Below, piece by piece: positions 1 through 64,000 of a DNA stretch of 64,000 nt. Position numbers and translations under genes: made by a program. The notes under the pieces were generated by a model, which saw nothing but the letters and a program-made list of their open reading frames with translations, searched no databases and was not told the origin of the DNA. The stretch comes from Carnobacteriaceae bacterium zg-C25. Its GTDB lineage: Bacteria > Bacillota > Bacilli > Lactobacillales > Aerococcaceae. Numbering within the stretch: position 1 is the stretch's first letter; every line of letters starts with the position of its first letter. The stretch spans positions 496,001 to 560,000 of the forward strand of contig CP072828.1 in the NCBI GenBank assembly GCA_017945845.1. Reading direction: 5' to 3'.

Positions 1-1
1 G

Positions 2-148
2 TTAGACGAATTGGCTATCGAAGGGATTACGACAAACGTATCTTTCCAAGAAGCCATTTTAGAAGATGAGGCTTTTATAAACGGCGAATTTGATACGGAT
101 TATTTACAAACACAATTTTTGCCCAAGTTTATGAAAGCATCCGAATAG
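2..148 (+). CDS. accC: Biotin carboxylase subunit of acetyl-CoA carboxylase, C-terminal end only
   Basis: The reading frame is open from base 2 and stops at TAG 146-148, giving the last 48 residues of a protein cut by the window edge. The segment contains ITTNVSFQ and ends in a short DTDYLQTQFL-type tail, which is how AccC proteins end. AccC carboxylates the biotin on AccB. The gene lies 20 bases upstream of accD and clearly belongs to the same operon. Only the C-terminus is visible, so catalytic residues cannot be checked. Confidence 0.85.
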   Translation, partial: LDELAIEGITTNVSFQEAILEDEAFINGEFDTDYLQTQFLPKFMKASE

Positions 149-168
149 TTTAAAATTAAGGAGAAGAA

Positions 169-1035
169 ATGAATCCTTTTAAAAAACGAAAATATATTAC
201 TTTACCAACACAACAAGATTTACGCCAAAGACAATCCGCAATCCCCGATGGATTATGGGGGAAGTGTCCGCATTGCCAAACCATCCATTATTTACCAGAT
301 ATGGATACGTTAAAAATTTGTGGAGCGTGTGGATACGGTTATCGAATGCATGCAGAAGAGCGTTTGTCTGAAACGGTTGATGAGTCGTCATTTATCGAAT
401 GGCTAATTGATATGCCAATTGCGAACCCGCTTGATTTTCCCGACTATATTCAAAAAATTGAAGCGTTACAAGAAAAAACAGGTTTAAACGAAGGCGTAGT
501 GATTGGGCAAGCGACACTTTCAGGGTATCCGTGCGCCATTGGTGTAATGGATACGCAGTTTATGATGGGAAGCATGGGTAGTGTCGTTGGTGAAAAAATT
601 ACGACACTGTTTGAACGAGCAACCGAGTTGTCTTTACCCGTTGTGTTGTTTTGTGCTTCCGGTGGAGCGCGTATGCAAGAAGGGATTATTTCACTCATGC
701 AAATGGCAAAAATTAGTACGGCTGTTGCCAATCATTCAAACGCGGGGCTTTTGTATGTTGCCGTATTGACCGATCCAACCACAGGCGGCGTAACGGCAAG
801 TTTTGCAATGGAAGCAGATATTATTGTAGCAGAACCATATACGACAATAGGGTTCGCAGGGCGTCGTGTTATAGAGCAAACGATCAAAGAAAAATTGCCG
901 GATAATTTTCAATCAGCAGAAGTTGTACAGCAAAATGGATTTGTGGATTGTATCGTGAAACGCCAATTATTGCCTACATTTTTAAGTGATGTCCTATCGC
1001 TGCATTGTAAAGGAGGAACTCATGAAAACAGCTAG
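169..1035 (+). CDS. accD: Acetyl-CoA carboxylase carboxyltransferase subunit beta
   Basis: This is a 288-residue protein of normal AccD length. A four-cysteine zinc ribbon near the N-terminus (CPHC at about 33-36 and CGAC at about 51-54) is followed by the crotonase-like carboxyltransferase fold with SGGARMQEG and [11 protein letters not shown], the segments that build the oxyanion hole. With AccA it transfers the carboxyl group from biotin to acetyl-CoA to make malonyl-CoA in the cytoplasm. The ATG at 169 follows AAGGAG with normal spacing. Its 3' end overlaps accA by 14 bases, which suggests translational coupling and 1:1 synthesis of the two halves of the enzyme. Confidence 0.96.
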
Positions 1036-1813
1036 TCAAATTGTCTCTCTAGCACGCGACCAAAAGCGCTTAACAACACGTGAGTGGATTGATTTACTCT
1101 TCACCGATTTTATTGAAATGCACGGTGATCGTCACTATGCTGATGACAAGGCAATTGTTGGTGGTATTGCTTTTTTAGACCATCAACCCGTTACCGTTAT
1201 TGGCACACAAAAAGGTAGAGACTTGTCTGAAAATATTGCTTGTAATTTTGGGTCTCCTTTACCCGAAGGCTATCGAAAAGCAGCACGCTTAATGAAACAA
1301 GCTGAAAAATTCAATCGCCCAATTATTACGTTTGTCAATACAGCTGGAGCATATTGTAGTAGTGAGTCAGAAAGTCGCGGCATTGGTGAAGCGATTGCGA
1401 CCAATCTCATGTTGATGAGTCAATTAACTGTCCCTGTTATTTCCATTATTATTGGTGAAGGGGGTAGTGGTGGAGCACTTGGGTTAGCAGTAGGAAACAA
1501 AGTGTACATGATGGAACATAGCATGTATTCTGTTTTATCACCCGAAGGATTTGCAGCAATTTTATGGAAAGACGCTTCAAAAGCGGGGCAGGCTGCTGAA
1601 GTGATGAAATTGACACCTGCCTATTTAAAAGAATTGAACGTCATTGATGGTATTTTTGATGAAACAAAAGGACGTAGCCACCGACGTTTTCTCCCACAAG
1701 ATGAAGTGGTGCAACGTGTAAAACAACAATTACTCGATGATTTATTACACTTTAGTACGTATAGTAAAGAAGCGATTAGACAGCATCGACAAGAACGGTT
1801 TAGAGCGTTTTAA
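1022..1813 (+). CDS. accA: Acetyl-CoA carboxylase carboxyltransferase subunit alpha
   Basis: This 263-residue protein partners AccD in the carboxyltransferase heterotetramer. Diagnostic segments are GDRHYADD near the N-terminus, [14 protein letters not shown] in the middle and the [15 protein letters not shown] block that follows. The frame is open upstream to an earlier ATG at 986, but the ATG at 1022 is chosen because AAAGGAGG at 1010-1017 lies just before it and because the protein then starts MKTASQIV, as in relatives. It is the last gene of the fatty-acid synthesis operon seen here; a hairpin follows at 1856. Confidence 0.95.
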
Positions 1814-1855
1814 TGACAAAAAAAGATTACGATGTTAATAAAATTGATGGCTCGT

Positions 1856-1902
1856 AAACGGTAGTGATGTAACGTTAGTTATGTCGTTACCGTTTATTTT
1901 TA
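1856..1902 (+). terminator. Probable terminator of the acc operon
   Basis: AAACGGTA (1856-1863) pairs with TACCGTTT (1888-1895) across a 24-base loop, and TTATTTTTAT follows. The stem is only 8 bp and the loop long, so strength is uncertain, but its position after the last acc gene fits. Confidence 0.5.
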
Positions 1903-1942
1903 TGTTGCAGATAATGGGTTATTGTAACGATCATAAAGCGAG

Positions 1943-1979
1943 TGAAAGCACTTGCATTTTTTGTGAAATATTATACAAT
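1943..1979 (+). promoter_or_regulatory. Probable promoter with a cre-like CcpA site for the secreted flavoprotein
   Basis: TTGCAT (1952-1957) and TACAAT (1974-1979) are separated by 16 bases, a usable sigma-A promoter. TGAAAGCACTTGCA (1943-1956) matches 12 of 14 positions of the catabolite-responsive element consensus TGWAANCGNTNWCA and covers the -35 box, where CcpA binding would repress. The cre call is inference from a degenerate consensus. Confidence 0.5.
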
Positions 1980-2027
1980 ATACGTATAAGTTCAAAATTT
2001 CACAAACAAAAATATTAGGAGGCTATT

Positions 2028-3539
2028 ATGAAAATTTTGAAACGATTATTTGCCATTATGGTGATATTAGTGACAGGGGTTGCGTTAGCGGCATGTGGTA
2101 ATACCGCAAAACAAGAAGCCACAACGACAACAACGGCTGCTAAAAAAGCAGAAGCCGTAACAGGCGCTTCTGAAAAAACATATACTGACCCAAAAGAGTT
2201 AAAAGATCAGTATGATGTTGTTATTGTTGGTTCTGGTGGTGCAGGTATGGCAGCAGCAATTTCTGCAAAAGATGCAGGAGCAAATGTTGCTATTTTTGAA
2301 AAGCTCCCCGTTATTGGTGGAAATACGGCAAAATCTTCTGCCGGTATGAACGCTTCAGAAACCAAATATCAAAAAGAACAAGGCATTGTTGATGAAAATC
2401 AAAAATTCTTTGAAGAAAGTTTAAAAGGTGGAAAAAATACAAATGATAAAGATTTGTTACGCTTTTTAACAGAACATTCAGCTGCAGCAATTGATTGGTT
2501 AGATACATTAAACATTCATTTAAGCAATTTAACAACAACAGGTGGTATGAGCGTTAAACGTACACACCGTCCTGCAGATGGTTCAGCAGTTGGTGGTTAC
2601 TTAGTAGATGGATTATACGGTAATGTGACAAGTCGTAAAATCCCAACTTTTGTAAACGCCGATGTTATTGATATTACACAAACAAACGGTGCAGTTTCAG
2701 GTGTTGTTGTTAAAATTAACGGCGAAGAAAAACGCATTTCAGCTAAAGCGGTTATTTTAGCAACAGGTGGTTTTGGTGCCAATGCAGAAATGGTTACAAA
2801 ATTCCAACCACAATTAAAAGGCTATGTCACAACAAACTCTAAAGGAACAACAGGGGATGGTATTAAATTAGCAGAAACATTAGGTGCAATGACTGTTGAT
2901 ATGGATCAAATTCAAATTCACCCATCTGTTGAACAAAAAACATCTTACTTAATTACAGAAGCTGTTCGTGGTGAAGGTGCCATTTTATTAAATGCTGATG
3001 GTAAACGTTTCTTTAACGAAATGGAAACACGTGATAAAGTTTCAGCTGCCATTAACAGTTTAACACCAAACCATGCATTCGTTGTATTTGACGAAGCGTT
3101 GAAAGGTCGTGTAAAAGCAATTACCCAATATGAAGCAAAAGGATTTGTCGTTAAAGCTGATACCATTGAAGAATTAGCGAAAAAATTAGATATGCCAGTT
3201 GACAATGTAAAAGCAAGCTTAGACACTTGGAATAAAGCGGTGGCTAATAAAAATGATGCCGAATTTAGCCGTAAAACAGCTATGGAGCATGATTTAAGTA
3301 AAGCGCCATTCTATGCAATCAAAGTAGCACCTGGTGTTCATCATACAATGGGTGGTTTAAAAATTAATACCAATACAGAAGTATTAAAAGCTGACGGTTC
3401 TGTTATTAAAGGTCTATATGCAGCCGGAGAAGTAACAGGTGGTATTCACGGATCAAACCGTATCGGTGGGAATGCAGTTGCAGATATTATTATCTTCGGA
3501 CGACAAGCCGGAACAAAAGCAGCAGAATTTGTGAAATAA
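2028..3539 (+). CDS. Secreted lipoprotein flavoprotein, fumarate reductase / flavocytochrome c family
   Basis: This 503-residue protein has a lipoprotein signal peptide with lipobox LAAC (Cys23), a Thr/Ala/Lys-rich linker (about 26-58), then an FAD-binding domain starting with VGSGGAGMA (about 67-75). The catalytic set of soluble fumarate reductases appears present: IQIHPS, METRD, VHHTMGG and GSNRIGGNA. The domain would therefore act on the outer face of the membrane, reducing fumarate or a similar enoate such as urocanate. No FMN-binding domain or heme motif is fused to it, unlike several relatives, so its electron donor is not encoded here. It appears monocistronic, with its own promoter and a strong terminator. 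The substrate is uncertain. Confidence 0.85.
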   Translation: MKILKRLFAIMVILVTGVALAACGNTAKQEATTTTTAAKKAEAVTGASEKTYTDPKELKDQYDVVIVGSGGAGMAAAISAKDAGANVAIFEKLPVIGGNTAKSSAGMNASETKYQKEQGIVDENQKFFEESLKGGKNTNDKDLLRFLTEHSAAAIDWLDTLNIHLSNLTTTGGMSVKRTHRPADGSAVGGYLVDGLYGNVTSRKIPTFVNADVIDITQTNGAVSGVVVKINGEEKRISAKAVILATGGFGANAEMVTKFQPQLKGYVTTNSKGTTGDGIKLAETLGAMTVDMDQIQIHPSVEQKTSYLITEAVRGEGAILLNADGKRFFNEMETRDKVSAAINSLTPNHAFVVFDEALKGRVKAITQYEAKGFVVKADTIEELAKKLDMPVDNVKASLDTWNKAVANKNDAEFSRKTAMEHDLSKAPFYAIKVAPGVHHTMGGLKINTNTEVLKADGSVIKGLYAAGEVTGGIHGSNRIGGNAVADIIIFGRQAGTKAAEFVK

Positions 3540-3570
3540 TTTGAATAAATAAATGATAAATCAAGTAGTA

Positions 3571-3606
3571 AAGGCAACGAATTAAATCAATTCGTTGCCT
3601 TTTTAT
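3571..3606 (+). terminator. Strong terminator after the flavoprotein gene
   Basis: AAGGCAACGAATT (3571-3583) pairs with AATTCGTTGCCTT (3590-3602) across a 6-base loop and is followed by TTTT. This is a canonical intrinsic terminator. Confidence 0.9.
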
Positions 3607-3642
3607 ATATGACGTTCCACCAACGCTAAAAATGATACAAGC

Positions 3643-3687
3643 AAAAAACGCCGGCATCTTCCTTTCGATAGTGAAAATGTCGGTGTT
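3643..3687 (-). terminator. Possible terminator of the lysine operon
   Basis: An 11-base inverted repeat (3647-3657 with 3677-3687) lies just past the lysA stop and, read on the minus strand, is followed by six T residues. On the minus strand it has two A-C mismatches, while on the plus strand these become G-U pairs, so termination strength toward lysA is uncertain. Confidence 0.45.
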
Positions 3688-3695
3688 CTATCTGG

Positions 3696-4991
3696 TTATA
3701 GTTGATTTTTAATAATATCTTCTAAAGTTTCGCGTTTAATGGCGAGTTTGTGATGACCGTCTTTAACCAATACAACGGCAGGGCGAAGCATTTGGTTATA
3801 ATTAGATGCCATTGCGTAATGGTAAGCACCTGTACAACTGACAACTGCCAAATCATTGATTTGAGGTGTCGGCACTTCAATGTCGTACGCTATCATATCG
3901 CCCGATTCACAACATTTACCTGCAAATGTCACCACTTCCTCAAGTTTATCGTTCATACGATTGGCTAGTGCCACTTCGTATTTAGCACCGTACAAAGCGG
4001 TGCGGATATGATCACTCATCCCACCATCAATAGAGACGTAGGTTCGTACATTGGGGATACGTTTAATCGTTCCAATTGAATACAGAGTATAGCCAGCTTC
4101 TCCAACAATGGAGCGTCCCGGTTCTAGCCATAATTGTGGAATTGGTAAGTGATAGTGCTGTGCTGCGTTTTTTAACGATTCCACAATTTCTTCTAAAGCC
4201 GTTTCGATTGGATAGGATAAATCATCTTTTGTATAACGGATACCAAAGCCTCCGCCGATATTTAAAACTTGCGCGGTAAAATCCAATTTATTTTTTAAAA
4301 CATCGAAAAATTGAAATACTTTATTGATGGCAACGCGAGTACCGTCTGTTCCAAAAATTTGTGAACCGATATGGAAATGTAAGCCGATTAAATTTAAGTG
4401 CGAAGCATCTAATATCGCTTTTACACCTTCAAAGGCTTGACCGTTATCAATGTTTAATCCAAATTTAGAATCCGTTGACCCTGTTGAAATAAATTCGTGG
4501 GTATGTGCTTCAACGCCTGGCGTCACACGCAGTAAGCAATTAGGTGTTTTTCCCATATCCATTGCCAATTGATTTAACCGTGAAATTTCATCAAAACTAT
4601 CAATTACGATACATCCAATGCCCTTATCTAATGCAAAGTGTAATTCTTCGATTGTTTTGTTGTTTCCGTGAAGATGAATGTTTTTAGGGTTAAAATCGGC
4701 AGAAAGGGCGTTAAATAATTCGCCAATTGACACAACGTCTAATCCCATATTTTCTTCTTGCATGATGCGAACAATGGCTTTACACATAAATGCTTTACTA
4801 GCATAGGAAACGTGATAGTGTAATCCGGATTTTTCTAATACACGATGAAAACGCCGGCATTGCTCACGAATTAAGGCTTCATCGTAAATCATTAACGGTG
4901 TCCCGTATGCTTTGGCTAATTCAGTCGTATCGACTCCACCGACGGTTAAGTGTCCAAGTTCATTAATTGTTGCTGTTCCATGTAATTGCAT
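3696..4991 (-). CDS. lysA: Diaminopimelate decarboxylase
   Basis: This 431-residue PLP enzyme of fold type III catalyses the last step of lysine synthesis, meso-DAP to L-lysine plus CO2. The Schiff-base lysine lies in YASKAF (about Lys66). Further along are HIGSQI, NIGGGFG, EPGRS and CCESGD, the last carrying the cysteine of the active site contributed by the partner subunit. The gene is the last of the riboswitch-controlled lysine operon, 9 bases after the racemase-like gene, with AAGAGGT before its ATG. All family hallmarks are intact, in contrast to the neighbouring fold-III protein. Confidence 0.96.
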   Translation of the reverse strand: MQLHGTATINELGHLTVGGVDTTELAKAYGTPLMIYDEALIREQCRRFHRVLEKSGLHYHVSYASKAFMCKAIVRIMQEENMGLDVVSIGELFNALSADFNPKNIHLHGNNKTIEELHFALDKGIGCIVIDSFDEISRLNQLAMDMGKTPNCLLRVTPGVEAHTHEFISTGSTDSKFGLNIDNGQAFEGVKAILDASHLNLIGLHFHIGSQIFGTDGTRVAINKVFQFFDVLKNKLDFTAQVLNIGGGFGIRYTKDDLSYPIETALEEIVESLKNAAQHYHLPIPQLWLEPGRSIVGEAGYTLYSIGTIKRIPNVRTYVSIDGGMSDHIRTALYGAKYEVALANRMNDKLEEVVTFAGKCCESGDMIAYDIEVPTPQINDLAVVSCTGAYHYAMASNYNQMLRPAVVLVKDGHHKLAIKRETLEDIIKNQL

Positions 4992-5000
4992 AAATACCTC

Positions 5001-6038
5001 TTAAATAATGTAATTCACGAGTAATGTGTCGTGTTGTAAACTAGTCAGTTGTTGTAAAGCGGTGTAATTTTGTTTGTGCGTTTGCTCATATAAAGGCAAT
5101 GTTTGGTCGTAAATGGTAACGGAATGCCCAAAATCAACCGATTCATCAACGATAATCATCAGTTCATATGGAGAAATGCTGATGCATGTAAAGCGTTTTT
5201 CATTAATGATAACGTCATGATTGAGTAGGCGAGAAGGAATTAACCCATTTGCATATCCGATATTCACAATTGCGACACGTGTAGGCGAATTTGCGATAAA
5301 ATCATTGATTTTTTGACCTGCGGGTACAGTTGTAATGTGTGAAACGGTTGCTTTTAAAGTAATCACAGAAGCAACGTTTTCTTTGTTAAATAAGCCATAA
5401 ATGAATTGTGTTAAACGGGCATGTGTATTGCCTTCAATTAACCCATTTTCATAAATTAGCGTATCACACGTTTGTGCGTGAACGAACTGAAATGAATGGA
5501 ATTGCGATAGTAATTCGATGATTTGCAACCATTCATTTTTAGCTGTTGCATACATTTCTTTATCTGTCGGTGCCGGTAATTGTGTTGCTAATCCAACAAT
5601 TGTTAATTCGCTTTCTAAAGCCTTTTTTAACACTTCTAGCAGTTCTTTATTGTTTTGACAACCAACAAGGGTAGTACCTGCATATTGTATATGCCAAGAA
5701 ATGTCGTGCATATATTTATAGTACGCCTTAATAAAATCGTAACTGGTAATGTAAGCGTCAATACGGTAGTTGCGTAATGTATCGAAATCGGTTGTTATAC
5801 CCGTATATAAAATGGTAACATCATCATACATTTCTCGAATTTGTCGTGCTTCATTTAATGAATAAGTTGTAAAATAGCGAACACCACAATGATAAAGTGT
5901 GCGCACAACTTGTTTTAATCCGAGATTTAAAGCATTATGGCTAACGTTTGCAAAAAAATGACCATTTGTTTTGTTCATTGCCATTTTAGTGTTATAAGTT
6001 AGTGCTGCTAAATTGATAGTTAATTGAGGATTTTTCAA
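5001..6038 (-). CDS. Degenerate alanine-racemase-like protein in the lysine operon, catalytic lysine missing
   Basis: This 345-residue protein follows the alanine racemase layout: N-terminal barrel strand LTINLAALTYNT, the segment where racemases have VKANAYGHG, and a C-terminal beta domain with VPAGQ and IGYANG. The PLP lysine segment reads VSHNALNLG, so the lysine is serine. The region holding the second catalytic residue (racemase VSYGA) reads KINDF, so the tyrosine also appears lost, and the CMDQ segment is altered. The frame is intact over full length, with AAGGAG before a TTG start at 6038. A PLP racemase reaction seems impossible. It may be a regulatory or scaffolding pseudoenzyme, or bind a different ligand. 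The position between dapB and lysA suggests a lysine-related role. Confidence 0.75.
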   Translation of the reverse strand: MKNPQLTINLAALTYNTKMAMNKTNGHFFANVSHNALNLGLKQVVRTLYHCGVRYFTTYSLNEARQIREMYDDVTILYTGITTDFDTLRNYRIDAYITSYDFIKAYYKYMHDISWHIQYAGTTLVGCQNNKELLEVLKKALESELTIVGLATQLPAPTDKEMYATAKNEWLQIIELLSQFHSFQFVHAQTCDTLIYENGLIEGNTHARLTQFIYGLFNKENVASVITLKATVSHITTVPAGQKINDFIANSPTRVAIVNIGYANGLIPSRLLNHDVIINEKRFTCISISPYELMIIVDESVDFGHSVTIYDQTLPLYEQTHKQNYTALQQLTSLQHDTLLVNYII

Positions 6039-6100
6039 CGTTTTTCTCCTTAATGATGATTAAATGTACTGTATTGGTGTTGGAATGGATAAAGCATAAT

Positions 6101-6127
6101 GGAGAATGGCTTTTTAGCGCATTCTCC
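6101..6127 (-). other. Intercistronic hairpin inside the lysine operon
   Basis: GGAGAATG (6101-6108) and CATTCTCC (6120-6127) form an 8-bp stem in the 112-base gap between dapB and the racemase-like gene. No T-run follows on the minus strand, so it is more likely an mRNA processing or stability element than a full terminator. Confidence 0.5.
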
Positions 6128-6150
6128 ACCATGATTGTTTATGTGTCTTA

Positions 6151-6879
6151 TTAAAGGGTGGTGAAATCATAAAATCCAGAGTTTTTTTCGATTAATTTTG
6201 ATGCTGCACGTAGAGCACCATCTGCAAAAATACGTTTTGATTGTGCGCGATGCGTTAATTCGAAAACCTCATCGACTCCAGCAAATAATACTTCATGTTC
6301 ACCGACAATTGTACCACCACGAACGACGCTCATACCGACCTCATTGTTAGACCGTTTAGTGTGTAACTGTGAACGATCATATACAGGGGTTAAGGCTGGA
6401 TTTACAGATTGTAACGCTTCTAATAATTTAATGGCTGTACCACTTGGAGCGTCCACTTTTTGATTGTGGTGTCGTTCAATTATTTCAATGTCGTAGCCTT
6501 GTAATAACGGTGCGGCATATTTTAATAATTGTGTAAAGACGTGTACACCGTAACTCATATTGGCGCTGAAAAATACAGAGATATGTTGACTAGCGTCGGC
6601 CATTAATTGCTGTAAATGTTCTCGTGCACCTGTTGTTGCCACGACAATCGGTGTTAAATGGACGTGTGCTTGTTCCAATAGCGGTGTGACATTAATGGGA
6701 TGTGAAAAATCAATGATGACATCAGCTTTTGGTAAATCATTGACCTTATCAACAACGGGGTAGGGGCAGTTGTCAATGGGAATGGTTGAAAAAATACCTA
6801 CCACGGTATGACCGTTTTCACGAGCCAATTCGTCGACGACTTTACCCATCGCGCCGTAACCACTTAAAATAATGTTCAT
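6151..6879 (-). CDS. dapB: 4-hydroxy-tetrahydrodipicolinate reductase
   Basis: This 242-residue protein carries the dinucleotide-binding start GYGAMGK (residues 7-13) and the family signature ERHHNQKVDAPSGTA, which includes the catalytic His pair and Lys. It reduces hydroxy-tetrahydrodipicolinate to tetrahydrodipicolinate with NAD(P)H in the DAP/lysine pathway. Its ATG overlaps the dapA stop codon by one base, so the two are translationally coupled. Length is slightly below the roughly 270 residues common in this family, with no sign of truncation. Confidence 0.95.
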   Translation of the reverse strand: MNIILSGYGAMGKVVDELARENGHTVVGIFSTIPIDNCPYPVVDKVNDLPKADVIIDFSHPINVTPLLEQAHVHLTPIVVATTGAREHLQQLMADASQHISVFFSANMSYGVHVFTQLLKYAAPLLQGYDIEIIERHHNQKVDAPSGTAIKLLEALQSVNPALTPVYDRSQLHTKRSNNEVGMSVVRGGTIVGEHEVLFAGVDEVFELTHRAQSKRIFADGALRAASKLIEKNSGFYDFTTL

Positions 6880-7784
6880 TATAAACTTTCCTCCATTGCG
6901 ACGCGTTCTTCGTATTGTTGAATAATGAGTTGACGATAAAAATCGGTAGTTGGCACTAACGGCAAACGAAGAACATCTTGTGAATAACCTAGATGATACA
7001 ATAGTGCCTTCATTGGTGCTGGGCTCACGTCTTCAAAAAAGGTGTTCATAAATGGACATAGTCGCAATTGAAATTCGCGTGCTTCATCAAGTTTGCCTTG
7101 TTTATAAAGTGTATAAATATGTGCAACTGATTTTGGTAAAACGTTTGATGTCACGCTAATAATACCGTGCCCACCAAAAACTAAATAACCTAAAAACGAC
7201 TCGTCATCACCAGAATATAAGCGAAACTCAGGTTTGTCGAGTAAAACATTTTTAATTTTCGACATGTATTCCATATCACCTGTTGCATCTTTGAATCCAA
7301 CAATATTCGGATGTTTTGCTAACTTACCAAGTGTTTCGGGTAAAACGGTCATCCCTGTTCTTCCCGGTACGTTATAGACGATAATTGGTAAATCAACGGC
7401 ATCAGCAATTGCGTAATAGTGGGCAACTAAACCGTGTTGACTTGTTTTGTTGTAATAAGGTGTCACGATAAGTGCAGCATCGGCACCAGCTTCTTTTGCA
7501 GCGCGAGTATGTTCAATGGCAACGGCAGTATTATTTGATCCAGTCCCTAAAATAAGAGAACACGCTTGATTGCCGCGCAATTGAATGGCACGTTTTAATA
7601 AGTTGATTTTTTCTTCAAGAGACAGTGTAGCGCCTTCTCCAGTCGTTCCGGCAATGACAAGTCCCTGTATACCGTTGTCTAATTGTGATTGAATTAAACG
7701 GTCAAAATTATGATAGTCAATTGATCCGTCAGTAAACATAGGTGTTGCAACAGCCGTACCGACGCCACTAAATAGTTGAGTCAT
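6879..7784 (-). CDS. dapA: 4-hydroxy-tetrahydrodipicolinate synthase
   Basis: This 301-residue TIM-barrel lyase condenses pyruvate with aspartate semialdehyde. Visible hallmarks are GTTGEGATL for the pyruvate carboxylate site, YNVPGRTG with the catalytic tyrosine, and GFKDATGD with the Schiff-base lysine. The ATG at 7784 follows AAAGGAG with 7-base spacing. It sits between asd and dapB, matching pathway order. The arginine that binds lysine allosterically cannot be judged without alignment. Confidence 0.95.
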   Translation of the reverse strand: MTQLFSGVGTAVATPMFTDGSIDYHNFDRLIQSQLDNGIQGLVIAGTTGEGATLSLEEKINLLKRAIQLRGNQACSLILGTGSNNTAVAIEHTRAAKEAGADAALIVTPYYNKTSQHGLVAHYYAIADAVDLPIIVYNVPGRTGMTVLPETLGKLAKHPNIVGFKDATGDMEYMSKIKNVLLDKPEFRLYSGDDESFLGYLVFGGHGIISVTSNVLPKSVAHIYTLYKQGKLDEAREFQLRLCPFMNTFFEDVSPAPMKALLYHLGYSQDVLRLPLVPTTDFYRQLIIQQYEERVAMEESL

Positions 7785-7812
7785 GAGATTCTCCTTTAAA
7801 AAAACAATACCA

Positions 7813-8799
7813 TTACTGTTTAAGTTGTTCTAGTAATTCTGCGATTTGAACGGTGTTACTTGCGGCACCTTTACGGATGTTGTCACCAACACACCAAATA
7901 TGGAACGTGTTTTCTAAAGAGTGATCTACACGAATGCGTCCGACCAATACTTCATCTCTATCGTTTGCGTGAATTGGCATAGGGTATTCGTTGTTTTGTG
8001 GGTTATCCACCAAAATAACACCTGGTGCATTTTTTAAAATGGCACGAATTTCGTCAACAGTGGTTGGTTTATTAAAAGTGACGTTGATGGCTACACTATG
8101 CGAATTTAAAATAGGCACACGCACGCAAGTAGCCGTAATCTTAACATCATCAGATAATGATAAGATTTTCTTTGTTTCTAAAATCATTTTTAGTTCTTCT
8201 TTTGTATAGCCTTCGTCATTGAAAACATCAATATGCGGTAGGACATTATTATAAATTGGGTGTGGATAGTTTGTCGGTGCTTCGCCTTTAGCGCCATTGA
8301 TTAAATCGTTAATTCCTGCTTGACCAGAACCTGAAACGGCTTGGTAAGTTGTGTAAGCGACACGTTTTAAGCCGAAAGCATCGTGTAACGGTTTTAGCGG
8401 AACAACAGATTGAATAGTAGAGCAGTTTGGATTGGCAATAATTTTACGTTGTAATGAAGGTACATTACATTCTGGTACGATTAAGTCAATACTGTCATCC
8501 ATACGCCAAGCACTTGAATTATCGATAACGATAACGCCGTTTTGTTCAGCGATTGGTGCATAGTGTAAAGATGTTTTGCCACCTGCCGAAAATAGAGCAT
8601 AGTCAATTGGACGATTGAATGATTGTTCAGTTAATTCTTCAACAACATATTCTTTTCCACGAAATAGCATTGTTTTCCCTGCTGAACGATGTGATGCCAA
8701 TAAATATAAATTTTCTACTGGTAATGCGCTTTCTTCTAAACGTTTAATCATTTTTTGGCCAACAACACCTGTTGCGCCGACAATAGCAAAGTTTGCCAT
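7813..8799 (-). CDS. asd: Aspartate-semialdehyde dehydrogenase
   Basis: This 328-residue protein begins with GATGVVGQ for NADP binding. It has NPNCSTIQ, carrying the nucleophilic cysteine that forms the thioacyl intermediate, and SGSGQAG further on. It reduces aspartyl phosphate to aspartate semialdehyde, the branch point to lysine/DAP, threonine and methionine. It is the first gene after the lysine riboswitch, with AGGAGG before its ATG. Placing asd first in the operon puts aspartate semialdehyde supply under lysine control; no aspartokinase gene is seen here. Confidence 0.95.
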   Translation of the reverse strand: MANFAIVGATGVVGQKMIKRLEESALPVENLYLLASHRSAGKTMLFRGKEYVVEELTEQSFNRPIDYALFSAGGKTSLHYAPIAEQNGVIVIDNSSAWRMDDSIDLIVPECNVPSLQRKIIANPNCSTIQSVVPLKPLHDAFGLKRVAYTTYQAVSGSGQAGINDLINGAKGEAPTNYPHPIYNNVLPHIDVFNDEGYTKEELKMILETKKILSLSDDVKITATCVRVPILNSHSVAINVTFNKPTTVDEIRAILKNAPGVILVDNPQNNEYPMPIHANDRDEVLVGRIRVDHSLENTFHIWCVGDNIRKGAASNTVQIAELLEQLKQ

Positions 8800-8810
8800 A
8801 ATTTTTCCTC

Positions 8811-8850
8811 CTAAAAAAATAATAGACGATACAAACAGCCGTGTATCGTC
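8811..8850 (-). terminator. Riboswitch expression-platform terminator
   Basis: On the minus strand, GACGATACA and TGTATCGTC (plus-strand 8825-8833 and 8842-8850) form a 9-bp stem followed by TATTATTTTTTT, about 10 bases upstream of the asd ribosome site. It follows the lysine aptamer and would stop transcription when lysine is bound. Confidence 0.85.
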
Positions 8851-8869
8851 TTGTCAATGTGTAAAAAAA

Positions 8870-9056
8870 GACATCTACGATTGGCTAGCACTCCATTATC
8901 AGTGATAATGACAAAATAGGCGTTATTCACGACTATTCCAACATTTTATATGAAGCAACATATAAAACATTTCGGCGATTATCCCTTTCCTTTTAAGCTG
9001 ATTGCTTTCATTACTTAAAACTACTCATGATTTTCGCGCCTCTATCCTAAAATCTA
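8870..9056 (-). promoter_or_regulatory. Lysine riboswitch (L-box)
   Basis: Read on the minus strand, the leader shows the conserved L-box blocks in order: GATAGAGGCGCGA, GAGTA, GAAAGGG followed by CGCCGAA, and the closing GGAGTGCTAGCC. These correspond to the P1 junction, the kink-turn and loop E regions and the core of the lysine aptamer. A terminator hairpin and then asd follow. Lysine binding is expected to favour termination and shut off asd-dapA-dapB-racemase-like-lysA. Exact ends are approximate. Confidence 0.92.
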
Positions 9057-9061
9057 CGTTT

Positions 9062-9090
9062 ATTATAAAGAAAAACAGCTCTTTTGTAAA
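9062..9090 (-). promoter_or_regulatory. Promoter of the lysine operon
   Basis: On the minus strand TTTACA (9085-9090) and TATAAT (9062-9067) are separated by exactly 17 bases, directly upstream of the riboswitch. The -35 box is part of a GTTTACAA half-site identical to those at the neighbouring repressor gene, and it also lies within that gene's terminator hairpin. Confidence 0.8.
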
Positions 9091-9104
9091 CACAAGAAGC
9101 TGCT
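9072..9104 (-). terminator. Terminator of the S24 repressor gene, overlapping the lysine promoter
   Basis: On the minus strand CAGC plus TCTT, separated by a bulged T, pair with AAGA plus GCTG and are followed by TTTTTC. The element shares bases with the lysine operon -35 box. Confidence 0.6.
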
Positions 9105-9112
9105 TTAATCGT

Positions 9113-9847
9113 TTAATTATTTATCGGTGTAAAATGGTCAACTACCTGTCCAACAATATTTAAATAGTGCGGTGTATTTAAAGGAATGATAATGTCCTCA
9201 TATTTATCGTTTAAAGAAACTAACCGTAAATTATCTTTTTCAAAATACACTTTTTTTACATACGATTTTTCATTGTAGTCAACCGTATAAATTTGTCCGC
9301 TAATATGATGTACATTTTTTTGCAGTAAAATCACATCGCCATTTTTGATTTCTGGTTCCATACTATCTCCAGATACCAATGTCGCCACATCATAAGTTTT
9401 TAAGTTGTCACGATCTGTATAAAAAGTAGTGGTTTGATTATTGTCGTAACTGTATCCAACACCAGCAGCCACCGCTTCGACAACTTGAATAGGGAACAAA
9501 TGGCGTTTTGCAACTGATCGTTTTTCAATGAGTGATTTTGCAAATACAATCGTTTCTTTTTTTTCATTAGGTTGTAATTGTTTAATCGTTTGAATCAATT
9601 CTTTTGTTTGTGAATCAATTTGCCCAGTTGTTTTTACCGTTTTATAGTCTAAACCAAATAGAAGCGTTGTAACATCGGTATGAAAAATATCGGCTAGGCG
9701 AATTAAATCGTCGACCATTGGACTACGATCTCCTTTAATCCAGCGGGACATCGCTGATTTTGATTTTCCAAAATGTTCACCTAATTGCTCTAAAGTCATG
9801 TCGTGTTGTTTTCTAAAATAGTTAATCATTTCAGGTAGTTGAATCAT
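9113..9847 (-). CDS. HTH-S24 self-cleaving repressor (HdiR/CI-like)
   Basis: This 244-residue protein has an XRE-type helix-turn-helix (about 8-62, with TLEQLGEHFGKSKSAMSRW) and a C-terminal S24 peptidase domain. All LexA-type autolysis residues are visible: cleavage pair Ala128-Gly129 in VAAGVG, Ser162 in SGDSMEP and Lys198 in YVKKVY. It should repress transcription as a dimer and cleave itself when RecA filaments form after DNA damage. No phage genes surround it, so it looks like a chromosomal stress regulator rather than a prophage repressor. TTGTAAAC half-sites in its own promoter suggest autoregulation, and a small membrane peptide is divergently transcribed. The HdiR comparison is from architecture, not from a search. 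Confidence 0.85.
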   Translation of the reverse strand: MIQLPEMINYFRKQHDMTLEQLGEHFGKSKSAMSRWIKGDRSPMVDDLIRLADIFHTDVTTLLFGLDYKTVKTTGQIDSQTKELIQTIKQLQPNEKKETIVFAKSLIEKRSVAKRHLFPIQVVEAVAAGVGYSYDNNQTTTFYTDRDNLKTYDVATLVSGDSMEPEIKNGDVILLQKNVHHISGQIYTVDYNEKSYVKKVYFEKDNLRLVSLNDKYEDIIIPLNTPHYLNIVGQVVDHFTPINN

Positions 9848-9877
9848 AAAAAATACTCCTAACGTATTAATGACTTA

Positions 9878-9906
9878 ATTATACATAATTGTAACCAAAT
9901 TGTAAA
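9878..9906 (-). promoter_or_regulatory. Promoter of the S24 repressor gene, overlapped by operator half-sites
   Basis: On the minus strand TTTACA (9901-9906) and TATAAT (9878-9883) are spaced by 17 bases. TTGTAAAC at 9900-9907 covers the -35 and a related TTGTAACC at 9889-9896 lies in the spacer, a good layout for autorepression. Confidence 0.75.
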
Positions 9907-9915
9907 CTTTTTATG

Positions 9916-9963
9916 TTGACTTTTTGTAAACTTAATTATAAAATGTGTTTACAAATTGTAAAC
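9916..9963 (+). promoter_or_regulatory. Promoter and palindromic operator of the small membrane peptide gene
   Basis: TTGACT (9916-9921) and TAAAAT (9939-9944) are 17 bases apart. A TTGTAAAC half-site lies in the spacer at 9924-9931, and the perfect palindrome GTTTACAAATTGTAAAC occupies 9947-9963, at the expected transcription start and immediately before the ribosome site. The likely binder is the adjacent S24 repressor (inference). Confidence 0.75.
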
Positions 9964-9976
9964 GAGGTGGAAGGTT

Positions 9977-10126
9977 ATGGAAGTATTATCTGTAGTAGAC
10001 ATGATTATTGTATTAATGGCAGCGATTGGAGTAGGAACATTATTTTTATTAATGACAATGCAACAATCTCAATTAACGCATATGAAAAAGGAAAATGGGT
10101 CTAGTCATACACCTGAATTTATTTAA
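9977..10126 (+). CDS. Small single-span membrane protein divergent from the S24 repressor
   Basis: ATG 9977 follows GAGGTGG at 9964-9970 and opens a 49-codon frame ending at TAA 10124-10126. The product has a short acidic N-terminus, one hydrophobic stretch of about 22 residues (roughly 6-28, VVDMIIVLMAAIGVG onward), and a polar tail with Lys, Gln and His. It is not recognised as a known family. Location behind a self-cleaving repressor and its palindromic operator suggests a damage- or stress-induced membrane peptide, analogous in layout to lexA-yneA, but it has no LysM domain and no sequence likeness to YneA was seen. A longer overlapping frame from 9913 is rejected because it lacks a ribosome site and reads as low-quality protein. 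Confidence 0.7.
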   Translation: MEVLSVVDMIIVLMAAIGVGTLFLLMTMQQSQLTHMKKENGSSHTPEFI

Positions 10127-10158
10127 TGTTAAAATGTGTCATCTGTATTTATTTTTGC

Positions 10159-10164
10159 TATAAT
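10159..10164 (+). promoter_or_regulatory. Extended -10 promoter element for the M24 peptidase gene
   Basis: TGCTATAAT (10156-10164) is an extended -10 box 28 bases ahead of the ATG at 10192. No good -35 box is visible, which is tolerated by extended -10 promoters. Confidence 0.55.
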
Positions 10165-10191
10165 AGATATATTAAGTTTTGGAGGTTACAA

Positions 10192-11256
10192 ATGACACGT
10201 TTAGAAAAATTACAACATCAACTAAAAGTTGAAAAGTTAGATGGTTTATTAATTACAAATTTATATAATTTAAGATATATTGCTAATTTTACGGGTACAA
10301 CAGGTATGGCTGTTGTTACACAAACTAAAGCTTACTTTATTACGGATGCACGTTATACCGAACAAGCAAAAGTACAATGTGTTGGTTTTGAATTAGTTGA
10401 AAATACGGGACCTATTTACAATGAATTAACACATATTGTGTCAAGTAATCAAATTAAAGTGTTGGGATATGAAGATGCGAATTTAACAGTTCAACAATTT
10501 AATCGTGTCAAATCTGTTGTAGATTGCGAATTAGTTGAAGCGGGTGGCATAATTGAAGCGTTACGTGAATTTAAAGATGCAGAAGAATTTGCCATTATTG
10601 AAAAGGCATGTAACATTGCGGATAAAGCTTTTGAGTATATTTTAGGTGAAATTAAACCTGGAATAACTGAATTAGAAGTCGCTAATAAAATGGATTTTTA
10701 TATGCGCAGTTTAGGTGCATCAGGGGTGTCTTTTGATACAATTGTTGCCAGTGGACATCGTTCAGCTATGCCACATGGTGTAGCCTCATCAAAAGTTATC
10801 GAAACAGGTGATTTTATTACGTTGGATTACGGTTGTTACTATAATGGTTATGTTTCTGATATGACACGTACGATTTCTTTAGGACAACCACGTCACAAAG
10901 AATTAATCGATATTCATGCCGTTGTGTTAGGTGCACAAAATGAAGTGAACGACAAAATACGTTTAGGCATGACAGGTAAAGAAGTTGATCAAATTGCACG
11001 TGATTATATTGCAAAACGTGGTTATGGTCAATATTTCACACATTCCACAGGTCATGGTATTGGTTTAGAAATACATGAAGCACCTGGATTAAACCGTTTA
11101 AGCGAAACTGTATTAAGTGTTGGGCACGCTATTACAAATGAGCCGGGTATTTATATACCGGGAATTGGTGGCGTACGTATTGAAGATGACATTTTTATGA
11201 CTGAAGATGGACCAAAAGTGATTACAAAAGCCACTAAAGAATTAATTATTTTATAG
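10192..11256 (+). CDS. M24-family Xaa-Pro aminopeptidase / dipeptidase
   Basis: The protein is 354 residues from the ATG at 10192, which follows GGAGG; upstream codons in frame to 10126 lack a ribosome site. An N-terminal creatinase-like domain (about 1-125) precedes the pita-bread metallopeptidase domain. The five metal ligands are in LDYGCYYNGYVSDMTRT (two Asp), HSTGHGIG (His), NEPGIY (Glu) and GGVRIEDD (Glu). It hydrolyses Xaa-Pro peptide bonds in the cytoplasm, recycling proline peptides. In many Firmicutes this gene (yqhT type) precedes efp; here an Asp23-family gene and nusB follow instead and efp is absent. Confidence 0.88.
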   Translation: MTRLEKLQHQLKVEKLDGLLITNLYNLRYIANFTGTTGMAVVTQTKAYFITDARYTEQAKVQCVGFELVENTGPIYNELTHIVSSNQIKVLGYEDANLTVQQFNRVKSVVDCELVEAGGIIEALREFKDAEEFAIIEKACNIADKAFEYILGEIKPGITELEVANKMDFYMRSLGASGVSFDTIVASGHRSAMPHGVASSKVIETGDFITLDYGCYYNGYVSDMTRTISLGQPRHKELIDIHAVVLGAQNEVNDKIRLGMTGKEVDQIARDYIAKRGYGQYFTHSTGHGIGLEIHEAPGLNRLSETVLSVGHAITNEPGIYIPGIGGVRIEDDIFMTEDGPKVITKATKELIIL

Positions 11257-11265
11257 CCTTCTCGG

Positions 11266-11297
11266 ACAAGTCGATAATAATTTATCGGCTTGTTTTA
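11266..11297 (+). terminator. Terminator after the M24 peptidase gene
   Basis: ACAAGTCGATAA (11266-11277) pairs with TTATCGGCTTGT (11282-11293), with one G-U pair, and TTTTAT follows. Confidence 0.85.
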
Positions 11298-11305
11298 TGT
11301 TTTTA

Positions 11306-11512
11306 GGCTCTATGTCAAATAGGGTTGATAATGTATAAAGATAGTGGTGATTTAACGATTCTATGACAAATAGGGTTAACGCCTTATAAAACGGGCGTAA
11401 TATCAAATAGGGTTGGCAACTTATAAAACAATAGTGATTTAGAGATGGTAAGTCACAACTGTTTTATTTGATGTTTTCTGTTCAATAAAGTTGGTGACTC
11501 GTAAAAATAAAG
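11306..11512 (+). repeat. Cluster of dispersed intergenic repeat copies in a 408-base gap
   Basis: Three recognisable copies of one motif start near 11306 (GGCTCTATGTCAAATAGGG), 11359 (TTCTATGACAAATAGGG) and 11399 (AATATCAAATAGGG), each continuing with GTT and a segment ending TTATAAA or TATAAAG. A fourth, degenerate copy lies near 11476. The third copy continues into the GTGATTT...AAGTCAC hairpin also seen at 12540 and 13040. The remainder of the gap to 11664 is AT-rich and carries the promoter region of the Asp23-family gene; no gene was found. Confidence 0.75.
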
Positions 11513-11664
11513 ATTCAAGATGATACGCGTAACTTTAAAAATGATATAGCCAATGCTTTTATAGAAGCTGAAAAATGTTTTAATGAATTTTTCTAAAAAA
11601 CTGTTAAAACAGTGTATAAAATGGTATAGTATAGATGAGAATATTTTAGTTAGGAGATGTAAAT

Positions 11665-12027
11665 ATGGAAAAAACACATAATCAAGAAGTGTTCGGTAAT
11701 ATTGAAATTTCACCCCAAGCGATAGAATTGATTGCTGGTATTGCAGCATCAAAAGTAAAACAAGTTCATAGTATTCAAGGATATAAAAAATCAAATAGTT
11801 TAAAATCATTAGTGTCTAAAGGTGTTGAGTTAGATTTAAATGAGTTAGGCGAATTTATTGTTGATATACACGTAGCGGTATATTACGGCGTTGAAATTCC
11901 TAAAGTTGCTAAATTAATCCAAGACCGCATTAAAGAACAAATATTATTTATGTGTAATATTGAAATTAAAGAAGTTAATGTATATATCGATCATTTAGTA
12001 TCAGAAAAAGGTGAATACATTGGCTAA
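11665..12027 (+). CDS. Asp23/Gls24 family protein (YqhY-like)
   Basis: This 120-residue protein has the family pattern: GNIEISPQAIELIAGIAASKVKQV at the N-terminus, a hydrophobic strand FIVDIHVAVYYGVEIPKVA, and a C-terminal VNVYIDHLV strand. YqhY-type members sit between acc genes and nusB in many Firmicutes and have been linked to control of fatty acid synthesis; here the gene is immediately upstream of nusB and separate from acc. The ATG follows TTAGGAG. The function is not settled for this family. Confidence 0.9.
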   Translation: MEKTHNQEVFGNIEISPQAIELIAGIAASKVKQVHSIQGYKKSNSLKSLVSKGVELDLNELGEFIVDIHVAVYYGVEIPKVAKLIQDRIKEQILFMCNIEIKEVNVYIDHLVSEKGEYIG

Positions 12028-12469
12028 AGTAACATTTAACCGTCGTACACGACGAGAAAAAATAATTCAGTCACTATTTTCGTTAAGTATGGATGACGCT
12101 CAAAGTGTGGAACAAGCAGTATTAACGGCAGTTAATTATAACGATAGTTCAGATAACGACCATGATTTTCAAGTTGCAGACGTGGAAACGTTAATTGAAA
12201 CGATTGAGTCATTAAATGAATTGAAAATTGAAATTGATGAACGCATTCAGCGACAATTGGAAAATTGGAATTTTACACGTATTACAAAAATAGATTTAGC
12301 TATTTTAAGACTTGCAATATATGAAATGTTTTATGTATCCGATGAAAGTGTTCCAAAAAAAGTTGCCATTAACGAAGCTATTGAAATCGCAAAACGATAT
12401 AGTGATGATAAATCTCCGAAATTCATTAACGGTGTATTATCTAATTTGTTAAAAAAAGAAGAAGTATAA
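12020..12469 (+). CDS. nusB: Transcription antitermination factor NusB
   Basis: This 149-residue all-helical protein has an Arg-rich N-terminus (RRTRREK), ILRLAIYEM in the central helix and the C-terminal block KVAINEAIEIAKRYSDDKSPKFINGVL that is diagnostic of NusB. With NusE it binds boxA RNA and supports rRNA antitermination. The start is ambiguous: GTG at 12011 sits directly on the AAAAAGG ribosome site, while TTG at 12020 has about 6-base spacing and gives the typical MAKVTFNRR start, so TTG is preferred. It overlaps the end of the Asp23-family gene by 8 bases. Confidence 0.93.
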   Translation: MAKVTFNRRTRREKIIQSLFSLSMDDAQSVEQAVLTAVNYNDSSDNDHDFQVADVETLIETIESLNELKIEIDERIQRQLENWNFTRITKIDLAILRLAIYEMFYVSDESVPKKVAINEAIEIAKRYSDDKSPKFINGVLSNLLKKEEV

Positions 12470-12474
12470 TGATG

Positions 12475-12500
12475 AAAAGCAACCGATCGGTTGCTTTTTT
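12475..12500 (+). terminator. Terminator after nusB
   Basis: AGCAACCG and CGGTTGCT form a tight hairpin centred on GATC (12478-12495), preceded by AAA and followed by TTTTT. Confidence 0.92.
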
Positions 12501-12502
12501 GC

Positions 12503-12582
12503 TATATATCAAATAGGGGGGGATGGTCCATAAAGATAGTGATTTAGCAGATGTTAAGTCACAAAGTGATGTACAATCATTA
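12503..12582 (+). repeat. Dispersed repeat copy preceding the first toxin-tip unit
   Basis: The segment starts TATATCAAATAGGGG and continues with CATAAAGATAGTGATTTAGCAGATGTTAAGTCACAAAGTGATGTAC in overlapping blocks; about 46 bases are identical to the copy at 13011-13081 upstream of the second unit. GTGATTTA and TAAGTCAC inside it can form a hairpin. Confidence 0.8.
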
Positions 12583-12594
12583 TTTAATAAGTAG

Positions 12595-12771
12595 GTTGCA
12601 ACAGGAAGAATTGAAGTGGACTGGAAAGGTAGAAGAACTAATAAAGAGATTATAGAATTAGATTTCCCGATTGGTGTAGCTGCGAGTCAATTTGGTGCAA
12701 CTGAAACTAATATATTAAAAATTCACCACTCATCAAAAAGAGTATATATTGTACCTAAAGAAAGGAGATAG
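12595..12771 (+). pseudogene. C-terminal remnant of a polymorphic toxin (Ntox50-like tip)
   Basis: The frame is open from after a TAG at 12592 to the stop at 12769-12771, giving 58 residues with no start codon or ribosome site. It contains GRIEVDWKGRRTNKE, FPIGVAAS and ends TNILKIHHSSKRVYIVP. The ending resembles the HYSKxGxHIVP tail of the type 50 polymorphic toxin domain as I recall it, which is also carried by some phage head proteins. Only the tip remains, with no trafficking or pre-toxin domain. An immunity-like gene follows at once, its ribosome site lying inside this fragment's last codons. The family name is from memory of the motif and needs a profile search. Confidence 0.6.
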
Positions 12772-12773
12772 TC

Positions 12774-12980
12774 ATGAATTGGAATAGTTTACATGATTTT
12801 CTTGGGAAAAATATTAAGGTAACTTTTATTGATGATACAATCCTTGAAGGTTATTGTAATACGTATACAGGAAAGTTGGATACAGAGAAAGAGTTGTACG
12901 ATGAAATCACTATAAAAACAGCACAGCATCTGTATGTTGGATTCAATGAATCTGAAATTAAATCAATTGAATTAGTATAA
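12774..12980 (+). CDS. Small LSm-like protein, candidate immunity protein of the first toxin tip
   Basis: This is a 68-residue acidic protein with ATG at 12774 preceded by AAAGGAG. The pattern GKNIKVTFIDDTILEGYC, then a strand ITIKTAQHLYVGF and IKSIEL, resembles a compact five-strand LSm/SH3-like barrel. No catalytic motif is seen. Small proteins of this kind are often encoded directly after polymorphic toxin C-termini as immunity genes, and the 2-base gap to the toxin remnant supports that. It is followed by its own terminator, which closely resembles the one after the second unit. Confidence 0.65.
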   Translation: MNWNSLHDFLGKNIKVTFIDDTILEGYCNTYTGKLDTEKELYDEITIKTAQHLYVGFNESEIKSIELV

Positions 12981-13009
12981 GCACTTTGTCAATCTAGGTG
13001 CTTTTTTTG
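12980..13009 (+). terminator. Terminator after the first immunity-like gene
   Basis: AGCACTT (12980-12986) pairs with AGGTGCT (12996-13002) and TTTTTT follows. The 3' half, AATCTAGGTGCTTTTTT, is repeated almost exactly at 13781-13796. Confidence 0.8.
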
Positions 13010-13010
13010 T

Positions 13011-13081
13011 TCTATATCAAATAGGGTTAATGACGCATAAAGATAGTGATTTAGCAGATGTTAAGTCACAAAGTGATGTAC
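13011..13081 (+). repeat. Dispersed repeat copy preceding the second toxin-tip unit
   Basis: The copy starts with TTCTATATCAAATAGGG at about 13010 and ends with AAAGTGATGTAC. Its last 46 bases are identical to the copy before the first unit. It joins an inverted repeat at 13070. Confidence 0.8.
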
Positions 13082-13147
13082 GGCTCACTGAAATGTATGC
13101 GGTATCCCCTACGTTGTACGGGGAAGGCGCTATTCGTACATCACTTT
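13070..13147 (+). repeat. Inverted repeat at the 5' edge of the second toxin remnant
   Basis: AAAGTGATGTAC (13070-13081) is the exact reverse complement of GTACATCACTTT (13136-13147). The 54 bases between hold a smaller hairpin with TCCCC/GGGGA around 13105-13123. The structure could be a small inserted element or a recombination scar. Confidence 0.6.
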
Positions 13148-13489
13148 GACCTTAAAAGATTCAGCAACTAGTGAAGTGGATGGTACTTGGCTGGATAAAA
13201 TTAATCCTGAAAAACAAACTCTTCATATTCCGTCGACGGCAGGGAAAACGAGAGTTACTTTTGTGATGCCGTTGGTTTTGACAAATTGTACAGTCAATAT
13301 AAGCAGACTTCAAAATTCAGGCGTAATAAAGGTAAGAATGAGTTAAATTTTAAGTTAATTGACTTACCTGTTGATTTAGATATCGGTAGGGATTACTATA
13401 CAGGAAATGGTATAAATGGTTTTACGATTCACTATGGAAAAACAGGAGCCCATCTAGTTCATACTTATCATGAAAGGGGAGAAAAGTAA
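13146..13489 (+). pseudogene. Frameshifted C-terminal polymorphic toxin remnant (Ntox50-like)
   Basis: Two frames join into one domain. The frame from 13146 gives INPEKQTLHIPSTAGK, resembling the KQxxHI start of the type 50 toxin domain. After about 13240-13260 the homology moves to the frame ending at 13489, with GRENESYFCDAVGFDKLY, NFKLIDLPVDL and GINGFTIHYGKTGAHLVH near the end. The closing HYGKTGAHLV matches the HYSKxGxHIV pattern of this family. A frame slip plus the missing upstream part make it a pseudogene. The last base overlaps the ATG of the next gene, as toxin-immunity pairs often do. No N-terminal delivery domain is present. Confidence 0.65.
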
Positions 13490-13776
13490 TGTTGAAGGAT
13501 CTAGAACAAGTGGGGATAGAAGAAACGACAAGGATTTTTTCGCCATCTAGTCTTGATGGCTTTAGTGATTTTTACAAAGAAAACGAAAAATCTAAGGTTT
13601 GGTGGATAGATAAGTTAGGTGTTGTTGGAGAGCACTTGTTTAGTTTTAACAAAAAGAAAATTTATAATCTGTTTGCCGACTATCCTCATAATTTGACCGA
13701 GGAAGAAGTTAGAATTTTTGATGAAGAAAATCCATATTGGAAAGACTTTTTTAAGTCTCGGAAACCAAGCGCTTAG
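13489..13776 (+). CDS. Candidate immunity protein of the second toxin tip
   Basis: This 95-residue protein starts at the ATG overlapping the toxin stop (TAATG) and follows GAAAGGGGAG. It is rich in aromatic and charged residues, with SLDGFSDFY, VWWIDKLGVVGEHLFSF and NPYWKDFF, and has no signal or membrane segment. I do not recognise the family with confidence. Its position right after a decayed toxin tip and before a terminator suggests an immunity protein that outlived its toxin, which could still protect against kin carrying the intact toxin. Confidence 0.65.
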   Translation: MLKDLEQVGIEETTRIFSPSSLDGFSDFYKENEKSKVWWIDKLGVVGEHLFSFNKKKIYNLFADYPHNLTEEEVRIFDEENPYWKDFFKSRKPSA

Positions 13777-13797
13777 AGTAATCTAGGTGCTTTTTTA
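13768..13797 (+). terminator. Terminator after the second immunity-like gene
   Basis: AGCGCTTAGA (13768-13777) pairs along its full length with TCTAGGTGCT (13782-13791), using two G-U pairs, and TTTTTTA follows. Confidence 0.85.
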
Positions 13798-13830
13798 TTT
13801 GCCCAAAACATGCTAACGTCATAAAACTTT

Positions 13831-13875
13831 GGGCTCTATGTCAAATAAGGTTGATGACTTGTGCCATCAACCCCA
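13831..13875. repeat. Dispersed repeat copy with hairpin
   Basis: GGCTCTATGTCAAATAAGG is followed by TTGATG and, after eight bases, CATCAACC, so the right half folds into a hairpin. It lies between the toxin island and the aminotransferase gene and could end minus-strand transcripts. Confidence 0.8.
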
Positions 13876-13888
13876 AAAGCAATATATT

Positions 13889-15052
13889 TTATTTTAGTGC
13901 ATTAACATACTCTTGAATGCGGTTAGCCGCTTCTTGTAAGTCGTCCATCGATGCTGCGTAACTAATGCGAATGTGACTAGACCCTCCTGGTCCGAACGCA
14001 TCTCCAGGAATAACGGCGACTTTAGCCATTTTAGCTAAATCATAAGCAAAGTCCCATGAATTTTGAATGCACTGTTCTGGAATTTTGGCAAAAAGATAAA
14101 ACGCACCATCGGGTTGAACAATCGTAAATCCAGCAGTTTGTAGTGCTTCCTTCATAAAGTCGCGACGTTTACGATAGTCTACCATCATTTGTGAACAGTC
14201 GTCTTGACCGTATGTTAATGCTTGAAGGGCAGCATGCTGACTGATTACAGTTGGAGTAGTGACCATGAATTGATGTGGTTTAATCACTTCATCAATAAAG
14301 TGTAGTGGTCCCATAATAAAACCGATTCGCCAACCTGTCATGGCGTGTGATTTTGATAATCCTGTTAATAAAATCGTATGCTCTGGTAAAATTTCTCCCA
14401 TTGACGTATGCTCTCTATCGTACATCAATTCAGCGTATATCTCATCGCAAATTGCCCAAATATCATATTTTTTAATCACTTCAGCCAATTTGATTAAATG
14501 TTCTCTAGTATATGTCGCTCCAGTTGGATTACTTGGAAAAACAAGAATAACCGCCTTAATCAAGTGATCCACATCTTTGGATAAAATATCTTCTAAAACA
14601 GATGGATCTAATAAATAGTTTGACTGACTTGTATCTATTAAAATTGGCTCTCCACCTACAAGTGTTGTGTCTGTGATATAGGGTGGAAAAATCGGCGTTG
14701 GAATAATCACTTTTTCACCCGGATTTAAAACGGTCATTAAAGATGCTAAAATCCCTTCAGTTGCACCAACTGTTGTGATAACTTGCTGTGGGGAATAAGT
14801 CAAATTAAATTTCTCGTTATAATATTTTGCTGCGGCTTGACGTAGTGGAAAAATTCCAGCCATGTGTTCGTAATGAGAGTGATTATTTTCAATTGCCTTA
14901 ATAGCAACTTGTTTAATGTGTTCAGGTGTATTGAAGTTTGGTTCACCAAGTGTCAATTTAATGATTCCGGGTATGTTACTCACTCTTGCATCAAACTCAC
15001 GGATTGCAGAAATACCAATTGCCGTAACGGCACGATTAAATGTACGTGTCAT
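13889..15052 (-). CDS. patA: Aminotransferase class I, PatA-like
   Basis: The protein is 387 residues from the ATG at 15052. That ATG follows GGGAGGATTAGAT; the earlier in-frame ATG at 15067 lies within the ribosome site. PLP enzyme of fold type I: VFPSNPTGA, CDEIYAEL, and the PLP lysine in GLSKSHAMTGWRIGF; the arginine for the substrate carboxylate is in HIRISYAAS. The sequence resembles Bacillus PatA, which makes N-acetyl-L,L-diaminopimelate in the acetylase branch of lysine synthesis. That would complement the lys operon 5 kb away, but PatA relatives can act on other substrates. The gene is alone and has no visible lysine riboswitch. Confidence 0.8.
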   Translation of the reverse strand: MTRTFNRAVTAIGISAIREFDARVSNIPGIIKLTLGEPNFNTPEHIKQVAIKAIENNHSHYEHMAGIFPLRQAAAKYYNEKFNLTYSPQQVITTVGATEGILASLMTVLNPGEKVIIPTPIFPPYITDTTLVGGEPILIDTSQSNYLLDPSVLEDILSKDVDHLIKAVILVFPSNPTGATYTREHLIKLAEVIKKYDIWAICDEIYAELMYDREHTSMGEILPEHTILLTGLSKSHAMTGWRIGFIMGPLHFIDEVIKPHQFMVTTPTVISQHAALQALTYGQDDCSQMMVDYRKRRDFMKEALQTAGFTIVQPDGAFYLFAKIPEQCIQNSWDFAYDLAKMAKVAVIPGDAFGPGGSSHIRISYAASMDDLQEAANRIQEYVNALK

Positions 15053-15125
15053 ATCTAATCCTCCCATGAAATAATACTTTTATTTTACTGAAAATAGGAT
15101 GTATTGCAATTAAAAGATATGTATC

Positions 15126-15155
15126 TTGCTTTTCTGGTTATATTTTTGATAAAAT
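15126..15155 (+). promoter_or_regulatory. Probable promoter of the CorC/HlyC-like gene
   Basis: TTGCTT (15126-15131) and TAAAAT (15150-15155) are separated by 18 bases, 49 bases upstream of the ATG at 15204. Confidence 0.5.
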
Positions 15156-15203
15156 AGGAGTAGTAATTTTTGTATCTATATAAGGAAAGAAGGAAAGTCA
15201 ATA

Positions 15204-16523
15204 ATGAATGACGGTTTACCCGCCCAGATACTGCTAATCCTTGTCTTAACGGCAATTAATGCATTATTTTCTGCTACGGAGTTAGCGTATGTATCTTTAA
15301 ATGTAATGAAAATTAAACAAATGGAAGCAGATGGCAACGTAAAAGCTAAAAAAGTATTGTTGTTGCTCGATAATTCTGATGATTTCTTGGCGACAATTCA
15401 AGTTATCATTACTTTTGCCGGCTTTTTATCCAGTGGATCGGCAGCTTTAACATTTACAAGTATGATTGAGCCGTTTTTAGTTCGTTGGTTAGGTGGTGTT
15501 GGCGTAACGTTATCTGTTGCGGTAGTGACATTAGTATTATCTTATTTTACATTAGTTGTCGGTGAGTTATATCCTAAACAAGTTGCATTACAAATGCCTG
15601 AAAAAATAGCGTTAGCGACGGCGAATTTTGTCATTATTACACAAACGCTATTTAAACCATTTGTGCGCCTATTGTCATTTTCAACTGGATTATTGAAAAA
15701 AATAACGCCAATTGAATTTACAAATGAAGAACAAAAATTAACGCGTAATGAGATGAAGGCACTATTGGATAATTCACGTAATGATGGTGCCATTGATTTA
15801 GATGAGTTTACGATGTTGCAAGGGGTACTATCTCTCGATACAAAATTAGCACGTGAAGTCATGGTGCCACGTGTGGATACGTTTATGATAGACATTGAAG
15901 ATACATCTGCAGAAATTTGGGACGAACTTTTAGACAGTTCATTTTCACGAATTCCAATATACGAAGAAGATAAAGATAATATCATTGGTGTGCTACATGT
16001 TAAAAGTGTTTTACAGCATGCCAAAAAGTATGGATTTGAAAATGTTGATTTTCGTGAGTTGATGAATGAAGCGCTATTTGTTCCGTCAACGTTATACATT
16101 GACGACTTGCTGGTTACCTTTAAAAAAGAACATCAACACATGGCCATTTTAAAAGATGAGTACGGTGGTGTTGAAGGAATCGTCACAATGGAAGATTTAA
16201 TCGAGGAAATTGTTGGTGATATTGAAGATGAGTCTGATGAAGAATCTAAAATTTATCAGAAATTGTCTAATCGTGCCTATAATGTTGAAGGCATTATGAC
16301 GATTGAAAAATTCAACGATATTTTCAAAACAAATCTTGAATCAGAAGAAAGTGATACGATTGCCGGATACATTTTAGAAAAATTAGGGTACTTGCCTGAA
16401 GACGATGAACAAAATATTCGCGTCGAAGAACACGGATTTTTCTTACAACCAAAACATGTTGATAACGGACGTATTCGCAGTTTAAACGTTGTTTTTGAAG
16501 AAGATTATATTATCAAACCATAG
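15204..16523 (+). CDS. CNNM/CorC (HlyC) family membrane protein with CBS pair
   Basis: This 439-residue protein has an N-terminal DUF21/CNNM domain with about four membrane segments (roughly 1-185, starting LLILVLTAINALFSATELAYVSL), then two CBS motifs (about 205-330, with VMVPRVD, SFSRIPIYEED and EYGGVEGIVTMEDLIEEIVGDIEDE), and a C-terminal CorC_HlyC domain (about 345-430). Relatives in bacteria export Mg2+ or Co2+; older annotations call them hemolysins without evidence of lysis. AAGGAAAG precedes the ATG. The gene is followed by a terminator hairpin that overlaps its end. Confidence 0.88.
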   Translation: MNDGLPAQILLILVLTAINALFSATELAYVSLNVMKIKQMEADGNVKAKKVLLLLDNSDDFLATIQVIITFAGFLSSGSAALTFTSMIEPFLVRWLGGVGVTLSVAVVTLVLSYFTLVVGELYPKQVALQMPEKIALATANFVIITQTLFKPFVRLLSFSTGLLKKITPIEFTNEEQKLTRNEMKALLDNSRNDGAIDLDEFTMLQGVLSLDTKLAREVMVPRVDTFMIDIEDTSAEIWDELLDSSFSRIPIYEEDKDNIIGVLHVKSVLQHAKKYGFENVDFRELMNEALFVPSTLYIDDLLVTFKKEHQHMAILKDEYGGVEGIVTMEDLIEEIVGDIEDESDEESKIYQKLSNRAYNVEGIMTIEKFNDIFKTNLESEESDTIAGYILEKLGYLPEDDEQNIRVEEHGFFLQPKHVDNGRIRSLNVVFEEDYIIKP

Positions 16524-16549
16524 AGCATTGCTTTATGGTTTGTTTTTTA
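16515..16549 (+). terminator. Terminator overlapping the end of the CorC-like gene
   Basis: AAACCATA (16515-16522) pairs with TATGGTTT (16534-16541) and GTTTTTTA follows. The left arm lies in the last codons of the CorC-like gene, and the ribosome site of the next gene starts right after the T-run. Confidence 0.75.
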
Positions 16550-16558
16550 GGAGGAACT

Positions 16559-17428
16559 ATGAAAAAAATTGGCTTTATTGGATTAGGTGTGATGGGCAAC
16601 TCGATTGTTAAACATTTATTAAATGAACACTACACTGTTTTTGTTTACACACGTACAAAAGTAAAAGCAATAGAATGTATTGAAAAAGGGGCGCAATGGT
16701 GCGCTTCACCTGCAGACGTGACACAAAAAGCAGATGTCATTTTGACAATGGTCGGTTATCCGAGTGATGTTGAAAATGTTTATTTTGATGAAACAAATGG
16801 TATTTTTTCTCAAGATGTTACTGGAAAATATTTAATTGATTTAACAACAAGTACACCGACATTAGCGCAACGTATTGCTGATTATGCGCAAAGTAGAGGA
16901 GCGTTTGCAATGGATGCACCCGTTTCTGGTGGTGATACTGGTGCAAAAAACGGTATGTTAACGACAATGGTAGGGTCTAGCCAAAGCGCGTTTGAAGCGG
17001 TGTTACCAATTTTAAATGTGTTTTCAAGTAAAGTGAAGCGACAAGGCAATGCGGGAGCAGGTCAGCACACTAAAATGGCAAATCAAATTATGATTGCCGG
17101 GACAATGACTGGTATGACAGAGCTACTTGTATATGCTAAAGCCGCTGGATTAAATGCTAAAGACGTATTGGAAACTGTTGGAGCAGGCAGTGCAGGAAAT
17201 TGGTCGCTATCAAATTATGGACCAAGAATATTAAATGATGACTTTGCGGCAGGGTTTTATGTTAAACATTTTGTGAAAGATTTAAGAATAGCATTAGAAG
17301 AATCAAAAAAATTAGGGATTGAATTACCGGCTACACAACAAGCAGAACGCCTATATCATGCGCTTTTAGCCGCTGGTTTTGGTGATAATGGGACGCAATC
17401 GTTAATTAAAGTGTATACGAAAGAGTAG
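16559..17428 (+). CDS. Beta-hydroxyacid dehydrogenase (3-hydroxyisobutyrate/tartronate semialdehyde type)
   Basis: The protein is 289 residues from the ATG at 16559, preceded by AGGAGG; codons upstream to 16535 lie in the terminator. The N-terminal Rossmann motif GFIGLGVMG (about 5-13) is followed by the substrate signature DAPVSGGD (about 119-126) and the catalytic Lys172 in GQHTKMANQ. It oxidises or reduces a short hydroxyacid such as 3-hydroxyisobutyrate, tartronate semialdehyde or succinate semialdehyde using NAD(P). Substrate cannot be read from the sequence, and the neighbouring genes give no pathway. Confidence 0.85.
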   Translation: MKKIGFIGLGVMGNSIVKHLLNEHYTVFVYTRTKVKAIECIEKGAQWCASPADVTQKADVILTMVGYPSDVENVYFDETNGIFSQDVTGKYLIDLTTSTPTLAQRIADYAQSRGAFAMDAPVSGGDTGAKNGMLTTMVGSSQSAFEAVLPILNVFSSKVKRQGNAGAGQHTKMANQIMIAGTMTGMTELLVYAKAAGLNAKDVLETVGAGSAGNWSLSNYGPRILNDDFAAGFYVKHFVKDLRIALEESKKLGIELPATQQAERLYHALLAAGFGDNGTQSLIKVYTKE

Positions 17429-17502
17429 GCAGGGTGTTAATTTTCTGTTAAAATATTTTTTAGGACATTTTTAAATGGAATGAAAAAGTAAGGAGATATA
17501 TT

Positions 17503-17733
17503 ATGAAGCCATCACAATTAGTAGCAATTGTACGTCGTTTAGAAGCAATGAAAGAAGATTCTGGTGAAATGGAAGTGCGTCGTTTTGAAAAAGACGGTGT
17601 AGAAAAATGTGTTGTCCGATACGATCAAGAAAGTGGCAATTTTGAATTAGAAGAAACACAAACACGTCAAAAATACCAATTTGATGATATTGATTTAGTA
17701 ACGATTGAAGTTTACGATTTATTAAATGGATAA
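17503..17733 (+). CDS. YkuJ-family (DUF1797) protein
   Basis: This 76-residue protein is of the length and pattern of YkuJ: an N-terminal helix QLVAIVRRLEAMKE, two strands EVRRFEKDGVEKCVVRYD and FELEET, and the ending FDDIDLVTIEVYDLL. The role is unknown. AAGGAGAT precedes the ATG. It is a single-gene unit with its own terminator. Confidence 0.8.
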   Translation: MKPSQLVAIVRRLEAMKEDSGEMEVRRFEKDGVEKCVVRYDQESGNFELEETQTRQKYQFDDIDLVTIEVYDLLNG

Positions 17734-17743
17734 TGTTAAAAAG

Positions 17744-17770
17744 ACCGGAATGCTTTATTCTGGTTTTTTT
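17744..17770 (+). terminator. Terminator after the YkuJ-like gene
   Basis: ACCGGAAT (17744-17751) pairs with ATTCTGGT (17757-17764) and TTTTTTG follows. Confidence 0.85.
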
Positions 17771-17841
17771 GATTGATTGAAAACGTTCTTTTTTTATTGT
17801 ATGATTAGCGTATAAAATCCTAGGGAATGGAGAAATGTAAA

Positions 17842-19365
17842 ATGGAATTTGTTATTGGTAAAGGGGATAATCTGGCAACTTTAAAAGCGAGTAAAATGAA
17901 TCGCCACGGTATTATTGCTGGTGCAACAGGAACAGGAAAAACGGTAACGTTGAAAGTGATTGCAGAGCAATTAAGTAAAAGCGGTATTCCGGTGTTTTTA
18001 TCCGATATTAAAGGGGATTTATCGAGTGCGGCTAAAAAAGGTGAAGTGAATGAAAAGATTGCACAACGTGTGAATGCGCTAGGACTAGAAGATTATGAAA
18101 CGCGTGCATTTCCGATTGCGTTGTGGGATGTTTATGGTACGGACGGTATTCCTGTACGTATCACAGTATCTGAAATGGGTCCAATTATTTTATCACAATT
18201 GCTTGGATTGAACGAAACACAAGAAGGCATTTTAAATATTGCATTTAAATTGGCTGATGATGAACAATTATTGCTTATCGATTTAAAAGATTTACGCGCA
18301 ATGTTAAATTATGTTGCTGCACGTGCAGATGAGTTACGTGAATTGTACGGCAATATTACGGTACAATCAGTAGGTGCAATTTTAAGAAGTTTATTAGTGC
18401 TTGAACAACAAGGTGGTAATCAATTTTTTGGAGAGCCATCATTTGAAATTGATGATCTTTTCAAACAAGACGCTAATGGATATGGTGTCATTAATGTACT
18501 AGCCAGCGAAAAATTGTTTTTAAACCCTAAATTATATGCGGCGTTTTTACTATGGTTCTTGTCAGAACTATATGAAAAAATGCCTGAAGTTGGCGACTTA
18601 CCTGCACCGAAGATGGTATTTTTCTTTGATGAAGCGCATGTCTTGTTTAATCATACTTCATCCGAAGTGTTAGAAAAAATAGAGTTGATTATACGTTTAA
18701 TTCGTTCAAAAGGTATTAGCATTTTCTTTGTAACGCAAAATCCAACGGATATTCCAGATAAAATTGGTAGTCAATTGGGAAATCGTATTCAACACGGGTT
18801 ACGTGCGTTTACGCCAAAAGAACAAAAAACAGTAAATGCCGTAGCTGAAACGTTCCGTCAAACACCTGAACAAAATTTAACGCAGCGATTGACGCAATTA
18901 GAAGTAGGGGAAGCTATCGTATCATTTTTAGATGATTCTGGAACACCCACAGTGGCAGATGTGGTCAAAATTTATCCGCCAGAAAGTAGTTTTTCACCAC
19001 TTGATGCATTGGAAAAACAACAAATTATAAATCAATCTGAATTTTACGATAAATATGCTGATGCCATTGATCGTGAATCAGCTCATGAACAGTTGAATGC
19101 ACTTAATGCACAAATGGAAGCGCAACGTGAGCAAGAAGAAAGAGCGTTACAAGAACAAAAAGAATTTGAAAAACAACAAAAAGAACTTGAAAAACAACAA
19201 GCACAGGCACAAAAACAAGCGGAACGTGAAGTTCGTCAAGCGGCAACTCGTCGAACAGAAACGCCAGTCGATAAATTAACTAAAAACATTATGGGTAGTG
19301 TTGGTCGTGAAGTTGGACGTGTCATTACACGTGGTATTTTAGGTATGTTTAGTGGCAAAAAATAA
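17842..19365 (+). CDS. HerA-like ATPase of the DUF853/YjgR family
   Basis: The protein is 507 residues. The ATG at 17842 is chosen over 17827 because GGAGAA lies between them at suitable spacing. Walker A is GATGTGKT (about 27-34) and Walker B is MVFFFDEAH near the middle, then an NPTDIP segment and an arginine-containing SQLGNRIQHGLRAFT block as in FtsK/HerA ATPases. The last 100 residues form a Gln/Glu/Lys-rich coiled coil followed by a basic tail. HerA proper works with the NurA nuclease; no nurA is nearby. YjgR-type proteins have no settled role. Confidence 0.82.
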   Translation: MEFVIGKGDNLATLKASKMNRHGIIAGATGTGKTVTLKVIAEQLSKSGIPVFLSDIKGDLSSAAKKGEVNEKIAQRVNALGLEDYETRAFPIALWDVYGTDGIPVRITVSEMGPIILSQLLGLNETQEGILNIAFKLADDEQLLLIDLKDLRAMLNYVAARADELRELYGNITVQSVGAILRSLLVLEQQGGNQFFGEPSFEIDDLFKQDANGYGVINVLASEKLFLNPKLYAAFLLWFLSELYEKMPEVGDLPAPKMVFFFDEAHVLFNHTSSEVLEKIELIIRLIRSKGISIFFVTQNPTDIPDKIGSQLGNRIQHGLRAFTPKEQKTVNAVAETFRQTPEQNLTQRLTQLEVGEAIVSFLDDSGTPTVADVVKIYPPESSFSPLDALEKQQIINQSEFYDKYADAIDRESAHEQLNALNAQMEAQREQEERALQEQKEFEKQQKELEKQQAQAQKQAEREVRQAATRRTETPVDKLTKNIMGSVGREVGRVITRGILGMFSGKK

Positions 19366-19446
19366 TGTATGCATTCACTGTAAAATGTGAAATACACAGA
19401 TTATTAAGCGGTAAAGCTATATTAAAAAAACGAACATAAAAAGTTT

Positions 19447-19480
19447 AAGGACGTTAGTTGAAAAGCTAGCGTCCTTTTTG
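19447..19480 (+). terminator. Terminator after the HerA-like gene; rest of a 342-base gap
   Basis: AAGGACGTTAG (19447-19457) pairs fully with CTAGCGTCCTT (19466-19476), and TTT follows. The rest of the 19366-19707 gap is AT-rich. A small hairpin AAGCG/CGCTT lies near 19528-19541. No gene and no convincing competence (TACGAATA-type) box was found upstream of comEA. Confidence 0.88.
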
Positions 19481-19707
19481 CGTAGCTATCAAATGAAAAT
19501 TGATAACTTTTGAAAAAATTATTCAAGCGTTGACGCTTTGTTAAACAGTTCTTCAAAAATAAATAGATGAGCTATCTTAAAAATGATATAAACCTTACTA
19601 ATTTATTCAATGCTTAAATGTGTTAACGCATATCATTTGTATGAAAGCGAATGCTTTTTGTGAAAAAGAGTAGATTTTCGTCTAAATTATATAAAGGGGT
19701 GAATTGA

Positions 19708-20295
19708 ATGATAATAAAAGAGATGATTTTGACATTTGTTAAAAAGTACGCACATTACATTGCGTTGTGCCTTATTGTAGTGACTATCTTTGTATTCAAA
19801 AATCAAGGTACACAATCAATACAAACCGAGTCTTTACAACAGGACGTGTCGTCTACTATGCAGGTATCAGACCAACACAACACACAAAAGATAATGGTGG
19901 ATATTAAAGGGGCGGTTGTTCGTGGTGGTGTATATGAAGTGTCATCAAACGCGAGAGTGAAAGATGTTGTGGCGTTAGCGGGCGGATTTTTAGAGAGTGC
20001 AGATGAACAACGGGTGAATTTGGCGAAAGTCGTTAGTGATGAAATGGTAATCTATGTGCCACATAAAAATGAAGTTGCTGAAAATAACAATTTAGAAAAT
20101 AGCAAAGTGAATCTCAATACGGCGACGAAAGAGGAGTTGATGGCATTAAAAGGGATTGGAGAGAGTAAGGCGAATGCCATCATCCAGCTTCGGAACAGTA
20201 AAAGAAAGTTTACGTCCATTGATGAATTAAAAGAGATTAAAGGCATATCAGAAAAACTGCTTAATGCGCTTAAAAACGAAGTGATTGTACGATGA
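19708..20295 (+). CDS. comEA: Competence protein ComEA, membrane-anchored DNA receptor
   Basis: This 195-residue protein has one N-terminal membrane anchor (about 16-32), an SLBB-type domain (about 55-115, VDIKGAVVRGGVYEV and VKDVVALAGGF), and a C-terminal double helix-hairpin-helix DNA-binding domain (about 130-195, KVNLNTATKEELMALKGIGESKA). It binds incoming double-stranded DNA outside the membrane and passes it to ComEC. AAGGGGTG precedes the ATG. It overlaps comEC by 4 bases (ATGA). Confidence 0.93.
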   Translation: MIIKEMILTFVKKYAHYIALCLIVVTIFVFKNQGTQSIQTESLQQDVSSTMQVSDQHNTQKIMVDIKGAVVRGGVYEVSSNARVKDVVALAGGFLESADEQRVNLAKVVSDEMVIYVPHKNEVAENNNLENSKVNLNTATKEELMALKGIGESKANAIIQLRNSKRKFTSIDELKEIKGISEKLLNALKNEVIVR

Positions 20296-22361
20296 ATACG
20301 GTATTGTTAATTGTAACGGCTATTTTGACGGTTTGGACGTGGTCGTATTGTCAGTGGTATTGTCTACTGTTGGCGTTATTATGGTGTGTTCGATTGCTGA
20401 AACTACCAAAAGGTAAGTATCAACACATCATCGTGTGTGTATTCATTAGTTTATCTTTTGTCGTGATGCCAAAACAGAGTCGTCTGGATAAACAACAGCA
20501 TCAATTTCAAGCGACTGTGAATGCGCGTGATATTTCCGTAAATGGAGATGCTTTACGACTATCTTTAATGATTGATGGTGAAGTGGTAACAGGCAATTAC
20601 CGACTATCTAGTGAACGTGAACAACAGTTTTATCAACAAAATGTATCTGACTTAAAAGTGAACGTGACAGGGCAACTCCAAGAAATTGAACCTGCTAGAA
20701 GCCCGTATTTATTTGATTATAAACGGTATGCCTATCAGCAAAAACGCCAATTTTATCAATTGCACATACAAACCATTAACATCGTGGATACGCAGTCTAA
20801 TTTTATCGCGGTATTGCAGTCGCATATTTTGAAAAATGTGCCTAGCACGTTGTATCGTTGGATAAATGTGTTGTTTTTTGGCGGTCAATGGGATGTCGAC
20901 ATGCAAAGTGGGTTAGAGCAATTAGGCGTATTGTGGTTATTGAGTTTGTCAGGATTTCATATTCAGTATGTGTTACAAGTTTTTCGCCGTTTGTGTCATC
21001 GAATTGGTATCACGAAAAGCACGACACAAAAATTAAGTATTGCGCTGAGCGCTTTGTTTATCACGTTTGCCCCGCATAAATTGGCTGTATGGAAAGTGTT
21101 TTGGCAAACGGGATTTCAAAAATGGTTCGATTGGATTGTGTGCCTTTATATTGTTCTCAATCCGTACATCATTTACACATTAGCCTTTCAACTCAGTTTT
21201 GGCACAAGTTTACTCCGCCGATTCGAAAAAGCTAACGTCATTATTCCGCTTTACATCGCGCTCGTGCTCTCCGGACATTATTATCAATTTTTTTACGCCA
21301 GTTACGTCTTCATTCCCGTAGTGATGTTCGCTTTAAATTACATGATTTTACCAAGTCTTTTGTTTGGTATTTTTTGTGGGGTGTTATCGTGGCATTTTCC
21401 ATTATTAAATGGACTAAACAGTCTGTTGCAATCCCTAGAAAACGTATTTGTGATGATGTCAAATGGACACGCATTCACGTTAAACACCGGACGATACCAT
21501 GATGTCGTCTATATTCTCCTGTTTACGATGGGTATCATTATGGCTGTAAAATGGAGTGGTTTAAAACGGTACGTGCGAGTGGGTTTAATGATTTTGGCAT
21601 TCTTTTTAGTCGTTCCTAAACCAGTCACACGAATTGTGATGATTGATGTTGGGCAAGGAGATAGTTTTTTAATTCAAAAAGGGTATAAAACGGTGTTAAT
21701 AGATACCGGCGGGCAACTGTATTTTCAAAAAGAAAAGTGGCGAGAAATGAAGCAAGTAAGTCAATTTGATCGAAAAGTAGCACCTATGTTAAAAGGGTTT
21801 GGCATACAAAAAATTGATGCCGTCATTCTTTCCCATGCCGATATCGATCATTGCGGTAATTTAGATGCGGTTAAGAAAAATTTTTTTGTTGAACACATTA
21901 TTTTTGGAAAAGGCGCATCGATTGATGGTGATATGGCAATTACCGGCGGACAAACATTAAAAATTGGAGATATTATATTAAATGTATTGTACCCATTGAA
22001 AGCGGGTAAAGGAAAAAACGAAGATTCACTCATTATTTATACCGTCATTGATCACCAGTCACTCTTATTTACCGGAGACGCGATCGTTAAAAATGAAGAA
22101 GAATTGTTGCAACTATATCCTAATTTAACGGTAGATGTATTAAAAGTAGGGCACCATGGTTCAAAAACATCAACAGGACAAGCTTTTCTTGAACGCTTAA
22201 AACCAAAAATTGCCTTAATTTCTGCGGGAAAAAATAATCGATACGGGCATCCAAACAAAGAAGTGCTTGAACGATTAAGTGAGTGTACGATTTATCGCAC
22301 AGATCAACAAGGTAGTGTGGTATTTGAATTTGGTAAATGGACAGGGTTTTTATCTGACTAA
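20292..22361 (+). CDS. comEC: Competence protein ComEC, DNA uptake channel
   Basis: This 689-residue polytopic membrane protein has N-terminal hydrophobic segments, a short extracellular domain, the competence core (about 190-435, with LWLLSLSGFHIQY) and a C-terminal metallo-beta-lactamase domain (about 450-689) with MIDVGQGDS, LSHADIDHCGN and VGHHGSKTS, so metal ligands look intact. It imports one DNA strand and may degrade the other. The length is at the short end for the family, partly from a reduced central membrane region, but the frame is unbroken. With comEA this is a typical late competence operon, so natural transformation is plausible. Confidence 0.92.
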   Translation: MNTVLLIVTAILTVWTWSYCQWYCLLLALLWCVRLLKLPKGKYQHIIVCVFISLSFVVMPKQSRLDKQQHQFQATVNARDISVNGDALRLSLMIDGEVVTGNYRLSSEREQQFYQQNVSDLKVNVTGQLQEIEPARSPYLFDYKRYAYQQKRQFYQLHIQTINIVDTQSNFIAVLQSHILKNVPSTLYRWINVLFFGGQWDVDMQSGLEQLGVLWLLSLSGFHIQYVLQVFRRLCHRIGITKSTTQKLSIALSALFITFAPHKLAVWKVFWQTGFQKWFDWIVCLYIVLNPYIIYTLAFQLSFGTSLLRRFEKANVIIPLYIALVLSGHYYQFFYASYVFIPVVMFALNYMILPSLLFGIFCGVLSWHFPLLNGLNSLLQSLENVFVMMSNGHAFTLNTGRYHDVVYILLFTMGIIMAVKWSGLKRYVRVGLMILAFFLVVPKPVTRIVMIDVGQGDSFLIQKGYKTVLIDTGGQLYFQKEKWREMKQVSQFDRKVAPMLKGFGIQKIDAVILSHADIDHCGNLDAVKKNFFVEHIIFGKGASIDGDMAITGGQTLKIGDIILNVLYPLKAGKGKNEDSLIIYTVIDHQSLLFTGDAIVKNEEELLQLYPNLTVDVLKVGHHGSKTSTGQAFLERLKPKIALISAGKNNRYGHPNKEVLERLSECTIYRTDQQGSVVFEFGKWTGFLSD

Positions 22362-22462
22362 AACAGTAGTACAGTTTTCGCGTGAAAATAGTACAGTTTA
22401 TTTTTGTTTTATAACAGTTTTTTCAGAAAATGAAGTTACAAACTTACAAACAAGAGATAGAT

Positions 22463-22515
22463 AGAAAACGTTATAATGTCAATTCATTCAAAGTGATAGC
22501 AATAAAACTTGCTAT
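22463..22515 (+). promoter_or_regulatory. Probable pdh promoter region with cre-like site and hairpin
   Basis: TATAAT at 22472-22477 lies in AGAAAACGTTATAA (22463-22476), which matches 12 of 14 cre consensus positions. No good -35 box was found. Downstream, ATAGCAA (22496-22502) pairs with TTGCTAT (22509-22515), a weak hairpin in the leader or the end of comEC transcripts. The rest of the 257-base gap shows nothing else. Confidence 0.4.
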
Positions 22516-22588
22516 TATTTAAAATACATGATAAATTATTGGGGAGATGAAAAACACTATTACAGTTTAAAAATGTGTTTTACTCTAA

Positions 22589-23728
<1,140 letters not shown>

Positions 23729-23730
23729 TC

Positions 23731-24708
23731 ATGGCACAAAAAACAGTTATTCAAGCGATTACAGACGCTTTAGCATGTGAATTACGTCGTGACCCAGATG
23801 TATTAATCTTTGGTGAGGACGTTGGTTTAAACGGTGGGGTTTTCCGTGCAACTCAAGACTTACAAGCTGAATTCGGTGAAGAACGTGTATTCAATACACC
23901 TTTAGCAGAATCAGGTATCGGTGGTTTAGCGGTTGGTTTAGCTTTAGAAGGCTTCCGTCCAGTACCAGAAATCCAATTCTTTGCTTTCATTTTTGAAGCA
24001 TTTGACTCTGTAGTATCTCAAGCAGCACGTTACCGTTACCGTACAGGTGGTACATGGGCAATGCCAATTACTTTCCGTGCACCATACGGTGGTGGAGTAC
24101 ATACACCAGAATTACACTCAGATAACTTAGAAGGTTTATTTGCACAAACACCAGGTATAAAAGTGGTTATGGCAAGTAACCCATACGATGCAAAAGGTTT
24201 ATTGATTTCATCAATTCGTGATAACGACCCAGTATTGTACTTAGAGCACATGAAATTATACCGTTCATTCCGTGCAGAAGTTCCTGAAGAAGCATACACT
24301 GTTCCTTTAGGTGTTGCTGCGGTTGCAAAAGAAGGTAACGATGTAACAGTTATTTCTTACGGTTTAATGGTTCATGAAGCATTAAAAGCAGCTGAAGTAT
24401 TAGAAAAAGAAGGTATCTCTGTTGAAGTCGTTGACTTACGTACAATCGTACCATTAGATTTAGATACAATTTTAGCATCAGTTAAGAAAACTGGTCGCGT
24501 TGTTGTAGCGCAAGAAGCACAACGTCAAGCAGGTATTGGTTCATTAGTGATGTCAGAATTAGCAGAACGTGCTATTTTACATTTAGAAGCACCAATCGGT
24601 CGTGTTGCCGCTCCAGATACAGTGTTCCCATTCGGTATGGCAGAACATGACTGGACACCAAATGCTAAAGACATTGAAAACAAAGTACGTGAAGTTTACA
24701 ACTTCTAA
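23731..24708 (+). CDS. pdhB: Pyruvate dehydrogenase E1 component subunit beta
   Basis: This 325-residue transketolase-like subunit contains [31 protein letters not shown] with the ThDP-contacting glutamate, EIQFFAF and a C-terminal [10 protein letters not shown] block. It completes the E1 heterotetramer. The ATG at 23731 is 2 bases after the pdhA stop, preceded by AAGGAG within the pdhA end, so the two are coupled. Confidence 0.96.
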
Positions 24709-24724
24709 TTGAGTGACATAAGAT

Positions 24725-24757
24725 GTTTTTCTCGTTGTTTGATACGGCGAGAAAAAC
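24725..24757 (+). other. Intercistronic hairpin between pdhB and pdhC
   Basis: GTTTTTCTCGTTG (24725-24737) pairs with CGGCGAGAAAAAC (24745-24757) over 13 bp with two G-U pairs. No T-run follows. It may set mRNA processing or differential stability between E1 and E2 messages. Confidence 0.65.
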
Positions 24758-24788
24758 AATAAATTGATAAATGAAAGGAATATTTAAA

Positions 24789-26393
24789 ATGGCATTCCAA
24801 TTTAAATTACCAGATATCGGTGAAGGTATCCATGAAGGTGAAATCGTAAAATGGCATGTAGCTGTTGGTGAAACAGTTAAAGAAGATGACGTTTTATTAG
24901 AAGTTCAAAATGATAAATCAGTTGAATCTATTCCTTCTCCAGTAACGGGTGTGGTTTCAAACATCTTAGTTCAAGAAGGTACAGTTGCAACAGTAGGTCA
25001 AGTATTAATTGAAATTGAAGACGGTAGCGCAAGTGCACCAGCTGCACCTGCAGCAGCACCAGCACAAGAAGTAGCACCAGCTGCAGCAAGTGGTGGCGCT
25101 AACTTCCAATTCAAATTACCAGACATCGGTGAAGGTATTCATGAAGGTGAAATCGTAAAATGGCATATTGCCGTTGGCGATACAGTTAAAGAAGACGATC
25201 CATTCTTAGAAGTACAAAATGACAAATCAGTTGAGTCTATTCCTGCACCAGTTACTGGTAAAGTGTTAAGCATTCTTGTATCAGAAGGTACAGTTGCAAC
25301 AGTAGGTCAAGTTTTAGTTGAATTTGAAGCAGAAGGACATGGACCAGCAGTAGCGCCTGCAGCAACTACAGTAGCACCAAGCGCACCAGCATCACAAAAA
25401 GCAACCGTTGCAGCACCAAGCGCACCAACAGGTGCACCAAGTGCCCGTGTATTAGCAATGCCTTCAGTACGTCAATTTGCCCGTGAATTAGGTGTTGACA
25501 TTACATTAGTAACACCATCTGGTAAAGGTGGTCGTGTGACAAAAGAAGACGTTAATGCATTTGCTAATGGTGGCGGAGTATCAGTAGCACAACCAACTGT
25601 TGAAGCTACTGCAACACCACAACAAGAAACAGTTGCAGCACCTGCTACACCAGCTGCAGCACCAGTTGCTTACACATCACAAACGCCTGAATTAGAAGTT
25701 CGTGAAAAATTAACGCCAATGCGTAAAGCGATTTCTAAAGCAATGGTAAACAGTAAACATACTGCACCGCATGTAACATTCTTTGATCAAGTAGAAGTAT
25801 CAAAATTATGGGATCACCGTAAGAAATTTAAAGATGTTGCTGCTGAACAAGGTGTGAAATTAACATTCTTGCCATACGTGGTTAAAGCGTTAGTGGCTAC
25901 AGTACGTAAATTCCCTCTATTGAATGCATCAATTGATGACGCAACACAAGAAGTTGTCATTAAAAACTACTACAACATCGGTATTGCAACAGATACTGAA
26001 CGTGGTTTATACGTACCAAACATTAAAAATGCAGACGCAAAATCTATTTTTGCAATCGCAAATGAAATTAATGGTAAAGCAGCATTAGCTCACGCTGGTG
26101 AATTAAAACCTGCTGATATGTCACAAGGAACAATTACAATTTCTAACGTTGGTTCTGTTGGTGGAGCTTGGTTTACACCAATTATCAACTACCCTGAAGT
26201 AGCTATTTTAGGTTTAGGTACAATTGCAACTGAACCAATTGTTACAAAAGATGGTGAAATTGCTGTTGGACGTATGATGAAATTATCATTGAGTTTTGAC
26301 CACCGTATCATTGATGGTGCAACTGCTCAAAAAGCATTGAATGAAATCAAACGTTTATTAGCAGATCCAGAATTAATGTTAATGGAAGGTTAA
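24789..26393 (+). CDS. pdhC: Dihydrolipoamide acetyltransferase E2 with two lipoyl domains
   Basis: The protein is 534 residues from the ATG at 24789, which follows AAAGGA; the upstream in-frame ATG at 24771 has no ribosome site. Two nearly identical lipoyl domains carry lipoylated lysines in NDKSVES at about Lys43 and Lys146, joined by Ala/Pro-rich linkers. A peripheral-subunit-binding domain (about 218-258, [16 protein letters not shown]) and the catalytic CoA acetyltransferase domain follow, with DHRIIDGA near the end carrying the active His and Asp. It forms the core of the complex. The close likeness of the two lipoyl domains suggests internal duplication. Confidence 0.96.
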
Positions 26394-26450
26394 TCTTAAA
26401 GGGACAACTTTAAAATTAATATTAATGGTAAATAAATGCATTTCATTGTA

Positions 26451-26479
26451 CTTACCCGATGTGTCTTGCATTGGGTAAG
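26451..26479 (+). other. Intercistronic hairpin between pdhC and pdhD
   Basis: CTTACCCGATG (26451-26461) pairs with CATTGGGTAAG (26469-26479), 11 bp with one G-U pair and a 7-base loop, without a T-run. It is the second such hairpin in this operon. Confidence 0.65.
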
Positions 26480-26512
26480 GCTGTTTATGAAAACAAAGGA
26501 GAGAACAGTCAA

Positions 26513-27922
26513 ATGGTAGTAGGAGATTTCGCTATTGAATTAGACACAGTTGTTGTTGGTGCGGGTCCTGGTGGATATGTTGCCGCAATTCGCGCTGCAC
26601 AAATGGGTCAAAAAGTGACAATTATTGAAAAAGATAAATTAGGTGGTGTCTGCTTAAACGTTGGATGTATTCCATCAAAAGCATTGATTTCTGCAGGACA
26701 CCGTTACCAAGAAGCAATGCATTCAGAAATTTTTGGTGTATCTGCTGAAGGTGTTAAATTAGATTTTGCAAAAACACAAGAATGGAAAGACAACAAAGTT
26801 GTTAAAACGTTAACTTCTGGTGTCGGCATGTTATTAAAGAAAAACAAAGTTGATGTTGTTTACGGTGAAGTTTTCATGGTTGACTCAAACACATTACGTG
26901 TCGTTACAGAAGACTCAGCACAAACTTACACGTTCAACAACTGTATTTTAGCAACAGGTAGCCGTCCAATCGAAATTAAAGGTTTCAAATTTGGTAAACG
27001 CGTTTTAGATTCAACAGGTGCGTTAAACTTACCAGAAGTGCCTAAAAAATTCGTTGTTATCGGTGGTGGTGTTGTTGGTTCTGAATTAGGTTCTGCTTAT
27101 GCAAACTTAGGTGCAGACGTAACAATTTTAGAAGGTTCTCCTTCAATTTTACCAATGTTTGAAAAAGACATGGTGAGATTAGTTGAAAAATCATTTGCGG
27201 ATAAAGGTGTTAAAATTGTAACGAGTGCTATGGCTAAAGAAGCTATCGACAATGGCGATAGCGTAACAGTAAAATACGAAGTTGACGGTAAATCAGAAGA
27301 AATTACAGCTGACTACGTATTAGTATCTGTTGGACGCCGTCCAAACACAGATGATGAATTAAACTTACAAGCTGCAGGTGTTGAAACAAATGAGCGTGGT
27401 TTAGTTCTTGTTGATGAACAAGGTCGTACATCACAACCAAACATTTACGCAATTGGTGACATCACACCGGGTGCTGCCTTAGCACATAAAGCAAGTTACG
27501 AAGGAAAAATTGCTGCTGAAGCCATTTCTGGCAAACCTGTAGCAATTGATTACAAAGTAATGCCAGCGGTAGCGTTCACTGACCCAGAAGTAGCATCAGT
27601 AGGTTTAACTGAAAAAGAAGCGAAAGAACAAGGGTTAGACGTTAAAGCAGTTAAATTCCCATTAGCAGGTAACGCTCGTGCGTTATCATTAAACGCTACT
27701 GAAGGATTTGTACGTTTAGTAACAACAAAAGAAGACCACGTTATTGTTGGTGGGCAAGTTGTTGGAATTAACGCATCTGACGTTATTGCAGAAATCGGTT
27801 TAGCGATTGAATGTGGCATGAACGCAGAAGATATTGCTCTAACCATTCATGGCCACCCATCATTAGGTGAAGTCGTTATGGATACAGCAGAAATGGCATT
27901 AGGTTTACCAATTCACGCGTAA
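26513..27922 (+). CDS. pdhD: Dihydrolipoamide dehydrogenase E3
   Basis: The protein is 469 residues from the ATG at 26513, preceded by AAAGGAGAG. The FAD motif [11 protein letters not shown], the redox disulfide in [14 protein letters not shown], the NAD motif [12 protein letters not shown] and the C-terminal HGHPSLGE with the catalytic His-Glu pair are all present. It reoxidises the lipoyl groups of E2 using NAD+. It is the last gene of the operon before a strong terminator. E3 could also serve other complexes, none of which is in the window. Confidence 0.96.
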
Positions 27923-27951
27923 TCGTCATATAAAACTGTAAATCAAACAAA

Positions 27952-27986
27952 AAGCAAATGGCTGTAGTAGGCCGTTTGCTTTTTTG
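27952..27986 (+). terminator. Terminator of the pdh operon
   Basis: AAGCAAATGGC (27952-27962) pairs with GCCGTTTGCTT (27971-27981), one G-U pair, and TTTT follows. Confidence 0.92.
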
Positions 27987-27989
27987 AGT

Positions 27990-28076
27990 TTCTATGTTAA
28001 ATGGTGTTTGTGACGCATAAAGGGTTCTATAATATGTGGTGTTGGTAGCGTCCAAATGATGCTACCAACACCTTTT
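27990..28076. repeat. Dispersed repeat copy with a 12-bp perfect hairpin, in a 420-base gap
   Basis: A copy of the repeat starts TTTCTATGTTAAATGG, runs through TGACGCATAAAG, and is followed by a second related segment (from 28024) ending in GGTGTTGGTAGC (28038-28049) paired with GCTACCAACACC (28061-28072) and TTTT. The remaining bases to 28254 are AT-rich; no gene and no Mg2+ (M-box) riboswitch were recognised. Confidence 0.7.
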
Positions 28077-28254
28077 GTCTTTGTTTGTCCACTTAATGCA
28101 ACGTGATAAACGAAAATCATGACAAAACCCTTTTTTATAAGACAATTATAGCGCTTCATTTTTAACCGTCATCTCAATTTAACGTACACGTTTTTGTATT
28201 TTTACATAAATGCATTTCAACCAACACTTTTATGTCTTGGATTAAGGCTATGAG

Positions 28255-28283
28255 TTGCGACAGAGTTTAATACAGTATAAAAT
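28255..28283 (+). promoter_or_regulatory. Promoter of the mgtE pair
   Basis: TTGCGA (28255-28260) and TAAAAT (28278-28283) are separated by 17 bases, 60 bases before the first mgtE start. Confidence 0.65.
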
Positions 28284-28342
28284 AGTGAGTGAACTGAACA
28301 TTCAAACACGAAATGAAGTGTTGATGAAAATAGGAGGTGCGC

Positions 28343-29665
28343 ATGGCGAACGATACACAATTAGCTAACGTGCTAGAAGAAGTTACGACACAAAGTGATG
28401 TGTTATTAGCTGAACATATTGAAAATTTACCGATTGATGAATTGTGTGAAACTTTAGCGGAATTAGGTGCACAAAAAGCGTCAGAGCTTTTTGCATACTT
28501 TCCAGCGTCTGTTAAAAAAGAGGTGCTACTAAATGTACCACGCAGTTTTATTTATCAGTTGGTCGAATACAGTTTTACAGATGATATTAAAGAATTAATT
28601 GAAGATAGTGATGAAGCATTAAAACAACGCATTTTAGATAATGTTTCTCCATTGAAAAAACGTCAATTAACGTTGCAGTTACAATTTAAAATGTATTCTG
28701 CGGGTTCGTTAATGTCGATGGACTTTGTTGAATTATCGCCAGATGATACCGTTGTCGTTGCAATGAATAAAATCAAATCTCAAGAAAAAATTGCTGAAAC
28801 GATTTCATATTGTTATGTCACCAATGAGCAACATACTTTACTAGGTATTGTATCCATGAGAGATATTTTGCTGGCACCAAACGATGTCACAATTAAAGAT
28901 ATTATGACGGTTAATGTGATTAGTGTGTTAATGGATGACGACCAAGAAGATGTTGCCAACGTATTGTCAAAATACGACTTTGTTGCCTTGCCCGTTGTAA
29001 ATGCGTATCATCAAATGTTAGGAATTGTGACGATTGATGATGTTTTAGATATTATTTCCGAAGAGATTACGGAAGATATTCAAAAGATGGGTGGGATGAC
29101 GCCAACCGTTACGCGTTATTTGGATATGTCAATTGTTCAAATTGCGAAAAGTCGTTTGTTTTGGTTGCTGATTTTGATGGTGTCCGCAACGATTTCAGGA
29201 ACAATTATTAATCAAAATGCTGCGATAACGTTAAAATTACCAAGTCTTTTAGTGTTCATGCCGATGTTAATGGATACGGCAGGAAACGCTGGTAGTCAAT
29301 CCAGTGCGATGGTGATTCGTGGGATTATTGTTGATCAATTAACGTTTAGACAAGCGTGGCCAATCGTCAAAAAAGAAATGTTAGCGTCCGCAGTTTTAGG
29401 TGGTGTGTTATTTTTAGTTAATACGTTACGCATTGTCCTATTTATGCCCGAAATAGCGTTTTCTGTTGCGATTTTAGTTTCAACGACCGTTCTTTTAATT
29501 GTGTTTATTGCCAACTTGATTGGCGGTTTATTACCCGTCTTAGCGACAACGATACGTGTTGACCCCGCGACGATGAGCGGTCCCGTTTTAACGACCGTTT
29601 GTGACGCCATTTCTCTAACCATTTACTTTGCGTTAGCGACGATTTATTTGGGAGGTGTTATATAA
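28343..29665 (+). CDS. mgtE: MgtE-family magnesium transporter, first of two
   Basis: The protein is 440 residues from the ATG at 28343, preceded by AGGAGG. An N-terminal helical MgtE_N domain (about 1-120), two CBS motifs (about 130-255) and five membrane helices (about 265-440) form the standard MgtE layout. The pore helix contains GNAGSQSSAMVIRG, and the last helices carry VDPATMSGPVLTTVCDA, which includes the conserved aspartate of the ion site. MgtE is a Mg2+-gated channel. The gene overlaps the next, a paralogue, by one base at TAATG. Confidence 0.92.
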   Translation: MANDTQLANVLEEVTTQSDVLLAEHIENLPIDELCETLAELGAQKASELFAYFPASVKKEVLLNVPRSFIYQLVEYSFTDDIKELIEDSDEALKQRILDNVSPLKKRQLTLQLQFKMYSAGSLMSMDFVELSPDDTVVVAMNKIKSQEKIAETISYCYVTNEQHTLLGIVSMRDILLAPNDVTIKDIMTVNVISVLMDDDQEDVANVLSKYDFVALPVVNAYHQMLGIVTIDDVLDIISEEITEDIQKMGGMTPTVTRYLDMSIVQIAKSRLFWLLILMVSATISGTIINQNAAITLKLPSLLVFMPMLMDTAGNAGSQSSAMVIRGIIVDQLTFRQAWPIVKKEMLASAVLGGVLFLVNTLRIVLFMPEIAFSVAILVSTTVLLIVFIANLIGGLLPVLATTIRVDPATMSGPVLTTVCDAISLTIYFALATIYLGGVI

Positions 29666-31032
29666 TGCAATATACAAATGACACATTAGAGCAACTATTG
29701 TTGCAACATGTCAATCATAAAGACATTCCCGCACTTCGCGAAATGTTTGAGGAATATAACATTGTCGATTTGGCTGATATTTTCGGTCAGCTGTCCATTC
29801 AACAAGCCGTCTTTGTATTTCGTGTGCTCCCAAAAGATAGCGCTGCAGAATTGTTTACGTACTTGGATATACCACACCAACAACGTTTAGTAGAGGTATT
29901 GAGTTCACAAGACGTTTACGACATTATTGATAACATGTTTAGTGACGATATTGTGGATTTTTTAGAAGAGATGCCTGCAAATGTTATTCGTAAAATTTTA
30001 AGTTCGGTATCACCACAGCATCGGATTGAAATTAATCATTTGCTCAGTTACGCTGAAGATTCTGCTGGTAGTATGATGTCGATTGACTTTATGGAACTGC
30101 AATCGATGGAAACGGTAGAAAGTGCAATTGAACGCATCAAGCAACAAGCGGATTTAGTTGAAACCATTAACGTTTGTTACGTTGTGAATACGGTTCGTGA
30201 GTATATCGGGGTAGTTCACTTGCGTGATATTATTGTGGCGCATAACGATACGTTAATTGGTGAATTAGTTGAAGAATCGGATATTTTTGTTTACACGCAT
30301 ACTGATCAAGAAACGGTTGCGCAAACCATTCAAAAATACGATATTACAGCGGTTCCTGTTTTAAATGATCAAGAGAGATTGATCGGGATTGTTACGGCTG
30401 ATGACGTATTGGATATTTTGATTGAAGAAGGTAGCGAAGACATTCATAAAATGAGTGGGGTAGGCTCAACAAAAGGGTCTTATATTGAAACGTCTGTAAA
30501 AGAAATTATTCAATCCCGCATTTATTGGTTACTGTTTTTAATGATTTCTGCGTCGTTTACCGGTCAAATTTTACAACAATTTGAAGATAAACTGAGTGCC
30601 GTTGCAGCGTTAGCCGTTAGTATTCCAATGATTATGTCAACGGCGGGAAATGCAGGGAGTCAATCGAGTGCAACCATTATTCGTAGTATTGCTATTGATG
30701 ATTTGACGTTTAAACAACACGTCATAACGGTCATGAAAAAAGAATTTTTAGTGAGCTTGTTATGTGGTGGTATTGTATTTGTTGTGAATATGATTCGTTT
30801 AATGATTTTGCCAACGATTGGTCGTGATATTACGGTTGCGTTTGTTGTTAGTTTAACGTTGGTACTATCGATTATTATTGCTAATGTGATTGGTGGGTTG
30901 TTACCATTGATGGCTAAATCGTTAAAACTAGACCCTGCCAGTATGGCGGCTCCAGTCATTACGACATTAGTAGATGCTGCAAGTTTAATCATTTATTTTA
31001 CAATGGCAACTTATTTTTTAAATTTAGTATAG
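29665..31032 (+). CDS. mgtE: MgtE-family magnesium transporter, second of two
   Basis: This 455-residue paralogue of the upstream gene has the same order: helical N-domain, CBS pair with IGIVTADDVLDIL, and a membrane domain with STAGNAGSQSSATIIR and LDPASMAAPVITTLVDA. Both copies keep the conserved pore residues, so both look functional. The one-base overlap of start and stop and GGGAGG upstream imply coupled synthesis. MgtE works as a homodimer in characterised cases; a co-translated pair raises the option of a heterodimer, which is inference. Confidence 0.92.
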   Translation: MQYTNDTLEQLLLQHVNHKDIPALREMFEEYNIVDLADIFGQLSIQQAVFVFRVLPKDSAAELFTYLDIPHQQRLVEVLSSQDVYDIIDNMFSDDIVDFLEEMPANVIRKILSSVSPQHRIEINHLLSYAEDSAGSMMSIDFMELQSMETVESAIERIKQQADLVETINVCYVVNTVREYIGVVHLRDIIVAHNDTLIGELVEESDIFVYTHTDQETVAQTIQKYDITAVPVLNDQERLIGIVTADDVLDILIEEGSEDIHKMSGVGSTKGSYIETSVKEIIQSRIYWLLFLMISASFTGQILQQFEDKLSAVAALAVSIPMIMSTAGNAGSQSSATIIRSIAIDDLTFKQHVITVMKKEFLVSLLCGGIVFVVNMIRLMILPTIGRDITVAFVVSLTLVLSIIIANVIGGLLPLMAKSLKLDPASMAAPVITTLVDAASLIIYFTMATYFLNLV

Positions 31033-31080
31033 ATACTTGTATGATATCGTGTTGACAACGTATGCTGTTAACGGTATGAA

Positions 31081-31111
31081 ACAACGCTCCAGCAAATCGC
31101 GGGAGCGTTGT
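31081..31111. terminator. Hairpin between the converging mgtE pair and def
   Basis: ACAACGCTCC (31081-31090) pairs perfectly with GGAGCGTTGT (31102-31111). T-runs are short on both sides (TTGTGTT on plus, TTGTTTC on minus), so it may be a bidirectional but moderate terminator. Confidence 0.7.
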
Positions 31112-31116
31112 TTGTG

Positions 31117-31680
31117 TTAAAATGATAATACTTTAATGCCGTCTGGCAATGCTAATGGGTTATCTTGGTCAATACGATCGTAAAACATGACGCCGTCTAA
31201 ATGATCAATTTCATGTTGTACAACGATAGCAGCTAATCCACGTAAAGTGATTGTTTTTTGTTCGCCGTCTAGTGTGTAGTAATCTACGGTAATTTTTTGA
31301 TGGCGTGGAACATATCCATGAACAGCACGATCAACCGATAAACAACCTTCGCCATCTTTTAAACACGTTTGTTGCACAGAATGTTTAACAATTTTTGGGT
31401 TTACCATAACCATATTTAAAATGTAAGGATCGTCCTCATATTCTCCGGGTAATAATAAAGCGATTAAGCGTTTAGACAGGTTAATTTGCGGTGCAGCAAT
31501 ACCCACACCAGCACGTAGTTCATATTTTTCAGCGATTTCTTCATTTTGTGAATTGTGTAAAAATTGTAGCATATCTTCTGCAATTTTTTTTGTTTCCGCA
31601 TCTAGTGGAAAGGTTAGTTCTTCTGCTTTTAAACGTAAAGTAGGGTGTCCTTCACGAATAATATCTTTCATTAATAACAT
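31117..31680 (-). CDS. def: Peptide deformylase
   Basis: This 187-residue metalloprotease-like enzyme removes the formyl group from new proteins. All three motifs are present: GVGIAAPQI, EGCLSV with the metal cysteine, and QHEIDHLDG with the metal histidines and catalytic glutamate. The extra length between motifs is typical of Gram-positive type 2 deformylases. The ATG at 31680 is preferred; a GTG at 31689 is closer than usual to the AAAGAAAGAG ribosome site. Confidence 0.93.
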   Translation of the reverse strand: MLLMKDIIREGHPTLRLKAEELTFPLDAETKKIAEDMLQFLHNSQNEEIAEKYELRAGVGIAAPQINLSKRLIALLLPGEYEDDPYILNMVMVNPKIVKHSVQQTCLKDGEGCLSVDRAVHGYVPRHQKITVDYYTLDGEQKTITLRGLAAIVVQHEIDHLDGVMFYDRIDQDNPLALPDGIKVLSF

Positions 31681-31824
31681 GTGTTTCACTCTTTCTTTTA
31701 ATATAGGGATAGTATACCATAAAACGAAAAGGATAGAAAATAACCTTGTCGAATGCGTTGAGCGTAAATAATAGTCTGTTTTATGTTAAAATGAATTGTA
31801 AAGTGACGTAATGGGGAGTAGATG

Positions 31825-33807
31825 ATGGATAAATTTCAAGTAGTATCACCTTATCAACCAAGTGGTGATCAACCAGCTGCCATAAAAGAATTAGTTGCTG
31901 GGTTAAACGCCAATAAACGAGCGCAAACATTACTCGGAGCAACCGGAACAGGTAAAACGTTTACTATCGCAAATGTTATTCAAGAAGTTAATAAGCCAAC
32001 TCTTGTTTTAGCGCATAATAAAACGCTGGCTGGACAGTTGTATAGTGAGTTAAAAGAGTTCTTTCCGAATAATGCGGTCGAATATTTCGTGTCGTACTAC
32101 GACTATTTTCAACCAGAAGCGTATGTGCCTGCTAGTGACACGTATATTGAAAAAGAGTCGAGTGTGAATGATGAAATTAATAAATTACGACATTCAGCAA
32201 CGAGTGCACTGATTGAGCGACGAGATGTTATTATTGTGGCGTCCGTATCGTGTATTTACGGATTGGTTAATCCGGAAGATTATAAAAAATTTGTGTTGTC
32301 TTTAAGACAGGGACAAGTCATTGAACGTGATGATGTGTTGCATCGATTAATTGACATGCAGTTTACACGAAATGACTTTGACTTTAGACCGGGGACATTT
32401 CGTGTGCGTGGGGATAGCGTAGAAATTTTTATGGCGAGTCGTGATTCACAGGCAATTCGTGTTGAATTTTTTGGTGATGAAATTGATCGCATTCAAGAAG
32501 TGGACGTGTTGACGGGAGAAATTAAAGCGAGTCGTTCGCATGTTGCTATTTTCCCAGCGGCGCACTTTGTGTCCGATCAAGAACAAACGTTGCGTGCCGT
32601 AGAAAGCATTAAACAAGAGTTAGAAGAACGTTTAGAGGTGTTACGCGATGAAAACAAACTAATTGAAGCGCAACGTCTTGAACAACGTACGACGTACGAC
32701 ATTGAAATGCTTTTAGAAATGGGCTACTGTAGCGGAATTGAAAACTATTCACGACACATGGATGGACGTTTCCCCGGTCAAGCACCCTATACGCTAATTG
32801 ACTTTTTCCCAGATGATTTTTTAATTGTGGTTGATGAATCACATATTACCATGTCGCAAGTTAAAGGAATGTATAACGGCGATAGAGCGCGTAAAGAACG
32901 GTTAGTGGAATACGGTTTTCGTTTACCGAGTGCCGTTGATAATCGTCCGTTACGGTTAGAAGAATTTGAAGAGCGTGTCAACCAAATTATTTATATTTCG
33001 GCTACACCAGGTCCGTACGAATTGGCACAAACACCAACCGTTACACAACAAATTATTCGACCGACAGGGTTATTAGACCCGCTTGTAGAAGTGCGTCCAA
33101 TTAAAAATCAAATTGATGATTTAATTGGTGAGATTCGTGCGCAAATCGAGAAAAACGGGCGTGTCTTTATTACGACGTTGACTAAAAAAATGGCGGAAGA
33201 TTTAAGCGATTATTTAGATGATATTGGTATTAAAGTAAAATATTTACATAGTGATATTCATACGTTAGAACGGACAGAAATTATTCGTGATTTACGTTTA
33301 GGTAAGTTTGATGTGTTGGTGGGTATTAACTTATTACGTGAAGGGTTAGATGTTCCCGAAGTAACACTTGTTGCGATTTTAGATGCGGATAAAGAGGGCT
33401 TTTTACGCAGTGAACGTTCACTAGTCCAAACAATTGGTCGTGCGGCACGTAATGCGGAAGGAAAGGTAATCATGTACGCGGATGTCATTACCGATTCAAT
33501 GAAACGTGCTATGGACGAAACGACACGTCGTCGCGGTATTCAAATGGCGTATAATGAAGCAAACGGCATTGTACCGAAAACGATTATTAAAGAAGTGCGT
33601 GATTTAATTGCGATTACGCAAGTGAATGAAAAGGAAACAAAAGAAGACAAAAATATTTCTTTAAAAGAGATGACGAAAAAGCAACGTGTTGCTTATGTCG
33701 CCCAGTTAGAAAAAGAGATGAAGCAAGCTGCAAAAGCGCTTGATTTTGAACAAGCGGCCGTATTACGCGATATTATATTGGAAATCCAAGCAGAATACGA
33801 TGTGTAA
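31825..33807 (+). CDS. uvrB: Excinuclease ABC subunit B
   Basis: The protein is 660 residues. Walker A is GATGTGKT, the DNA-clamping beta-hairpin region contains [12 protein letters not shown], helicase motifs include DESH and QTIGRAARN, and a C-terminal UVR motif ([20 protein letters not shown]) binds UvrA or UvrC. It loads onto damaged DNA in nucleotide excision repair. Two consecutive ATGs exist; the second, at 31825, has better spacing from GGGGAG. uvrA, which often follows uvrB, is not here. Confidence 0.96.
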
Positions 33808-33928
33808 AAACTGATGTTAAAAACACAATATCATGTGTTGGAAAATCAAAAAGATAACCATATCTAGTTGCCTTTTTGAAAAATAAGCGTATAATTAGGC
33901 AGTGAAGTGAAAAAAAGGAGATACAGTT

Positions 33929-34159
33929 ATGTCAAAACCAGTAACGGTTTATTCAAAACCAAATTGTATGCAATGCAATTTTACAAAACAATTTTTATTG
34001 GATAACGATATTGATTTTATCGTTAAAGACGTTGAAGAAGATGCAGTCGCATTGGAAGAAGTGAAAGCGTTAGGATTTTCATCTTTACCGGTAGTCGTTA
34101 TTGAAGGTGAAGAACCATTTAACGGCTTTAGACCAGACAGTTTAGAAGGGTTATTATAA
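33929..34159 (+). CDS. nrdH: NrdH-type glutaredoxin-like redoxin
   Basis: This 76-residue protein has the redox motif CMQC (Cys13 and Cys16), the cis-proline segment SSLPVVVI, and the C-terminal FNGFRPDSL that distinguishes NrdH from other glutaredoxins. NrdH passes electrons from thioredoxin reductase to class Ib ribonucleotide reductase. Here it is alone, not next to nrdI, nrdE or nrdF. AAAGGAGA precedes the ATG. Confidence 0.88.
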   Translation: MSKPVTVYSKPNCMQCNFTKQFLLDNDIDFIVKDVEEDAVALEEVKALGFSSLPVVVIEGEEPFNGFRPDSLEGLL

Positions 34160-34165
34160 AATTGT

Positions 34166-34192
34166 AGGCATTTCGGATGAAGTGCCTTTTTT
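34166..34192 (+). terminator. Terminator after nrdH
   Basis: AGGCATTTC (34166-34174) pairs with GAAGTGCCT (34179-34187) across a 4-base loop and TTTTTC follows. The next gene's ribosome site begins at once, so partial read-through is possible. Confidence 0.85.
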
Positions 34193-34205
34193 CATAGGAG
34201 GATTT

Positions 34206-34610
34206 ATGTTATACGAAGTTACAGTTACGAATGATAAAGGGATTGAAGGCGTTGTAACGTCTACATCAAAAGAGCGTTTTTTGACAAGCCATCCAACAAA
34301 TGATCATCCGGGAACAAACCCAGAGGAATTAATGGGTGCAGCTTGGGCAACTTGTTTAAATGCGACGATTAAAGCGCTGTTATCAGCAAGAGGGCATGGT
34401 GATCTTGCCTCTCGTGTTGATGTGCGTGTGTCGTTACACAAAGGTGAAGCGGGTTTATATTTTAGATTAGATACAACGGCAAGTATTGCAAGTTTATCGA
34501 TTGAAGACGCTACACGCATTGTTGAGTCAGCGCACAAACGTTGTCCGGTTTCCAAAATTATCGGAGACTATGAGCATGTCGCTATAACGGTTGTACCGTA
34601 CGAAAATTAG
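34206..34610 (+). CDS. OsmC/Ohr-family peroxide reductase
   Basis: The protein is 134 residues from the ATG at 34206, preceded by AGGAGG; an in-frame GTG at 34182 lies in the terminator. It has the two reactive cysteines of the family, in ATCLNATIKAL and KRCPVSKIIGD. OsmC-type proteins reduce organic hydroperoxides using dihydrolipoamide-linked electrons. The first motif has TCLN rather than the CFxxAL more typical of Ohr, so OsmC or a third subgroup is preferred over Ohr itself. An OhrR-like regulator exists at 62655 but is not adjacent. Confidence 0.82.
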   Translation: MLYEVTVTNDKGIEGVVTSTSKERFLTSHPTNDHPGTNPEELMGAAWATCLNATIKALLSARGHGDLASRVDVRVSLHKGEAGLYFRLDTTASIASLSIEDATRIVESAHKRCPVSKIIGDYEHVAITVVPYEN

Positions 34611-34693
34611 AAAATTTTAATCTTTTTTTGATGTTTTCTTCCTATTTATAATAGTTGTAAAAGTCGCATGTTATTTTTGATGATAATAGAAAG

Positions 34694-34715
34694 AACATTT
34701 TAAAAATGTTATAAT
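34694..34715 (+). promoter_or_regulatory. Palindrome and -10 box before the V-ATPase operon
   Basis: The 17-base perfect palindrome AACATTTTAAAAATGTT (34694-34710) directly abuts TATAAT (34710-34715). It could be an operator or simply an AT-rich spacer; no good -35 box is seen. Confidence 0.45.
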
Positions 34716-34737
34716 TCAAAGTAATGGAGGTGTTAAT

Positions 34738-35070
34738 ATGACTCTTTCAACGGAAACCATTTTACAAGTCGAAAAAGACATTGCGCAATTATATGAAGAA
34801 CATGAGCGTAATATTGGAAAAATGGAACAATCGATTGAAGACGCGATAACACAACATCAGCAAAAATGCGCTGAAGCGTTAAGTGTCTATCGCAAAGAAA
34901 AACAAGAAGAAATGACTAAAGCAATTGAACACTTGCGTGCTGAAGAATTAGCCAAACAAGAAAGTGCTATTGAACAGTTAAACGTGAGCATTGCCAATCA
35001 AAAAGACGAATTGATTTCAAAAATTACTAAGGAGGTTCTTGCACGCTATGGCGGTATCGAAAATGCGTAA
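34738..35070 (+). CDS. ntpF: V-type ATPase peripheral stalk subunit (NtpF-like)
   Basis: This 110-residue highly charged protein is predicted to be almost entirely coiled coil, rich in Glu, Lys and Gln (for example QVEKDIAQLYEEHERNIGKMEQ). It has the size and position of NtpF, which pairs with NtpE to form the peripheral stalks that hold the catalytic head. It opens the operon, preceded by ATGGAGG, and overlaps the start of ntpI. Confidence 0.82.
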   Translation: MTLSTETILQVEKDIAQLYEEHERNIGKMEQSIEDAITQHQQKCAEALSVYRKEKQEEMTKAIEHLRAEELAKQESAIEQLNVSIANQKDELISKITKEVLARYGGIENA

Positions 35071-36955
35071 ATGTCTCATTGTGACCGATCGCCAAAGTTT
35101 ATCTGATGTTTTGTTGTCATTGCAAGAATTTCAAAAATTTGAAGTGGTTGCACTCGATGGTAAACCGTCAAGTCAGGCTAAAGTGATGAGTCAGATTGAT
35201 GAGCAAATAGCAAAAACAAAACGTGCCCAACAAATACTGATGCCGTTTCAACCAAAAGGACAAGCCTTTCAACGTGAGCAACTGACTTTTGATGAATTGT
35301 TAAGTAAACAAACAGAAATTGAATCGCGTGATATTTTAAATCAAACGTTAACTTTACAAAAAGAATGGGATGATTTGAAAAAAGAAGAACAACGGATGCG
35401 TCATCATATTGATGAGTTAAATCAATGGCGTCATTTGCACGCGTTACCACGTCATTTTCATGTGGTGTCGCTATTGTTAGGGACGATTCCTCAAACAGCA
35501 GATGAAAAAGGTTTACGTGAATTAAAAGAATTGGACAACTGTTACGTTGATGTGTTATTCCAAAACGAGCAAGTAAAAGGTCTAGCGATTTACTGTGATG
35601 CGGATAATCGTCAAACAATACGTGATGTATTGGATAAACATCAATTTACACCGTATGACTATGAATATGACAAGTTACCTACTCAAGAAATCGAGCAATT
35701 CAACCAACAATTAGAAAAAGGATTGATGCAGCAAGAAACGGTTAAGACGTCGTTAAAACAGTTAGCGCAAAACAGTCACGATTTAATGTATTTAGAAGAG
35801 CTATTGGAAAATGATAAACAACGACAATTAGCCGAACAGTTTATTGTGTCCCATCAAGTCGTTTCAGGATTATCCGGTTGGGTAGAAGAAGATGAATTGC
35901 AACGTTTAACGCACTTGTTACAAGTGACGTTACCTGAAAACAGTTATGTTATTTTATCAGATAATCAACAAGAAGACGGACAAGAGCCACCCGTTCAGTT
36001 GAAAAATCACGAATGGGTTGAACCTTTTGAATTATTAACGGAAATGTATAGTTTGCCGAAATATACAGAAGTGGATCCAACACCATATTTAGCACCGTTT
36101 TATGCGGTATTTTTCGGAATGATGGTAGCCGATATTGGATACGGGTTACTCATGTTATTGTTTACAGGCTATATGCTATATAAAAACAATCTTACAAAGG
36201 GTGCACGTAAAAACATGAAACTGTTCCATATACTTTCTTACCCGATTATTGCATGGGGCATTTTATTTGGATCGTTTTTCAGTTATGACATTGGATTCGG
36301 ACTATTTTCAACGAGTCAAGATGGTGTCCAAATTTTATACTTATCTGTTGCGTTTGGGATTTTCCAATTGATTTGTGGCTTACTCATCAACACACGTGAA
36401 CAGTTGAAACAACGTCATGTAGCCAATGCCATTTCTGACGGTTTGTCATGGGTTGGTATGTTAGTAGGTCTTGTTGTCATGGTTTTAGGTCCAGTAGTGA
36501 ATATGCCGAATTTAGAATCTATCGGATTAGTGATGATAGGTGTGAGTTTAGTCAGTGTCGTATTGTTCACAGCAGCAGGAGCCACTCGAAAAATCGCAGG
36601 TTTTGGATCGGGATTATACAAATTGTATGGTGCGACATCGTATATTGGTGATTTAGCCAGTTATACACGTTTAATGGCGTTGTGTGTTGCGGGTGCAAGC
36701 ATTGGATCAGCCTTTAATCAAATTATTGGCATGTTACCATTATTGGCACGATTTAGCGTTGGTATTTTATTGTTTATCATTTTACATGGTTTAAACATTG
36801 GATTAGCGTTACTGGGTGCTTATGTGCACGGCATTCGTTTGCAGTTTGTCGAATTTTTTGGGAAATTTTATGAAGGTGGCGGTCGTAAATTTAAGCCACT
36901 GAAATCTTATGAAAAATATGTTGATATTAAAGAACGTAAAATGGAGGAAAAATAA
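35048..36955 (+). CDS. ntpI: V-type ATPase membrane stator subunit a (NtpI)
   Basis: The protein is 635 residues with a large N-terminal cytoplasmic arm with coiled coils (about 1-330) and a C-terminal membrane half of about seven or eight helices. The conserved TRLMALCVAGASIG holds the arginine that faces the c-ring ion site. FYAVFFGMMVADIGYGL is also typical. The ATG at 35048 gives MAVSKM, matching relatives, although a TTG at 35039 is nearer the AAGGAGG; spacing from ATG is a long 12 bases. The start overlaps ntpF by 23 bases. Confidence 0.92.
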   Translation: MAVSKMRKCLIVTDRQSLSDVLLSLQEFQKFEVVALDGKPSSQAKVMSQIDEQIAKTKRAQQILMPFQPKGQAFQREQLTFDELLSKQTEIESRDILNQTLTLQKEWDDLKKEEQRMRHHIDELNQWRHLHALPRHFHVVSLLLGTIPQTADEKGLRELKELDNCYVDVLFQNEQVKGLAIYCDADNRQTIRDVLDKHQFTPYDYEYDKLPTQEIEQFNQQLEKGLMQQETVKTSLKQLAQNSHDLMYLEELLENDKQRQLAEQFIVSHQVVSGLSGWVEEDELQRLTHLLQVTLPENSYVILSDNQQEDGQEPPVQLKNHEWVEPFELLTEMYSLPKYTEVDPTPYLAPFYAVFFGMMVADIGYGLLMLLFTGYMLYKNNLTKGARKNMKLFHILSYPIIAWGILFGSFFSYDIGFGLFSTSQDGVQILYLSVAFGIFQLICGLLINTREQLKQRHVANAISDGLSWVGMLVGLVVMVLGPVVNMPNLESIGLVMIGVSLVSVVLFTAAGATRKIAGFGSGLYKLYGATSYIGDLASYTRLMALCVAGASIGSAFNQIIGMLPLLARFSVGILLFIILHGLNIGLALLGAYVHGIRLQFVEFFGKFYEGGGRKFKPLKSYEKYVDIKERKMEEK

Positions 36956-37428
36956 TGAAAGAATTATTGGAGTTTTTAACATCGTCAGTAGGTAGCTATG
37001 GATTAGGTGTTATGGGTATTTTATTAGCAATGAGTTTATCGGGTACAGGTTCAGCTCGTGGTGTTGGTATGGCGGGTGAAGCAGCAGCAGCACTGGCAAA
37101 AGAACAACCAGAGAAATTTGGTAAAGCGATGATTTTACAATTGTTACCGGGTACACAAGGTTTCTACGGTTTCGTTATTTCAATGATGATTTTCGGTAAC
37201 TTAAATTCAAGTTTAACTTACGAAAGTGGTTTAAAAATGTTGATGGCTGGTTTTGTTGTTGGTTTTGTTGGTTTAACATCAGCAATCGCACAAGGTCGTG
37301 TAGCAACTGCAGGTATTCAAATTTTAGCTAAAAATGAAGAACACTTCATGAAAGGTGCGATTTTTGCTGGGATGGTTGAAATGTATGCCATTTTAGGATT
37401 CGTTATTGCGTTTATTTTATTAGGATAG
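36955..37428 (+). CDS. ntpK: V-type ATPase rotor ring subunit c (NtpK), sodium type
   Basis: This 157-residue proteolipid has four membrane helices as a fused double hairpin. The residues that coordinate Na+ in Enterococcus hirae NtpK (Leu61, Thr64, Gln65, Gln110, Glu139) have counterparts here: Leu64, Thr67 and Gln68 in LLPGTQG, Gln113 in AIAQGRV and Glu142 in MVEMYAI. This predicts sodium rather than proton transport. The ATG overlaps the ntpI stop by one base. Confidence 0.95.
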   Translation: MKELLEFLTSSVGSYGLGVMGILLAMSLSGTGSARGVGMAGEAAAALAKEQPEKFGKAMILQLLPGTQGFYGFVISMMIFGNLNSSLTYESGLKMLMAGFVVGFVGLTSAIAQGRVATAGIQILAKNEEHFMKGAIFAGMVEMYAILGFVIAFILLG

Positions 37429-37438
37429 GATGATTGTT

Positions 37439-37993
37439 ATGAATGATTTAGCAACATTTACACAACAGTTAAAAGAAAAACATATCGGTGAATTGACAAG
37501 AAAATTTGCTGCTATGGAAAAAGACGCTAACGTAAAAAAAGAAGAGAGCATTGCTGCGTTAAATGACAAATTTGTGAAAGAGCAAAAACAGATTGATGAT
37601 ACGATTGCACAAACACAACAAATTGAATCACAAAAAATTCGCAATCACGCACGTAATCAAGTGCTTGTCGAAAAACAGCAGGTGATGCTACAAATCTTTG
37701 ATGAAGCAGTCAATCATTTGTCGCAGTTGCCAACAGAACAAATGGCGCAGTTTTTCAATAGTATTGTGAAACAATTGCCACAGGACAAACAATACGTACT
37801 AACGTGTGGAGAAAAAACGCCGTTGCACTGGGAATTGCCAGAGCACGTGACATTGAGTGATGAAACACTACCACAACAAAGTGGCTTTGTCTTTTCTGCC
37901 GATGGTATTTCTTACAACTTCTTATTCCAAACGTTAGTGGATGATTTAAAGCAAACCTACTTGAGCGAGTTGTTGCAGTCGTTGCAACAGTAA
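37439..37993 (+). CDS. ntpE: V-type ATPase peripheral stalk subunit E
   Basis: The protein is 184 residues with a long N-terminal coiled coil (about 1-90) and a small globular C-terminal domain. It has the size, position and charge pattern of NtpE, the stalk partner of NtpF. The start is uncertain: ATG 37430 lies one base after the ntpK stop, while ATG 37439 (MNDLATF) has a more usual spacing from TAGG. Sequence conservation in this subunit is low, so the call leans on operon order. Confidence 0.85.
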   Translation: MNDLATFTQQLKEKHIGELTRKFAAMEKDANVKKEESIAALNDKFVKEQKQIDDTIAQTQQIESQKIRNHARNQVLVEKQQVMLQIFDEAVNHLSQLPTEQMAQFFNSIVKQLPQDKQYVLTCGEKTPLHWELPEHVTLSDETLPQQSGFVFSADGISYNFLFQTLVDDLKQTYLSELLQSLQQ

Positions 37994-38002
37994 GGAGGGT
38001 GT

Positions 38003-38986
38003 ATGTTTGATAAAAATTATGCAAGTACCAACACCATTATTCGCATTAAAGAACGTGAGTTTTTAACGAGTGATCAATGGGAACAACTCTTGCGTACAAA
38101 TGATTTAGAACAAGCGCTAAATACGTTGAAAAATACGGTGTACAGTCATTTGACTGTCGATTTTGAAAAAGGGTTGCAGGAGTCGCAAATTGAAACGTAT
38201 CGCAACCTTTCAGAATTGATTGATGATGAACAAGTGGAAAATGTGTTTTCGCTGATTTACGTGTATCATAACTTAAAAGTGTTGATTAAAGAATCGGTGA
38301 TGAACACGTCGTTATCGCATTTATCAGTGCCGATTGGCGCGTATTCAATAGAACAATTACGTCACCTTGTACAAACGCAAGAATCAACAGCGTTACCCGA
38401 AGTGATGGTTTCTCAAGTAAAGTCGGTTTTAGATAATTACGCCCATTACGAAAATGTCCAATCCATTGATGTGATGATGGACGAAGCGTATTTTTCACAT
38501 GTTTTACATGCAGTAGACCAGTTACAAGACGAGAAACTGATTCACTTGGTTCGACTATGGATCGATATTTTCAATGTAACGACAATTTTACGTTTAAGCA
38601 AAGGGCGTCTATCGCGTAGTCAGTTGACGTTTATCATGAATGCAGGTGGGCATTTAGACCCGTACGAATTGATTCGATTCGCGATGAACGGACAAATTGA
38701 CGATATTGTCTTGATGTTGTCACGCGTTGTTGATTTTTCAAAATCTTCAAAAACGTTGCAACAAGGTGATGTTACGGCGAGTGTTGTAGAGCGCTTGAAA
38801 GATAGTGTGACACACGACTATTTACAAGATGCGAAATATGAAGCGTTTGGATTTTTACCCGTATTGGCGTATGTCTTTTATAAAGAAATGGAAATTAAAA
38901 ACTTGCGTTTAATTTTAACGGGTAAAGATAATCAAATGGATACTACATTATTAAGAGAAAGGATGAAACCTACTTATGTCGTATAA
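38003..38986 (+). CDS. ntpC: V-type ATPase central stalk subunit d (NtpC)
   Basis: This 327-residue helical protein couples the D/F shaft to the c-ring. Family features include the N-terminal NTIIRIKEREFLTSDQWE and the repeated helical bundle ending EMEIKNLRLILTGK. AAGGAGGG precedes the ATG. It overlaps ntpG by 11 bases. Confidence 0.9.
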   Translation: MFDKNYASTNTIIRIKEREFLTSDQWEQLLRTNDLEQALNTLKNTVYSHLTVDFEKGLQESQIETYRNLSELIDDEQVENVFSLIYVYHNLKVLIKESVMNTSLSHLSVPIGAYSIEQLRHLVQTQESTALPEVMVSQVKSVLDNYAHYENVQSIDVMMDEAYFSHVLHAVDQLQDEKLIHLVRLWIDIFNVTTILRLSKGRLSRSQLTFIMNAGGHLDPYELIRFAMNGQIDDIVLMLSRVVDFSKSSKTLQQGDVTASVVERLKDSVTHDYLQDAKYEAFGFLPVLAYVFYKEMEIKNLRLILTGKDNQMDTTLLRERMKPTYVV

Positions 38987-39287
38987 AATAGCAGTAGTTG
39001 GCGACAAAGATTCAATAATGCCTTTCCAAATTATTGGTTTTGATACGGTTGCTTGTCGTAACGGACAAGATGCACGACAAGCCATTCGTGAATTAGAACA
39101 AAATGCCTATGGTGTTATTTATTTAACAGAGCAATTAGCTGCTGATATTCCCGATACCGTAGCGTATTACAGAACAAAAAGTGTTCCTGCCTTAATTTTA
39201 ATTCCAAATTATAAAGGAACACTAAATATCGGTCTATCCAACATTCAAGAAAATGTTGAAAAAGCGATCGGTACAAATATTTTGTAG
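38976..39287 (+). CDS. ntpG: V-type ATPase central stalk subunit F (NtpG)
   Basis: This 103-residue protein has the small alpha/beta fold typical of subunit F: KIAVVGDKDSIMPFQIIGF at the start, YGVIYLTEQLA in the middle, and a C-terminal helix that packs on NtpD. ATG lies inside the ntpC end, preceded by AAAGGATG. Confidence 0.9.
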   Translation: MSYKIAVVGDKDSIMPFQIIGFDTVACRNGQDARQAIRELEQNAYGVIYLTEQLAADIPDTVAYYRTKSVPALILIPNYKGTLNIGLSNIQENVEKAIGTNIL

Positions 39288-39305
39288 ACAGAAAGGAAAG
39301 ATTGC

Positions 39306-41090
39306 GTGAAAGCTGGAGAAATTATAAAAATTTCTGGTCCATTAGTTTTAGCTAGTGGCATGGAAGATGCCAATATCCAAGATATTTGCGAAGTGGGACA
39401 TTTAGGATTAATTGGTGAAATTATTGAAATGAGACGCGATATCGCTTCTATTCAGGTGTATGAAGAAACTTCTGGATTAGGTGTTGGTGAGCCGGTTGTA
39501 ACGACAGGACAACCATTATCTGTCGAATTAGCACCCGGAATTTTATCGCAAATGTTTGACGGGATTCAACGTCCTTTAGACACGTACCGTGATCAAACAG
39601 GTAGTGACTTTTTAGTGCGTGGTGTGCATATTGCACCATTAAATCGTCAAACAAAATGGCAATTTACGCCAGTCGTATCTGTTGGAGATAGTGTGAGTAG
39701 CGGTGATATTATTGGAACCGTTCAAGAAACAGATATTATTACACATAAAATTATGGTGCCAAACGGTAAACAAGGTGTTATTACAAGTGTTGAAAATGGT
39801 GAATTCACGATTGAAGATACTGTTTATACATTACGCACAGACAAAGGTGTTGAATCGTTTACCATGATGCAAAAATGGCCTGTTCGTCGTGGTCGTCCCT
39901 TTGCCCAAAAATTAAATCCAAAAGAACCTGTCCAAACAGGACAACGTGTCATTGATACGTTTTTCCCTGTTGTTAAAGGTGGTGGAGCAGCTGTTCCGGG
40001 ACCGTTTGGTGCTGGGAAAACAGTTGTACAACATCAAATCGCCAAATGGTCGGATGTTGATATTGTTGTTTACGTTGGGTGTGGTGAACGTGGTAATGAA
40101 ATGACCGACGTATTAAATGAGTTCCCAGAATTGATTGACCCAAATACCGGTAAATCATTGATGAACCGTACCATTTTAATTGCCAATACGTCCAATATGC
40201 CCGTTGCCGCTCGTGAAGCGTCTATTTATACAGGTATTACCATTGCGGAATATTTTAGAGATATGGGATATAACGTAGCGATTATGGCAGATTCGACGTC
40301 CCGTTGGGCAGAAGCGTTACGCGAGATGTCTGGTCGTTTAGAAGAAATGCCTGGAGATGAAGGGTATCCTGCGTATTTAGGTAGCCGTATCGCTGAATAT
40401 TACGAACGTGCCGGAAAAGTGGTGACACTTGGTAAAGAAGGTCGTCTAGGTAGTGTTACTGCCATTGGAGCCGTATCCCCACCAGGTGGAGATATTTCAG
40501 AACCCGTTACACAAAACACATTGCGTATTGTCAAAGTATTCTGGGGACTTGATGCATTATTAGCACAAAAACGTCATTTCCCATCAATGAACTGGTTGTC
40601 ATCTTATTCATTATACGTTGATGAAGTCGGTGAATATTTAGATGAAAAACTAGGTATCGATTGGTCAAAACGTGTGACACATGCGATGAGTTTATTACAA
40701 GAAGAAGCACAATTAGAAGAAATCGTTCGCTTAGTCGGTTTAGATGCGTTATCCGATAAAGATAAAATCACCATGATTTTAGCGCGTATGATTCGTGAAG
40801 ACTACTTACAACAAAACGCATTTGATGATGTTGACACATTTACATCTTACGAAAAACAAGCGTTAATGTTAGAGTTAATTTTATTGTTTGAAACAGAAAG
40901 TCGTAAAGCCTTAAAACTAGGGGCGTACTATGACGAAATTATGCAAGGTACAACAGAAGTGCGTGATCGTATTGCACGTGCAAAATATGTTGCCGAAAAA
41001 GATTTGGCACGTTTAGTGTCATTGAAAGATACAATTAAAACAACGCTAAAAGCCGTTGTGGCACAAGGAGGTATGACACGACATGATTAA
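39306..41090 (+). CDS. ntpA: V-type ATPase catalytic subunit A
   Basis: This 594-residue catalytic subunit starts with GTG at 39306 after AAAGGAAAG. The P-loop is GPFGAGKTV, with GERGNEM carrying the catalytic glutamate and [14 protein letters not shown] as Walker B region. The long non-homologous insertion after the N-terminal barrel, diagnostic of V/A-type A subunits versus F-type beta, is present. It overlaps ntpB by 8 bases. Confidence 0.97.
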
Positions 41091-42459
41091 AGAATATCAA
41101 ACAGTCACGGAAGTGGTCGGACCTTTAATGGCGGTTGAACAAGTTGAAGGTGTTAAATTTGATGAATTGGTAGACATCCAATTGGCCGATGGCACAGTAC
41201 GCCAAGGACAAGTTCTTGAAGTGCATTACGACAAAGCGTTAGTTCAGTTATTTGAGAGCGGTAGTGGTATTAACATTCGTGATACAAAAGTTCGCTTTAA
41301 AGGTAAACCCGTTGAATTAGCCGTTTCATCAGATATGATTGGACGCGTGTTTGACGGTATGGGAAATGTGATTGATGGTGGACCAAATTTAATTCCTGAA
41401 AAATATTTGGATATTAACGGTCAAGCGATTAATCCAATTAGTCGTGATTATCCCGATGAATTTATTCAAACAGGGGTATCGGCGATTGACCATTTAAACA
41501 CGTTAGTACGTGGACAAAAATTGCCCGTTTTTTCAGGTGCAGGATTACCGCATAAAGAATTAGCTGCACAAATTGCCCGTCAAGCAACCGTTTTAAATTC
41601 TAACGAAAAATTTGCCGTTGTTTTTGCAGCAATGGGAATTACGTTTGAAGAAGCGGAATATTTCATGGAAGACTTTAGAAAAACAGGTGCCATTGAACGT
41701 TCTGTCATGTTCATTAACTTGGCAAATGACCCGTCAATTGAACGTATTGCAACACCGAAAATGGCATTGACTGCTGCGGAATATTTAGCATTTGAAAAAG
41801 ATATGCACGTTTTAGTCATTATGACAGATATGACAAACTATTGTGAAGCGTTGCGTGAAGTATCTGCTGCACGTCGTGAAGTACCAGGTCGTCGTGGGTA
41901 TCCCGGTTACTTGTATACCAATCTATCAACGCTATATGAACGCGCTGGTCGTCTAGTCGGTAAAAAAGGATCCGTTACACAAATTCCAATTTTAACGATG
42001 CCGGAAGATGATATTACGCATCCGATTCCCGACTTAACCGGTTATATTACCGAAGGACAAATTATTTTATCTCAAGAATTGAATAAATCCGGTATCAAAC
42101 CACCAATTAACGTCTTACCATCATTGTCTCGTTTGAAAGATAAAGGAACAGGTGAAGGTAAAACACGTGTAGACCACGCGCCGACAATGAACCAATTATT
42201 TGCTGCGTATGCGCATGGTAAACAAGTTAAAGAATTAGCGGTTGTGTTAGGTGAAGCGGCATTATCTGCAACAGATAAATTATATGTTGAATTTACCAAA
42301 CGTTTTGAAGAAGAATACATTAATCAAGGATTCTACACAAACCGTACCATTCAACAATCGCTTGATTTAGGTTGGGACTTGTTATCCATTTTACCACGAA
42401 CAGAATTGAAGCGAATTAAAGATGACATGCTAGATACTTATTTACCAGCGGGAGAGTAG
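41083..42459 (+). CDS. ntpB: V-type ATPase non-catalytic subunit B
   Basis: This 458-residue subunit is homologous to A but has no P-loop; the corresponding segment reads [29 protein letters not shown] and [20 protein letters not shown] are characteristic. It alternates with A in the hexameric head and helps shape the nucleotide sites. Translation is coupled to ntpA by overlap. Confidence 0.97.
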
Positions 42460-42462
42460 TCT

Positions 42463-43080
42463 ATGGCACGATTAAATGTAAAACCAACGCGTATGGAAAT
42501 GACCGTTTTAAAAAAGCGGTTAAAAACATCAACGCGTGGACATAAACTACTTAAAGATAAGCAAGATGAATTAATGCGTCGTTTTATCGACTTAATTCGT
42601 GAAAACAATACGCTGCGCCGTCGTGTAGAAGAACGTTTAACGTTAGGTATGCAATCATTTGTATTGGCGAAAACACAATTAAATGAAGTGTTTATTGAAG
42701 AAGGTTTGACAATTCCCATGGAAAAAGTAGCACTTCAAATTGATGAACAAAACATTATGAGTGTTAACGTACCACAATTGACTTTGCAGACACCAACACA
42801 ACAATCAAAAATTCCTTACGGCATGTTAAATTCAACGGTCGAAATGGACGATGCCATTGAGTCAATTCAAAGTGTAACGGACGATTTATTAGCTTTGGCG
42901 CAAATCGAAAAGACGTGTCAATTGCTTGCTGACGAAATCGAGAAAACACGTCGTCGTGTGAATGCGTTAGAACATTTAATCATTCCGCAATTGAAAGAAA
43001 CGATTCATTATATTCAAATGAAATTGGAAGAAAATGAGCGAAGTAACATTGTGCGTATGATGAAAGTGAAAGATAAATAA
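42463..43080 (+). CDS. ntpD: V-type ATPase central shaft subunit D
   Basis: This 205-residue protein has the two long helices that form the rotary shaft: the N-terminal block [38 protein letters not shown] region and a C-terminal [16 protein letters not shown] block, both family signatures. It is the last gene of the operon. ntpH and ntpJ (the KtrII-like K+ transporter of the E. hirae operon) are absent. Confidence 0.95.
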
Positions 43081-43083
43081 CAG

Positions 43084-43113
43084 AAAACACCAGCTACTGC
43101 AGTTGGTGTTTTT
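43084..43113 (+). terminator. Terminator of the V-ATPase operon
   Basis: AAAACACCA (43084-43092) pairs with TTGGTGTTTT (43103-43112) around a 10-base loop containing CTGCAG, and a T-run ends the element. Confidence 0.8.
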
Positions 43114-43215
43114 CGTTTTATGTGAAATGCTAACGAGTTGTACATTGTTGATGAAAACGGGTGCCACCGTATCTTGGGTCGGCACTTTTTCCTTTTAAAT
43201 CGGTTTCATTTCATG

Positions 43216-43313
43216 TATAATACAGTTATATACGGGAGTCTGTGTACAGTCTGAGAGGAAGTGTAAGCTTCGACCATACCTGATCTAGGTAATGCTAGCG
43301 TAGGGAAATGAAA
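43216..43313 (+). promoter_or_regulatory. TPP riboswitch (THI box) with upstream -10 box
   Basis: After TATAAT at 43216-43221, the conserved THI-box blocks appear in order: GGGAGTC (43234), CTGAGAGGAAG (43251), CGACCATACCTGATCT (43271) and AATGCTAGCGTAGGGAAATG (43291-43310). This is the thiamine pyrophosphate aptamer. A terminator hairpin follows before the thiamine-related genes, so TPP should switch them off by termination. Confidence 0.95.
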
Positions 43314-43327
43314 ATGACAGTATTTTT

Positions 43328-43359
43328 GCGCGCTTATCGTATAGGTAAGTGCGCTTTTT
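43328..43359 (+). terminator. Expression-platform terminator of the TPP riboswitch
   Basis: GCGCGCTTATC (43328-43338) pairs with GGTAAGTGCGC (43344-43354), two G-U pairs, loop of 5, followed by TTTTTG. Confidence 0.88.
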
Positions 43360-43394
43360 GTTAGCTGTTGTGTCAAAATTTAGGAGGTGATTTT

Positions 43395-43676
43395 ATGAAT
43401 TGTAGTATTGCATTACAAATTTTACCACTGACTCACCCAAACCGTATAGTTGTCATTGATGACGTGATTGCATTTTTACAATCACAAGAAAATGTTCGTG
43501 TGCAAGTCACACCGTTTGAAACGGTATTGGAAGGTGATTTTGATACCTTGATGACAATGTTAAAAGATGCCATTTCTTTGGCAGGAAAGGAGTGCGACAA
43601 TATATTTGCCAACGTTAAAATCAATTACGGCAATATATTGAGCATCGACGAAAAACTTGAAAAATTTTCTGAATAA
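43395..43676 (+). CDS. Thiamine-binding protein of the YkoF/MTH1187 family
   Basis: The protein is 93 residues from the ATG at 43395, preceded by AGGAGGTG. The pattern NCSIALQILPLTH, VQVTPFETVLEGDFD and a C-terminal helix match the thiamine-binding ferredoxin-like family found in TPP-regulated operons. These cytoplasmic proteins bind thiamine or its hydroxymethylpyrimidine part. Placement directly behind a TPP riboswitch and before an ABC importer supports a role in thiamine or precursor salvage. Confidence 0.85.
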   Translation: MNCSIALQILPLTHPNRIVVIDDVIAFLQSQENVRVQVTPFETVLEGDFDTLMTMLKDAISLAGKECDNIFANVKINYGNILSIDEKLEKFSE

Positions 43677-44403
43677 ACACATGAGCGTTATGAGTGTGTC
43701 TATCCTTATTTTAATTTGGCAAGCCTGTGGTTTTTTAAACGTATTGCCACAATATATATTGCCTACACCGTTAGAAATTATGCAATCGATTTTCCGAGAT
43801 TACGCGTATTTGTTGTATCATGGACAATTCACATTGTTTGTGGCATTGCTAGGATTGTTGCTTGGTGTCATGATTGCGGTTGTCTTGTCGCTAATTATGG
43901 ATAGTGTGCCGCTATTTCAAAAAGCCATTTATCCATTTTTAGTCATGACACAAACGATTCCAACCATTGCATTGGCACCCATTTTAGTGTTGTGGCTTGG
44001 ATATGGTATGTTGCCTAAAATTGTACTCATTGTCATGACGACAACTTTCCCCATTGTGATTAGTATTTTGGACGGTTTTCGCCAAGCAGATAAAGATACG
44101 TTAATGCTATTTCAATTGATGCGCGCAACAAAACAACAAACGTTAGTACATTTTAAAATCCCTGCAACATTACCTTATTTTTTTGCAGGACTACGAGTGA
44201 GTGTATCTTACGCCTTTATTTCGGCGGTCGTGTCAGAATGGTTAGGTGGATTTGAAGGTTTAGGGGTGTATATGATTCGTGCCAAAAAAATTTTTCAATA
44301 CGATACGATGTTTGCGATTATTATCATTGTCTCAATCATTAGTTTATTGAGCATGAAAGCAGTAGAACAACTAGAAAAACGCGTCATTACATGGCGAAGA
44401 TAG
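43657..44403 (+). CDS. ABC transporter permease for thiamine/pyrimidine precursor (ThiX-like)
   Basis: This 248-residue BPD-type permease has about six membrane helices and the EAA loop near GFRQADKDTLMLFQLMRATKQQ. TTG at 43657 overlaps the previous gene by 20 bases; an ATG at 43681 is an alternative but neither has a strong ribosome site, so coupling is likely. It works with the lipoprotein and ATPase that follow. Substrate is inferred from riboswitch control and the THI5/NMT1-like binding protein. Confidence 0.85.
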   Translation: MKNFLNKHMSVMSVSILILIWQACGFLNVLPQYILPTPLEIMQSIFRDYAYLLYHGQFTLFVALLGLLLGVMIAVVLSLIMDSVPLFQKAIYPFLVMTQTIPTIALAPILVLWLGYGMLPKIVLIVMTTTFPIVISILDGFRQADKDTLMLFQLMRATKQQTLVHFKIPATLPYFFAGLRVSVSYAFISAVVSEWLGGFEGLGVYMIRAKKIFQYDTMFAIIIIVSIISLLSMKAVEQLEKRVITWRR

Positions 44404-44415
44404 AAGGGGATAAAA

Positions 44416-45414
44416 ATGAAAAAGGTAGTAACATTATTAAGCGTTGCTTTGTTAGGTTTATTTGGGTGCTCTAATCCAGAAACAGCCAAACAAACTTCAC
44501 CAAAAACATTAGAAAAAGTTGATTTTATTTTAGATTGGACACCTAATACAAACCATACGGGATTGTATGTGGCAAAAGAAAAAGGTTTTTTAGCAGCTGA
44601 AGGCATTGATTTAGACATTAAATTGCCACCCGAAGATAGTTCGAGTGATTTAGTGGTCAATAATAAAGCGCCGTTTGCCGTTTATTTCCAAGATTCTATG
44701 GCGAAAAAATTAGCAAAAGGAGCGCCTATTTCAGCGGTTGCTGCAATTGTTGAACACAATACATCGGGAATTATTTCTAAAAAAGAAACGGGAATTACAT
44801 CACCAAAACAACTTGAAGGCAAAACATATGGGACGTGGAATGATCCTATTGAATTGGCAATGTTGTCGCATATCGTGACGCAACAAGGCGGTCGTTACGA
44901 TGACGTAAAACTCGTTCCAAATGTTGATTCCAATTCAATGGTTCCCATTGTAAACGGCTTGTTTGATAGTGCATGGGTCTTTCACGCTTGGGACGGTATC
45001 ATGGCTAAAGAAGAATTAAAATTGGATACCAATTTCTTCTATTTAAAAGATTATGCACCACAATTGGATTATTACACACCAGTTATTATCGCAAACAATG
45101 AGTATTTAAAAAATAATCCCGAGCAAGCTAAAAAAGTGTTGCGCGCGATAAAAAAAGGTTACCAATACGCCATTGAACACCCCGAAGAAAGTGCGGATAT
45201 TTTAATAAAGTATGCGCCTGAATTAAAAGAAAGACGTGATTTTATCGTGAAATCACAACAATACATTTCAAAACAATATGCAAGTGACCCAAAACGTTGG
45301 GGAGAGATTGATGCAAAACGTTGGAATGACTTTTATCAATTTTTAGCAGACGCTAAAATATTAGACAATAAATTACCAGAAAATGCTGGTTTTACGAATG
45401 AGTACTTAAAATAA
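44416..45414 (+). CDS. Thiamine-precursor-binding lipoprotein (ThiY, NMT1/THI5-like)
   Basis: This 332-residue lipoprotein has lipobox LFGC (Cys18). The mature part begins VDFILDWTPNTNHTGLYVAKEKGF, the characteristic opening of the NMT1/THI5-like pyrimidine-binding family, and continues with PPEDSSSDLV for ligand phosphate or pyrimidine contacts. Relatives bind formylaminopyrimidine or hydroxymethylpyrimidine, salvageable pieces of degraded thiamine. AAGGGG precedes the ATG. Confidence 0.88.
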   Translation: MKKVVTLLSVALLGLFGCSNPETAKQTSPKTLEKVDFILDWTPNTNHTGLYVAKEKGFLAAEGIDLDIKLPPEDSSSDLVVNNKAPFAVYFQDSMAKKLAKGAPISAVAAIVEHNTSGIISKKETGITSPKQLEGKTYGTWNDPIELAMLSHIVTQQGGRYDDVKLVPNVDSNSMVPIVNGLFDSAWVFHAWDGIMAKEELKLDTNFFYLKDYAPQLDYYTPVIIANNEYLKNNPEQAKKVLRAIKKGYQYAIEHPEESADILIKYAPELKERRDFIVKSQQYISKQYASDPKRWGEIDAKRWNDFYQFLADAKILDNKLPENAGFTNEYLK

Positions 45415-46142
45415 TGACAAATTTAAATGTAAAAAACGTTAGTTTTTCATATGAACAGACAAAAATATTAGACAATATTAGTTTACATGTAAACAATGGA
45501 GAATTTGTGACCATATTAGGAACAAGTGGTGTCGGAAAAACAACACTATTCCATTTAATTGCAGGATTGATTGATGGACAAGAAGGGCAAATCGAAGTGG
45601 ATAATGTTCCATTATTAAAACATCAAGTGAGCTACATGTTACAAAAAGATGTGCTATTACCACATAAGAGCGTCATTGATAATGTGATGTTGCCTAAAAT
45701 CATTCAAGGGATCAATAAACGTGAAGCGCATCAAGAAGCGCTTGCTTTATTAGAACAATTTCAATTAGATGCGTACGCTACAAAATATCCGCATGAATTA
45801 AGTGGTGGCATGAAACAACGTATCGCCTTATTACGAACCTACATGTTTGGGCATTCACTCTTTTTATTAGATGAAGCATTCGGGGCTTTGGACGCGTTGA
45901 CAAAGTTAGAAGTGCATCAATGGTATAAAGCCATTCATAAACAGTTTCAATTAACGAGTGTGCTCATTACGCACGATGTGCAAGAAGCCGTTGACTTGAG
46001 TGATCGTATTTACATTATGCAAGGTCGCCCCGGTAAAATTACCGCAGAGTTGGTTATTAACATCAATCCAAATGAAGATGAAGCTATCCAACGGACAAAA
46101 TATAAACAAGAAATATTGAGCATTTTAGGTGTAAAAAAATAG
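45414..46142 (+). CDS. ABC transporter ATPase for thiamine precursor (ThiZ-like)
   Basis: This 242-residue ATPase has Walker A GTSGVGKT, signature LSGGMKQR and Walker B LFLLDEAFGALD, then the switch histidine in VLITHD. It closes the TPP-controlled operon; its ATG overlaps the lipoprotein stop (TAATG). The subfamily resembles the nitrate/sulfonate/taurine group that includes ThiZ. Confidence 0.88.
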   Translation: MTNLNVKNVSFSYEQTKILDNISLHVNNGEFVTILGTSGVGKTTLFHLIAGLIDGQEGQIEVDNVPLLKHQVSYMLQKDVLLPHKSVIDNVMLPKIIQGINKREAHQEALALLEQFQLDAYATKYPHELSGGMKQRIALLRTYMFGHSLFLLDEAFGALDALTKLEVHQWYKAIHKQFQLTSVLITHDVQEAVDLSDRIYIMQGRPGKITAELVININPNEDEAIQRTKYKQEILSILGVKK

Positions 46143-46151
46143 CGTACATTT

Positions 46152-46191
46152 GGTGATGGCAACTTCCGATAGGGCGTTGCCATCACCTTTT
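46152..46191 (+). terminator. Terminator of the thiamine operon
   Basis: GGTGATGGCAAC (46152-46163) pairs perfectly with GTTGCCATCACC (46176-46187), then TTTT. Confidence 0.88.
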
Positions 46192-46300
46192 AAATCGAGT
46201 TTATGTCATTAAAATTAAAAGTAATGGAAATGGTGTTGAGTGTTTTAAAAAATGAGAAAAAAGTACCTATTTAAATATTGAATTATTTTTCAAAATTTGC

Positions 46301-46329
46301 TTTCCACATGAAAAAGATAATGCTATAAT
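46301..46329 (+). promoter_or_regulatory. Probable promoter of the adhesin gene
   Basis: TATAAT (46324-46329) in TGCTATAAT is an extended -10 box; TTTCCA (46301-46306) lies 17 bases upstream. About 20 bases separate it from GGAGG. Confidence 0.65.
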
Positions 46330-46363
46330 TACAACATAAAATAGAATGGAGGTATTATGTATT

Positions 46364-49300
46364 TTGAAATATGTAATCAATAAGCTAGGCAAAATGATAG
46401 CGGTATTCATTTTGCTAGCATCACAGCTTCTCAGTTTTGGCGGGGGGTACACCCAAGCCTTTGCAGAAGATAATACAACTTCGGTTGTTACAACATCTGT
46501 AACATATGTTGATAAGAGTGTGACTGGCACAAAATCTGGAGAAAATACATCGTTTTATTTAAACGTTGCTGTATCCGGATCAAACACAAATTATCAACAA
46601 CCATATGTTGATGTTGAATTTAGTAAGTCTCTTTTTGAAAAACCAAATAACCCGTCAACCGCAGCGAGTTTGGAAAAATATGAATTGGTAGAAACGGCTG
46701 ATAAATATATTATGCGTTTTACGTATAAAAGTTTAGCAGGTGGTACAAACGTCTCAATTCCTTTTCAGTTGAAATTAAAACCGCATCAATTGATGAATAA
46801 CGAAAAATTTGATATCAAACAAACGTTTTTCACGAATGATGATGTAGAAGTTTACAACAATACCAATCAATTTGTTGTTGAAACGAATAAACCAACGATT
46901 GGTAGAATTGCAAATTATGTTCATACCATTCCAGGTCCTGAACCAGTTCCAGCAACAGTAGCAAATGATCATATCGTTACAATTCCGGGTCCAGGTCTTC
47001 TACCACCACAAGTTCAATATGCAGGATATGGTAGAGATAGTCGACCAGTTGAAGTGAGTATTGTTACCCCTGATAATTTTATGTTCGATCAAGCGTTAAA
47101 TGCCGACTGGACCTATGATGCTACAACGAAAACATTAAAACGTGTCATTATTCCTAACGAGACAAAAACTAGTGGTACGTATGATTTTAATTTTGCTTTT
47201 AAACTACAAAATCAACCGTTTGATGTTCCGGTACCGTTTACGTACTCAATAGCTTATAAAAATAATGACGGTACAACAGAACCGATTGAAAGCAATCGTG
47301 TACAAAATGTAACGTTTAACTATTATCCTTACCAAGAAGGAACAATGGGAATTGTAAAAACAGGTACACCTTATCAACGTTTTTATTCTGAAACAGATTT
47401 TAATTCGGAATATGCTTGGACCTTAGGTATTGATTTTGGCGATGCTACGAAATATGTTCAAATCGGAGATAAAGTTGGATTTGATAAAATCACGGATACA
47501 CCATCTAATAATGTGGGACTTAAATTTAATGAAGTTGCCATTTATACACCTGCTGCTTTACCGAACGGCATTTACGATGCAGATAATTTAGCGAAATTAT
47601 CACGTAACCGTGTCGTTGGGACTTTACCAGATGATTCGACAGAAGAAATCGCGAGAAATGTTCCACTGTCAACATCTGCTAATAAACAATTTGTTAATTT
47701 AAATGGTAAAGTATTTAAAAAAGTAGAATTTATTTTTGATGAGCCTGTTTTAGTCACTAAACTAGATGACAAAATCCATAGAGTTATTGTGGTTGAGTAT
47801 CGTACAACATTGGATCAACCAACAATTGCTAAAATCGATACATGGGCAAAAGATTTAAAAAACTATAGACAAACATATAGCATTCCAAACAGAGCTAGTG
47901 TTTCGTACAAGACACATACTTCACCGGAAGCTCTTTCTTCAACAACTGTACGTCCATCATTGGCGTTTGTTTTTGGATCATACACTTATTTAACAACACC
48001 TAATGGTGGTACTTTAGTTTATCCAGATCAAGTCATTCAATACCGTAACCGTCTTAACATTGAACAACGTTCACGGGCGGATAAAGAGTTTAAAGATGGT
48101 AAAGTGATTATTTTAGCACCTCCAGGATTAATTTGGAACGGTGTAACTAGAGTAAGAGATGAGGATCCTTCAGAAGGAACCTTTAAATTAAGTGATACAT
48201 ATGAAACCGTTTATAACTATAAAGACACTGGTAAAACAGCGTATATTTACGATATTGTAGAAAGTACAATTTACGGAAATAAAACAGATGATTCTCTTTT
48301 AGATGATTATAAAGAAATAATTGGGTCATTTACAACAACACGTGAGTTACCTGAAAATACAACGTTAACTATTGAAACACTATATTCATTTAGTAATAAT
48401 AAAGTCTTTAATAATGATTTAATTGTCGGTAACAAACCAGACCGATTAGATGTTGATGAAGATGGCGATACTGCGGAAAATCTTACTGATTCATCTGCAC
48501 CATTTATTTTCACACCACCAAAAGAGTTGATTGTAAGTAAAAAATCAAAAAATGACGGTGAAGAAGACGGGAAATACTTCAGTAGTACAACAACAGACGG
48601 TTTAGATGTCTTAAATTATCGTGTTGATATTTTTAATAATACAGATAATCCAATTGGAAATGCTACTGTAATTGATGTGTTGCCACATTTAAATGATTTG
48701 GTCATCGTACCAAATAAAGAAGGTGTCTATGCTGAACGTGGTACAGAGTACCGTTCTACTTTAGTAGGACCAGTTACAGCACCAGAAGGGTATACAGTGT
48801 ATTACACAAGCGATGCTCCAAAAGGCACATTGGCAGGAAATGTAGCGTTGAATTGGGTATTAGCCAATGCCGTTACAGATTTTTCAAAAGTGACAGCTTT
48901 AAAATTTGTAATGAACCCAGGTAAAGAAATTGCTCCAAAAATGACAGACCATGTGTACTTTAGTGTCAAAAATCCTTCAACAACAACTGTTGATGGTAAT
49001 CGCGTTTCAAATAATACGGTAGCGTACTACTTCGGCAATAACGTTGATGGTGCGGTAGAATCTTTCAAAAATACAGCTGTTTTAACAGAGTATGTTGTTA
49101 AAGGTAAAGCGTATTATGACCGTAATGATGACAGTACATTTAATGAGGGTGATGTTGTAATTGCCAATCGTGAAGTCGTATTGTACAAAGTTGAAAATGA
49201 TGTTGAAACTGAAGTATCTCGAACAACAACAAATGATGCGGGAGATTACACATTTACTAACATCATTGAAAAACGCGGTGACTATCGTGTTAAAATTACA

Positions 49301-52291
49301 AAAAATCCAAATGATTTATTAACAACTCCTTTAGCATCTACAGCTACAGATGTTAATAATGACTTAACGGCTGATGATTATGCTGCGGTAACGTTAGATG
49401 CCCAAAAACAACGTGGCGTATTAAACTTAGCGTTAAAAAATATTTTCGGTACAGTAAATACTTACCATCAAAGTGAAACGGGAGAAACGTTATCACCAAG
49501 TACAACACAAGTAGGCGTGGTAAACACTACTTACAATACGCAACCAGCAACAATTGAAAACTACACATTTAAAGAAGTATCGACAACTTTAGGTTCAGCA
49601 GCTACTGGTAACTTTATTGATGGCACGGTTAATGTGTACTATATTTACCAACGTAGTAATGCTGGTAAAGTTACTGTAACGCATAAAGATGAAACAGGTG
49701 CAACAGTATCTCCACAAGTTGAATTGAATGGAACGAATAAACTTGGTTTACCATACACAACGAATTTCGTAACTGTGGAAAACTTTACATTGATTACGAC
49801 ACCAGAAAATGCGACAGGAACATTTACAACAGTTGATCAAACGGTTAACTATGTATACCGTCGTAATGATGCTGGTAAAGTTACTGTAACGCATAAAGAT
49901 GAAACAGGTGCCGTATTAGCGCAACCAGTTGAATTAAACGGTACACAAAAACTAGGTTTACCATATACAACAAATGCAGTAACAGTTGAAAATCACACAT
50001 TGATTACAACTCCAACAAATGCAACAGGAACGTTTACAACAGGCGAACAAACAGTTAACTATGTCTACCGTCGTAATGATGCTGGTAAAGTTACTGTAAC
50101 GCATAAAGATGAAACGGGTGCCGTATTAGCGCAACCAGTTGAATTGAATGGTACACAAAAATTAGGTTTACCATATACAACAAATGCAGTAACAGTTGAA
50201 AATCACACATTGATTACAACTCCAACAAATGCAACAGGAACGTTTACAACAGGCGAACAAACAGTTAACTATGTCTACCGTCGTAATGATGCTGGTAAAG
50301 TTACTGTAACGCACAAAGATGAAACAGGTGCCGTATTAGCGCAACCAGTTGAATTAAACGGTACACAAAAATTAGGTTTACCATATACAACAAATGCAGC
50401 AACGATTGACAACTATGAATTAGTGACAACACCAACAAACGCGACAGGAACGTTTGCAACAGGCGAACAAACTGTTGAGTATGTATACCGTCGTAAAAAT
50501 GCTGGTAAAGTTGTTGTGACACATAAAGATGAAACAGGTGCTGTATTAGCGCAACAAGTTGAGTTAGATGGCACACAAAAACTAGGTTTACCATATACAA
50601 CAAATGCAGTAACAGTTGAAAATCACACGTTGATTGCAACACCAACAAACGCAACAGGAACATTTACAACAGGCGAACAAACTGTTGAGTATGTCTACCG
50701 TCGTAATGATGCTGGTAAAGTTGTTGTGACACATAAAGATGAAACAGGTGCCGTATTAGCACAACAAGTTGAGTTAGATGGCACACAAAAACTAGGTTTA
50801 CCATACACAACAAATGCAGCAACAGTTGAAAATCATACGTTGATTGCAACACCAACAAACGCAACAGGAGCATTTACAACAGGCGAACAAACTGTTGAGT
50901 ATGTCTACCGTCGTAATGATGCTGGTAAAGTTGTAGTAACATTCAAAGATGAAAACGGCGAAGTGTTAGCTGAACAAGTTGAATTAGATGGCACACAAAA
51001 ATTAGGTTTACCATACGAAACAACATCAGCGACAGTTGAAAACTATGAATTAGTGGTAACACCAGAAAATGCGACAGGCACATTTACAACAGAAGAACAA
51101 ACGGTTGAATATGTTTATCGTCGTAAAAACGCTGAAAAAGTTGTGGTAACATTCAAAGACGAAAACGGCGAAGTGTTAGCTGAACAAGTTGAATTAGATG
51201 GTACACAAAAACTAGGTTTACCATACGAAACAACATCAGCGACAGTTGAAAACTATGAATTAGTGGTAACACCAGAAAATGCGACAGGCACATTTACAAC
51301 AGAAGAACAAACCGTTGAATATGTATACCGTCGTAAAAATGCTGAAAAAGTTGTGGTAACATTCAAAGACGAAAATGGTAATGCATTATTACCACCAGTT
51401 GAATTGGATGGCACACAAAAATTAGGTTTACCATACGAAACAACATCAGCGACAGTTGAAAACTATGAATTAGTGGTAACACCAGAAAATGCGACAGGAA
51501 CATTTACAACCGAAGAACAAACAGTTGAATATGTCTACCGTCGTAAAAACGCTGAAAAAGTTGTGGTAACATTTAAAGACGAAAAAGGTAATGTATTAGC
51601 ACCATCAGTTGAATTAGACGGTACACAAAAATTAGGCTTACCGTACGAAACAACATCAGCAACAGTTGAAAACTATGAATTAGTTGCATTACCAGCAAAC
51701 GCGACAGGCACATTTACAACCGAAGAACAAACGGTTGAATATGTATACCGTCGTAAAAATGCTGAAAAAGTTGTCGTAACATTCAAAGACGAAAACGGTA
51801 ATGTATTAGCACCATCAGTTGAATTAGATGGTACAAACCAATTAGGTTTACCATACGAAACAACATCAGCGACAGTTGAAAACTATGAACTAGTTGCATT
51901 ACCAACAAACGCAACGGGCACATTTACAACAGATAAACAAACGGTTGAATATGTATACCGTCGTAAAGACGCTGGTAAAGTGGTTGTAACGTATACTGAT
52001 GAAAACGGTAAAGTGCTAGCGCAACAAGTTGAGTTAGACGGTAAAAATAAACTAGGCTTACCATATGACACTGAAAATAAAGTCATTGAAGGTTATGTAT
52101 TGATTGCCGTACCAGCCAATAAAGCAGGTATCTTCGGTACAGACGCTCAAGAAGTACGCTATGTTTATCGTGCTTTACCAAAACCTCAATTGCCAAAAAC
52201 AGGACAACAATCTGACTTTGTTGGATTAGGTGGTATTTTATTGGCAGTTGCTTACATGTTAAAACGTCAAAGAAAACAACATGTGAAATAA
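46364..52291 (+). CDS. Giant LPxTG wall-anchored adhesin with MucBP-like repeats
   Basis: This protein is about 1975 residues. A signal peptide (hydrophobic MIAVFILLASQLLSF, likely cut after AFA) leads to a 900-residue unique region of beta-rich domains with PGPEPVP-type linkers. A SdrD B-like domain follows (about 909-1020, GKAYYDRNDDSTFNEGDVV), then a divergent repeat and twelve 70-residue MucBP-like repeats (about 1100-1939). LPKTG (about 1943-1947), a hydrophobic span and a basic tail complete the sortase signal. It likely binds mucin or host glycans. Start is ambiguous: ATG 46346 contains the GGAGG site itself, ATG 46357 is best spaced but encodes only eight residues in another frame, so TTG 46364 is used. 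Confidence 0.9.
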   Translation: MKYVINKLGKMIAVFILLASQLLSFGGGYTQAFAEDNTTSVVTTSVTYVDKSVTGTKSGENTSFYLNVAVSGSNTNYQQPYVDVEFSKSLFEKPNNPSTAASLEKYELVETADKYIMRFTYKSLAGGTNVSIPFQLKLKPHQLMNNEKFDIKQTFFTNDDVEVYNNTNQFVVETNKPTIGRIANYVHTIPGPEPVPATVANDHIVTIPGPGLLPPQVQYAGYGRDSRPVEVSIVTPDNFMFDQALNADWTYDATTKTLKRVIIPNETKTSGTYDFNFAFKLQNQPFDVPVPFTYSIAYKNNDGTTEPIESNRVQNVTFNYYPYQEGTMGIVKTGTPYQRFYSETDFNSEYAWTLGIDFGDATKYVQIGDKVGFDKITDTPSNNVGLKFNEVAIYTPAALPNGIYDADNLAKLSRNRVVGTLPDDSTEEIARNVPLSTSANKQFVNLNGKVFKKVEFIFDEPVLVTKLDDKIHRVIVVEYRTTLDQPTIAKIDTWAKDLKNYRQTYSIPNRASVSYKTHTSPEALSSTTVRPSLAFVFGSYTYLTTPNGGTLVYPDQVIQYRNRLNIEQRSRADKEFKDGKVIILAPPGLIWNGVTRVRDEDPSEGTFKLSDTYETVYNYKDTGKTAYIYDIVESTIYGNKTDDSLLDDYKEIIGSFTTTRELPENTTLTIETLYSFSNNKVFNNDLIVGNKPDRLDVDEDGDTAENLTDSSAPFIFTPPKELIVSKKSKNDGEEDGKYFSSTTTDGLDVLNYRVDIFNNTDNPIGNATVIDVLPHLNDLVIVPNKEGVYAERGTEYRSTLVGPVTAPEGYTVYYTSDAPKGTLAGNVALNWVLANAVTDFSKVTALKFVMNPGKEIAPKMTDHVYFSVKNPSTTTVDGNRVSNNTVAYYFGNNVDGAVESFKNTAVLTEYVVKGKAYYDRNDDSTFNEGDVVIANREVVLYKVENDVETEVSRTTTNDAGDYTFTNIIEKRGDYRVKITKNPNDLLTTPLASTATDVNNDLTADDYAAVTLDAQKQRGVLNLALKNIFGTVNTYHQSETGETLSPSTTQVGVVNTTYNTQPATIENYTFKEVSTTLGSAATGNFIDGTVNVYYIYQRSNAGKVTVTHKDETGATVSPQVELNGTNKLGLPYTTNFVTVENFTLITTPENATGTFTTVDQTVNYVYRRNDAGKVTVTHKDETGAVLAQPVELNGTQKLGLPYTTNAVTVENHTLITTPTNATGTFTTGEQTVNYVYRRNDAGKVTVTHKDETGAVLAQPVELNGTQKLGLPYTTNAVTVENHTLITTPTNATGTFTTGEQTVNYVYRRNDAGKVTVTHKDETGAVLAQPVELNGTQKLGLPYTTNAATIDNYELVTTPTNATGTFATGEQTVEYVYRRKNAGKVVVTHKDETGAVLAQQVELDGTQKLGLPYTTNAVTVENHTLIATPTNATGTFTTGEQTVEYVYRRNDAGKVVVTHKDETGAVLAQQVELDGTQKLGLPYTTNAATVENHTLIATPTNATGAFTTGEQTVEYVYRRNDAGKVVVTFKDENGEVLAEQVELDGTQKLGLPYETTSATVENYELVVTPENATGTFTTEEQTVEYVYRRKNAEKVVVTFKDENGEVLAEQVELDGTQKLGLPYETTSATVENYELVVTPENATGTFTTEEQTVEYVYRRKNAEKVVVTFKDENGNALLPPVELDGTQKLGLPYETTSATVENYELVVTPENATGTFTTEEQTVEYVYRRKNAEKVVVTFKDEKGNVLAPSVELDGTQKLGLPYETTSATVENYELVALPANATGTFTTEEQTVEYVYRRKNAEKVVVTFKDENGNVLAPSVELDGTNQLGLPYETTSATVENYELVALPTNATGTFTTDKQTVEYVYRRKDAGKVVVTYTDENGKVLAQQVELDGKNKLGLPYDTENKVIEGYVLIAVPANKAGIFGTDAQEVRYVYRALPKPQLPKTGQQSDFVGLGGILLAVAYMLKRQRKQHVK
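49661..52180 (+). repeat. Twelve tandem 210-base repeats in the adhesin gene
   Basis: Units start at 49661 and recur every 210 bases through 51971 without a single length change. Each encodes 70 residues opening with (A)GKVxVT or EKVVVTFKDE, then LGLPY and ending VEYVYRR. Units 2 and 3 are nearly identical at DNA level, units 5 and 6 and units 7 and 8 are also close pairs, while units 1 and 12 are most divergent, the usual sign of internal duplication. Confidence 0.95.
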
Positions 52292-52312
52292 CACATTTTA
52301 AAAAATAAAATT

Positions 52313-52353
52313 AACGTGTCGGTACTAATCTGATTAGTGCCAACACGTTTTTT
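52313..52353 (+). terminator. Terminator of the adhesin gene
   Basis: AACGTGT (52313-52319) pairs with ACACGTT (52343-52349); inside, GG-ACTAATC pairs with ATTAGTGCC with small bulges. TTTTT follows. Confidence 0.85.
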
Positions 52354-52473
52354 GTTTTGATATGACGATGATTTATGAGATAATGAAAAGTAGGCATCTC
52401 TTTAATTTTAAAAATGTCTTTTTGAATTTTGATGGATTAAAGAAGATGATGAATATAAAAAGTGAGGCAATAA

Positions 52474-53349
52474 ATGATTAAATATATTATTTCAGATGTT
52501 GATGGGACGTTACTAGGCAATGATAAACAATTACCACAACGCAATTTCAATGCCATTCAAAAAGCACAGAAAAGCGGTATTCAATTTGGTATTGCGACAG
52601 GACGAGATATAAAGGGTATGATGTTTGTATCTGAAAAATACGGCATTCGATTGGATTTAGGCGTTGTTGGTAATGGCGCACAAGCCGTTGATAAAAATGG
52701 GCGATTTTTGGCAGAATGTTACTTGCAAACGGATGCTTTTTTAAAGGCTACAGCAATTTTGACGCAACAAAATTTACCGTATATGGTCTATACAAAAGAG
52801 GGCGTTTTTGCGGTGAATCCAGAATGGGTGAGAGACTGTTTTATTGAGCGCTCACGCATTAAACATGGTGCAACGGCAAGTGATTATCAGCCGGGCGGTC
52901 GACTAAGCCATATGGCGTGTATGACGCTACAACCCATTGATGATTTAAGTACGTTTGCCGAGCGTCACGATATGATTAAAGTCGAATCGTTTGCAGTGGA
53001 TGTTTCGCATATTATCAAAACAAAAAGTCAAATTTCTCAAATTCCAAATATTTCTTGCTTATCGTCATTTCCTGATAATATTGAAATTACAGATCATATG
53101 GCTCAAAAGGGGTTAGTGTTAGAACGTATTTTACCGTTGTTAAATGCAACAAAAGAAGAAGTGGTGGTCATTGGAGATGCGTTAAATGATACGACATTGT
53201 TTGAATGCTTTCCATATGCTTTTGCACCAAGCAATGCCATTGAAGAGATTAAGAAAAAAGCGTTTAAAGTGGTCTCATCAAATGATGATGGAGCAGTTGC
53301 TGATGCGATTGAATGGGCATTAAAGTATAATCAAAACGAAATAAAATAA
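52474..53349 (+). CDS. HAD-superfamily Cof-type phosphatase
   Basis: This 291-residue protein has motif I SDVDGTLLG (nucleophile Asp8, acid Asp10), motif II IATGRD, and motif IV VVIGDALNDTTLFE, the class IIB HAD pattern with a large cap domain in between. Such enzymes dephosphorylate sugar phosphates, flavin or pyridoxal phosphate; substrate cannot be predicted. The gene stands alone and ends in a bidirectional terminator facing the MATE gene. Confidence 0.88.
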   Translation: MIKYIISDVDGTLLGNDKQLPQRNFNAIQKAQKSGIQFGIATGRDIKGMMFVSEKYGIRLDLGVVGNGAQAVDKNGRFLAECYLQTDAFLKATAILTQQNLPYMVYTKEGVFAVNPEWVRDCFIERSRIKHGATASDYQPGGRLSHMACMTLQPIDDLSTFAERHDMIKVESFAVDVSHIIKTKSQISQIPNISCLSSFPDNIEITDHMAQKGLVLERILPLLNATKEEVVVIGDALNDTTLFECFPYAFAPSNAIEEIKKKAFKVVSSNDDGAVADAIEWALKYNQNEIK

Positions 53350-53356
53350 CACAACA

Positions 53357-53394
53357 AAAAACTGATACGCTCTTGACGATTGTATCAGTTTTTT
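53357..53394. terminator. Bidirectional terminator between HAD and MATE genes
   Basis: ACTGATAC (53361-53368) pairs with GTATCAGT (53382-53389); AAAAA lies on the left and TTTTTT on the right, so it can serve both converging genes. Confidence 0.85.
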
Positions 53395-53474
53395 ATGTTC
53401 TAAATATTAAATGATGTATAAATCATCTTTTCCAATTTGTCCGTCATAAAACGGTGTGATGAAGCAAAAAGGCA

Positions 53475-54824
53475 CTATATTTTTTTAGATGCAGTTGAGC
53501 GAATGAAAGGGTTTCTATAAAAGGAATACGCTAGTTGTGTTGTCATAACGACCCAAATGATTGGTTCGCATAGCATAATGCCAAGATACCCCATATGTGG
53601 AACGATCAATAGCACGAATAATATTTTACCAACTAATTCAATGATACTTGAGATAAGCGGTTGTATTTTTTGACCCAATCCTTGTAGCGCATTACGCAAG
53701 CAAAGTAGAATGCCCAATACACAAAATAGCGGAGTGGCGATAAAAATATATGTTTTTGCCGTTTCAACTAGTACGGGATGCGTGCTTCCTGAAATGAAAA
53801 TGATGAGCGGTTCTGCGACAACATACATCAATAAGGCAACAAACACTCCCCAAATCATTGAACATTTAAACGCATAATTTATCGCTTTTCGAATACGTGC
53901 ATATTGTTTTGCACCAAAGTTTTGAGAAACAAACGTTGTTAGTGCCGTTCCAAAACTTGTAATTGGCATCAGGAAGAAAAATTGAACACGACGTGCCGTT
54001 GTTTGTGCAGCAATAATGAGCGGACCGAATTGGTTGACCGATGTTTGTAAAATGACGGATCCAATCGACACAATGGATGACATAAACCCCATTGACAACC
54101 CCTGTGCTAGTAGTTCTTTTAATAGCGCTTCATCAATTTTAAAATCGTTTTGATGTGGTAATAAGGTTGGCGCTTTAAAGTAAATATACGTAAAGCAACT
54201 GACGGCAGAAAAGAGTTGTGCAATAACAGTGGCGTATGCCGCTCCTTGAATACCGGTATGCAATTGGGTGATGAATACAATGTCCAACACAATGTTGATA
54301 ATACTAGCAATGACTAAAATAATGAGTGGTACGACACTATTACCAATTGCTCTCAACAACCCAGCCCCTAAGTTATAAGCAAACGTGACACTCACAAACA
54401 TTAAAATAATGTAAATGTAGGAAAACGCTTGGTCGATAATTTCTGCGGGAGTGTGTAAAGTTTGTAATAACGGGTGTAAACCGAAGTGACCGATGATCAT
54501 AACCATCAAAGAAATGCCGACACCGACCATAATGGCGTGTGCAGCGGATTGTCGAACGCGGTTTAAATCATTCGCTCCAAAAAAACGAGCAGTTACAATG
54601 CTCATTCCGTTACCGATACCTAAAGCAAAGCCGACAATTAATTCAAAAACGGCTGCGGTAGATCCAACTGCGGCTAGGGCGTTTTCGCCTAAAAAATTAC
54701 CAACAATAGTTGTATCTGCGGCATTGTAAAGTTGTTGAAAAATGGTTGAAATAAAAATCGGTATAGCAAAAAGAATTAAGGCACGCATAATCGGTGCATG
54801 TGTTAAATCTGTCTGTTTCTTCAT
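53475..54824 (-). CDS. MATE-family multidrug/cation efflux protein
   Basis: This 449-residue protein has twelve membrane helices in two halves. Diagnostic segments are FAIPIFISTIFQQLYNAADTTIVGNFLG in helix 1-2 and FVSQNFGAKQYARIRKA in the second half. It exports drugs or metabolites in exchange for Na+ or H+; a sodium driver would fit the Na+ V-ATPase of this genome. ATG 54824 is preferred to 54830, which sits almost on the AAGGAG. Confidence 0.88.
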   Translation of the reverse strand: MKKQTDLTHAPIMRALILFAIPIFISTIFQQLYNAADTTIVGNFLGENALAAVGSTAAVFELIVGFALGIGNGMSIVTARFFGANDLNRVRQSAAHAIMVGVGISLMVMIIGHFGLHPLLQTLHTPAEIIDQAFSYIYIILMFVSVTFAYNLGAGLLRAIGNSVVPLIILVIASIINIVLDIVFITQLHTGIQGAAYATVIAQLFSAVSCFTYIYFKAPTLLPHQNDFKIDEALLKELLAQGLSMGFMSSIVSIGSVILQTSVNQFGPLIIAAQTTARRVQFFFLMPITSFGTALTTFVSQNFGAKQYARIRKAINYAFKCSMIWGVFVALLMYVVAEPLIIFISGSTHPVLVETAKTYIFIATPLFCVLGILLCLRNALQGLGQKIQPLISSIIELVGKILFVLLIVPHMGYLGIMLCEPIIWVVMTTQLAYSFYRNPFIRSTASKKI

Positions 54825-54877
54825 TAGCATGTCTCCTTAAAATATCTTCAATAGTATATCATAAAAGTGGTTATGTT

Positions 54878-54920
54878 GGCTCTATGTTAAATAGGGTTGG
54901 TAGCTTATGCCATCAACCCT
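54878..54920. repeat. Dispersed repeat copy with hairpin
   Basis: GGCTCTATGTTAAATAGGG continues to GGTTGGTAGC, TTAT and GCCATCAACC, forming a hairpin with one mismatch and one G-U pair. It lies between the MATE gene's 5' end and the 3' end of the CBS gene. Confidence 0.8.
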
Positions 54921-54943
54921 AAAAATCAGACGATCACAATCAT

Positions 54944-54980
54944 TTAAAAAGACTGTTGACACTTTATTGGTCAACAGTCT
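54944..54980 (-). terminator. Terminator of the CBS-ACT gene
   Basis: AGACTGTTGAC (54950-54960) pairs perfectly with GTCAACAGTCT (54970-54980). On the minus strand TTTTT follows. Confidence 0.88.
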
Positions 54981-55004
54981 AAACCTATCTTCAGTTCGTT
55001 TTTA

Positions 55005-55646
55005 TTAAATACCATCATGTAAATCTTCTACTTCAATAATATTAAAATGGCGTTTATTTAATTTTGCGTTTAGTTTATCAAAAACGTCTGGTTCAATTTT
55101 GTCAGGTAGTGTAATGACTAAACGACGTGATTGAGTATAGTGGTCTTTATCAAATGTTTGTAAACCGGTAATTTCGGTAAATTTTTTGACAATTTTGACC
55201 ACTTCTAAAAATGACGTGTCGTCTTCGGGGATTTCAATGGCTAAAGCAAAACTCGCTTGTGTGACACGCCACGATTCCGATAACATGTTCATCACATCTG
55301 TGTGACGAACGATGCCTAAAAAGTGATGTTTGTCATCTAAAACACTAATATAAGGTAAATCTTTTAATGTAAAAAATAGAGTGTAGAAAGAATCTGTTTG
55401 ATACACATATTTTGTTGCGTTTTTAATGAGTAACATCACAGAGTCGTTTAAACTGCCACCATTGACTAAATGTTGATAAATATGATAGCGGTATAAGTTT
55501 CCGCGATATAGCGTTTCACTCGTATCTAATATCGGTAAACTACGGACGCTATTGTCTTCCATTAGTTGTAAAGCTGTCCCTAAATTAAATTCAGTTGTCG
55601 CAAAGGTCAGTTTAACTTTTGGAATTAAAAGTGCATTGATTAGCAT
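55005..55646 (-). CDS. CBS-ACT domain protein, possible cyclic di-AMP sensor
   Basis: This 213-residue cytoplasmic protein has two CBS motifs (about 1-135, with LQLMEDNSVRSLPILD and GIVRHTDVMNML) and a C-terminal ACT-like domain (about 138-205, FALAIEIPEDDTSFLEVVKIV). This layout matches CbpA-type proteins that bind cyclic di-AMP in Listeria, though AcuB-like proteins share it. It is a single gene. Ligand binding is inference from domain order. Confidence 0.78.
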   Translation of the reverse strand: MLINALLIPKVKLTFATTEFNLGTALQLMEDNSVRSLPILDTSETLYRGNLYRYHIYQHLVNGGSLNDSVMLLIKNATKYVYQTDSFYTLFFTLKDLPYISVLDDKHHFLGIVRHTDVMNMLSESWRVTQASFALAIEIPEDDTSFLEVVKIVKKFTEITGLQTFDKDHYTQSRRLVITLPDKIEPDVFDKLNAKLNKRHFNIIEVEDLHDGI

Positions 55647-55722
55647 AATGTATCCTTTTTAATTTTTTTCTAAATAGATTATAACATTTTTAATTTAGTA
55701 TAGCCACAACGTTGAACTCTTT

Positions 55723-55751
55723 TTGTCAATTCACTAAAAATGTGGTAAAAT
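55723..55751 (+). promoter_or_regulatory. Promoter of glyQS
   Basis: TTGTCA (55723-55728) and TAAAAT (55746-55751) are 17 bases apart, 45 bases upstream of the glyQ start. The leader is too short for a T-box; the palindrome ATCACGTGAT sits at the transcription start. Confidence 0.75.
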
Positions 55752-55795
55752 ATCACGTGATTAAACGCTTTTTAAGCAAGAAAGTGAGACGTTTT

Positions 55796-56716
55796 ATGTC
55801 AAAAGGAATGACTGTACAAAATATGATTTTAACGTTGCAAAACTATTGGTCAAACCAAGGGTGTTTGCTATTACAAGCTTATGATACGGAAAAAGGGGCG
55901 GGAACAATGAGTCCGTACACTTTTTTACGTGCCATTGGTCCAGAACCGTGGAATGCGGCATATGTAGAACCAAGTCGTCGACCAGCAGATGGTCGTTATG
56001 GCGAAAATCCAAACCGCTTGTTTCAACATCATCAATTCCAAGTAGTGATGAAGCCATCACCAGATAATATTCAAGAATTATATTTAGATAGTTTAAAAGC
56101 ACTAGGTATCGACCCGCTGGAACACGACATTCGTTTCGTAGAAGACAACTGGGAAAATCCATCATTGGGTTGTGCTGGATTAGGTTGGGAAGTTTGGTTA
56201 GATGGTATGGAAATTACACAATTTACTTATTTCCAACAAGTTGGTGGTTTAGAATGTTCGCCAGTAACGGCAGAAATCACTTACGGATTGGAACGTTTAG
56301 CCTCTTATATTCAAGAAGTGGAAAGCGTGTATGATTTACAATGGACGGATGCTGTAAAATATGGTGACATTTTTACACAACCTGAATTTGAACATTCAAC
56401 ATATGCATTTGAAAATAGTAACGCAGAATTATTATTAGAACTATTTGATAAATACGAAAAAGAAGCGTTAGCACAAATGGAAAAACAACTTGTCCATCCA
56501 GCGTATGACTACGTTTTAAAATGCTCACACACATTTAACTTAATGGATGCGCGCGGTATTATTTCCGTAACAGATCGTGCCGGTTATTTAGCACGTATTC
56601 GTAATATGGCACGCACGGTTGCAAAAACGTTTGTTCAAGCGCGTCGTGATTTAGGGTATCCATTATTAAGCCGTGAAGAAGCAGAAACATTATTGGCACA
56701 GGAGGCACAAAACTAA
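55796..56716 (+). CDS. glyQ: Glycyl-tRNA synthetase alpha subunit
   Basis: The protein is 306 residues from the ATG at 55796 ([18 protein letters not shown]), the conserved start of the family; upstream frame to 55712 lies in the promoter. The class II catalytic core includes [36 protein letters not shown] and [20 protein letters not shown]. It forms the alpha2beta2 enzyme with GlyS. Stop and start of the two genes overlap by one base. No T-box is seen, unlike many Firmicute glyQS operons. Confidence 0.96.
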
Positions 56717-58752
56717 TGGCAAAAGATTTACTACTAGAAGTGGGATTAGAAGAAGTCCCTGCAAAATACGTTAGCGCCTCTATTGAGCAGTTGACACAAC
56801 GTGTTCAAACATTTTTAGATGATTTAAAATTAGAATATGTATCCATTGAAGGTATGGGAACACCACGTCGTTTTGCAGTTATTGTAAAAGGATTACAAGA
56901 GCAGCAAGCAGATAGCGTTATTGTGCATAAAGGACCTGCTAAAAAAATTGCGTGTGATGAAGCGGGCAATTGGACAAAAGCAGCAGTTGGCTTTGTTTCG
57001 GGAAAAGGGTTAAGTGTCGATGACATTTATTTTGAAGACATTAAAGGTGTAGAGTACGTTCATGTGAAACAACACATTTCAGGTGAAGCGACAGAACAAT
57101 TATTACCGGGTCTAAAAGATGTCATCATGAGTATGACATTCCCAATCGCGATGACATGGGGTAAACATACATTCCGTTACATTCGACCAATTCACTGGTT
57201 GATTGCGCAATTCGGTAACACGACAATTCCGTTTGACATTTTAGGCGTACACACTGGGACAACAACACGTGGTCATCGTTTTTTAGGACATGATACGGTT
57301 GTGTTGTCAGCGGATGAGTATGAAAGCGCACTAGCTAAAGAGTTTGTCATTGTGAATTTAAACGCACGTAAGGCGATGATTAGAGAGCAAATTCAACAAT
57401 TAGCTGCTCAAAATCATTGGGTTGTTGACATTGATGAAGACTTATTGGAAGAAGTGACAAACATTGTCGAGTATCCAACCGCTTTTTATGGCACCTTTGA
57501 TGAAAAATATTTGGCTGTACCGGATGAAGTGTTGATTACGACAATGAAAGAGCACCAACGCTATTTTTATGTAAAATCAGCACAGGGACAATTGTTACCG
57601 TTCTTTATTTCAGTGCGCAATGGTAATGAACAACATTTACAAAACGTTGCCAAAGGAAACGAAAAAGTATTGGTGGCACGTTTAGAAGATGCGTTATTCT
57701 TTACGAATGAAGATGCTAAAATTAAAGTCGAAACAGCTGTTAAAAAATTGGATAATGTGAATTTCCACGTTAAAATCGGGTCAATTGCACAAAAAATGGC
57801 AAATGTTGGTCAAATCGTGTCCATTTTAGGTGAAGCGCTAGAAGTTGACGTAACGGCTGCCCAAGAAGCTGCAAAAATTTACAAATTTGACTTAGTGACG
57901 AATATGGTTGGCGAATTCCCTGAATTACAAGGGATTATGGGTGAGAAATACGCTTTAGCACAAGGGTATCCAGCCGGAGTTGCCCAAGCCATTCGTGAAC
58001 ATTATTTACCATTGTCTGCCGAAGGTGCTTTACCAGAGAGTTTGGCGGGGAGTGTATTGAGTTTAGCCGATAAAATTGATTCACTCATTAGTTTCTTTAA
58101 AATTGGTATGGTGCCGACTGGATCAAACGATCCATACGCGTTACGTCGTAGTGCAATCGGTATCGTGCGTTTATTGGAAACAAATGATTGGGCAATTGAT
58201 TTGGACGAATTATTCTCATTGTTGTTAAATGATGTTTACGGCGTTGATTACGACAATCAACAAAGTCTATTGGAACAATTACACTTGTTTATGGTTGCAC
58301 GTGTTCAACAACGCTTACAAGTTGATCATGTCCGTCATGATATTATTCAATCGGCATTAGAAATTGATGTTTTCTCTGTACCGTTTATTATTGAAAATGC
58401 ACATGAATTACAAAATCATACAAATGATGAAACGTTTAAAGAAACGATTGAAGCCATGACGCGTGTTGTAAATTTATTTGATAAATCATTTGAAATCGAA
58501 TTTGAATTAAAACCATTTGACGTGTCATTGGCACAAACAAAAAGTGAAGTGGCATTACATGAAGCCGTTGAAGCGATTGAAGATGTAACGTATGAAACGT
58601 ATGTGCAATTAACACCGTATATTACCGCCTTTTTTGAAGATAATATGGTGTTTGTAGATGATGAAACGATTCGCAACAATCGTTTATGTTTAATTTCAGA
58701 TGCAGCGCAATTGATTTTATATTACGCTGATCCAACTAAAATTGTGAAGTAA
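56716..58752 (+). CDS. glyS: Glycyl-tRNA synthetase beta subunit
   Basis: This 678-residue subunit binds tRNA-Gly. Characteristic segments are LLLEVGLEEVPAKYV at the start, GPAKKIA, MTFPIAMTWGKHTFRYIRPIHW and, in the middle, TTMKEHQRYF, plus an HD-like region with LSLADKIDSLISFFKIGM and a C-terminal anticodon-binding domain. CACAGGAGG precedes the ATG. Confidence 0.96.
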   Translation: MAKDLLLEVGLEEVPAKYVSASIEQLTQRVQTFLDDLKLEYVSIEGMGTPRRFAVIVKGLQEQQADSVIVHKGPAKKIACDEAGNWTKAAVGFVSGKGLSVDDIYFEDIKGVEYVHVKQHISGEATEQLLPGLKDVIMSMTFPIAMTWGKHTFRYIRPIHWLIAQFGNTTIPFDILGVHTGTTTRGHRFLGHDTVVLSADEYESALAKEFVIVNLNARKAMIREQIQQLAAQNHWVVDIDEDLLEEVTNIVEYPTAFYGTFDEKYLAVPDEVLITTMKEHQRYFYVKSAQGQLLPFFISVRNGNEQHLQNVAKGNEKVLVARLEDALFFTNEDAKIKVETAVKKLDNVNFHVKIGSIAQKMANVGQIVSILGEALEVDVTAAQEAAKIYKFDLVTNMVGEFPELQGIMGEKYALAQGYPAGVAQAIREHYLPLSAEGALPESLAGSVLSLADKIDSLISFFKIGMVPTGSNDPYALRRSAIGIVRLLETNDWAIDLDELFSLLLNDVYGVDYDNQQSLLEQLHLFMVARVQQRLQVDHVRHDIIQSALEIDVFSVPFIIENAHELQNHTNDETFKETIEAMTRVVNLFDKSFEIEFELKPFDVSLAQTKSEVALHEAVEAIEDVTYETYVQLTPYITAFFEDNMVFVDDETIRNNRLCLISDAAQLILYYADPTKIVK

Positions 58753-58772
58753 GGCAGATTTTCTGCCTTTTT
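58751..58772 (+). terminator. Terminator after glyS
   Basis: AGGCAGA and TCTGCCT form a hairpin (58752-58768) with a 3-base loop and TTTTT follows. The ruvA ribosome site comes at once. Confidence 0.85.
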
Positions 58773-58790
58773 TCATCGAAAGGAGTTTTC

Positions 58791-59387
58791 ATGTACGATT
58801 ATATAAAAGGTGTTCTAACCGCCATTCATCCAACTGCCATTACTGTGGAGGCAGGTGGTATTGGGTACGCCGTATCGGTATCTAATCCGTATTCATTTTC
58901 AAGTCTGCTTGAGCAATCTATTATGATTTACACGTATCAAGCCGTACGCGAAGATGCGATAACGTTATACGGATTTCCAACGTATGACGAAAAACAGTTA
59001 TTTTTAAAATTGATTAGTGTATCGGGGATTGGACCAAAAAGTGCATTATCTATTTTGGCGAGTCAAGATGCACAAGGCTTGATGCAAGCAATTGAAAATA
59101 ACGATGTGACGTATTTAACGAAATTCCCTGGCGTTGGGAAAAAAACTGCAGGACAACTCGTGTTGGACTTGAAAGGAAAATTAGGTGCGGTAGGGGTAAG
59201 TGAAACGGTTGAAGAAGAAATTATCAGTGAATCGCCAGTATTAGATGATGTGACACAGGCGTTACTAGGATTAGGCTATTCAAATAAAGAAATTCGCCTT
59301 ATTATGCCGACTTTAAAAGAACAACAACATGATTCAACACAAAGTGCGTTAAGTGCCGCATTTAAATTATTGTTAGGTAAAAAGTAG
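58791..59387 (+). CDS. ruvA: Holliday junction DNA helicase subunit RuvA
   Basis: This 198-residue protein has an N-terminal OB-fold (about 1-62, MYDYIKGVLTAIHPTAITVEAGGIGY), tandem helix-hairpin-helix motifs (SVSGIGPKSALSIL and KFPGVGKKTAGQLVLDLKGK) and a C-terminal RuvB-binding domain (about 150-198). It forms tetramers on four-way junctions. AAAGGAG precedes the ATG. ruvB is not downstream, where it is usually found; an ABC transporter follows instead. Confidence 0.95.
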   Translation: MYDYIKGVLTAIHPTAITVEAGGIGYAVSVSNPYSFSSLLEQSIMIYTYQAVREDAITLYGFPTYDEKQLFLKLISVSGIGPKSALSILASQDAQGLMQAIENNDVTYLTKFPGVGKKTAGQLVLDLKGKLGAVGVSETVEEEIISESPVLDDVTQALLGLGYSNKEIRLIMPTLKEQQHDSTQSALSAAFKLLLGKK

Positions 59388-59390
59388 TGG

Positions 59391-59425
59391 AATACTCGTT
59401 ATGTTTGGCATAGCGAGTATTTTTA
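59391..59425 (+). terminator. Terminator after ruvA
   Basis: AATACTCG (59391-59398) with extension pairs with CGAGTATT (59414-59421), and TTTT follows. Confidence 0.88.
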
Positions 59426-59535
59426 TCAACTGAAACAAATTATTTGACTTTGTTTTGTGATGGTTAGATACTGTTAGTATATTAACTTTACTATTAATAT
59501 GTGTTTAACGTATCAATAAGATAGGGGGATAATAA

Positions 59536-60171
59536 GTGATTAATGATATTATCACGTATTTCAATCAAAATGGTTTAGCTTATGGGCAAGCCGTTTGGGA
59601 ACATCTTTATTTGAGTTTTTCAGCTTTTTTGATTTGTATTTTACTAGGATTGCCAGTTGGGTATTTAGCGCATCGTATGAAATGGTTAAATGTGGTGAGT
59701 CAAGGTGTCGTTTATGCGTTGCGAGTGATTCCAAGTTTAGCCGTCTTATTTATTTTAATTCCGTATACGGGTGTCGGATTTTATCCGGCGTTAATTGCGC
59801 TAGTCGTATTAGGGTTACCACCCATTTTATTAAACACAATTCTTGGCTTTAAACAAGTAGATGAAGTCGTTGTTGAATCTGGGATAGCGCTTGGCATGAC
59901 GCAAAAAGATTTATTGAAAAAAGTACAATTGCCGTTAGCGTTACCGTATATTCTCAATGGTATGAAATTATCGTTAATTGAAATTTTGGCAAGTGCCACA
60001 TTAGCCACATACATTGGCGCGGGAGGTCTTGGAAAAATTATTTTTACAGGACTTGGTTTGTATCGTGTGGATTTATTAGTAATAGGTGGTGTTTCGGTGA
60101 TGCTATTGTCTTGTCTTAGCATGATTGTGTTCCAAATCATCATTAAAAGAGGTACGTATCATGAACATTAG
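59536..60171 (+). CDS. Osmolyte ABC transporter permease (OpuCB-like)
   Basis: This 211-residue BPD-type permease has about five or six helices and the motif ESGIALGMTQKDLLKKVQLPLALPYI. It resembles the permeases of OpuC/OpuB systems for glycine betaine, carnitine or choline. The first codon after AGGGGG is at 59536. It is the first of a four-gene operon (permease, binding protein, ATPase, permease) and overlaps the next gene by 11 bases. Confidence 0.85.
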   Translation: MINDIITYFNQNGLAYGQAVWEHLYLSFSAFLICILLGLPVGYLAHRMKWLNVVSQGVVYALRVIPSLAVLFILIPYTGVGFYPALIALVVLGLPPILLNTILGFKQVDEVVVESGIALGMTQKDLLKKVQLPLALPYILNGMKLSLIEILASATLATYIGAGGLGKIIFTGLGLYRVDLLVIGGVSVMLLSCLSMIVFQIIIKRGTYHEH

Positions 60172-61084
60172 AAAACTATTTTCCACAATCTTACTGTGTG
60201 TAATGACAACCGCTCTTATTGGACTTGTTGTATTTGATAAAAATAGTACAACACCACAAATAACACAAAAAAATCAAATACGTATCGGGTCAAAAGATTT
60301 TACGGAAAATGTCATTGTGTCTGAAATTTACGCACAAGCGTTAGAATATCATGGGTATTCGGTGACACGTGTTCAAAATATTGCCAGTTCGGTAATTCAT
60401 AATGCCATTGTAAATGACGAAATTGATCTTTATCCAGAATATACCGGAACGGGATTGCTATCGATTTTAAAAGAACAGATGCAAACAGACCCGCTTAAAG
60501 TGTACGAAACGGTTAAATCGCAGTATGAACAAAAATTTCAACTCATGTGGTTAAATTATGCTTCGGCAAATGATGGGCAAGGGTTAGTCATCCGTACACA
60601 AGTTGCGCGTGAATTAAACATTAAAACGATTTCTGATTTACAGCAACACGCGAATCAATTGCGTTTTGCGTCACAAGGGGAGTTTGATCAGCGAGAAGAC
60701 GGGATTGTCGGTCTGACGAAAGTTTATGGGCCGTTCCAGTGGAAAGCCAATCAAGTGTATGACAATAGTTTAAAATATAAAATTTTAGAAAATGATCAAG
60801 CGGATGTCACGCCTGCTTATACGACTGAAGGACAATTGGTCAATACGCAAACATTCACCGTTCTTGAAGACGACAAACAATTTTGGCCACCTTACAATTT
60901 AGCGCCAGTTGTTCGTCATAGCACATTACAAAACACCCCAGAAATTGCGGATATTTTAAATAAAGTGTCTGCACATTTGGACACGCAAACAATGACGACG
61001 TTGAATGCAAAAGTTGACGTTGAGGGACAAGATTACGCCAAAGTGGCGAAAGAGTATTTTGAAAGTATTAAAAACGGGTTGTAA
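60161..61084 (+). CDS. Osmolyte-binding protein (OpuCC/OsmX-like), membrane-anchored
   Basis: The protein is 307 residues from the ATG at 60161 (AAAGAGG upstream). An N-terminal hydrophobic segment (about 8-25) has no lipobox cysteine, so it is likely an uncleaved anchor or a classical signal. The mature part has IRIGSKDFTENVIVSEIYAQ and DLYPEYTGTG, typical of quaternary ammonium compound binding proteins. The aromatic cage cannot be mapped without structure comparison. Confidence 0.85.
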   Translation: MNIRKLFSTILLCVMTTALIGLVVFDKNSTTPQITQKNQIRIGSKDFTENVIVSEIYAQALEYHGYSVTRVQNIASSVIHNAIVNDEIDLYPEYTGTGLLSILKEQMQTDPLKVYETVKSQYEQKFQLMWLNYASANDGQGLVIRTQVARELNIKTISDLQQHANQLRFASQGEFDQREDGIVGLTKVYGPFQWKANQVYDNSLKYKILENDQADVTPAYTTEGQLVNTQTFTVLEDDKQFWPPYNLAPVVRHSTLQNTPEIADILNKVSAHLDTQTMTTLNAKVDVEGQDYAKVAKEYFESIKNGL

Positions 61085-61085
61085 A

Positions 61086-61844
61086 ATGATAGAATTTAAA
61101 AACGTAAGTAAACAATATAATGATAAAACGGTTGTCAACGATGTGAATTTGACGATTGACAAAGGTGAATTTGTTACGATTTTAGGAACGTCGGGGTCGG
61201 GGAAAACGACACTGTTAAAAATGATTAATCGACTCATCGAGCCAACTCAGGGGACTGTGTTCGTTGATGGAGAAGATATTTCAACACTGGATGCGGTACG
61301 TTTACGTCGTAAAATAGGGTATGTCGTGCAACAAATTGGTTTGTTTCCACATATGAGTGTTTCGGAAAATATTGCAACGGTACCGAAATTGCTTGGCTGG
61401 GATAAAGAGAAAATAGAAGAGCGCGTGAGAGAATTGCTGGATATGGTGCAATTACCTTTTGATGAGTATGCGATGCGTTATCCAAAGCAATTGTCGGGTG
61501 GGCAACAGCAACGTGTCGGTGTGGCGCGATCTTTAGCGGCAGATCCGTGTATTGTTTTGTTTGATGAACCGTTCGGGGCGATTGATGCCATTACGCGACA
61601 AGACTTACAAGACGAGTTGCGTCAAATTCATCAAACCGTTCGTCAAAAAACATTTGTGCTCATTACGCATGATATTTATGAAGCGTTTAAATTAGGGACA
61701 AAAGTGATTATTATGGATAATGGTGTTGTTTGTCAGTACGACACGCCACAAAATATTATCAATCATCCGGCGAATGCATTTGTTGAAAAATTAATTGATA
61801 CTGCGCGTCAACAAGAAAGTTTGTGGAGTGTGTATCATGATTGA
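61086..61844 (+). CDS. Osmolyte ABC transporter ATPase (OpuCA-like, short)
   Basis: The protein is 252 residues from the ATG at 61086, two bases after the previous stop. Walker A is GTSGSGKT, signature LSGGQQQR, Walker B IVLFDEPFGAID. OpuCA proteins usually carry a C-terminal CBS pair, which in Listeria and Staphylococcus binds cyclic di-AMP or senses ionic strength; here the protein stops soon after the ATPase core, so no CBS domain is present. The last bases overlap the next gene. Confidence 0.88.
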   Translation: MIEFKNVSKQYNDKTVVNDVNLTIDKGEFVTILGTSGSGKTTLLKMINRLIEPTQGTVFVDGEDISTLDAVRLRRKIGYVVQQIGLFPHMSVSENIATVPKLLGWDKEKIEERVRELLDMVQLPFDEYAMRYPKQLSGGQQQRVGVARSLAADPCIVLFDEPFGAIDAITRQDLQDELRQIHQTVRQKTFVLITHDIYEAFKLGTKVIIMDNGVVCQYDTPQNIINHPANAFVEKLIDTARQQESLWSVYHD

Positions 61845-62448
61845 ATATTATCGCCAATTTTCTCAGCAATTGATTCATTTAACTGTGGAACATATCCAAA
61901 TTGTCATAACAAGTTTGCTGATTGCGTTAGTAATTGCGAGCACCATGACGGTTGTTTTGCATTTTCATAAAAAATGGCAAGATATTTCTTTAACAACCTT
62001 CAGTTTATTATATGTTATTCCAAGTTTTGCCTTTTTTGCGCTACTCATTCCTGTGACAGGGTTAGGTCAAACAACGGCGATTGTTGTATTAGTTGTTTAT
62101 GCCCAATATACATTAATCCGGACCTTTTTAGCAGGATTATCACAAGTGGATAGTAGTATTACACAAAGTGCCATTGGTATGGGCATGACAAAATGGCAAG
62201 TATTTTGGAAAGTTGAAGTGCCGTTAAGTTTACCGTCTTTTTTTGCCGGTCTACGTTTAACCATAACTGCACTTGTAGGGATTACAACCATTGCCGCTAG
62301 TATTAATGGTGGTGGTTTAGGCGTACTCCTTTTTGATGGCTTACACACAATGAGTATGGTCAAAATACTTTGGGGAGCCATATTAACCGTTTCAGTAACC
62401 ATTTACTTTAATATTATGGTCTATTTGATGGAAGACATGACGCGTTAA
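61837..62448 (+). CDS. Osmolyte ABC transporter permease (OpuCD-like)
   Basis: This 203-residue second permease of the system starts at the ATG at 61837, which overlaps the ATPase stop by 8 bases. It has about five membrane helices with SAIGMGMTKWQVFWKVEVPLSLPSF as the coupling loop. It is paralogous to the first permease. A terminator follows. Confidence 0.85.
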   Translation: MIEYYRQFSQQLIHLTVEHIQIVITSLLIALVIASTMTVVLHFHKKWQDISLTTFSLLYVIPSFAFFALLIPVTGLGQTTAIVVLVVYAQYTLIRTFLAGLSQVDSSITQSAIGMGMTKWQVFWKVEVPLSLPSFFAGLRLTITALVGITTIAASINGGGLGVLLFDGLHTMSMVKILWGAILTVSVTIYFNIMVYLMEDMTR

Positions 62449-62490
62449 GTGTATCAAAGTGTATTGCATACTTTTTAAAAAAATTTTTTG

Positions 62491-62544
62491 AATCGAATCA
62501 TCAACCGTTTAACAACCGTTTAACGTGTGGCGATTCGATTTTTT
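62491..62544 (+). terminator. Terminator of the osmolyte transporter operon
   Basis: AATCGAATC (62491-62499) pairs perfectly with GATTCGATT (62532-62540) and TTTT follows. The loop holds a direct repeat of AACCGTTTAAC. Confidence 0.82.
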
Positions 62545-62547
62545 GTG

Positions 62548-62590
62548 TTTCATGTTAAATAAGGTTGATGGCTTATGCCATCAACCTTAA
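62548..62590. repeat. Dispersed repeat copy with perfect hairpin
   Basis: TTTCATGTTAAATAAGG runs into AAGGTTGATGGC, TTAT and GCCATCAACCTT, a perfect 12-bp hairpin, between two converging operons. Confidence 0.8.
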
Positions 62591-62654
62591 ACGGTATACA
62601 GTTTTGCATAAAAATAGGGGATTTAGTCTGTAACGCAATCGTGAATAACTGATA

Positions 62655-63086
62655 TTACAGACTTTCTTTAATCATTTGAATGAGTTGATTGTTTTCTTGA
62701 ATGAATTGATCAGCACCTTCACGTGTTAAACCGTCAATTTGCCAAAAACATTCGGTTAAATGCGATTTGATTTCTCCTTGAAGTGCTTCTCCGTCTTTGG
62801 TGAGTTGTACATATAGTTGACGTTTGTCGTTGTCTGTCTTTAATCGAATGAGGTAGTTTTTTTCTTCTAAACGTTTGAATAGGGGTGTTAGTGTATTGCT
62901 AGATAACTCAAGTCGTTGACCGATTTCTTTTAATGATAATCTTTTTTCTTCCCACAGCACCACGAGTACAAGATACTGTGTGTAGGTTAAGTCATATTTT
63001 TTTAAATGTTTTTGATAGAATTGACGAAATAGTCTCTCTACTGTATAGAAAGAATAGCAGAGTTGATGTGATAGTAAATCGTTCAT
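62655..63086 (-). CDS. MarR-family regulator, OhrR-like with a reactive cysteine
   Basis: The protein is 143 residues from the ATG at 63086, preceded by GGAGAA. The winged helix spans about 35-100 (LTYTQYLVLVVLWEEKRLSLKEIG, SSNTLTPLFKRLEEKNYL). A cysteine at residue 10, in HQLCYSFYT, sits where OhrR has its peroxide-sensing cysteine (LCFALY). It is thus probably an oxidant-responsive repressor. It is divergent from a DUF1304 membrane protein rather than ohr. The two promoters share their -35 bases. Confidence 0.85.
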   Translation of the reverse strand: MNDLLSHQLCYSFYTVERLFRQFYQKHLKKYDLTYTQYLVLVVLWEEKRLSLKEIGQRLELSSNTLTPLFKRLEEKNYLIRLKTDNDKRQLYVQLTKDGEALQGEIKSHLTECFWQIDGLTREGADQFIQENNQLIQMIKESL

Positions 63087-63118
63087 GTGAATTCTCCAAT
63101 CGTTTGCGATTGATTTTA

Positions 63119-63168
63119 GAATAGCATAAAATTTTTTTGTTGACAAAATATTGTAACTCACTTAAAAT
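63119..63168. promoter_or_regulatory. Back-to-back divergent promoters sharing a -35 region
   Basis: Plus strand: TTGACA (63140-63145), 17 bases, TAAAAT (63163-63168). Minus strand: TTGTCA (63141-63146), 17 bases, TATTCT (63118-63123). The two -35 boxes overlap at TTGACAA, so both promoters cannot be occupied at once. CAATCG and CGATTG (63097-63112) form an inverted repeat near the MarR start. Confidence 0.7.
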
Positions 63169-63296
63169 AATCGCGCGAGATTAAATTTATGAAATATAAA
63201 AAAGATGTGTTTCATGTATAAGGGTAATGCACATGGTACACACAAAAAATAACAAAATTTAAAAGTGACAGGATGAGTAAAAGGAGTTTATCAACA

Positions 63297-63689
63297 ATGA
63301 ACGTAGGAAAAATAACAAAATTATTCAGTGGATTAGTAGCGTTAGAGTTTTTATATATTTTTTATTTGGAGACAATGATTACGGCTTCTGATAAAACGTC
63401 ACAAGTCTTTAAAATTCCTGTGGAGATATTAAATACGGATACGGTGACACTATTGTTCCAAAATCAAGGTGTCTATAATTTAATGATTGCATTATTAATT
63501 ATCTATACGCTTGCTTTTAGTAAAAATAAAGTTGAATTATTAATGGTAACACTAGTCTATATTTTAGTCGTTGCACTTTATGGTGGCTTTACAAGTGACA
63601 TTAGCATTTTCTTCAAGCAAGGTAGTCTACCACTTTTAGCAATGATGAGTTTGCTTTATGATGTTATGAAAAATAAAAAAATGGCTTAA
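63297..63689 (+). CDS. DUF1304-family membrane protein
   Basis: The protein is 130 residues from the ATG at 63297; AAAAGGAG precedes it and lies inside a longer in-frame start at 63273. Four hydrophobic helices, with VALEFLYIFYLET near the start, FQNQGVYNLMIALLIIY in the middle and a GSLPLLAMMSLL ending, match the DUF1304 pattern. Function is unknown; relatives are often next to redox regulators. Its control by the divergent OhrR-like gene is plausible. Confidence 0.8.
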   Translation: MNVGKITKLFSGLVALEFLYIFYLETMITASDKTSQVFKIPVEILNTDTVTLLFQNQGVYNLMIALLIIYTLAFSKNKVELLMVTLVYILVVALYGGFTSDISIFFKQGSLPLLAMMSLLYDVMKNKKMA

Positions 63690-63695
63690 AAAATA

Positions 63696-63742
63696 AACTT
63701 ACACCAATAGGTATCATGTATACGATTGGTGTAAGTTTTTTA
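63696..63742 (+). terminator. Terminator after the DUF1304 gene
   Basis: AACTTACACCAAT (63696-63708) pairs perfectly with ATTGGTGTAAGTT (63725-63737), followed by TTT. Confidence 0.9.
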
Positions 63743-63798
63743 TATTTATACATGTATTTTATACAAATAATAAAATTGTATTTTTTTAAAAAAAGGAC

Positions 63799-63841
63799 TT
63801 GCCAATTTTAATTTTATCATTTATACTTGTATCAGATACAA
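63799..63841 (+). promoter_or_regulatory. Promoter with 15-bp palindromic operator
   Basis: TTGCCA (63799-63804) and TATACT (63822-63827) are 17 bases apart. The perfect palindrome TTGTATCAGATACAA (63827-63841) starts at the end of the -10 box and covers the transcription start, with a further ATACAAG just after. A repressor site is likely; the binder is unknown. Confidence 0.75.
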
Positions 63842-63867
63842 ATACAAGATAAACAAAGGAGATTATC

Positions 63868-64000
63868 ATGACAAAAAAATACGATAAAAGATTTTCAGTA
63901 TCCATTTTACTTTGGATGCGACAAGATAAATTACGTCAAGAGGGTATGGACTACTGGTCTGGTCCCCATTCGCAAATTATTGCTGCTTCACCGGGACTTT
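63868..64000 (+). CDS. N-terminus of an EthD-like dimeric alpha/beta barrel protein
   Basis: The ATG at 63868 follows AAAGGAG and the frame runs off the window after 44 residues. FSVSILLWMRQDKLRQEGMDYW and SGPHSQIIAASPGL resemble the opening of EthD-type proteins (strand, then a helix with YWSGPH, like the Y-W-x-x-H of the family). Function cannot be stated from this fragment. Confidence 0.6.
   Translation, partial: MTKKYDKRFSVSILLWMRQDKLRQEGMDYWSGPHSQIIAASPGL

Follow-up and report, generated by a model that had tools for sequence, protein, structure and literature searches.

A probable relic of the predicted diaminopimelate epimerase DapF2, lacking the PLP lysine, in the lysine operon of a Ddh-encoding member of the Lactobacillales

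Within the lysine operon of Carnobacteriaceae bacterium zg-C25, a complete reading frame encodes a protein with the fold of an alanine racemase in which the PLP lysine is missing, raising the questions of what this protein descends from, why its active site was lost and why the gene is still present. The window, i.e. the whole 64,000-nucleotide stretch of DNA that was analysed, contains the following features of interest:

3696..4991, minus strand: lysA, diaminopimelate decarboxylase (TIGR01048, 472.6 bits)
5001..6038, minus strand: alr2*, here called pseudo-dapF2, encoding a 345-aa alanine-racemase-fold protein without the PLP lysine
6046..6051, minus strand: ribosome-binding site AAGGAG of pseudo-dapF2, read from the sequence
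6095..6133, minus strand: stem-loop of about 17 bp in the gap between dapB and pseudo-dapF2 (-25.1 kcal/mol for the stretch, z -3.36)
6151..6879, minus strand: dapB, 4-hydroxy-tetrahydrodipicolinate reductase (TIGR00036, 181.3 bits)
6879..7784, minus strand: dapA, 4-hydroxy-tetrahydrodipicolinate synthase (TIGR00674, 289.9 bits)
7813..8799, minus strand: asd, aspartate-semialdehyde dehydrogenase (TIGR01296, 414.7 bits)
8878..9052, minus strand: lysine riboswitch, upstream of asd (RF00168, 113.6 bits)
43222-43324: TPP riboswitch, upstream of a MucBP surface protein with a few genes between

Read on the minus strand from 9052 to 3696, the order is lysine riboswitch-asd-dapA-dapB-pseudo-dapF2-lysA, and this position between dapB and lysA under a lysine riboswitch agrees with the membership in the lysine pathway that an earlier note on this DNA had proposed. 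The operon lacks dapD, dapL and lysC. The pseudo-dapF2 frame of 345 codons opens with a TTG start behind TTAAGGAGAAAAACG, with GGAG 7 nt 5' of the start, and no internal stop codon or frameshift was found in the sequence of 5001-6038, as expected from the earlier description of an intact frame with a good ribosome site. A frame artefact was rejected on the basis of normal codon use, both codon-phase composition and synonymous codon use matching those of the operon neighbours. At the 3' end, the Shine-Dalgarno sequence of lysA overlaps the pseudo-dapF2 stop codon (TAAGAGG), leaving a gap of 9 nt between two adjoining genes that are probably translationally coupled. At the 5' end, the 112-nt gap behind dapB contains the strong stem-loop and lies at the position occupied by dapD-dapL in relatives; there is no U-run after the stem, which could be a site of RNA processing or attenuation. 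Directly upstream of the riboswitch operon and on the same strand is a regulator with HTH and peptidase S24 domains (LexA/cI-like, 9113-9847), and elsewhere in the window, a few genes downstream of the TPP riboswitch, is a surface protein of 1981 aa that carries 13 stretches of MucBP repeats (46346-52291).

The encoded protein matches the Pfam domains Ala_racemase_N (50.6 bits) and Ala_racemase_C (42 bits) above their cut-offs, and its structure, predicted for the protein alone with a pLDDT of 92.5, has alanine racemases (6g56, 3oo2) as its best PDB matches (TM about 0.8-0.89 by query length). In an alignment with 29 Alr and 100 Alr2 sequences, S33 of the PLP segment VSHNALNLG falls, ungapped, in the column of the PLP lysine and directly after the first barrel strand of the predicted fold, bearing out the earlier reading that the PLP lysine is missing. 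The column of the catalytic Tyr265 is deleted together with the neighbouring loop (GQKIN--DFIAN), the equivalents of K39, Y43, R136, H166, N203, S204, Y265 and M312 (Geobacillus Alr numbering) are all replaced or deleted, and the equivalent of R219 is retained as R208. The MMSH motif of DapF2/Alr2 has become SPYE. Only 1 of the 14 active-site positions that are invariant in 100 Alr2 sequences is kept, compared with 28 of the 52 other invariant positions (Fisher p=0.002), and this excess of active-site changes (13/14 against 24/52) indicates that the lysine-to-serine replacement is not a misreading. Hydrophobic columns are still hydrophobic in 90 of 101 cases (89%). The protein is a racemase-fold protein that has lost the PLP lysine, the catalytic tyrosine and the contacts to cofactor and substrate, and in this respect the earlier note was correct.

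Its description as an alanine-racemase pseudoenzyme, however, requires revision. Identity as a true Alr was rejected, since the match to TIGR00492 (70.3 bits) is below the 168-bit NCBIfam equivalog cut-off for Alr, the catalytic residues are gone and a true Alr (TIGR00492, 351 bits) is encoded elsewhere in the genome. The closest relatives (~30% identity) are instead the Alr2/DapF2 proteins of lysC-asd-dapA-dapB-dapD-dapL-alr2-lysA operons, whose hosts include Staphylococcus, Macrococcus, Vagococcus and Marinilactibacillus. Among 149 related genomes, ten strong relatives were detected at protein level, with E-values of E-30 to E-37, compared with E-10 or worse for true Alr; dapL is directly upstream in all ten, and in Vagococcus lysA is directly downstream and overlaps alr2 by 4 nt. 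When 395 genomes of the order were searched with a profile, Alr2 was found in 21 of them at or above 433 bits, the lowest of these scores being that of the window copy against a profile that contains it, while true Alr reached at most 177 bits, and a single-sequence search agreed with the profile on an Alr2 clade separate from Alr. Pseudo-DapF2 groups with the 100 Alr2 sequences in the protein tree (support 0.984); the tree placement of the window operon is ambiguous because of long branches. All 80 named Alr2 loci, from Staphylococcus, Macrococcus, Mammaliicoccus, Salinicoccus, Jeotgalicoccus, Vagococcus, Marinilactibacillus, Alloiococcus and others, adjoin dapD and dapL and keep the PLP lysine; the S. 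aureus annotation has the same operon order, and a class-wide sample contained further staphylococcal-type copies. There were no observed instances of the same lysine-to-serine version beside another lysA, for which the earlier note had suggested a survey, and the PLP lysine is present in every intact Alr2 relative examined, with the serine of pseudo-DapF2 as the exception. No relative was found in a single-protein scan of genome contigs, and no second copy of pseudo-dapF2 was found in its own family (76 genomes) or genus. Judged by sequence, pseudo-dapF2 belongs to the Alr2/DapF2 family as a dead copy, and the link to DAP epimerases, which had been dismissed because of the missing lysine, holds at the level of the family, whose intact members are the predicted epimerases.

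Alr2 of S. aureus is reported as unlikely to function as an alanine racemase (PMC10827132), and the role of staphylococcal Alr2 has been described as unclear, with no established function (PMC12723384). A metabolic reconstruction based on genome context named it DapF2, a predicted PLP-dependent DAP epimerase that replaces DapF (PMC9026213). Across the 395 genomes of the order, Alr2 and DapF never coexist: all 20 genomes with an intact Alr2 have DapD and none has DapF, which is found in 152 of the 253 DapD genomes, giving a probability of ~3e-9 for the absence of DapF from all 20 by chance if shared ancestry is ignored. In several genomes the operon stops at alr2 without lysA, as would suit an operon whose product is meso-DAP itself. 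The papers searched contained no epimerase assay of an intact DapF2; the genomic pattern suggests that the intact relatives are DAP epimerases.

The genome containing the window (1.42 Mb, one contig) appears to have changed its route to meso-DAP. Neither DapF nor DapD was found in the whole genome, a DapD-like match being rejected because its 211-aa ORF is 21% identical to DapD and belongs to a cluster resembling surface-polysaccharide synthesis, and the earlier observation that the cluster has no DAP epimerase extends to the rest of the genome. Ddh, the meso-DAP dehydrogenase, is present at another locus (TIGR01921, 478 bits). As Ddh produces meso-DAP in one step without LL-DAP, an epimerase would be redundant in this genome, for which the inferred route is asd-dapA-dapB-Ddh-lysA. 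The disappearance of dapD and dapL, together with the use of Ddh, is the probable reason for the loss, which the earlier note had missed. A genome from another family, G222, has Ddh without DapD or DapF and an operon lysC-asd-dapA-dapB-lysA in which alr2 is gone and dapB and lysA are 18 nt apart, and this looks like a parallel outcome of the same switch. Ddh alone is not the cause of loss, given that three genomes with an intact Alr2 also carry it. A further intact Alr2 operon (G183, L199) lacks dapD between dapB and dapL and has Ddh on the same contig; it is possibly an intermediate of the same switch, although its genome has a DapD match somewhere.

The Ddh variant of lysine synthesis, which involves no epimerase, accounts for the lost catalysis but leaves the survival of the gene unaccounted for, and several explanations of the latter were considered. 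The simplest is that pseudo-dapF2 is unused and decaying, with a stop codon merely yet to arise, in keeping with a redundant epimerase step, a small genome, absence of the gene from congeners and a protein whose rate of evolution is about double that of its relatives (ratio of 2.12 for Alr2 compared with 1.27 for the rest of the operon, FastTree). In simulations, however, free mutation to the observed divergence resulted in ~16 stop codons where none is observed, and neutral decay to even 80% identity already resulted in ~5; together with the normal codon usage and the keeping of core positions while the active site was lost, this makes simple decay quite improbable. Alternatively, the open frame could be kept only to give ribosomes access to lysA, through translational coupling or avoidance of polarity, with an idle protein, as the overlap of the lysA ribosome site with the pseudo-dapF2 stop codon and the alr2-lysA overlap in Vagococcus would allow. 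Across 40 simulations in which stops were forbidden, however, 3-10 of the 14 active-site positions were kept and hydrophobic columns were retained at a mean of 76% and a maximum of 86.5%, whereas pseudo-DapF2 shows 1 of 14 and 89%, and a deletion as in G222 would serve equally well, so we regard this explanation as unlikely. Both readings are disfavoured by the simulations and the retention of the fold. Since simulated decay misses the observed pattern even with stops forbidden, catalysis appears to have been abandoned and the fold maintained by selection, in line with the earlier impression that the frame is selected for; this argument comes from one sequence without a close relative and from simple simulations.

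The change of active-site positions beyond no-stop drift, as if they had been replaced by selection, along with the intact predicted fold, could also be explained if the former pocket had acquired a different reaction that does not need PLP. We consider this a rather improbable origin of the pattern, as a new conserved motif cannot be recognised from a single sequence, and we know of no Alr-fold enzyme without PLP. That the protein is still an active racemase of alanine or another amino acid, holding PLP through a different lysine, is very unlikely indeed: the retained R208 is in its favour, and against it are the ungapped serine after the first barrel strand, the change of every other catalytic equivalent listed above and the proper Alr elsewhere in the genome. 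The reading that we favour, with reasonable confidence, is that pseudo-dapF2 is a relic of dapF2 left by the switch to Ddh and retained as a folded protein without PLP, acting most likely by binding. The ancestor would have been a dapF2 (alr2) gene for a predicted PLP-dependent epimerase converting LL-DAP to meso-DAP in an acetylase-type lysine operon; the lineage would then have lost dapD and dapL as Ddh took over the supply of meso-DAP, and the protein, no longer needed as an epimerase, may have shed the PLP lysine, the catalytic tyrosine and the cofactor and substrate contacts while staying folded under selection. Beyond the ancestry, the active-site loss, the changed gene content and the selective maintenance observed computationally, the protein probably has a new non-catalytic job, possibly as a structural or regulatory partner of an operon enzyme. 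Pseudo-DapF2 and LysA both have fold type III and come from families known to form dimers, and LysA is the leading guess for the partner because of the adjacent genes, the probable translational coupling and the shared fold type. The narrower idea that the dead DapF2 is a regulatory pseudoenzyme, binding LysA or another operon enzyme to tune lysine output in the Ddh-type pathway, is tentative and on balance doubtful.

A possible analogue is the antizyme inhibitor (AZIN), a dead homologue of ornithine decarboxylase which acts by binding a partner. Both would represent fold-type III PLP enzymes that lost their activity; AZIN, however, is eukaryotic and from a different subfamily, and the partner of pseudo-DapF2 is a candidate only. 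With Alr (TIGR00492), pseudo-DapF2 has in common the fold-type III barrel, the C-terminal domain and the Arg219 equivalent. With DapF2, including S. aureus Alr2 (PMC9026213, PMC10827132, PMC12723384), it shares the family, dapB and lysA as neighbours, riboswitch control and a genome without DapF, but it differs in the loss of the PLP lysine and of a further 12 invariant positions of the active site, and in a genome with Ddh in place of the acetylase route of dapD and dapL. The Alr2/DapF2 family and its predicted role were already known and the dead retained member is the new part; the literature searched, including that on alanine racemase pseudoenzymes, described no such member in connection with a change of pathway. 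The locus can be seen as nature's own test of a gene assignment that is unproven, that of staphylococcal Alr2 as a DAP epimerase: where the step is not needed, the gene was deleted (G222) or its active site lost (the window), and this, with the lack of coexistence with DapF, independently supports the DapF2 prediction. Pseudo-dapF2 may also exemplify, in a single recognisable operon, the retention of an enzyme that no longer catalyses its reaction.

Both DapF and Alr2/DapF2 are absent from 81 of the 253 DapD genomes, among them genus g5, which belongs to the same family as the window, and many members of genus g24, indicating that further DAP epimerases exist. The class-wide sample also contained, in another family of the class, a divergent second group of DapF2 (L211-L218, 266-300 bits), with the lysine kept, an MSH motif and the operon order dapD-aminotransferase-dapF2-lysA.
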